Source: Candidatus Latescibacterota bacterium (GTDB lineage: Bacteria; JAAXHH01; JABIQT01). Taken from it: a stretch of 31,252 nucleotides of DNA. Each line of letters starts with the position of its first letter. Within the stretch, counting starts at the first letter, position 1. The notes beneath the pieces are model-generated. The model ran no database searches. It had not been told where the DNA came from and saw only the letters and a program-made list of their open reading frames with translations. Shown here piece after piece: positions 1-31,252 of this stretch. Location: contig JABIQT010000134.1 of the NCBI GenBank assembly GCA_018667995.1, positions 1-31,252 of the forward strand, given 5' to 3'. The translations under genes and the position numbers were made by a program.

Positions 1-407
<407 letters not shown>

Positions 408-463
408 GCGCTTCAATGAAAAAATGTCGTCTCCCGTACTTCCTATGTATTGTCAAGTGAGTT

Positions 464-585
464 TCTTCCGGTGGTGATAGCGGAGGGGCCACACCTCTTC
501 CCATTCCGAACAGAGTCGTTAAGCCCTCTTGCGCCGATGGTACTGCTAGGGTGACCTTGTGGGAGAGTAGGGCGCTGCCGGGAGA
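464..585 (+). rRNA. rrf: 5S ribosomal RNA
   Basis: The sequence has the bacterial 5S layout. The 5' strand (464-472) pairs with the 3' strand (577-585) to form helix I. The loop-B/C block ccattccgaacagagtcgtt lies at 501-520 and the conserved gcgccgatggtactgc block at about 531-546. The helix IV-V segment ending in gagagtagggcgctgcc lies at about 563-579. The length of about 120 nt fits the family. It sits directly behind 23S rRNA and ahead of a strong terminator, so it is the last gene of the rRNA operon. Confidence 0.96.
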
Positions 586-591
586 TCTAAT

Positions 592-632
592 GCCGGAGAG
601 ATTGGTGAATTCCAGTCTCTCCGGCTTTTTTT
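592..632 (+). terminator. Rho-independent terminator of the rRNA operon
   Basis: A perfect 10-bp GC-rich stem (592-601 with 616-625) extends inward by four more pairs including one G-U, leaving a 6-nt loop (606-611). A run of seven T follows at 626-632. It lies just after the 5S gene, where the rRNA operon should end. Confidence 0.95.
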
Positions 633-682
633 ATATTTATAATCTATCCCTCAACTCTCCTCGCAAGCCGTCAGTGAAGTAC

Positions 683-711
683 TTGACATCCCGAACCCCT
701 CTTAATAAAAT
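683..711 (+). promoter_or_regulatory. Sigma70-type promoter for the EF-G-like gene
   Basis: A perfect -35 hexamer TTGACA (683-688) is followed by a 17-nt spacer and a -10 hexamer TAAAAT (706-711), one mismatch from consensus. The predicted transcript starts near 718, about 75 nt ahead of the GTG start at 793. It lies between the rRNA terminator and the coding region, so the EF-G-like gene is transcribed independently of the rRNA operon. Confidence 0.8.
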
Positions 712-792
712 GAAACTCATACCTACAAACGATAAAACCACCAAGAAGATACCCGAAAAAGACTAAACTGAACCAGGCAAGGGGGGGCACCG

Positions 793-2880
793 GTGAGAGA
801 CTATAACCAGGCTAATTTACGTAATATCTGTCTCGCAGGGCACGGAGGTAGCGGGAAAACCTCTCTGGCAGAGGCCCTCTTGTATACGACTGGTCAGATA
901 TCCCGCCTGGGAACAATCGAAACAGGCAACACGACTTCAGACTATCGACAGGAAGAGATAGACCATAAAATATCTATGGGAGTAACGCCGTTATACTGCG
1001 AGTGGGATCAATGCACCATCAATATCCTCGATACGCCTGGCTTCACTGACTTTACCGGCGATGTAAAATGTGCTATGCGAGTCGCCGACGGAGTGATCGT
1101 GATGCTTCGGGCCCTGGAAGGCATCGAGGTAGAAACCGATAGGGCATGGAAATATGCGGACGAATATGGTCTTCCGCGCATGATAGTTATTAATCTACTT
1201 GATAAGGAGCACACAGATTTTTTTGACACACTTTCGCGTGTACAACAGAGGTATGGAACACAAGCTGTCCCTATCACGCTCCCTATTGGCGAAAATGAAT
1301 CGTTTTCAGGAGTAATAGATCTCATAAATATGAAAGCGTTGAACTATCAAGTTGAGGGGGACGGAAAGCCAACACTGGGGGATATCCCGGAAAACCAAAT
1401 TGATATTGCCATGGAATACCGCGAAAAACTTATGGAGATAGTCGCGGAATCGAACGACGAACTTCTAGAACAGTACTTTGAAGCAGGGGAATTAACCCAA
1501 GCACAACTCCTCGATGCGTTACGGAAAGGGATCTGTACTGGATCTATATATCCTACTCTATGCACCTCAGCCTCGCACAACATTGGTACATCAGCCGTAT
1601 TGAACGCAATAACCACGCTTATGCCCTCCCCTACGGACAGGCCAACCTTCAGGGCACTTCAAGATGGGACGGACGAAGAACTCCTACTGGAAGCGGACAG
1701 TTCGGGACCACTCTCTGCCCTGATATTCAAAACAGTTTCAGAACAACATATTGGCGAACTATCATATTTCAGGGTGTATTCAGGGGCAATAAGGCATGGC
1801 GATGACGTCTACAATACCTCAAAAGATACGACTGAACGATTCGGACAAATGTACATAACTCTGGGACGTGAACGAACCGAGATGGGAACCGTCCGTGCCG
1901 GAGAAATTGCAGCCGTAGTAAAGCTAAAGGATACGCATACAGGTGATACAATCTGTAGTCGGGCAAACAAGATAACATTGCCACGAATCACCTTTTCGGA
2001 CCCGGTTGCCGAGGTGGCCGTGTCACCGAAAAGTAAAGAGGATGAAGAAAAGATCAGTATGGGTTTATCCCGCCTACACGAAGAAGACCCATCGTTTATA
2101 AATAGATACGATCCTGAACTCAAGCAGATGATTCTTGCCGGGGCGGGAGAAATGCACTTGGAAATGGTAGTGGAACGTTTAGAACGACGATTCGGTGTCT
2201 CCGTCGATATGGTCAAACCACGGCTTCCATACAGAGAAACCATTCGTGGTACATCCGAAAAACAAGGACGCTTCAAAAGACAATCTGGCGGACGTGGTCA
2301 ATTTGGGGACGCATGGATAAAAATAGAACCCTCACTCAGAGGACACGGATACGAGTTCGTGGATGAGATAGTTGGTGGCGCCGTACCCCATCGTTTCATC
2401 CCGGCGGTTGATAAAGGAATACAGGAAGCCATGGATGAGGGTGTGGTCGCGGGATACCCTGTTGTTGACATTAAGGCCACTTTGTATGATGGATCATTCC
2501 ACTCCGTAGATTCGTCCGAGATGGCATTCAAAATCGCGGCATCATTGGGATTCAAGAGTGCTGTCAAAGACGCCCGCCCTGTACTACTTGAACCGGTTTA
2601 CGAGGTGGAAGTCCTTGTACCCGAGGATTATATGGGTGATGTGATGGGAGACCTGTCCGCGAGACGAGGCCGCATCCTTGGAATGGATCAGAAGGGCGGA
2701 CTTCAGTTGGTACGAGCAGAGGTACCGCTTGCAGAGCTGTACCGATATTCTACAGCTTTGAGATCTATGACTCACGGCCGAGGAAGCCACAGCCGCAGAT
2801 TTTTGCGCTATGATGATATGCCGCAGGATGTGCAGAAGAAGACGATAGAAGAATCTGAGGAATCGAAGGAGCAGGCCTGA
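793..2880 (+). CDS. EF-G-like translational GTPase (EF-G2 type paralogue)
   Basis: This 695-aa protein has the full EF-G architecture: G domain at about 8-270, domain II at about 290-380, and domains III-V to the end, including the GxGQFGD region of domain IV and the C-terminal SMTHGRGSHSRRF region. The P-loop is GHGGSGKT (16-23). The GTPase motifs differ from canonical EF-G. Switch I lacks the usual ERGIT and reads DHKISM at about 57-62. G3 reads DTPGFTDF (80-87), so the catalytic His is Phe. G4 reads NLLD (134-137) in place of NKxD. This matches the EF-G2-like paralogues that coexist with a housekeeping EF-G, and no str operon genes are nearby. The start is GTG, with a G-rich ribosome binding site at about 778-787. 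The precise function is unknown: it may be a ribosome-associated GTPase with altered or slow hydrolysis. Confidence 0.9.
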   Translation: MRDYNQANLRNICLAGHGGSGKTSLAEALLYTTGQISRLGTIETGNTTSDYRQEEIDHKISMGVTPLYCEWDQCTINILDTPGFTDFTGDVKCAMRVADGVIVMLRALEGIEVETDRAWKYADEYGLPRMIVINLLDKEHTDFFDTLSRVQQRYGTQAVPITLPIGENESFSGVIDLINMKALNYQVEGDGKPTLGDIPENQIDIAMEYREKLMEIVAESNDELLEQYFEAGELTQAQLLDALRKGICTGSIYPTLCTSASHNIGTSAVLNAITTLMPSPTDRPTFRALQDGTDEELLLEADSSGPLSALIFKTVSEQHIGELSYFRVYSGAIRHGDDVYNTSKDTTERFGQMYITLGRERTEMGTVRAGEIAAVVKLKDTHTGDTICSRANKITLPRITFSDPVAEVAVSPKSKEDEEKISMGLSRLHEEDPSFINRYDPELKQMILAGAGEMHLEMVVERLERRFGVSVDMVKPRLPYRETIRGTSEKQGRFKRQSGGRGQFGDAWIKIEPSLRGHGYEFVDEIVGGAVPHRFIPAVDKGIQEAMDEGVVAGYPVVDIKATLYDGSFHSVDSSEMAFKIAASLGFKSAVKDARPVLLEPVYEVEVLVPEDYMGDVMGDLSARRGRILGMDQKGGLQLVRAEVPLAELYRYSTALRSMTHGRGSHSRRFLRYDDMPQDVQKKTIEESEESKEQA

Positions 2881-2961
2881 TAGGACTCAGCGAGGCACGA
2901 GCCCTTATTTAAAATAAATGCATACCCATAAGTGGGCAGATCCTAAGAAAGGACCCCTGCC

Positions 2962-4320
2962 ATGCCGTCGGACCGGTCAGAGAAGGCCGAGACGATACCC
3001 GCCAACCGCCGTGGTCCTTCCAGGCGATCTGAAGACCGAAATAGTAAAGAATCCTACCTGAAGGCTATAGAACGCTCGGGGAACCTCGCGAAACTCGTTG
3101 AGATCACCGCCTTCATGAACTCGACTATTGTTCTGGAAGATCTCCTTACACGGATTATGGCCGCCTCAAAAAGGGTGGCCAATGCAGAGGCAGGTAGTCT
3201 CTTTTTGTTGGATTCGGATAGTTGTGATCTGATGCCCTACATTATAGAAGGTGGGGCAGGCGGAGAGCTAAAAGCCCTACCTCCATTAAAGAAAGGTCAT
3301 GGTATTGCAGGCTGGGTGGCTCAATCCGGCGAGTCGGAACTCATTGATGATGCCTACGAACATCCTAAATTTGATCCTGCCTATGACAAAAAAACCGGCT
3401 ACCGTACAAGATCGATGATCTGCGTACCGATTGTCTCGAATCAAGTCGTGATCGGCGTCTCTCAGGTCATCAACAGAATTAATGGCGAAAGGTTCAACAA
3501 AGAAGATTTGGCACTCTTTGAAGCCTTCTGTATACAGGCGGCAATCGCCATTCAAAACGCTAGAATGCATGAAGCACTCTTGACGCGGCAACGCTTAGAG
3601 CAAGATCTTCAGTTTGCCACAACAATACAACAGAGCTTTCTTCCCCAACACGCACCCGATATAACCGGCTTTTCCTTTGCTACGACCTATATATCCGCAC
3701 AGGAAGTCGGCGGGGATTTTTTCGATTACATCGAGTTTCCCGATAATAGAATTGGTGTTCTAGTAGGTGATGTATCTGGAAAAGGGGTTCCAGCTGCACT
3801 ATACATGGCAAGATTGATGAGCGATTTCAGGGTAATTGCCTTGTCTGAACATATACCGACAAGAGTGGTTAGCCGAGTCAATAATATGCTTGTGGAAAGA
3901 AGTCGTAGGGGCATGTTTGTTACCCTTTTGTATATCCTGATAGAAATAAAAGAGAGACTGATAACCGTTATCAACGCAGGACACCTTCCACCGTTGATGA
4001 GGCGGGGAATCGACGGTAAAGTGGTTGCTCTGGATGAAACGGGAGGATGCCCGCTTGGTATATTACCCGACGCGAACTTTCAGGCTCAGTGCTTTCCAAT
4101 TGAACAGGGCGACATGATACTCGCTTATACGGATGGTGTCATGGAGGCCCGAAGTGCCTCAAAGGAAGAGTTTGGACTTGAGCGACTTTCCGATATACTT
4201 GAAGGCGGACCAGAAAGTGCCGACGGTATGATCCAAGCCGTTCAGCGCGAACTGCTGTTGTTTACTGGGAACCGACCATCTCACGATGACCTGACTATGC
4301 TGTGCATGGGAGTTGAGTGA
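2962..4320 (+). CDS. GAF domain-containing PP2C-type serine phosphatase (RsbU/SpoIIE-like)
   Basis: This 452-aa cytoplasmic protein has a GAF sensor domain (about 45-200) joined by a short helical linker (about 205-230) to a SpoIIE/RsbU-type PP2C phosphatase domain (about 235-450). The metal-binding acidic residues are present: GGDFFD (D252, D255), GDVSGKG (D270), YTDG (D391) and HDD (442-443). In the family these enzymes dephosphorylate a STAS anti-anti-sigma protein. The expected kinase and STAS partners are the next two genes. The start ATG has a ribosome binding site (AAAGGA) about 8 nt upstream. There is no clear promoter in the 81-nt gap behind the EF-G gene, so transcription may read through from 683-711. 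The GAF ligand cannot be told from sequence. Confidence 0.93.
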   Translation: MPSDRSEKAETIPANRRGPSRRSEDRNSKESYLKAIERSGNLAKLVEITAFMNSTIVLEDLLTRIMAASKRVANAEAGSLFLLDSDSCDLMPYIIEGGAGGELKALPPLKKGHGIAGWVAQSGESELIDDAYEHPKFDPAYDKKTGYRTRSMICVPIVSNQVVIGVSQVINRINGERFNKEDLALFEAFCIQAAIAIQNARMHEALLTRQRLEQDLQFATTIQQSFLPQHAPDITGFSFATTYISAQEVGGDFFDYIEFPDNRIGVLVGDVSGKGVPAALYMARLMSDFRVIALSEHIPTRVVSRVNNMLVERSRRGMFVTLLYILIEIKERLITVINAGHLPPLMRRGIDGKVVALDETGGCPLGILPDANFQAQCFPIEQGDMILAYTDGVMEARSASKEEFGLERLSDILEGGPESADGMIQAVQRELLLFTGNRPSHDDLTMLCMGVE

Positions 4321-4772
4321 TGAGTGATGTTACGGCGCTCGACGGATCGGTTACCGTGACAGTACCTAGCAGCCCCAAATACCTGCGTATCGTCCGCCGT
4401 GTACTCGAGGCGTACATGGAAGACCTGTCTTTGGATCCCGCCGAACTACAACATATTATCCTCGCAGTAGACGAGGCATGCTCGAATGTGATAAAGTACG
4501 CCTACGCCTTCGATGACACTAAGAAAATATCAGTGTCTGTGTCAGATACAACTGGCCAGCTCGAATTCACCATACGTGACTTTGGTAAGAAGCCTGATGT
4601 GACTTCCATTACCCCACGTGACCTTGACGACGTTCGTCCGGGTGGACTTGGTACACATTTTATTCAATGCGTTATGGATGAGGTGTCGTATGATATCAAT
4701 AACGATGTGGGAACCTTACTGAGGATGTCCATAAAATACAGGGTCGCCGAGACGGCCGAAAAGGTAGACTGA
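4320..4772 (+). CDS. RsbW-like serine kinase / anti-sigma factor (HATPase_c)
   Basis: This 150-aa protein of the GHKL ATPase fold is the size of RsbW/SpoIIAB. The N-box is present in VDEACSNVIKY (50-60; E52, N56), the G1 box as DFG (87-89), and the G2 box as GGLGTH (108-113). Family role: it phosphorylates a STAS partner on Ser/Thr and binds the unphosphorylated partner or a client protein. I prefer the ATG at 4320, which overlaps the upstream stop by one base (TGATG), over the GTG at 4317, because the GGGAG at 4308-4312 sits 7 nt from the ATG. One base separates its stop from the STAS gene. No sigma factor gene lies nearby, so the client may not be a sigma factor. Confidence 0.92.
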   Translation: MSDVTALDGSVTVTVPSSPKYLRIVRRVLEAYMEDLSLDPAELQHIILAVDEACSNVIKYAYAFDDTKKISVSVSDTTGQLEFTIRDFGKKPDVTSITPRDLDDVRPGGLGTHFIQCVMDEVSYDINNDVGTLLRMSIKYRVAETAEKVD

Positions 4773-4773
4773 C

Positions 4774-5118
4774 ATGGCATTAGAAATAGTTCTCCGTCAC
4801 CCGGCTGCCGGAATAGCCGTGCTGGCAATAAATGGAGAGGTAGATATGGGTAGCGCCTCGCAACTGAGAGACCAGTTGACACCAATTATCGCATCAGGAG
4901 CCGGGGTTGTCGTGGTTGATCTATCAAAAGTGAGCTACATGGACAGTTCCGGGATTGCGACGCTGGTAGAGGGACTGCAATCATCAATGAAGCGAGGAAT
5001 CACTTTCCGACTCTCCGATTTGAACTCCGCAGTTTTGGACGTATTCAAACTGGCACGACTTGACAGTGTTTTCAAGGTCTACGACACGACAGAAGCTGCC
5101 GTAGACGATCAGCCTTAA
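4774..5118 (+). CDS. STAS domain protein (RsbV/SpoIIAA-like antagonist; possibly MlaB-like)
   Basis: This 114-aa protein is a single STAS domain. The motif MDSSGIATL (56-64) carries the serine pair (S58/S59) at the position phosphorylated in SpoIIAA and RsbV. The motif VVVVDLSKVSYMD precedes it, as in the family. The gene starts one base after the kinase stop and ends six bases before the MlaE permease gene. In E. coli, MlaB is a STAS subunit of the MlaFEDB transporter, so this protein could serve as kinase target, transporter subunit, or both. The dual role is inference; assignment to the STAS family is clear. Confidence 0.92.
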   Translation: MALEIVLRHPAAGIAVLAINGEVDMGSASQLRDQLTPIIASGAGVVVVDLSKVSYMDSSGIATLVEGLQSSMKRGITFRLSDLNSAVLDVFKLARLDSVFKVYDTTEAAVDDQP

Positions 5119-5124
5119 TCCAAC

Positions 5125-5916
5125 ATGATTTCCAATACCTTCGGTTGGATCGGGCGCAAGACCATACGTTTTTTCGCACATGTAACGAACATCTCGTATC
5201 TCGGATGGGATATTCTCTATTGGATCTTTGTTGGTCCATGGGTAGGTCGGCCATTGCGCTGGCGAAATGTCATCCAAGAGATGGATGATCTTGGGGCACG
5301 GTCATTTCCGCTAATCGGGACAATGTCAGTTTCTCTTGGCACTGTGATTATCGTAATCATAGGTCCGCAATTCCAAGCTTTTGGCATACCCGACTATGTT
5401 CCTGAGCTCGTTACGGTCTTCCTTGTGCGCGAACTCAGTCCACTGCTTACCGGGGTCGTGCTAGCTGGACGTGTAGGGTCAATGGTTACAGCGCGACTAG
5501 GTACTATGGTGACGGACGACGAAGTACTAGCGCTGGAGGTAATGGCTATTGAGCCCGTCGAATACCTCATGGTACCGAAATTTATTGCCACTGTGGTCAT
5601 GCTCCCGTGTTTGACTATTCTAGCCGATTTGATAGGTATGACTACAAGCCTTATTATAGCGACCTTTGGCCTGGATCTGCCTTTTCAGAGTTACTTGGAC
5701 GGCGTCTTGGGGGCATGTACCTTAACTGATGTTACGTTCAGTTTATTCAAAAGTGTTATCTTTGGGATTGTCATTATTCTGGTATCCTGCTATCAAGGTG
5801 TGAATACTGAGGGAGGCGCAGAGGAAGTCGGTAGCGCCACCATGGTATCTGTTGTTACCTGCACGATCTCAGTCATTTTACTCAACGGCTTCATGACCAT
5901 CATGTTCTATCTATAG
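5125..5916 (+). CDS. mlaE: MlaE-family ABC lipid transporter permease
   Basis: This 263-aa polytopic inner-membrane protein has several hydrophobic segments (about 62-82, 95-115, 150-182, 205-222 and 240-262). The family signature RELSPLLTGVVLAGRVGSMV (102-121), followed by TARLGTM, is the MlaE version of the coupling region. Family role: permease of the Mla/MCE system that moves phospholipids between inner and outer membrane. It lies between the STAS gene (6-nt gap) and the ATPase gene (12-nt gap). An amphipathic N-terminal helix before the first membrane segment (about 10-50) is usual for the family. Confidence 0.92.
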   Translation: MISNTFGWIGRKTIRFFAHVTNISYLGWDILYWIFVGPWVGRPLRWRNVIQEMDDLGARSFPLIGTMSVSLGTVIIVIIGPQFQAFGIPDYVPELVTVFLVRELSPLLTGVVLAGRVGSMVTARLGTMVTDDEVLALEVMAIEPVEYLMVPKFIATVVMLPCLTILADLIGMTTSLIIATFGLDLPFQSYLDGVLGACTLTDVTFSLFKSVIFGIVIILVSCYQGVNTEGGAEEVGSATMVSVVTCTISVILLNGFMTIMFYL

Positions 5917-5928
5917 CGAGATTATGCC

Positions 5929-6720
5929 ATGATTCGCGTCCAAGGACTCTCCAAAACCTTTGGCAATCTCAAGGTGCTCGATGATCTGTCTCTGACCTGT
6001 TCCAAGGGCGAGATCACTGCAATTATCGGCGGTAGTGGTGGTGGCAAGAGCACATTTCTGAAGATGCTGGTAGGAGCTGTGAAGCCAGATTCCGGTGAAA
6101 TTTGGGTTGACGGTAGCCCCATACATGCCCTCGAAGACCTGGCTCTCAATGATGTACGGCGGAAAATGGGAGTACTCTTTCAACAGGCTGCGCTGTTCAA
6201 ATCGATAACTGTTGCAGAAAATGTAGCGTTGCCGCTGGTGGAGAATACGGATCTCGATGAATCCGTGGTGGCGATCATTGTCAAGATGAAGCTGGATCAG
6301 GTGGGTCTTAGCGACTTTGACCAGTATCTGCCGTCTCAACTGAGCAGCGGTATGCAGAGGTTGGTTGGTCTGGCAAGGGCCATCGCACTTGATCCAAAAA
6401 TAGTTCTCTATGATGCGCCTACTGCCGGCCTCGATCCGATTGCAGCCAGCGCAATCTCGAAGTTGATAAAGGACCTCAATCAAGTCCTCGGTATTACGTC
6501 TATTTTGGTAACGCATGATATAATGGGCGCTGTAGAAATTGCGGATCATATGGCCTTGATGTACCAGGGTCGGATACTTCATCAAGGCTCACCCGAAGAG
6601 CTTCTAGCGTCCCCGGAACCCTCTGTACGGCAGTTTATGCATGGAGATCCGGACGGCCCCATTCAGTTTCGCAAATCACGTGAAGAGTACGAAAAGGCGC
6701 TATTTGAAGAAGCGCAATAG
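5929..6720 (+). CDS. mlaF: MlaF-family ABC transporter ATP-binding protein, Walker B Glu replaced by Ala
   Basis: This 263-aa ABC ATPase belongs to the MCE lipid transporter class. Walker A is GGSGGGKS (34-41), the Q-loop is FQQ (84-86), the signature is LSSGMQRL (138-145) and the H-loop is VTHD (H196). Walker B reads IVLYDAPTAGLDP (158-170). The residue after Asp162, normally the catalytic Glu, is Ala163 (codon GCG). Other ATPase motifs are intact and the gene is full length with both transporter partners, so it is not obviously a pseudogene. The substitution may mean slow hydrolysis, a different general base, or a family variant. The start ATG at 5929 fits spacing after the permease stop. 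Confidence 0.92.
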   Translation: MIRVQGLSKTFGNLKVLDDLSLTCSKGEITAIIGGSGGGKSTFLKMLVGAVKPDSGEIWVDGSPIHALEDLALNDVRRKMGVLFQQAALFKSITVAENVALPLVENTDLDESVVAIIVKMKLDQVGLSDFDQYLPSQLSSGMQRLVGLARAIALDPKIVLYDAPTAGLDPIAASAISKLIKDLNQVLGITSILVTHDIMGAVEIADHMALMYQGRILHQGSPEELLASPEPSVRQFMHGDPDGPIQFRKSREEYEKALFEEAQ

Positions 6721-6731
6721 AGAGCTGTGCC

Positions 6732-7658
6732 ATCAAATATCAACATTCTGAAATTCGCGTTGGACTCGTAGTAGTCCTTGCAGCTTTGACGCTTGCCTCG
6801 ATGGTTTTCTTTTACGGAAATTTGGCAGAATTGCTCCATTCGCGAATGGAGTTGGTCGTTCAGTTTCCGGCAGGAACGAGTGGTGGCCTGAATCCGGGAT
6901 CTGATGTTCGGGTTGCCGGACATACGGTCGGAGTAGTCACCAGTGTCGGCATCAACGAAAATCAACAGGTCGAGCTCCTAATTCAAATGGATGATACCAT
7001 AGCTATCAAAACCAATTCCAAGGCGACTGTCAAAACAATCGGAATTCTCGGTGGGGAGAAATACCTTAATATAACGCCCGGCACACCTGAGGCACCATTG
7101 CTTAAGGCGCAGGACATTATTATCGGCGAAGAGGGAATCGCAGTTGAGGAACTACTGTTCACGGTTTCGGATATAGCAAAGAATACGCAGCGGATTACCG
7201 CCTCGGTAGACAGATTTCTGTCGAGCGATGAGGAACCGGGGGAATTCCTTGTTACGCTGGACAAAGCACAGGAGTTACTTGATCGGGTGAACCGCACGAT
7301 TACGGACGTGGACAGAATGCTAAATACCAATGAGAAGAGTATTCGTGCCATGGTTGATCAAGTGACCCACATAACCGGCCAGGTCAATGAGATATTGGTC
7401 GACAATCGGGGTAAGATTGATACAACATTTACCAATCTGCAGAAAGTCAGTCTGGAATTGCCCGAGGTCTTGGGTGGGATACGTGGTGTTCTTGTCGATA
7501 TCCGGACAGTGGCATCAAGACTGAAGGGCGGCGAGGGCACAGCTGGACGACTCATCAAGGATGACGAACTCTACCTGCGGATCCAGCGGCTGATAGACGA
7601 CACAGACATCCTCATAAAGCACGTTAAGAAGGAAGGCATTAGAATCAAGGTCTTCTAA
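6732..7658 (+). CDS. mlaD: MlaD/MCE domain substrate-binding protein with probable ATC start
   Basis: This MCE-family periplasmic lipid-binding subunit is anchored by one N-terminal membrane helix. Starting at ATC 6732 gives 308 aa: a cytoplasmic stub, a membrane helix (about 8-29), an MCE domain (about 38-120) and a long helical tail (about 140-300). The family usually starts M-K-Y-x-x-E-I-x-V-G; here the frame reads I-K-Y-Q-H-S-E-I-R-V-G. No in-frame ATG, GTG or TTG precedes the membrane helix. The first standard start, TTG at 6786, falls inside the helix and would destroy it. A GAGAG at 6720-6724 lies 7 nt before the ATC. The alternatives are a base error (ATG to ATC) or a real non-AUG start. 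It is the last gene of the operon, 11 nt after mlaF. Confidence 0.85.
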   Translation: MKYQHSEIRVGLVVVLAALTLASMVFFYGNLAELLHSRMELVVQFPAGTSGGLNPGSDVRVAGHTVGVVTSVGINENQQVELLIQMDDTIAIKTNSKATVKTIGILGGEKYLNITPGTPEAPLLKAQDIIIGEEGIAVEELLFTVSDIAKNTQRITASVDRFLSSDEEPGEFLVTLDKAQELLDRVNRTITDVDRMLNTNEKSIRAMVDQVTHITGQVNEILVDNRGKIDTTFTNLQKVSLELPEVLGGIRGVLVDIRTVASRLKGGEGTAGRLIKDDELYLRIQRLIDDTDILIKHVKKEGIRIKVF

Positions 7659-7792
7659 TCTAATCGCACGCAACGGATTGAATCATTGACGGAGCCGATG
7701 CCTGACGGCTTATTGTCGTGGTGCCGTCTGATCTGTTACATCCGGATGGTTTATTCAGAAACTCGGTAGTCCCTCATTTGGGAAGGATAGAC

Positions 7793-8773
7793 ATGGACGC
7801 ATTGCTCAGTGTAGAGAATCTTGAAACTCATTATTTCACCAGGGCCGGCGTGGTCAAGGCTGTAAATGATATCAGTTTCTCAGTAGCGGAGGGAGAAACG
7901 GTAGGCATTGTTGGGGAAAGTGGATGCGGCAAGAGTGCCACAGTGCTCTCAATAATGCAGTTGATCCCGGATCCGCCTGGCAAGACGGTAGGTGGTCGTA
8001 TCATGTTTTCGCCTGGAGACGGAAAGGAACCGGTTGATTTACGAACTCTACCCGAGTCAAGTATGCAAAAGATCCGCGGAAACGATGTCGCCATGGTATT
8101 TCAGGATCCCATGACTTCCCTGAATCCGGTGTTGACCATTGGCTGGCAGTTGCGCGAACCACTGCAGATCCATATGGGTATGAATAAGACACAAGCCGAG
8201 GACCGTTCTATTGAATTGCTCAAGCTTGTGAATATCCCAAGTCCGGAGAATAGACTTAATGACTATCCACACCAGTTCAGCGGTGGTATGCGCCAAAGGG
8301 TTATGATCGCTATGGCCATTGCGTGTAATCCACGACTCCTGGTAGCGGATGAGCCTACTACAGCACTAGATGTGACTATTCAGGCTCAAATTCTGGAGCT
8401 GATGCAGAAGATTCAGGCTGAGTTAAATATGTCGGTGGTGATAATTACGCATGATTTGGGTGTAGTGGGGGAGGTGTGTGACCGCGTCATTGTCATGTAT
8501 GCAGGTAGGATCGTGGAAACTGCACCAGTTGATGAGCTGTTCGAGAATCCTAAGCACCCCTATACCAACGGACTTTTGAGATCCGTCCCCAAAATGGGGG
8601 AAAATGTAAAAGAGCGCATTGAACCTATTGAAGGAGCACCGCCAAATCTGACAGCGATGCCGCCGGGCTGCAGCTTCGCCCCACGGTGTAGCCACAGAAC
8701 CGCGCAGTGCGATCAGGAACCGCAGCTAAAGGAAGTTGGGGCAGACCATGACTGTTCCTGTTGGCTTTACTGA
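7793..8773 (+). CDS. Oligopeptide/dipeptide ABC transporter ATP-binding protein (DppD/OppD-like)
   Basis: This 326-aa ATPase has Walker A GESGCGKS (41-48), signature FSGGMRQR (162-169), Walker B LLVADEPT (182-189) and a His switch in ITHD. A C-terminal oligo_HPY region carries the cysteine cluster [15 protein letters not shown], a spacing typical of DppD/OppD proteins that can hold an iron-sulfur cluster. I chose the ATG at 7793 because GGAAGGA lies 5 nt upstream; the frame is open further back to GTG 7718 but that adds an unusual 25-residue leader. The cognate permeases and binding protein are not in the window, so they must lie elsewhere. The 134-nt gap behind mlaD holds only a weak promoter candidate (TTGACG at 7686). 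Confidence 0.93.
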
Positions 8774-8799
8774 TTGAAGCGTCATTTGAGGAGGGTGCT

Positions 8800-9768
8800 T
8801 TGGCGGAAACACTATTAGACATCAAGAATCTTACCAAACATTTCCTGCTAGAGAAGGCAATGGGACGCGGGAGCGAACCGGACGTAGTCCGGGCTCTTGA
8901 CGGTGTTTCCTTCTCAATAGAAGCTGGAGAGACGTTTGGACTGGTGGGTGAGAGCGGTTGTGGCAAATCGACCTTGGGCCTCACAGTTCTGCAATTACAT
9001 CGCCCTACTGCGGGACAGATTATTTTCGAGGATGTGGATCTGGCAACTATGTCAGACAACGACCTGAAACCCGTGCGCCAGCGACTACAGATGATATTTC
9101 AGGACCCCTATGCCTCACTTGATCCCAGAATGACGGTTGGGGGTATTATTCAGGAGCCGCTTGATATCCACCGGGTTGGCTCTCGGGATGAAAGACGCAA
9201 GCAGGTCATCAAACTGATGGACATGGTAGGTCTTGGCTCAGAATTCGTGGATAGATATCCCCATGAATTTAGTGGTGGCCAACGTCAGCGCATTGGGATT
9301 GCTAGAGCCATCGCCCTCAACCCAAAATTGATTATATGCGATGAGCCAGTTTCGGCATTAGACGTGTCAATTCAGGTCCAGGTGTTGAATCTTCTTAATG
9401 ATCTTCAGCAGGAATTGGGGCTCACATATTTGTTTATCGCGCATAACTTGGCAGTGGTGGCCCACATCAGCGACCGAATCGGCGTGATGTATCTCGGAAA
9501 GCTAATAGAATTGGGCCCAGCTGCCCTGGTGACGGATAACCCGAAACATCCCTACACTCAGAGTCTTCTGTCTGCTGTTCCTGAGATTGATAAAAGGCGT
9601 CGCAAGAAGAGAATCCAATTAACCGGTGATGTTCCCAGCCCGGTAAATCCCCCATCAGGTTGCCGTTTTCACCCTAGATGTCCAATAGCAAAGCCAGACT
9701 GCAAAGAGAATGAGCCGGAGCTGAAGCAGGATGGAAGCGGACACTGGGTCTCGTGTCATTACGCGTAA
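8800..9768 (+). CDS. Oligopeptide/dipeptide ABC transporter ATP-binding protein (DppF/OppF-like)
   Basis: This 322-aa ATPase partners the preceding gene. Walker A is GESGCGKS (50-57), signature FSGGQRQR (157-164), Walker B LIICDEPVSALD (177-188) and H-loop IAHN. The C-terminal oligo_HPY motif is PSGCRFHPRCPIAKPDC. The start is TTG at 8800, just behind a strong GAGGAGGG at 8788-8795; an upstream in-frame TTG (8761) lacks such a site. In this family the two ATPases form a heterodimer that powers peptide uptake through two permeases. It follows the first ATPase by 26 nt. Confidence 0.93.
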   Translation: MAETLLDIKNLTKHFLLEKAMGRGSEPDVVRALDGVSFSIEAGETFGLVGESGCGKSTLGLTVLQLHRPTAGQIIFEDVDLATMSDNDLKPVRQRLQMIFQDPYASLDPRMTVGGIIQEPLDIHRVGSRDERRKQVIKLMDMVGLGSEFVDRYPHEFSGGQRQRIGIARAIALNPKLIICDEPVSALDVSIQVQVLNLLNDLQQELGLTYLFIAHNLAVVAHISDRIGVMYLGKLIELGPAALVTDNPKHPYTQSLLSAVPEIDKRRRKKRIQLTGDVPSPVNPPSGCRFHPRCPIAKPDCKENEPELKQDGSGHWVSCHYA

Positions 9769-9780
9769 AGCTATCCTCCG

Positions 9781-10761
9781 ATGACCTCAGAAAACAACCC
9801 CCGTTCAAGTTCACCAGCCTACGACGTGGTAACTATCGGTGAATGCATGCTTCGTTTCTCGCCTATTGAGGGAGAGATGCTGGAGCAGGCCAATACGCTG
9901 CATGTGAATCCTGCAGGTAGTGAATCCAGCACGGCCGTCGCCCTGTCACGAATGGGACTGGATGTAGCCTGGGTTTCCGCTCTCCCAGACTCGCCTCCAG
10001 GCAGGTGGATAGCCGACCGCCTGAAAATGCACGGCGTCGATACATCCCACACCATTTGGACCGATGACAGAATGGGGGCCTTTTTCTACGAACAGGGCAC
10101 TCCACCGAGAGGAAGCCGCGTCGTTTATGACCGAGCAGATTCCGCTGTTAGTCGCCTAACGCCCCAGCAGATCGATTGGCAACGCGTTGCGGACACTCGC
10201 TTGATGCATATCTCCGGTATAACACCAGCGCTAAGCGAAGACTGTCGGGACATCGCCATTAGAGCGTTGCGGGAGACCAGGGCGAATAACGGCAGGACAT
10301 CAATGGATATTAACTTTCGCGCTAAACTCTGGTCGCCGGATGCCGCAGCCGCCACACTAAGTCCCCTACTTAAAGAGTTGGATATACTCATATCCACAGC
10401 TTCGGATATTGAATTGTTATTCGACATTCGGGGCACTGAAGCGCAAGTCATTACCCAACTTAGGGATCGGTTTGGTCCCAGTATCATCGTGATCACACTC
10501 GCAACTGGCGGCGCATTTGGTTGGTCTGAACAGACGGGATTGGTCGAAACAGGACCTCACTCTGTGGAACAAGTGGACAGGTTGGGTGCAGGAGACGCCT
10601 TCGATGCGGGGTTGATCTATGGAATCTTGGACGATGATCTTCAACTGGGCCTTTCATGTGGCTCATCGCTGGCAGCCCTCTCTTACTCAGAAGAGGGAGA
10701 TATTGCGTGGCCGACCATCGAAGAGGTACTCACATTAACAGAGGTTGCTCGTGGCGGGTGA
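9781..10761 (+). CDS. PfkB-family sugar kinase, 2-keto-3-deoxygluconate kinase-like
   Basis: This 326-aa ribokinase-fold kinase opens with YDVVTIGECMLRFSP (14-28), typical of KDG kinases. The C-terminal PfkB signature is DRLGAGDAFDAGLI (266-279), with the catalytic base Asp272. The motif SMDINFRAKLW (174-184) corresponds to the D-x-N-x-R-x-x-LW segment of KDG kinases. Likely reaction: ATP-dependent phosphorylation of 2-keto-3-deoxygluconate to KDPG, but other 2-keto sugars are possible. No KDPG aldolase or uronate genes are nearby. It starts 12 nt after the ABC ATPase; no clear ribosome binding site is seen, so it may depend on translational coupling. Confidence 0.85.
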   Translation: MTSENNPRSSSPAYDVVTIGECMLRFSPIEGEMLEQANTLHVNPAGSESSTAVALSRMGLDVAWVSALPDSPPGRWIADRLKMHGVDTSHTIWTDDRMGAFFYEQGTPPRGSRVVYDRADSAVSRLTPQQIDWQRVADTRLMHISGITPALSEDCRDIAIRALRETRANNGRTSMDINFRAKLWSPDAAAATLSPLLKELDILISTASDIELLFDIRGTEAQVITQLRDRFGPSIIVITLATGGAFGWSEQTGLVETGPHSVEQVDRLGAGDAFDAGLIYGILDDDLQLGLSCGSSLAALSYSEEGDIAWPTIEEVLTLTEVARGG

Positions 10762-10768
10762 CAATGTG

Positions 10769-11938
10769 ATGGCCGGGCGGGAGAGATTTACCTTGGGTAT
10801 TCTCAGCAAGCGAATTCCCGGAAATGCGGATCGACCATTTGGGTCCCCTACGGGTTTTTTTGAAGAGTGCAGTGCGGCCGCGGAAGCGCTGCATATGAAT
10901 CTGATCGTCTTCGATGCTGGCGATATCGATATGAACACTAGCTGTATATCAGCCTCTCGCTTTGAGTTTGGTCGATGGAGTGACTCAGTACCGTCAGGCA
11001 TACCGGACATAATCTACGACCGAGCCCCTTTATTCGATCCGGCGTACTCTCCCTTGGCCGACCAGGTCAGGTCCCGGTTCACCAAGTCCGGAATCCCGTT
11101 TGTTAATCCGACTGCGTTTCTCAGATTCGCCGGTGACAAATTGGAGACCTACAAACAGCTGCGGTCGGCCGGTATTCGTGTACCTGAGACGGCTGCCTGC
11201 AGTCCGGCGTCCTTGGAGTTGATGTTTGAGCGGTCGGGGCAATTCTTCCTGAAACCACGAAACGGATCTAATGGAGCGGGTATAATAGAGGTACAGCGGA
11301 CCTCTGGGAACCAGATCCAATTGCGTTATCAGGCATGCCTCTTTACCGTAAATACAATGGCTCAGTTAGTGAGAACCGCCTCCGTTATTACACGGAACCG
11401 CCTGTTCGAAAAAGGCGTATACTTGGTGCAACAAGGAATTTCAAGTGAACTTCCGCATCGAAGACGATATCCACAATTCGACTTGAGGGCGATTGTCCAG
11501 AAGAATAGCATACAGGCGTGGGAGGTGACTGGCATCGTCGCCCGTGTTGCCGCACGAGGATCTGCGACGACCAATCTCAGTACGGGTGCCCGAGCCGAGG
11601 AGCCGGAACCCGTGTTGGAGAGAGTGTATGGTCGGAAAACGACTGAAGGAATACTATCCGACATCGAGATCATATGTATATCCCTTTGTTCCTACCTGGA
11701 TCAGAAGGTTTGTAGGTTTGGAGAATTGGGAGTCGACATCATAATTGATGAGAATGCAAATTCAGTGGTTCTGGAAGTCAACGCAAAGCCAGGTCGTGCC
11801 TCTTTCAAGCGAATAGCGTTTAGTGAGGATGTCTCCGAAGAAACGCGAAAGCGCTATCGAGACATTCGATTGCGCTCGGTATCGATTCCAATCCACTATG
11901 CACATGCTCTGGCAGCTTCCAGGTGGGCCTCTCCATGA
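10769..11938 (+). CDS. YheC/YheD-family ATP-grasp protein
   Basis: This 389-aa protein has the layout of the YheC/YheD ATP-grasp family. It has an N-terminal pre-grasp domain, then FLKPRNGSNGAGI (ATP-binding), the FDLRAIVQKNS ... WEVTGIVARVAARGSATTNL segment, and a C-terminal GVDIIIDENANSVVLEVNAKPGR motif with metal-binding Glu and Asn. In Bacillus the family is annotated as spore-coat associated, but its chemistry is unsettled; ATP-grasp enzymes generally join a carboxylate to an amine or thiol. The ATG at 10769 lies 7 nt after the kinase stop with GGCGGG upstream. The stop overlaps folC by four bases (ATGA). No other spore genes are nearby. Confidence 0.85.
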   Translation: MAGRERFTLGILSKRIPGNADRPFGSPTGFFEECSAAAEALHMNLIVFDAGDIDMNTSCISASRFEFGRWSDSVPSGIPDIIYDRAPLFDPAYSPLADQVRSRFTKSGIPFVNPTAFLRFAGDKLETYKQLRSAGIRVPETAACSPASLELMFERSGQFFLKPRNGSNGAGIIEVQRTSGNQIQLRYQACLFTVNTMAQLVRTASVITRNRLFEKGVYLVQQGISSELPHRRRYPQFDLRAIVQKNSIQAWEVTGIVARVAARGSATTNLSTGARAEEPEPVLERVYGRKTTEGILSDIEIICISLCSYLDQKVCRFGELGVDIIIDENANSVVLEVNAKPGRASFKRIAFSEDVSEETRKRYRDIRLRSVSIPIHYAHALAASRWASP

Positions 11939-13293
11939 AATCGTCTGACTACCAGGCCGCCTTGCAGTATTTGTACAGCTTTGTTGACTATGAGAAATTG
12001 CCTGGTGCGGCTCCCCCCGTTAGAACGTTGAACCTGGTTACGGGACTGCTGGAAAAGCTTGGAAATCCCGAAAGTCGGTGGCCCTCTGTACATGTGACGG
12101 GCACCAAGGGAAAAGGCTCCACGGCCACCATGATAGCGAATATTGCTGCAGAGAGCGGCTATAGAGTAGGTTTGTATACCTCGCCACATCTGTTGTCCTA
12201 TCGAGAAAGAATGGTCATTAATGGTCGTAAAATACCTAAAGGCGTATTTTGCGAGTTGGTAGAAAAGGCTCGGCCCGTGCTGGATACCTACCTTCGAGAT
12301 TCCGCGGAACCTCCCAGCTTCTTCGATGTTTGGACGGCGCTTGCATTCGTTTACTTTGCCGAGTCCCAAGTTGACCTTGCGGTAGTGGAAGTGGGATTGG
12401 GGGGGCGCCTCGATTCTACAAATGTTCTAATGCCGGATGCGGCAGTTATCACCCCTATTGGCTTGGATCACACCGATAGACTAGGATCCACGATTCGTGA
12501 GATAGCGATCGAGAAGGCCGGGATAGTGAAACAAAGTGTTCCCACGATTTCGGCGCCCCAAGTGGTTGAGGCTCAGTCTGTCATCCTGGATACGTGTCAG
12601 TCGCTGGACAGTAGACTTATTCAGGTTGGCACCGACATTCAGTTTTCCAGAGAGGGTACTCATTCGTCTGGCCAGGTGTTCAGCGTCAATGACTCGCGAA
12701 GTGAGTACAGAAATCTGGTATTAGGCCTAAGAGGGGCATATCAGATAGAGAATGCCGTGACTGCAATAGCCACTGTCGAAGCGCTAAATGAGGGCAGAAT
12801 ATCCATAGCCCCCAAAGCCGTTGGTAGGGCGCTGAAAGATGTGAATATGCCAGGACGACTCCAGGTGATTCAGCAGAATCCTACGATACTCATGGACGGT
12901 GCTCACAATACACTGGCAATTCGGACATTGGTACAGAGCCTGGACGATCTCTATCCCCATCGGCGAGTGATATTTGTTTTGTCATTGAATCAGGATAAGG
13001 ACGTAGACGGGATGTGCCGTATACTTTCAGCAGCTGGAGATGAGTTTATTGTCGCCAATAGAAGGATCGTTCACAAACGGCAAGTAAATCCAGAAACAGT
13101 GGCCACACGCCTTAGACTCTCGGGAAAGCCAGTAGCTGTAACAGAGGGTGTCGCCGAAGCGTTGGATTTAAGCAGAGCAAAAGCGGGCGTGAAGGATTTA
13201 GTATGTGTAACTGGTAGCCTATATCTGGTCGGAGAAATGCTAGAGATATTCCATGATATGGAGCCTGAAGAGACATTCAGTCGAGACATTTAA
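11935..13293 (+). CDS. folC: Bifunctional folylpolyglutamate synthase / dihydrofolate synthase
   Basis: This 452-aa Mur-ligase-fold enzyme of folate metabolism ATP-dependently adds glutamate to dihydropteroate or folates. The P-loop is GTKGKGST (56-63). The folate-loop segment YTSPHLLSYRERMVINGR lies at about 79-96. VEVGLGGRLDSTN is the conserved metal/ATP region, and MDGAHN near residue 320 marks the start of the C-terminal domain. I chose the ATG at 11935, which overlaps the upstream stop (ATGA), rather than the GTG at 11923. Confidence 0.95.
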   Translation: MKSSDYQAALQYLYSFVDYEKLPGAAPPVRTLNLVTGLLEKLGNPESRWPSVHVTGTKGKGSTATMIANIAAESGYRVGLYTSPHLLSYRERMVINGRKIPKGVFCELVEKARPVLDTYLRDSAEPPSFFDVWTALAFVYFAESQVDLAVVEVGLGGRLDSTNVLMPDAAVITPIGLDHTDRLGSTIREIAIEKAGIVKQSVPTISAPQVVEAQSVILDTCQSLDSRLIQVGTDIQFSREGTHSSGQVFSVNDSRSEYRNLVLGLRGAYQIENAVTAIATVEALNEGRISIAPKAVGRALKDVNMPGRLQVIQQNPTILMDGAHNTLAIRTLVQSLDDLYPHRRVIFVLSLNQDKDVDGMCRILSAAGDEFIVANRRIVHKRQVNPETVATRLRLSGKPVAVTEGVAEALDLSRAKAGVKDLVCVTGSLYLVGEMLEIFHDMEPEETFSRDI

Positions 13294-13309
13294 GTCAGAG
13301 GAAATAGTG

Positions 13310-14710
13310 ATGAGCGAGCGCGTGAATTGGTTATCCAAGTTTGTTTGCCTAGTACTGTTTGTATGCTTGCCCCACGCCGCTTCCTACGCGCAAACTGGGG
13401 CTCCGGCCAGTGACGAAGATCGTGAAAAGGTGTTCCAGCAGTTTCTGACGGCTGTGGCACTAGCGAAGAGTAACATTGGAGCGTCTTACTTTGCAGTCGG
13501 GGAATACGACAGTGCCATGGTACATTTAGGTGATGCCCTATCAATTGCTCCGGACTTTGCTGCAGCGCATTTGACAGTAGGTCTCATTGAACACGCTCGC
13601 GGCAATGTCAAGGCCGCGCTGGCTGCCTTTCACGAATCAGCGTCGGGCGATACCGTTGGGCAGAACAGAATGATGATGGTTCATCCGGACACCGTATTGT
13701 CCTGGGCACAAACGCAATACAGAGGCATAGTCAAGGATCCCCCTGGTCTTGCAGTATCGCACTCGACCCTGGCCATGCTCTACGGCCAGGCGGGCTACGT
13801 CGTGGACGCTGAGAAACATTACAGACTGGCTCTGGAGCACGATCCCCAGCATGCCGATGGATATACCAACCTCGGGAAGTTGTTCACGGATACCGAGAGG
13901 TTTCAAGAAGCAAGGTTGTTGTATGAGCAGGCGCTATCCCTTGATATAGACAGCGAAACGCGATCCAAGATTCTTCTGAATCTCGGAGTCTCCTATATGG
14001 GAGCCGATAGTCCAGATGAAGCGATTAAATCCTGGCGCAGCGCACTAACGTTTAAGCCGGACTATTCGGAAGCGCTAATGAATATAGGAATCGGATTTCA
14101 GGCGAAAGGAATGTCTGACAGTGCCAGATTCTACTGGGAGCGATCCCTTGATATCAATAAGGACTTCATAGGGGCTCGCGTGGCACTTGCGAGATTGGCG
14201 GTGGCAGAAAGCCGTCTTGCCGACGCTCGAATGCAGTATCTTACCATTATTGACGGCGGGGTGAATGATCCCAGAATGTTCGCCGAACTAGCGTTTGTTT
14301 ACGAGAGAATTGAGGACTTTGATACGGCTCTCTCCTACTATGATCAAGCTTTGACACTGGCCCCCGATGCAACTGAGATTCGCACGAGTATGGCGATTGT
14401 GCGCAACAAGGTGAATGAATATAGTGACGCGCTGAAGACCAACAAGATACGTATCCGTCATATTGTGGTTGAGCAACGTGCTGAGGCCGAAGATATGCTT
14501 ATCAAGATTAGGAACGGTGCGGATTTCGCGGAACTTGCACGCACGTACTCCACAGACGGCACTTCGGTAAACGGTGGTGATTTGGGATTCTTCGGAATAG
14601 GAGAAATGCTTCCTGCATTCGAAGAGGCAGTGAATAAGATAGGCAGGGGCGAGGTCACCGATGTCATTCAGACTGCAATGGGATATCATGTTATTAAGAG
14701 GGAAGAATGA
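13310..14710 (+). CDS. Exported TPR protein with C-terminal parvulin-type PPIase domain
   Basis: This 466-aa protein starts with a signal peptide (1-27, ending SYA before QTG). Tandem TPR-like repeats follow (about 50-365), with motif positions such as the YTNLGKLFTDTERFQEARLL block near 185. The C-terminal 86 residues (380-466) are a rotamase/parvulin domain: RIRHIVVEQRAEAEDMLIKI, then GGDLGFFGIGEMLPAFEEAV, and MGYHVIKREE at the end. Expected site: periplasm or envelope, folding or assembly of exported proteins. The ATG at 13310 has AGAGGA 7-8 nt upstream; the frame is open earlier inside folC but the signal peptide supports this start. It overlaps trxB by four bases. Confidence 0.88.
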   Translation: MSERVNWLSKFVCLVLFVCLPHAASYAQTGAPASDEDREKVFQQFLTAVALAKSNIGASYFAVGEYDSAMVHLGDALSIAPDFAAAHLTVGLIEHARGNVKAALAAFHESASGDTVGQNRMMMVHPDTVLSWAQTQYRGIVKDPPGLAVSHSTLAMLYGQAGYVVDAEKHYRLALEHDPQHADGYTNLGKLFTDTERFQEARLLYEQALSLDIDSETRSKILLNLGVSYMGADSPDEAIKSWRSALTFKPDYSEALMNIGIGFQAKGMSDSARFYWERSLDINKDFIGARVALARLAVAESRLADARMQYLTIIDGGVNDPRMFAELAFVYERIEDFDTALSYYDQALTLAPDATEIRTSMAIVRNKVNEYSDALKTNKIRIRHIVVEQRAEAEDMLIKIRNGADFAELARTYSTDGTSVNGGDLGFFGIGEMLPAFEEAVNKIGRGEVTDVIQTAMGYHVIKREE

Positions 14711-15639
14711 TGCAGAATCTGATCATTGTTGGTGGTGGCCCATCAGGATATACGGCTGCGCTGTATGCCGCTCGTGCAAACCTCAATCCCATTGTACTGA
14801 CCGGTCCGGTTCTTGGCGGGCAACTTTCATTGACCAGCGAGATTGAGAACTTTCCTGGCTTTCCAGACGGATTGGGCGGAATGGATCTCATGGAGAAAAT
14901 GCGCGCTCAAGCAGAGAGGTTTGGTGCCGTTGTTAAAAATGAGACGGTCACCGATGTGCATTTCGGACCAGGCATAAACAGAGTGACTACAGACAGTGAA
15001 GAGTATACCGGTCGTTCTGTCATAATATGTACAGGATCCGCCTCACGAAGGCTCAACGTGCCCGGCGAGGATGAATTCTTCGGAAAAGGAGTGTCTACCT
15101 GCGCTACGTGTGACGGTGCGTTTTACCGAGGTCGCAAGGTCCTCGTAGTGGGTGGCGGCGATACAGCCATGGAAGAAGGATCGTTTCTTACGCGTTTCGC
15201 GTCGCGTGTCTATATCGCCCACAGAAGAGATACGTTTCGCGCCAGCAAGATCATGCAGGAACGCGTCGAATCGAATGAAAAAATCGACATCCTATGGAGT
15301 TTCGTGGTCGATGAGGTCTTTGGGGACAAAAGTGGTTTAACTGGCGCCAGACTCTCTAATGTTAAGACTGAGGAAAAGTTGGATATAGAGTTGGACGGCC
15401 TGTTCATTGCGATTGGGCATGTGCCGAACACCACATTATTTCAGGGCAAGTTAGAGTTAGACGGGCAAGGATATATCATCACGGATGAAAGACAGCGAAC
15501 CAGTCTTCCGGGTATCTTTGCCGCCGGTGATGTACAGGACCACGTTTTCCGCCAGGCAATAACGGCTGCAGGTACAGGGTGTGCCGCAGCCATGGAGGCG
15601 GAACGTTATATATCCAAACAGGAGTATGCGGAAGGATAA
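14707..15639 (+). CDS. trxB: Thioredoxin reductase
   Basis: This 310-aa FAD/NADPH flavoenzyme reduces thioredoxin. The FAD-binding Rossmann motif GGGPSGYTAAL is at 9-19. The redox-active CATC is at 132-135. The NADPH-binding GGGDTAMEE is at 149-157. The C-terminal FAD motif includes GIFAAGDVQDHVFRQ. Length matches the family. Its ATG overlaps the stop of the TPR-parvulin gene (ATGA), with a GAGGGA site upstream. It is the last gene before a strong terminator. Confidence 0.97.
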   Translation: MMQNLIIVGGGPSGYTAALYAARANLNPIVLTGPVLGGQLSLTSEIENFPGFPDGLGGMDLMEKMRAQAERFGAVVKNETVTDVHFGPGINRVTTDSEEYTGRSVIICTGSASRRLNVPGEDEFFGKGVSTCATCDGAFYRGRKVLVVGGGDTAMEEGSFLTRFASRVYIAHRRDTFRASKIMQERVESNEKIDILWSFVVDEVFGDKSGLTGARLSNVKTEEKLDIELDGLFIAIGHVPNTTLFQGKLELDGQGYIITDERQRTSLPGIFAAGDVQDHVFRQAITAAGTGCAAAMEAERYISKQEYAEG

Positions 15640-15681
15640 GTTATCTCTGGAGCCGAAGGGTGCGTGGCAGACAAAGAAAAA

Positions 15682-15715
15682 GCCCGCTTGTCGATGTAGA
15701 CAAGCGGGCCTTTTT
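15682..15715. terminator. Bidirectional rho-independent terminator
   Basis: A perfect 11-bp GC-rich stem (15682-15692 with 15699-15709) has a 6-nt loop. A T run follows on the plus strand (15711-15715) and an A-rich stretch precedes it (15674-15681), giving a T run on the minus strand. It lies between convergent genes, trxB (plus) and the TPR gene (minus), and can end both transcripts. Confidence 0.95.
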
Positions 15716-15738
15716 ATTCATACTCAGTTCTGACTGGC

Positions 15739-16353
15739 TTAGTCAGTGAGGTAATGTTCCTCAATAGTCTTGCTCAACTCGACAATCTGCTTGTAACGCT
15801 TGGAACTCTTTCGGCTTTCATGTTTCATGTAGTCTTTGTAAGCCGAAAGCGCTTTTTCGTAATTCTGCTGTGTCTGATATACAATACCAAGGTTATAGTG
15901 CCAGTCGGCCTTGTTGGGTACAATCTTCAACGCGGAGCTGTATGCACGAGCGGCGGCTGTATTCTGCCCCTTCTTGCGGTATGAATTCCCAAGCGCCGCA
16001 AATGCATCGGCGTAGGTACCGTCAAGCTCAGTAGCTGCTTTGAGGGATTTAATGGCCGGACTATGCTGATTAATCTTCTGTTGGGCGAGGCCCATATTGT
16101 AAAATGCTTCTTTGTAATCCTCCTGGAGCTTGACGGCCTCCTGGAATGAAGCGATAGATTCATTATATTTGCTATTCTTGAAATAGATCACTCCCAGATT
16201 GTAATGGCGTGCCGGATCTTCCGGCATTTTGTCCACCTTGGCTTTGGCTTCATCCACGGTCTGGGCGTAAGCTACTGGACTGCTCAGGCTGCCCCCGACA
16301 AACAGGGCCAACACCGTCATCCAGGGTACAAACGAAAATCGTCTCTTCAACAT
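15739..16353 (-). CDS. Exported TPR repeat protein
   Basis: This 204-aa protein has a signal peptide (1-30, ending AYA before QT). About four TPR repeats follow (about 48-180), for example ARHYNLGVIYFKNSKYNESI, KEAFYNMGLAQQKINQHSPA and WHYNLGIVYQTQQNYEKALS. A basic, helical tail ends the protein. TPRs mediate protein-protein contacts, so a scaffold role in the envelope is likely, but no specific function can be named. I chose the ATG at 16353 because GGAGGA (16366-16361 on the minus strand) is 7 nt upstream; the TTG two codons earlier is only one base from that site. The 97-nt gap to cysE shows no clear promoter, so the two may be co-transcribed. Confidence 0.85.
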   Translation of the reverse strand: MLKRRFSFVPWMTVLALFVGGSLSSPVAYAQTVDEAKAKVDKMPEDPARHYNLGVIYFKNSKYNESIASFQEAVKLQEDYKEAFYNMGLAQQKINQHSPAIKSLKAATELDGTYADAFAALGNSYRKKGQNTAAARAYSSALKIVPNKADWHYNLGIVYQTQQNYEKALSAYKDYMKHESRKSSKRYKQIVELSKTIEEHYLTD

Positions 16354-16450
16354 ATTCAATTCCTCCGAAACAAATGAAAAAGACCTGCTCTGTAGGAAAG
16401 AGATTCGAATACAAGGCCGGTTTGACCTTTAACGGATGCGCTCTTTGGTT

Positions 16451-17407
16451 TTATGCGGTCCGAGCGCTGTGTTGGACCACTTCCTGTTTTGGATTTCCAA
16501 TGGTCACTTTTGTTTCTGGTGGGACCGAGCCAGTTAGCCAGACATTTGCACCTATTACTGAGCGAGCACCGATCACCGTTTCTCCCCCCAGAATGGTTGC
16601 TCCTGAATAAACAACCACCTCATCTTCAATTGTGGGATGCCTCTTACCGCCTTTGACAAGGCGACCATCCGGGTCACGTCGAAAACTCAAAGCACCCAGC
16701 GTAACACCTTGATACAGTTTTACATTCTGCCCAATTACGGATGTTTCGCCGATAACGACGCCAGTCCCGTGATCAATGAAGAAATTATCCCCTATTGTAG
16801 CTCCTGGATGGATATCAACTCCCGTCTCACCGTGCGCCCATTCGGACATGATTCTGGGTATGAGTGGAACTTCCCTACTATAAAGCTCATGGGCAATTCT
16901 GTATGTCGCTATAGCCGTAACACAGGGGTAACTAAGGATTATCTCGTCGTGTTCTTTGGCGGCAGGATCTCCCCCGTACGCCGCATGTACATCGCCCATC
17001 AGAACCGATCTAAGACGAGGCATCTCTTCGAGTAGCTCCAAACTCACTTGATCCGCGACCTCGCGAGCGGCATGTTCCTCAAAGTCCTGATGGACAAGAG
17101 CTCGAGCGATTTCTTCGCGAAGAACGATATAAACTGAGTCAACGGTACCGTCCACGAAGAAGGCTATATCCTGCCTAGGTACCTGCTCAATGCCGGAGTA
17201 ACCTGGAAAACAAAGTGTGATCAGTTTTCGAAGAGCGTCCACAACCTGCGCCCTTGACGGAAGGTTTGCACAATCCGGATGATTACAGCCCCCAAGCTCA
17301 TCGTAAGACGCGATAATGCGAGTGGTAATCTGTGCCAACTGCTGACGCGTGCCAGTTTGCATACGGTCACTGCACGGCCGGCTCTCTATTTTGGTACTAT
17401 CCGCCAT
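16451..17407 (-). CDS. cysE: Serine O-acetyltransferase
   Basis: This 318-aa enzyme makes O-acetylserine from serine and acetyl-CoA, the first committed step of cysteine synthesis. The N-terminal helical domain (about 20-190) ends with YRIAHELYSREVPLIPRIMS. The left-handed beta-helix (about 195-310) carries DIHPGATIG (D199, H200), DHGTGVVIGE (212-221) and GGKRHPTIEDEV. Asp147 in GGDPAA fits the catalytic Asp of the N-terminal domain. At 318 aa it is longer than E. coli CysE, as is common in the long-N-terminal subgroup. It is transcribed away from the S55 gene. Confidence 0.95.
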   Translation of the reverse strand: MADSTKIESRPCSDRMQTGTRQQLAQITTRIIASYDELGGCNHPDCANLPSRAQVVDALRKLITLCFPGYSGIEQVPRQDIAFFVDGTVDSVYIVLREEIARALVHQDFEEHAAREVADQVSLELLEEMPRLRSVLMGDVHAAYGGDPAAKEHDEIILSYPCVTAIATYRIAHELYSREVPLIPRIMSEWAHGETGVDIHPGATIGDNFFIDHGTGVVIGETSVIGQNVKLYQGVTLGALSFRRDPDGRLVKGGKRHPTIEDEVVVYSGATILGGETVIGARSVIGANVWLTGSVPPETKVTIGNPKQEVVQHSARTA

Positions 17408-17945
17408 GGGCCTACCAGATCATGACTAATCGCATGAAGAAGTTGTCAAGGACTCAGAATCCCAATGCCTGTGGTGTAAAACGCACCAGGATAGTATTTG
17501 GTTCACTTCAGGTTTGATTAGATGTGAATTTCTGCCGGATGTGAGAAGTGCGCCTGGCGTTTTCCGCTACGATGGGATCCAGCAACATCAGGGCGGAAAG
17601 TGGTGCACCTCATCCGATCAACGCCATCTTGGTAAATTTGGGCCAAAATAACCAGATCAGCAAGTCGAGTCAAGCTGTTTATGATCTCCCGTGCTATCCG
17701 AATATCGCTGAGATCTAGGTCGTTGTACACCACATTCGGACCATGTGCCGGGCCCATCTCCAAGTCGAACTCCGAACCAGAAATGGGTTGCTCAGGGTGC
17801 TTACCGCCTATATATTGAATTGGCTGTCAGATACCTTAAAGAACCAGCCCTACGCTTATTCCACGACGTCATTAAAGGGCTTCGGTTCGCCGCAGTTCCC
17901 ACCCTTGACGTTCCCGATGCAATACCGATTTGAGAGGAGTGCCTG
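17408..17945. other. Intergenic region between divergent cysE and S55 genes, function unclear
   Basis: These 538 bases separate two divergent genes and should contain promoters for both. A minus-strand TTGACA (17449-17444) lies upstream of cysE but has no good -10 at proper distance before the start codon. A plus-strand TTGAAT (17815-17820), 16 nt, then TAAAGA (17837-17842) is a weak promoter candidate for the S55 gene. Two opposing open frames of modest length are present: minus 17763-17518 (81 codons from TTG, open further back to about 17829) and plus 17745-17933 (62 codons from GTG). Neither resembles a family I know and neither has a convincing ribosome binding site. No tRNA, terminator or repeat is seen. 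Confidence 0.5.
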
Positions 17946-19778
17946 GTGACCTTGGTCCGGTTGAGTGCCCTCATATCGTGCCTGGTATCTGTTCTGTGCC
18001 TGGAGGTGACTACTGCGCGGTGTCAACAGGGCTCCGTTCCCTTCATGGACTTGGAGGATCTCCAGCCGGGTATGAAGGGGTATGGTCTCTCGGTTTTCGA
18101 AGGTACCAGGATAGATACGTTTTACGTGGAAATTCTGGGCACAATGCGAAATCTATTCTACTCAAAACATGACATAATCCTTGCTAGAATTAACGGCGCT
18201 TATGTGGACAATGCCGGTGTAATTGCTGGCATGAGTGGTAGTCCGGTCTATATCGATGGGAAACTAGTGGGCGCTCTGGCCTACAGTTTTGGACAGCTAC
18301 CGAAAGAGCCGATTGGGGGAATAACTCCTATTGCACAGATGCTGGCAATAGCGAATGCAGCAGAAGAGCAGCCGGGACGATCGGATCGTATGGGTGCGCT
18401 GGATCAAGTCAATCTCAACAATACGGGTAAGTTCACATCCGCGGGTGCATCACAAATCACCGGGCTACCTGGTGGCTTTCTGAAACCCATCAGTGTGCCG
18501 CTTGCATTTTCCGGATTCATTCCTGCCGCTCTACAGATGTTTGGGGATGCGTTTCGTGAACGAGGAATGGTACCTGTTGTGGGAAGTGGCGGCAGTGCAA
18601 ACGCTTCGGCAGTAGCGTCAGAAGATGATTCGATGACCGTTGAAGATATAGGCCTGTATCCGGGGTCGGCAGTTGGAGCCCAGCTCGTCCGGGGGGACAT
18701 GAATATTGCCGCAACGGGCACAGTGACCTATCGCGATGGTGACACGGTGCTGGCGTTTGGGCATCCATTCCTCTGGGCGGGTGCACTCAATATCCCTATG
18801 ACGCAAGCTGAGATTATCACGGTCTTGCCTGACCAATCTAACTCGACAAAGATGGGGAACGTAACACGTCCCGTGGGTTCGGTATTGTGGGATCATACAA
18901 ATGGCCTCTATGGTAGATTGGGCCAAGAGGCACGCATGATACCCATGAGAGTTGACATGAGAGATGGCGATCAGCTCACTGAGTCGTATGAATTCGAAGT
19001 CATTATGGCCAATGCTTGGACTCCGATGCTGGTCAATATGACCGTGTCCAATACGATTCTCGGTATGGGACGGATGGGAGGCGAGCGAACCATACAACTT
19101 GATGGCCGCGTCACCATACAGGACCACAACGATATCATCTTGAACGACCTTTTTTCAGGGCAATTGTCCCTGCCTTCCGTAACATCTGAGATCATGAACG
19201 TGTTGAATCTTGTACTCGATAATCCCTTTGTCGCACCTAAGATCGAATCCATAGATTTAACCATTCGGTCGACTACTGATAGGCGGATGGCGTCGATTGA
19301 GGGCGTCTGGTTCAACAAGGATGAAGTTGTGCCTGGCGAGCCACTTGAAATAACTGTTTTCCTACGTCCATACCGTGGAGACAGAATAGTCGAAAAAGTG
19401 GTCGTTCCAATTCCGTCAAATATCACAGATAGAGATCTCATGGTGCTTGTAGGCACGGCCAGTTCTCTGACTCAACGGGAGATCCGCTCTACTCCGCAAC
19501 GGTATCAGCCCAGTGAAGTGGGACAGCTCATAAAAATGATCAACGAGCGCCGTATAAACAATAGAGTATATTTGAAGTTATACCAGACTAATACGGGAGG
19601 TATTCTCAAGGGTACGGAAATGCCTGCGCTGCCTCCTTCTGTGCTGTCTGTGATGGGGTCATCCCGCACAAATGGCAGTTTCACTACCGTTCGCGAATTC
19701 GTTTTAGCAGAGCGTGAAATTTCCACGGATTACGTGATATCTGGTCAGAGTCAAGGGCGCTTGAAAGTTAAGCGATAG
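17946..19778 (+). CDS. Exported SpoIVB/S55-family domain protein
   Basis: This 610-aa protein has a probable signal peptide (about 1-25). The segment LEDLQPGMKGYGLSVFEGT (36-54) is the standard opening of these S55-domain proteins. It is followed by AGMSGSPVYIDGKLVGALAY (94-113) with the candidate nucleophile Ser98, and by PIGGITPIAQML. Later comes LAFGHPFLWAGALNIPMTQA (269-288) with His273. The rest is beta-rich and lacks an obvious known domain. Family role: serine peptidase related to SpoIVB, which cleaves a regulator at the cell surface; in non-sporulating bacteria substrates are unknown. Start GTG 17946 has GAGAGGAG just upstream. The next gene begins 13 nt later, suggesting a pair. Confidence 0.82.
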   Translation: MTLVRLSALISCLVSVLCLEVTTARCQQGSVPFMDLEDLQPGMKGYGLSVFEGTRIDTFYVEILGTMRNLFYSKHDIILARINGAYVDNAGVIAGMSGSPVYIDGKLVGALAYSFGQLPKEPIGGITPIAQMLAIANAAEEQPGRSDRMGALDQVNLNNTGKFTSAGASQITGLPGGFLKPISVPLAFSGFIPAALQMFGDAFRERGMVPVVGSGGSANASAVASEDDSMTVEDIGLYPGSAVGAQLVRGDMNIAATGTVTYRDGDTVLAFGHPFLWAGALNIPMTQAEIITVLPDQSNSTKMGNVTRPVGSVLWDHTNGLYGRLGQEARMIPMRVDMRDGDQLTESYEFEVIMANAWTPMLVNMTVSNTILGMGRMGGERTIQLDGRVTIQDHNDIILNDLFSGQLSLPSVTSEIMNVLNLVLDNPFVAPKIESIDLTIRSTTDRRMASIEGVWFNKDEVVPGEPLEITVFLRPYRGDRIVEKVVVPIPSNITDRDLMVLVGTASSLTQREIRSTPQRYQPSEVGQLIKMINERRINNRVYLKLYQTNTGGILKGTEMPALPPSVLSVMGSSRTNGSFTTVREFVLAEREISTDYVISGQSQGRLKVKR

Positions 19779-19791
19779 GAGAGCAGTCTCT

Positions 19792-22041
19792 GTGAAAAAA
19801 GCGGCAGGTTTGAGAAGTGTGTGCGTTCTTCTTGTTTCCATTGGCATGTGGGACTACGCCATGGGATCTTCGCCTTTAATATGGGAACAGTCTACTCAGA
19901 GGGATTTTCAAGCAGGAGACGCTGTCAACGTGTCGATCTCCAGCTCGGGATATCTCAGTCTGGCCCCAGTTCTTGAGACGTATTTCGAAACATCTGAGCC
20001 GCTGGTTTGGTGTCTGGCTATGGATTCGCAAGGCGTTACTTATGCTGGAAGCGGTAATGATGGCAAGCTCTATAGAATCAGCGCGAAGGGCGAAGGCTCG
20101 GTGGTTTTCGATGCCGATGAACTTGAGATACATAGCCTAGCAGTTGACGCTTTTGATAATGTGTATGCCGCAACATTTCCCAATGGAAAGATCTACAAAA
20201 TAGCACCGGACGGATCAAGCTCCGTCTTCTTTGAGCCTAGTATTCCGCCAGCTTCCGAGGAGGTGGAGGCCGACAGATACATTTGGTCCCTGGCAGTTGA
20301 CGCTGCAGGTAACGTATTTGCAGGTACGGGAGACCGTGGACGCATCTACAGAATTGACTCAAGTGGCCGCGCAGAACTCTTGGCCGAAACAGTAGAAGGG
20401 CATATCGTTTCCCTGGTGTTGGACCAGTCGGGAAACCTCATAGCAGGGACTGATCCCAACGGCCGTGTTTACCGGATCTTTCAGTCGGGGAGGTTGGAGG
20501 TCCTTCATGATTCACCCTATCGTGAAATAAGGGCTGTACACGTAACTTCCGACGGTATGATCTTTGCGGCGGGCGTGAATGAGACGAGTGGTCGGCAAGG
20601 GCGCGTAGTCCCACCAGCAAGCGGTGCAGGACCGAACAGGAATGGTGTGACGGTACAAGGAGGCGCAGCAGTGATGGAGGTTACGGCCTCGCCAACGGGT
20701 CCTCCAGGTCAAACCCCAGCATTCCGCGGTGGACGACCCAGTGGCGGAATTGTGTATCAGATTCGGCCAGACGGCGTGGTTCAGGAGTGGTGGCGATCGA
20801 GAGTGGATGAGGGGTTCTCTCTCGCTGCAAACGAACGCGGGGGGCTCTTGATTGGTACGGGTCCGCGTGGCGTTGTGTACGAGGTAGCGGGTCGTGGGAA
20901 GAGCACCATGCTGTTGCGCCTCCAGGAATCTCAGATCACTGCAATTACGCCAGCCCATGATGGTTCGATTTCGATAGCGTCAAGTAATCTGGGGAACGTC
21001 TACCGCATGACTGGTAAATATGCGCCCGAAGGGACGTTCGATTCTCAGATTAAGGACGCGACTATTCTATCCGAATGGGGACAAATCAGCTGGGATGCTC
21101 AAACAGCAAATGGGACGGAAATCCAGCTTTTTACCAGAAGTGGAAATACTGATACTGCAGATAACACCTGGAGTGAATGGGCAGGGCCCTATTCGGGAAA
21201 GAGTGGCCAGCCGATAAAGAGTCCCGCTGCACGATTTATTCAGTGGCGGGCAGTGATGAACACTAAAAACACTGAGACACCGGTGATTAACAGAGTTTCA
21301 ATCGCATATCTGCCGAAAAATGTGGCTCCGACGGTGAATGCGATAACGGTCTACGAACCAGGTGTTTTCTTGCGTGAGCCAAGTGGCTCGGAGTCGGTCG
21401 AGCAGGATCTTCCGCCAAATGTGGCTCGACGAGTAAGTGGCCGCAACGGGAATGTCCGTAGTCGACCTACGGCGACCGGAACCCCGACCTATCGCAAAGG
21501 TATGCGATCGGTTGTTGTGGAGGCAACCGACAGTAATGATGACGACATGAGGTTTGCCGTTTATTTCAAAGGCGAGAACGAATTGGATTGGAAGTTACTT
21601 CGAGAAACGCTCGTGCGACCATCATACTCTTGGGATTCCGAGGCGTTTCCGGATGGCATGTACCGTCTGAAGGTCATTGCTAGTGACGCGCCGGATAATC
21701 CTCCCTCTATGGCTCTGGAAGCAGAAAGGGTAAGCGATCCATTTCTCGTGGATAACTCATCACCCCGTGTAGCGGACCTGTCTGTTTCGCCAGCCGCCTC
21801 GAGCACGGCAGTGGTTTTTTCAGTAGAGGATGGTGCGAGCCCGCTGTACAAAGTGGAATACAATATAGATGGTGGAATCTGGTGGGTGATTTACCCGGAT
21901 GATGGTGTTGCCGATTCGCCGTCTGAGACGTTCACGCTCCGACTGGAGAATTTGGAATCTGGTGAGCATACCATCGCGATACGGGCAAAAGATACCTCAA
22001 ACAATACGGGCACTGCCAAAGAGTTGGTGACCGTGCCTTAA
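19792..22041 (+). CDS. Secreted beta-propeller protein with C-terminal Ig-like regions
   Basis: This 749-aa protein has an N-terminal signal segment (about 1-26). Residues about 70-410 contain six or seven repeats of the pattern L-A-V-D-x-x-G-N-V-[FY]-A-G-T-x-x-x-G-[RK]-[IV]-Y-[RK]-I, for example near 164-186, which is typical of NHL/SMP-30-like beta-propellers. A Gly/Pro-rich insert interrupts the blades (about 265-320). The C-terminal part (about 440-749) is beta-rich, with PDGMYRLKVIASDAPDNPPS and LESGEHTIAIRAKDTSNNTG, as in cell-surface Ig/FN3-like modules. No enzymatic motif is seen. Start is GTG 19792 with AGGAG about 11 nt upstream. It directly follows the S55 gene and may be its partner or substrate. 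Confidence 0.75.
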   Translation: MKKAAGLRSVCVLLVSIGMWDYAMGSSPLIWEQSTQRDFQAGDAVNVSISSSGYLSLAPVLETYFETSEPLVWCLAMDSQGVTYAGSGNDGKLYRISAKGEGSVVFDADELEIHSLAVDAFDNVYAATFPNGKIYKIAPDGSSSVFFEPSIPPASEEVEADRYIWSLAVDAAGNVFAGTGDRGRIYRIDSSGRAELLAETVEGHIVSLVLDQSGNLIAGTDPNGRVYRIFQSGRLEVLHDSPYREIRAVHVTSDGMIFAAGVNETSGRQGRVVPPASGAGPNRNGVTVQGGAAVMEVTASPTGPPGQTPAFRGGRPSGGIVYQIRPDGVVQEWWRSRVDEGFSLAANERGGLLIGTGPRGVVYEVAGRGKSTMLLRLQESQITAITPAHDGSISIASSNLGNVYRMTGKYAPEGTFDSQIKDATILSEWGQISWDAQTANGTEIQLFTRSGNTDTADNTWSEWAGPYSGKSGQPIKSPAARFIQWRAVMNTKNTETPVINRVSIAYLPKNVAPTVNAITVYEPGVFLREPSGSESVEQDLPPNVARRVSGRNGNVRSRPTATGTPTYRKGMRSVVVEATDSNDDDMRFAVYFKGENELDWKLLRETLVRPSYSWDSEAFPDGMYRLKVIASDAPDNPPSMALEAERVSDPFLVDNSSPRVADLSVSPAASSTAVVFSVEDGASPLYKVEYNIDGGIWWVIYPDDGVADSPSETFTLRLENLESGEHTIAIRAKDTSNNTGTAKELVTVP

Positions 22042-22090
22042 TGACGATTCACAATACAGCTCTATAAGTTCAGCAGGAAAGGAGGTCGGA

Positions 22091-22840
22091 ATGTCGGGCC
22101 ACTCAAAATGGAGTACCATAAAGCGTAAGAAAGAGAAGATAGACTCCGCCAGGGGAAAGATCTTTACGAAGCTAATAAAAGAAATCACCGTGGCCGCTCG
22201 TCAGGGCGGCGGAGAGCTGGAATCTAATCCACGACTGCGTACAGCGGTCACATCCGCAAAATCGGACAACATGCCACAGGACAACATAGACCGTGCCATA
22301 AAGAGGGGCACTGGAGAGCTTGAGGGTGTGACTTATGACGAAGTCACCTATGAGGGCTATGGTCCGGGAGGCGTGGCTATGCTGATTGAAGCGCTTACGG
22401 ATAATAAGAACCGAACCCTGCCGGAAGTCCGACATGCCTTTTCAAAAAACGGTGGCAATATGGGGGACACAGGTTCTGTGGCTTGGATGTTTGATCAAAA
22501 GGGGTTAATCATTGTCGCCAAGGAGAATCAGGATCCAGATGAAGTAATGATGATTGCTCTGGAGGCGGGTGCGGAGGATGTGGATGATGATGGTGATACG
22601 ATTGACATCATAACCTCACCCACTGATTATGATTCCGTGAGGTCGCAGTTGGAGGAATCGGGTGTCTCGACGTTGCGTGCCGAAATAAGCAGGATACCCC
22701 AAAATACAGTACTTGTGGAAGGTCAGACTGCGGAGCAGGTGCTGCGTTTGATGGAGGTGCTTGAGGACAACGACGACGTTCAAAACGTGTATGCGAATTT
22801 TGATATGGACGAGAAGGTGATGGAAAGTCTCGAAGCATGA
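22091..22840 (+). CDS. YebC/PmpR-family regulatory protein (TACO1 family)
   Basis: This 249-aa protein begins MSGHSKWSTIKRKKEKIDSA, the invariant opening of the family. KGTGELEGVTYDEVTYEGYG-like and NKNRTLPEVRHAF segments are also conserved (MLIEALTDNKNRTLPEVRHAFSKNGGN region). The family has been described as transcription regulators and, for one branch, as aids to translation of proline-rich stretches. A perfect extended ribosome binding site AAAGGAGGT (22078-22086) lies 4 nt before the ATG, suggesting strong translation. It heads the ruv cluster, a common gene order. Confidence 0.96.
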   Translation: MSGHSKWSTIKRKKEKIDSARGKIFTKLIKEITVAARQGGGELESNPRLRTAVTSAKSDNMPQDNIDRAIKRGTGELEGVTYDEVTYEGYGPGGVAMLIEALTDNKNRTLPEVRHAFSKNGGNMGDTGSVAWMFDQKGLIIVAKENQDPDEVMMIALEAGAEDVDDDGDTIDIITSPTDYDSVRSQLEESGVSTLRAEISRIPQNTVLVEGQTAEQVLRLMEVLEDNDDVQNVYANFDMDEKVMESLEA

Positions 22841-22883
22841 GACGTATCATGCGAATTCATGTGGATATGATTCGATAGCGGCT

Positions 22884-23363
22884 ATGATAATATTGGGTAT
22901 AGATCCGGGCAGTGTGGTCACCGGTTATGGTGTGATCTCGCAAGAGAGACGCCAGATGAGACTTGTAGAGTGCGGCTGTATAAAGATGAAAGCCGGATCG
23001 CCATTGCCCGGGCGTCTGAAACGCATATATGACGGTCTTTGCGAAGTTCTGGAAAGATGTCGTCCAGAGCAGGTAGCCATAGAATCGACCTTCTCCGGAA
23101 AGAATCCCCGTTCTGCGCTAACATTGGGTCATGCCAGAGGGGTGGCCGTATTGGCTGCAGCCAACGCCGAACTGCCGATCATGGAGTACGCCCCGAGGGA
23201 AATCAAAATGTCCGTTGTAGGTACCGGTGGCGCTTCGAAGGAACAGATACAGTCTATGGTTCAGGCGTTGTTACAACTACCCCGGCCACCGAAACCGGCT
23301 GACGCTGCTGACGCGGTAGCCATAGCTATTTGTCACGCCAATCGGAACAAATGGAAGCCCTAA
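22884..23363 (+). CDS. ruvC: Holliday junction resolvase RuvC
   Basis: This 159-aa RNase H-fold endonuclease cuts Holliday junctions during recombination repair. It starts MIILGIDPGSVVTGYGVI. The four acidic catalytic residues fit Asp7, Glu67 (in VAIESTF), Asp140 and Asp143 (in KPADAADAVAIAICHA). It lies 43 nt after yebC and 4 nt before ruvA. Confidence 0.97.
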   Translation: MIILGIDPGSVVTGYGVISQERRQMRLVECGCIKMKAGSPLPGRLKRIYDGLCEVLERCRPEQVAIESTFSGKNPRSALTLGHARGVAVLAAANAELPIMEYAPREIKMSVVGTGGASKEQIQSMVQALLQLPRPPKPADAADAVAIAICHANRNKWKP

Positions 23364-23367
23364 TCCT

Positions 23368-23976
23368 ATGATAGCATTCGTCCAAGGCCAGCTGGTCGAG
23401 AAGCAACCATCGTCCATTGTGGTCAGTGTAGGTGGTCTAGGGCTTCAGATCGATATTCCCATTTCAAGCTATGAAGCGATTGGAGGCGTTGGCAAAGACG
23501 TCCACGTATTCACGCATCTGAGCGTCCGTGAAGATGCGTGGAGTCTATACGGGTTTGCGACTACTGAGGAACGTATCCTGTTTCGCCAGCTCATCTCCGT
23601 CTCAGGGATAGGCCCCAAACTGGCGCTGAGCATTTTGTCCGGTATCTCAATTGCCGATTTTGCGACGGCCATAATGAATGAGGATGTAAAAGCACTGTCC
23701 TCCATCTCCGGTGTGGGCAAGAAGACGGCTGCGCGACTTGTCATGGAGCTTCGTGAAAGTATAAGTGCCTCGGATCCCGGCTCTGCCATTGCCTTGCCCA
23801 TTGCATCTTCTGGTGGCGAACATTCCATTATTAACGACACAGTTATGGGATTGATCGCACTAGGATATGAGCGTGCCGATGCACGCAAAGCCGTTGCTAA
23901 GATTACGGCCCATTCTGATGAGGATTTCACGGCAGAAAGTCTAATCCGTACGGTGCTTCAGCAGAGAGGAAGATAG
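23368..23976 (+). CDS. ruvA: Holliday junction DNA helicase subunit RuvA
   Basis: This 202-aa protein binds four-way junctions and loads RuvB. It has the N-terminal OB-fold (about 1-62), two helix-hairpin-helix motifs ([19 protein letters not shown] at about 72-90 and [19 protein letters not shown] at about 108-126), an acidic/flexible linker, and a C-terminal RuvB-binding domain (about 150-200). Length is typical. It is translated between ruvC and ruvB with gaps of 4 and 7 nt. Confidence 0.97.
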
Positions 23977-23983
23977 CGCGATA

Positions 23984-25078
23984 ATGGCGGATAAACGGCC
24001 TCTGACCGAACCGGACGACTTCGAAGGCGCAGGTATTTCGCCGCCCGGCCAAGACGAATCGTATCACAATCCAACCGATCCGGACCGCTTCGATGAGGAC
24101 TTGGAACTCGAGCAAACCTTGAGACCGTCCAGGTTTGAGGATTTTCCAGGGCAGGACAAGGCCAAGGATGAGCTTCAGCTCTACGTGGAGGCAGCTAGGC
24201 AACGTGGCGATGCGTTGGACCATGTGCTGCTTTTCGGTCCGCCGGGACTGGGAAAAACCACACTAGCCGCAATTCTCTCCAATGAAATGGGTGTGTCTTT
24301 CCGAACCACTTCAGGACCAGTCATGGAGCGGCCAGCGGATCTAGCCGGAATGTTGACGAACCTGCAAAGAGGCGATCTTTTCTTCATAGATGAAATCCAC
24401 AGGCTCAATCATGTCGTTGAAGAGCATATGTACTCCGCTATGGAGGATTTCAGGATCGACATAATGGTCGACAAAGGCCCCAACGCACGCTCTATCCCAT
24501 TGCCCTTAGACAGGTTTACATTGGTTGGCGCTACCACGCGAACCGGCCTCTTGACCGCACCGCTTCGTGCCAGATTTCAGATTCAAATTCATCTGGAATT
24601 CTACAAGCCTGAGCACCTGTATCTAATTATCAAAAGGGCCGCTGGCATTCTTGATGTAGAGATTGACGACGAGGGCGCGCTTGAGATCGCACGTCGCTCC
24701 CGAGGAACGCCGCGCATTGCAAACAGGTATCTACGTCGTGTACGAGATTATGCCCAGGTGCGCGGCGACGGACGTATCACTTCCGCCACCGCCGCGGCTG
24801 CTTTTGAAATGCTGGGAGTTGATGCTGAGGGATTGGATTCAATGAACAGGTCGATATTGGCGACGATCATCGAGAAATACCAGGGCGGTCCGGTGGGTGT
24901 GAAAACGTTGTCCGTTGCCGTCGGTGAGGAGCAGGATACGCTCGAGGAGGTCTACGAACCGTACCTGGTGCTGGGGGGATTTATCAAGCACACATCACGC
25001 GGCAGAGTCGTTACAGAATTGGCCTATAGGCACCTCGGCCTGGAACCGACATCCAAGCAAGCGAAACTGTTTGAATGA
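23984..25078 (+). CDS. ruvB: Holliday junction branch migration ATPase RuvB
   Basis: This 364-aa AAA+ motor drives branch migration with RuvA. Walker A is GPPGLGKT (85-92), Walker B is FFIDEIHRL (133-141), and the sensor region [20 protein letters not shown] is clear. The C-terminal winged helix (about 285-360) ends with [18 protein letters not shown]. The region before the conserved [12 protein letters not shown] (47-58) is 46 residues and acidic, longer than in E. coli RuvB. Confidence 0.97.
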
Positions 25079-25081
25079 CAT

Positions 25082-25306
25082 ATGGATAGCATCTCTGGGC
25101 TGGGCAAAGCACTTGTTTTCTTGGGGGGGCTCATACTTCTGATTGGGCTGGCCCTCATCTTTTTCGAAAAGATACCCTTCATCGGTCGACTACCGGGTGA
25201 CTTAAGATTTCAGTGGAGAAGTATAACTGTCCACGCACCTTTGGCAACGAGTCTGATTTTAAGTGTTATTCTCACCGTGCTGCTTAATCTCTTCCTGAAA
25301 CGTTGA
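25082..25306 (+). CDS. DUF2905 family small membrane protein
   Basis: This 74-aa protein has two membrane helices (about 8-28 and 50-72). Between them lies the motif IPFIGRLPGDLRFQWRSITV (about 31-50), the hallmark of DUF2905. Its function is not known. The gene is commonly found next to ruvB and queA, as here: it begins 3 nt after ruvB and overlaps the TTG start of queA by four bases. Confidence 0.9.
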   Translation: MDSISGLGKALVFLGGLILLIGLALIFFEKIPFIGRLPGDLRFQWRSITVHAPLATSLILSVILTVLLNLFLKR

Positions 25307-26346
25307 CTCTTTCCGATTTTAATTACCATCTTCCCGAGGGCTTGATCGCCCAACGTCCCACGAAAACCAGAGATGCCTCACGTCTCATGGTTGTGCATCG
25401 TGATACGGGCCAGATCGAACACCGAAAGTTCTCTGACGTCATAGCGTACTTGAAACCTGGTGACGGATTGGTGCTGAACCGAACCCGTGTGATGAGGGCA
25501 AGGCTGCTTGGGCGCCGTAAAGATACAAACGGGAATGTGGAAGCTGTACTCATCAGGGAAGTTACGGAAGGCCTGTGGGAAACCCTTCTTCGTCCGTCCC
25601 GACGACTTGCTGTTGGCTCCGTATTCGTGCTGGAGGACGGCATATCCGAGGCTCTGGTTTCCGATGGACCGGACACCGATAGCAGGTATCTCCGTTTTCC
25701 GAATGAGCCTAACGTCCCGGACCTGCTCCAGCGCGTGGGCCGCCTTCCATTGCCTCCTTACGTATTACGGGAAGATGATGAGAAGGATGTGGCACGGTAT
25801 CAAACCGTCTATGGGGATGCACTGGGCGCTATCGCGGCACCTACTGCCGGATTACACTTCACGGAAAGTCTGTTACAGAGTGTAGCTGACAAAGGTGTTT
25901 CCGTAATACCAATACTTCTGCATGTGGGGCCCGGCACATTTCAGCCTGTAAGGGTTGATCAGATCTCAGACCACAAAATGGAGAAGGAATACTACAGTAT
26001 TGATACCACTGCGGCAGGGGAGATAAATGGGGTTCGTACCACCGGGCGGATTGTAGCTGTGGGGACAACGTCGGTACGTACGCTTGAGACGGCTGCCTCT
26101 GATTCATTGGAGCCAAGCTTAGGACACTTGCGTCCCTGCCAGGGATGGACTAACTGCTTTATCTATCCCCCCTATGATTTCAAAGTGGTAGACTCGTTAC
26201 TGACGAATTTTCACCTGCCGAGATCCACCCTGCTGATGCTGGTATGTGCTTTTGCTGGCAAGGATCCGATACTTCATGCCTACGAAGAAGCCGTTCGTGA
26301 AGGCTACCGGTTCTACAGCTATGGCGACGCCATGTTAATTGTATGA
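25303..26346 (+). CDS. queA: S-adenosylmethionine:tRNA ribosyltransferase-isomerase
   Basis: This 347-aa enzyme transfers and rearranges the ribosyl group of SAM onto preQ1-tRNA to form epoxyqueuosine. The N-terminus reads LSDFNYHLPEGLIAQRPTKT, and later conserved blocks are AAPTAGLHFTESLL, LHVGPGTFQPV, GRIVAVGTTSVRTLE and TNFHLPRSTLLMLVCAFAG. It begins at TTG 25303, overlapping the stop of the DUF2905 gene (TTGA). Confidence 0.96.
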   Translation: MTLSDFNYHLPEGLIAQRPTKTRDASRLMVVHRDTGQIEHRKFSDVIAYLKPGDGLVLNRTRVMRARLLGRRKDTNGNVEAVLIREVTEGLWETLLRPSRRLAVGSVFVLEDGISEALVSDGPDTDSRYLRFPNEPNVPDLLQRVGRLPLPPYVLREDDEKDVARYQTVYGDALGAIAAPTAGLHFTESLLQSVADKGVSVIPILLHVGPGTFQPVRVDQISDHKMEKEYYSIDTTAAGEINGVRTTGRIVAVGTTSVRTLETAASDSLEPSLGHLRPCQGWTNCFIYPPYDFKVVDSLLTNFHLPRSTLLMLVCAFAGKDPILHAYEEAVREGYRFYSYGDAMLIV

Positions 26347-26356
26347 GGCACGAATA

Positions 26357-26387
26357 GGCCGGGGATCCTGGTCTTGAAGGCCCGGCC
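26357..26387 (+). other. GC-rich hairpin between queA and ispD
   Basis: A perfect 7-bp stem (GGCCGGG at 26357-26363 with CCCGGCC at 26381-26387) encloses a 17-nt loop in which CCT and AGG may also pair. No T run follows, so it is not a standard intrinsic terminator. It may attenuate or stabilise the transcript between queA and ispD. Confidence 0.4.
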
Positions 26388-26405
26388 CCGCAACAGGATG
26401 TGAGA

Positions 26406-27107
26406 ATGGGAAAGGTAGTTGCTCTTATAGCTTCAGCAGGTAAGGGTTTGCGAATGCAGTCTGGCATTGAGAAACCTTATCTGACTATTGGATCAATGCC
26501 CATCCTCGCTCACACCCTGGCTGCCCTTGATTTGTGCCGAGAGATAGATGAGTACGTGATTATTGTGGATCCTGGTCGCCAGACGGATTGCAGGCATCTT
26601 GTGGTTGACAGATACGGCTTCACGCGGGTTCGAAAGATCGTTCAGGGCGGCGAGACGAGACAGGAATCCGTATACCAGGGACTTAAATCTCTAAATGCAG
26701 ACACCACCACCGTTGTCGTGCACGATGCCGCCCGTCCGTGTGTGACGCCCAATCTGGTTTCATCCTCATTGCAGGTCTGTGCTTCGTCTGGGGCCGCCTT
26801 GGTGGCTGTACCAGTCAAAGATACGGTAAAGTCAGTGGTGGACGGAATCGTTACGGGTACGCCCGACAGACGCACGCTGTGGCTCGCCCAGACACCACAG
26901 ACGTTTTCTTTTGATGTACTACTTCGAGCCCATGAACAGGCGCTCGAAGATGGCTTCGTTGGGACGGACGATGCGGCACTAGTCGAGCGCATGGGCCACC
27001 AGGTGCACGTTGTGGCTGGTGATTACGAAAATTTCAAGGTTACGACCCCAGAGGACCTGAACATCGCAGAACGGGTCCTTTCTCGGAGAGCCAAAATTGA
27101 GACTTGA
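26406..27107 (+). CDS. ispD: 2-C-methyl-D-erythritol 4-phosphate cytidylyltransferase
   Basis: This 233-aa enzyme of the MEP isoprenoid pathway couples CTP with methylerythritol phosphate. The nucleotide-binding N-terminus is VALIASAGKGLRMQSGIEKP (5-24), variant of the GxGxRMxxxxPK motif. VVVHDAARPCVT, VPVKDTVK and AQTPQTFSFDVL are conserved. The ATG at 26406 has AACAGGA 8 nt upstream; the GTG two codons earlier sits too close to it. It precedes ispF by 28 nt, a common pairing. Confidence 0.95.
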   Translation: MGKVVALIASAGKGLRMQSGIEKPYLTIGSMPILAHTLAALDLCREIDEYVIIVDPGRQTDCRHLVVDRYGFTRVRKIVQGGETRQESVYQGLKSLNADTTTVVVHDAARPCVTPNLVSSSLQVCASSGAALVAVPVKDTVKSVVDGIVTGTPDRRTLWLAQTPQTFSFDVLLRAHEQALEDGFVGTDDAALVERMGHQVHVVAGDYENFKVTTPEDLNIAERVLSRRAKIET

Positions 27108-27135
27108 AAAAAAGTAGGTACGTGAAAGGATAATG

Positions 27136-27633
27136 ATGACCCACCCAGCCGGCTTGCGAATCGGATTCGGATATGACGTCCACAGGTTGGTTAAGGAACG
27201 TCCCCTTATTTTAGGGGGAGTTACGATACCTTTTGAATACGGGCTCCTGGGGCATTCAGATGCGGACGTCCTTGCCCACGCGATCGGAGATGCTCTTCTC
27301 GGTGCGGCAGCCATGGGAGATATTGGTAAGCACTTTCCTGACACGGACGAAACGTACCGCGACGTGGACAGCTTGTTGCTTCTTGGAGAGATCCTGAAGC
27401 GTATTGAAAATGCCGGATACTCCATTGGAAATGTAGATGCAACCGTTGTAGCGCAGCAACCTCGTCTTGCCCCACATATAGACAATATGCGGGCCCGTCT
27501 TTCGGAGGCATTGCACCTTGATACCGGTGCTCTTTCTGTAAAAGCCACGACCTCTGAAGGTTTGGGCTTTGCTGGTCGGGAAGAAGGAATATCGGCTTAT
27601 GCGGTCGTTCTGCTCGCATGTCCTCAGGTGTAA
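27136..27633 (+). CDS. ispF: 2-C-methyl-D-erythritol 2,4-cyclodiphosphate synthase
   Basis: This 165-aa zinc enzyme of the MEP pathway forms the cyclic diphosphate. Metal ligands are seen in GYDVHRL (D14, H16) and [13 protein letters not shown] (H48). [11 protein letters not shown] and [13 protein letters not shown] are conserved. Of the two tandem ATGs (27133, 27136) the second is better spaced from GAAAGGA (27124-27130). It follows ispD, the next-but-two enzyme of the pathway (IspE acts between them). Confidence 0.96.
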
Positions 27634-27636
27634 AAG

Positions 27637-27667
27637 TTGTTGCTTTATATCTGAAATTCTATACAAT
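27637..27667 (+). promoter_or_regulatory. Candidate promoter for parAB
   Basis: TTGTTG (27637-27642), 17 nt, then TATACA (27660-27665); an overlapping alternative is TTGCTT (27640) with TACAAT (27662-27667). It lies in the 126-nt gap ahead of parA. The remaining leader (27668-27759) holds a short CGTG-TTTTT-CACG palindrome but no clear terminator. Confidence 0.4.
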
Positions 27668-27759
27668 ATCGCGCATAGGTTTAACGTGTTTTTCACGATC
27701 AGCTTCAGCCAAATTTGATGAGGATTTGGTCGTTGTAGACTGTGCTTTTGGAGATTCAG

Positions 27760-28560
27760 ATGGGTAAGGTAATAGCGATAGCGAATCAGAAAGGCGGCGT
27801 GGGCAAGACAACTACGGCCGTCAATCTCGCTTCCTGCCTGGCGGTCGCAGAGCAGAAGACGCTATTGATTGACATTGATCCTCAAAGCAATGCCACCAGC
27901 GGGCTGGGCCTACATAACCGATCTTTGGACATGACGATCTATGAAGTTCTCGTAGAGGAAAGACCTATTGAAGAGGCTGTTCAGCCTACTGAGATAGATT
28001 TTCTGGAGATGGTCCCGGCTCACCACAGACTGGTTGGCGCGGAAATTGAGCTGGTGAATACGATGGCGCGTGAACGTAAGCTTGAAGGTGCTCTCAAAAA
28101 TGTTCGCGACGAATATGCCTACACGCTCATAGATTGTCCGCCGTCCTTAACCCTGCTCACATTGAACGCGTTGACAGCCTCTGATTCGGTACTGATTCCA
28201 ATTCAATGCGAGTATTATGCGCTCGAAGGACTAGGGCAGCTGCTGAATTCAATTCGGCTTGTGCAAAAGCACTTGAATCCAAGCTTGAAGATTGAAGGAA
28301 TTCTGTTAACCATGTACGATAAGCGTCTCAACCTCTCGCGGCAGGTTGAGGAAGAGGCAAAGCAGTATTTTCCGGAAAAGGTGTACAAAACCGCGATAAC
28401 ACGAAACGTAAGGTTGAGCGAAGCGCCCAGTTTCGAGAAGCCAATTATCCTTTACGATATCCTGTCGTCTGGCGCTGAAAACTATATGAGCCTGGCGCGA
28501 GAGGTGATTCAGAGTGGCGAAGAGAGTTTTGGGGAGAGGGCTTCAGGCTCTGATACCTGA
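27760..28560 (+). CDS. parA: Chromosome partitioning ATPase ParA (Soj-like)
   Basis: This 266-aa ParA/MinD-type ATPase has deviant Walker A KGGVGKTT (11-18), [13 protein letters not shown] (switch/A' region) and [14 protein letters not shown] (Walker B). There is no N-terminal helix-turn-helix, so it is of the chromosomal Soj type. It works with ParB to move origins. The ATG at 27760 has GGAG 6 nt upstream; the GTG at 27742 in frame would add six residues before the conserved start. Its last 47 bases overlap parB. Confidence 0.96.
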
Positions 28561-29368
28561 TGTCGATGAGAATGCACAAGAGCACCAGAGAATAGTTCAG
28601 ATCGACATCGAGCAGATCGCAGCCAATCCATACCAGCCGAGACAGACATTCGATCAGTCCAAACTTGATGAGCTATCCCGATCCATCGTAGAAAAAGGCG
28701 TCATTCAGCCAATTTCTGTACACCATGGTGGTAGTGGGTTTGAGCTTATTGCGGGCGAGCGACGGCTTCGCGCTGCCAAGCAGGCAGGATTCACAACGAT
28801 ACCTGCGATCGTTATGGCTGTCACATCTCCTCAGGATATGATGGAGCTCTCGCTGATTGAGAATATCCAGCGGGACGACCTTAACCCTATTCATGAAGCC
28901 AAGGCCTATCTTCGACTCCTCGAAGAATGCCAATTGACTCAGGAAGAAGTCGCCGCGAGGGTTGGTAAGAACCGCTCTACTGTGGCTAACATTCTTCGAC
29001 TTCTGCGCCTGCCTGACGATGTCCAGGCCAGTCTTCTGGGCGATGAGATCTCCATGGGACATGCCCGTGCACTGCTCGGACTCGAAAACAAAGCAGAACA
29101 GTCAAATTTGTGCAAAAAGATCATCAATAATGGGCTGTCTGTTCGAAAGGTCGAACAATTCGTAAAGGATCGCTTCAAGGATGCCACCGATTCACCCGCG
29201 CCGGCCAGAAAATCAGCGGACCTTATTGCTGTTGAAGAAATCATGCAGCGGATGCTCGGTACACGAGTCAGCATAGCTCAGGGCCAGAACAAGGGCAAAA
29301 TCGAAATCGAATTCTATTCCACCGATGATCTGAGTCGGATTCTCGACCTCTTGAAAGTAAGGTTATAA
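28514..29368 (+). CDS. parB: Chromosome partitioning protein ParB (Spo0J-like)
   Basis: This 284-aa protein binds parS and, as a CTPase clamp, spreads on DNA. The N-terminus [14 protein letters not shown] matches the ParA-stimulating peptide of the family. The CTP-binding [20 protein letters not shown] block and [17 protein letters not shown] follow. The helix-turn-helix [20 protein letters not shown] lies at about 141-160. A C-terminal dimerisation domain ends the protein. It starts at GTG 28514 within parA, with GAGGTG upstream; the 47-nt overlap implies coupled translation. Confidence 0.96.
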
Positions 29369-29427
29369 CGCCGGTTTGGGCTGCTCTCACCCGCGCCTTG
29401 CAAGATGCGTACTCCTTCCAAAATCTA

Positions 29428-29457
29428 TTGACAATGTTTACCACCACTTTGTATTGT
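29428..29457 (+). promoter_or_regulatory. Sigma70-type promoter for the M23 peptidase-bactofilin genes
   Basis: A perfect TTGACA (29428-29433), an 18-nt spacer and TATTGT (29452-29457). The expected start of transcription is near 29464, about 40 nt before the ATG at 29505. It lies in the 136-nt gap after parB and shows that this group has its own promoter. Confidence 0.7.
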
Positions 29458-29504
29458 AGGCCTTGTATTTTCCGGCACTTTGGATTCTTACCCTGAGGAC
29501 CGAC

Positions 29505-30416
29505 ATGGGATTCTGGAAGCGAACAAAATCATCCCAGAAACCCCGTGTTTCCATCATCGTCGTCTCCTCAAACGAAGTCGGCGCAAGAGAATTACGGCTT
29601 TCACGTTTCGGATATCGAGTCATCGTCGCGACATTCGTCGGTGGCATTCTGAGCATGGGACTCCTTGCCCTATTGTCACCATATATCACGGCTGCGATCC
29701 TATCAGAGACTGCTGGCTATCCGTGGAAGGCCCAATTGGAGGACGCAAATAGGAGGACACTGGAGTTGGCGCGTGAACTGGAACAGATGAAACAGATCAC
29801 TCGAAGTATCCGTCAACTCGCCGGCGTCACCGAATTCGAGGCCAGTTCCCCACCACCCGTAACCGAGTATGCCACGTTTTCTGCTGACGGTGCCATGGGA
29901 GCGGAGTCGCTTCTCTTGAGCGAGAGCCGTTTGCCTTTCGTGCTGCGTGATAGATGGATACCAGTTGATGAGAGAGACATTGGTCGTCGCCAGGAAACGC
30001 TCTATCGCTCTACACCATCCGCCTGGCCGCTTCGTGGTTGGGTCACGAACGAGTTTCAGTATGCCAACGACCCATTGCGCCGCCGCCACTTCGGTCTTGA
30101 TATAGCCGCGAGGGTAGGGGCACCGGTCTTGGCGTCGGGAGATGGAATTGTCATTTTTTCTGATTGGGATCAGGATCTTGGGTGGTTAGTGGTAGTGGAA
30201 CACGGCTATGGGTTTACTACAAGATACGGCCACAATTCCAGTCTACGAGTCGATCTGGGCGATCGCATTCACAGAGGTCAGATTATCGCACTTGTAGGAA
30301 ACACGGGGCGCAGCACGGCACCGCATCTCCACTATGAGGTCTGGATGCACGGAAGCCCTGTTAACCCACGTATCTATTTACCAGATGTACTGCGTTGGGA
30401 CGATTTGCTCGGTTAA
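29505..30416 (+). CDS. Membrane-anchored M23 family metallopeptidase
   Basis: This 303-aa protein has a short cytoplasmic stretch, one membrane helix (about 38-62), a short coiled-coil region (about 76-105) and a C-terminal LytM/M23 domain (about 180-295). Zinc ligands are HFGLD (H195, D199) and HLHYE (H274, H276). Role: periplasmic cell-wall endopeptidase or cell-wall scaffold. The ATG at 29505 has TGAGGA 5 nt upstream; the in-frame TTG at 29463 lies at the predicted transcription start and is unlikely. A bactofilin follows, a frequent pairing linked to cell shape. Confidence 0.93.
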   Translation: MGFWKRTKSSQKPRVSIIVVSSNEVGARELRLSRFGYRVIVATFVGGILSMGLLALLSPYITAAILSETAGYPWKAQLEDANRRTLELARELEQMKQITRSIRQLAGVTEFEASSPPPVTEYATFSADGAMGAESLLLSESRLPFVLRDRWIPVDERDIGRRQETLYRSTPSAWPLRGWVTNEFQYANDPLRRRHFGLDIAARVGAPVLASGDGIVIFSDWDQDLGWLVVVEHGYGFTTRYGHNSSLRVDLGDRIHRGQIIALVGNTGRSTAPHLHYEVWMHGSPVNPRIYLPDVLRWDDLLG

Positions 30417-30463
30417 TCACACAGCTTGATTAGAAACGACGTCTACGTCACTGGAGTCTGGCA

Positions 30464-30826
30464 TTGACTATTATCGCCAAGGGAACAGAACTATCGGGTT
30501 CCCTCTCAATTGAAGGCAATATTCGAATAGACGGCACTGTGCGCGGAGATATTACAGCTACCGATGGTGTCGAGGTCGGAAAAACCGGGTTTGTCGTTGG
30601 TACGACGATTAACGCCAAGACGGCCGTAATTCATGGCCGCGTAGAGGGACATCTCATATCACCTCAGCATATCACCCTCGGCAGCAAAGCCACGTTGTTA
30701 GGTGATTTAAAGACCGGTAGCCTGGTCATCGAGGAAGGGGCCGTATTTCACGGTTCTTCTTCAATGATGGACGGGAAAGACAGCAAGCGCTCTGAAAACC
30801 CCAAGAACGTACCACTATCCAAATAG
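30464..30826 (+). CDS. Bactofilin
   Basis: This 120-aa protein of the DUF583/bactofilin family has a right-handed beta-helix of short repeats (about 1-100) such as LSIEGNIRIDGTVRGDI, AVIHGRVEGHLIS and ITLGSKATLLGDLKTGSLVI. A disordered charged tail follows. Bactofilins polymerise without nucleotide and place cell-wall enzymes; the M23 peptidase upstream is the likely partner. Start is TTG 30464 with GGAG about 7 nt upstream. A 6-bp hairpin (30826-30841) directly follows the stop region. Confidence 0.93.
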   Translation: MTIIAKGTELSGSLSIEGNIRIDGTVRGDITATDGVEVGKTGFVVGTTINAKTAVIHGRVEGHLISPQHITLGSKATLLGDLKTGSLVIEEGAVFHGSSSMMDGKDSKRSENPKNVPLSK

Positions 30827-30872
30827 ATGGTCAGCACCATCAAACCCTCCTTCTCTTGAGCCAGGTTAACAC

Positions 30873-31115
30873 ATGAAGCAGGACGTGGAACCCATTCGCG
30901 AGATAGGCGAGCTAAGTGTCATTGGTCTGACACTGGTAATCGCCACGCTAATCGGGTATTACCTAGGAAATCGAGTGGATGAATATTGGCCTCATCTGTC
31001 TCCATGGGGGATGGTAGGAGGTTTAGGCGTTGGGCTCGCAGCCGGCTTTACCGAGATGTTTAGAATAATACGCCGTGCAAGCAGTCGCTTGGACGCGCAA
31101 CACGAGAAAGATTAG
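30873..31115 (+). CDS. atpZ: AtpZ/AtpI-family ATP synthase-associated protein
   Basis: This 80-aa protein has two membrane helices (about 16-30 and 43-60). The pattern LTLVIATLIGYYLGNRVDEYW (14-34), with GYYLGNRVDE, is typical of AtpZ, a small protein encoded ahead of the F1Fo ATP synthase operon. Family role: accessory protein for Fo assembly or ion handling. The ATP synthase itself would lie beyond the window. Confidence 0.85.
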   Translation: MKQDVEPIREIGELSVIGLTLVIATLIGYYLGNRVDEYWPHLSPWGMVGGLGVGLAAGFTEMFRIIRRASSRLDAQHEKD

Positions 31116-31122
31116 CATCACG

Positions 31123-31252
31123 ATGAGCGTCAGCCCTAAGACACCTGAAATTGTGCCGGACCTATTCTTCGGTCAGTTATATCGCTGGGCCTGGATTCTC
31201 ATGATAGTGGGCGCGGTGATCCTTGGTATCGGGGGAAGTTTGGTGGTGTCTA
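31123..31252 (+). CDS. Membrane protein, probable AtpI-like, 5' part only
   Basis: An open frame from ATG 31123 runs off the end of the window (43 codons seen). The visible part has a short polar N-terminus, then a hydrophobic stretch WAWILMIVGAVILGIGGSLV (about 23-42), likely a membrane helix. It starts 7 nt after atpZ. Position suggests ATP synthase subunit I or a similar small Fo-operon protein, but the sequence seen does not prove it. Confidence 0.5.
   Translation, partial: MSVSPKTPEIVPDLFFGQLYRWAWILMIVGAVILGIGGSLVVS

Follow-up and report, generated by a model that had tools for sequence, protein, structure and literature searches.

In the Escherichia coli lipid transporter MlaFEDB, a C-terminal "handshake" extension of the ATPase MlaF binds the STAS subunit MlaB (PMC7367683, PMC5016091). 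The T52E substitution in MlaB weakens binding to MlaF (PMC7367683) and T52A abolishes ATPase activity (PMC5016091); phosphorylation of Thr52 was proposed for E. coli Mla in 2016 and 2020, with no kinase known (PMC5016091, PMC7367683). A STAS domain can also be physically tied to MlaE, as in the STAS-MlaE fusion permeases (PMC5016091). In one such fusion, at locus L029, the acceptor position holds Gly and the available stretch contains no linked kinase. The partner-switching systems of Bacillus subtilis, RsbU-RsbV-RsbW and SpoIIE-SpoIIAA-SpoIIAB, consist of a PP2C phosphatase, a GHKL serine kinase with N and G boxes and a STAS acceptor with a DSSG motif, and in SiaABCD of Pseudomonas aeruginosa a small adaptor is phosphorylated by a kinase and dephosphorylated by a phosphatase and, in its unphosphorylated form, binds an enzyme and activates it directly, in that case a diguanylate cyclase (PMC8457831). 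Among the open-access papers searched, we found none in which RsbW and MlaE appear together.

The window analysed here, a whole stretch of 31,252 nucleotides from a Candidatus Latescibacterota bacterium, carries six genes on the plus strand in the order given by the original prediction (Pfam names GAF+SpoIIE (PP2C), HATPase_c_2, STAS, MlaE, ABC_tran and MlaD). These encode a SpoIIE/RsbU-type phosphatase (2962..4320) with a GAF domain at residues 58-197 (6e-19) and a PP2C domain at residues 260-451 (SpoIIE, 1e-49); an RsbW/SpoIIAB-type serine kinase (4317..4772; PF13581, 8e-28; profile match to RsbW 6m36); a STAS protein, the putative MlaB equivalent and presumed phospho-acceptor (4774..5118; 1e-21); the permease MlaE (5125..5916; PF02405, 5.5e-64); the ABC ATPase MlaF (5929..6720), whose top PDB matches are the MlaF chains of MlaFEDB structures; and the MCE-domain protein MlaD (6732..7658; PF02470, 2.7e-16), which, unlike in E. 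coli, continues past the MCE domain in a long tail. The best scores of the window proteins against the NCBIfam models for MlaF, TIGR00056 and MlaD are under the respective cut-offs. The junctions are as tight as had been claimed, with a 1-nt overlap when the kinase is read from ATG 4320 (4 nt if it starts at GTG 4317), followed by 1, 6, 12 and 11 nt. The predicted metal-binding motifs of the phosphatase, checked in full for the window protein, were found (GGDFFD, GDVSGKG, TDG and HDD), as were intact kinase boxes (N box E53 and N57, codons 4473-4475 and 4485-4487; G1 D88 and G90; G2 G110 and G112) and the DSSG motif of the STAS protein, which lies at residues 57-60 with S58 (codon 4945-4947) as the acceptor, aligned with Thr52 of E. 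coli MlaB. A Ser or Thr is kept at this position in 76 of 77 STAS sequences, and 39 loci spread over several phyla have an intact DSSG as well as intact kinase N and G boxes; in Verrucomicrobiaceae, DSSG and the Asp of the kinase G1 box are altered together.

The STAS protein adjoins mlaE and belongs to the MlaE-linked group in the STAS tree, in which E. coli MlaB (branch length 6.0) is too divergent to be placed. MlaE is single-copy in this genome (one match in a genome search), and no separate STAS gene lies near it. The C-terminal extension of the window MlaF (QFMHGDPDGPIQFRKSREEYEKALFEEAQ; 6631..6717, plus strand) aligns without gaps with E. coli MlaF, EYEKALF being in register with DYHADLL, with Tyr, Leu and Phe at the positions of Tyr261, Leu265 and Leu266. 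Such a handshake was present in 66 of 68 STAS-linked MlaF sequences, in contrast to eight of 74 without STAS, and in the MlaF tree the E. coli protein falls in the same group as the STAS-linked ones. Since STAS-linked MlaF has the handshake and E. coli MlaF belongs to its group, the operon STAS protein is, as judged from these sequences, most likely an MlaB subunit, the place that the original prediction had assigned to it. A single MlaF group accounts for most cases of STAS linkage, handshake and kinase, with two changes of STAS state, so that the STAS-handshake and STAS-kinase correlations represent few independent events; phylogenetically independent pairs provided only two contrasts for STAS against handshake and against kinase, too few for any power, and we therefore do not claim these correlations as repeated evolution.

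The locus has in common with E. coli MlaFEDB an MlaE, an MCE protein, an MlaF with Met in its signature motif and a STAS subunit whose residue at the Thr52 position is Ser or Thr. In contrast, E. coli MlaB is a minimal STAS protein of 97 amino acids encoded at the far end of its operon, E. coli, which served as the control, gave no RsbW-type match at E<=1e-12, and its system includes MlaC and MlaA. Here the STAS protein is free-standing and kinase-linked, whereas in the STAS-MlaE permeases it is fused.

Other genomes share the gene order. RsbW-STAS-MlaE-MlaF-MlaD is found again in Latescibacterota, in Nitrospinota (about 25 records), in Planctomycetota and in Auribacterota; three Latescibacterota-type genomes keep the synteny, with an interruption of about 10 kb in the relative G001. 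Verrucomicrobiota encode phosphatase and kinase as a single GAF-PP2C-HATPase fusion protein, whose gene lies at the opposite end of the operon, after that of MlaD. Kinase and STAS, usually with the phosphatase, share the lipid-transporter operon in at least five phyla, and the GAF-PP2C architecture recurs. Of 60 Nitrospinota-group genomes, 33 carry the Mla-type kinase subtype; 28 of these kinases adjoin MlaE, two lie where a contig ends or next to a transposase region, and three are in genomes without MlaE. In a sample of 60 MlaE loci, the kinase adjoins all six that are STAS-linked and none of the 54 others (Fisher 2e-8, with relatedness not corrected). For many Nitrospinota loci the surrounding 8 kb contain no phosphatase; a STAS gene lacking a kinase nearby is seen at most of the Chthoniobacterales loci and at both from Acidobacteriota. 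We also considered decay of the module after MlaE loss as a sign of dependence. G085, where the phosphatase is broken into three pieces and the STAS ORF is short, and G046, which has no STAS, would fit this, but G047 retains RsbW-STAS with no MlaE found anywhere in its genome, and we rejected the idea; frameshift errors are possible in all three assemblies.

We propose that the STAS subunit of this Mla/MCE lipid ABC transporter is the substrate of the co-encoded kinase and phosphatase. Unphosphorylated STAS would dock on MlaF, aided by the handshake, and the transporter would be assembled and active; the RsbW-type kinase would bind the same helical face of STAS and phosphorylate Ser58, which would free STAS from both kinase and MlaF and switch the transporter off, until the GAF-controlled PP2C phosphatase restored STAS on a signal. 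Support comes from the conserved operon, a dedicated kinase lineage (see below), kinase and acceptor residues that are intact in most lineages and the MlaB-docking tail, all of them features of sequence, and from these we infer that STAS is phosphorylated, that kinase and MlaF compete for it, which way the switch works and that a signal governs it. That STAS phosphorylation controls some aspect of the transporter appears probable (roughly 70%), while the specific direction, unphosphorylated being on and phosphorylated off, is only slightly favoured; E. coli T52A, bound yet inactive, fits poorly with a simple switch. A read-through chain of kinase and STAS from a Nitrospina relative gave a pTM of 0.85, a whole-chain score, and an AlphaFold STAS-MlaE-MlaF chain gave 0.46, which is uninformative on STAS-MlaF contact.

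One may also consider a conventional switch, in which an anti-sigma kinase and its STAS antagonist serve a sigma factor whose gene lies outside this locus and which may itself direct transcription of the operon. All three regulatory proteins are from families best known in sigma control, the window genome has several further RsbW and STAS proteins, and the RsbW-STAS pair persists in G047. However, as previously noted, there is no sigma factor among the ORFs of the window (no GGDEF-type gene was recognised either in reading the ORF list), and, unlike in B. subtilis or SiaABCD, the presumed client is a transporter, via its ABC ATPase. Furthermore, the Mla-linked kinases, including that of the window, form a single clade (support 99/95), separate from same-genome paralogues and from the sigma-B/F kinases RsbW and SpoIIAB of B. 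subtilis; by its sequences this clade is old and conserved. In three genomes (G020, G099 and G240) the Mla-linked kinase is the only RsbW-type match at E<=1e-12. Such a dedicated lineage, together with the sole matches in these genomes, argues against a sigma factor as the only client, a possibility that the original prediction had itself raised. Since the linkage of the kinase to STAS-MlaE also survives across phyla and through a rearrangement with gene fusion, and the handshake goes with STAS, we regard the conventional switch as unlikely.

In the window MlaF the catalytic Walker-B Glu is replaced by Ala163 (E163A; GCG 6415-6417), the only such case in 143 sequences, and the signature reads LSSGM rather than LSGGM (6340-6354), so that by residue check it does not appear to be a catalytically complete ATPase. 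In the MlaF of G013 the signature is altered and the H-loop His is gone; both proteins retain the handshake. The catalytic residues are intact in G001, in the Nitrospinota relatives and in most lineages. In the window mlaD there is no in-frame ATG, GTG or TTG upstream of the membrane segment, the first being TTG 6786; the window reads ATC (6732) where G001 has ATG, and mlaD probably begins at this ATC, unless its start has been lost. Both this missing start codon and the MlaF changes (E163A and LSSGM) had been overlooked. The window genome (85% complete) yielded neither MlaA nor MlaC; MlaC is present in G001 and G013, and both are present in G020. Given E163A and the failure to find MlaA or MlaC, the suggestion that outer-membrane lipid transport would be turned on and off is weakest in this very genome. 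Two parts of the original prediction, the MlaB place of STAS and a gene order that is not unique, were supported, as was the case for a dedicated kinase.

These MlaF proteins are relevant to another scenario, in which STAS has both roles, being a structural MlaB while the kinase reads free versus bound STAS as an envelope-lipid sensor for another client. STAS would be common to kinase and MlaF, which are expected to use the same face (PMC7367683 and the SpoIIAA paradigm), and a handshake kept beside altered catalytic residues in the window and G013 suggests that docking may outweigh hydrolysis there. Yet no second client gene was seen travelling with the operon and most lineages have an intact MlaF, making such a double role quite unlikely. 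It is very improbable that STAS serves constitutively as MlaB while the neighbouring kinase and phosphatase are relics or passengers of little function, as the joint erosion in Verrucomicrobiaceae and the STAS-Mla loci lacking a nearby kinase or phosphatase might suggest, given the 39 loci with intact motifs, the age and conservation of the kinase clade and the recurrent GAF-PP2C architecture. Chance adjacency of switch and mla genes is rejected by the recurrence and by the kinase-STAS co-occurrence.

Phosphorylation of the MlaB-type subunit by its operon partners remains our preferred reading, and the operon offers a candidate kinase and phosphatase that are probably the long-missing enzymes. 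We see even odds that the MlaB-type subunit is reversibly phosphorylated by its own kinase and a GAF-sensing phosphatase in an ancient circuit spanning several phyla, with partner switching in direct control of the ATPase of an ABC transporter. Such a circuit could be the original form of MlaB regulation, which Proteobacteria like E. coli would since have lost. Since kinase and transporter remain together in different phyla, the question of MlaB phosphorylation becomes testable by reconstitution. If the proposal is true, lipid transport by this system would be controlled by phosphorylation, and an ABC transporter would join transcription and c-di-GMP enzymes among the targets of partner switching.

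The six genes that the original prediction placed in one operon are genuine and tightly packed, as judged from the open reading frames of the window: a GAF-PP2C phosphatase gene (2962-4320), an RsbW-type kinase gene (4317-4772) and a STAS gene (4774-5118), followed by genes for MlaE (5125-5916), MlaF (5929-6720) and MlaD (about 6732 to 7658). Reading frames and synteny place an EF-G (fusA-type) gene upstream of this switch-Mla operon (793-2880), and two oligopeptide-type ABC ATPases (DppD and DppF) and a PfkB-type kinase downstream (7718-10761). At this locus the nearest named relative is L043, annotated as Candidatus Latescibacterota. MlaE was found as a single copy in the window's genome assembly (1165 contigs, 6.06 Mb, 85% complete). 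Only one of the six STAS matches in this genome adjoins MlaE, namely the operon's own STAS gene. Other RsbW-type proteins of this genome are encoded on contigs C442, C903, C1071, C1123 and C279 (L137-L141), some of them apparently domain-fused; the gene on C1071 has as neighbours a STAS gene and a gene for a large protein resembling a sensor.

The gene order is not peculiar to this genome, since a scan of genome contigs with an MlaE alignment, yielding 80 loci, recovered it in Latescibacterota-type genomes, Nitrospinota, Auribacterota and Planctomycetota. In G013, from the same order as the window, EF-G, RsbU, RsbW, STAS, MlaE, MlaF, MlaD, DppD, DppF and PfkB are all collinear. In genome G001 (L033, contig C321) the operon is conserved except that about 10 kb of unrelated genes (5051-15280) separate STAS from MlaE, and in G020, from another group, RsbW, STAS, MlaE (frameshifted), MlaF and MlaD are collinear. 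RsbW-STAS-MlaE-F-D was observed in about 25 Nitrospinota records, part of them with RsbU, and in one planctomycete (L122); the full set is present in Auribacterota (L077) and in another planctomycete (L094). In Verrucomicrobiota (L047, L049, L055 and the Verrucomicrobiaceae loci) STAS-MlaE-F-D is followed by a single GAF-PP2C-HATPase protein. Because the linkage survives both re-ordering and gene fusion, it indicates that switch and transporter are functionally coupled. One locus (L048), titled Emcibacteraceae, falls within Nitrospinota and is probably a mis-binned contig. In four planctomycete loci (L106, L107, L110, L111) a divergent STAS-RsbW-HAMP/PP2C module adjoins STAS-MlaE-F, giving L107 and its relatives two STAS genes per locus; the kinase of L107 is not part of the Mla-linked kinase clade.

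Of 60 genomes from the same phylum as G020 (judged by its kin to be Nitrospinota), 33 carry the Mla-type kinase subtype (score at least 137 bits, the next homologue scoring 53 bits), and by coordinate comparison with MlaE matches the kinase adjoins MlaE in 28 of these 33. The kinase locus stops at a contig edge in G058 and is broken by a transposase-like region in G082, while no match to MlaE was obtained anywhere in the kinase-bearing genomes G046, G047 and G085. Transposase-like reading frames lie downstream of STAS in G082 (L135, contig C72, 1-2200), and its MlaEFD contig terminates just upstream of MlaE. In a broader sample of 60 MlaE loci, taken from higher-scoring matches in many families across bacteria, STAS was found at mlaE in six, all six with an adjacent kinase; no kinase was seen near MlaE in the 54 loci lacking STAS, with roughly 15 kb read per locus (Fisher 2e-8, relatedness ignored).

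The STAS protein most likely occupies the place of MlaB. The E. coli MlaFB structure shows a C-terminal extension of MlaF, with Tyr261, Leu265 and Leu266, lodged between MlaB and the helical subdomain of MlaF, and MlaB Thr52 sits close to the middle of the MlaF-MlaB interface (PMC7367683). MlaF of the window aligns without gaps to E. coli MlaF through this tail (PDGPIQFRKSREEYEKALF versus ADGPVPFRYPAGDYHADLL). Across 142 loci, this "handshake" motif occurs in 66 of 68 MlaF proteins encoded with a STAS gene at mlaE (STAS-linked) versus 8 of 74 others, with median tails of 30 and 16 residues, respectively; in two of the eight (G001 and G082) the STAS gene has been relocated. In a tree of the MlaF core the STAS-linked sequences cluster with two state changes, and E. 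coli MlaF falls inside a supported set of 53 rows comprising 47 STAS-linked sequences, five that are not, and itself. STAS-linked MlaF is one old lineage in this tree, and therefore the correlation of STAS with the handshake does not represent many independent events. MlaE-linked STAS proteins are likewise set apart from other STAS proteins (94/89), and 76 of 77 STAS sequences have Ser or Thr at the acceptor position (Ser58 in the window), which aligns with MlaB Thr52. In a tree with 29 others, including same-genome paralogues and RsbW/SpoIIAB sequences from PDB matches, the 26 Mla-linked kinases group together as a single clade (bootstrap 99, SH-aLRT 95) and are a dedicated lineage. No further RsbW-type proteins were detected in G020, G099 or G240 at E<=1e-12.

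DSSG and intact kinase boxes co-occur in 39 loci. In 15 Verrucomicrobiaceae loci (within L071-L098) NTPV stands in place of the STAS motif DSSG and His in place of the kinase G1 Asp, which reads in the alignments as a joint change in a single lineage. A natural kinase-STAS read-through chain from Nitrospina (L095) was modelled with mean pLDDT 89 and pTM 0.85, its linker disordered, and we read the two domains as confidently placed relative to each other in this model; a STAS-MlaE-MlaF chain model (pTM 0.46) carries no information on the STAS-MlaF interface.

MlaF of the window has oddities of its own. Its catalytic Glu is replaced by Ala163 (GCG, 6415-6417), the only case among 143 MlaF proteins, and its signature reads LSSGM (6340-6354). 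MlaF of G013 (L034) is alone among the 143 in having lost the H-loop His, and has the signature LNPGM; the only other signature change is in L187, and G001 MlaF is canonical at the catalytic motifs. These residues may reflect assembly error, although two distinct genomes of the same order are hit, at differing motifs, and both retain the MlaB-binding tail. In the stretch 6717-6786 mlaD has no in-frame ATG, GTG or TTG ahead of its membrane helix, and ATC at 6732 takes the position of the ATG in G001. MlaD (6786-7658) has a long tail past the MCE domain, helical-looking by eye, and is possibly of the trans-envelope bridge type. Neither MlaA nor MlaC was found in the window genome at its 85% completeness.

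In the best-supported mechanism, unphosphorylated STAS bound to MlaF would enable the transporter, phosphorylation of Ser58 by the kinase would release STAS, and the GAF phosphatase would undo that phosphorylation. This agrees with data on E. coli MlaB, where the MlaF complex is less stable when MlaB is lacking (PMC5016091, PMC7367683), T52E weakens MlaF binding (PMC7367683) and T52A abolishes ATPase activity with MlaB still bound (PMC5016091); the last result shows that the site matters, yet it fits a simple switch poorly. Two papers, of 2016 and 2020, put forward a phosphorylation of MlaB without knowing of a kinase or phosphatase (PMC5016091, PMC7367683), and we found no paper among the open-access papers searched that mentions RsbW and MlaE together. 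SiaABCD works in the same mode, its client being a diguanylate cyclase (PMC8457831). The component parts are already known; what is new is their linkage and the proposed client.
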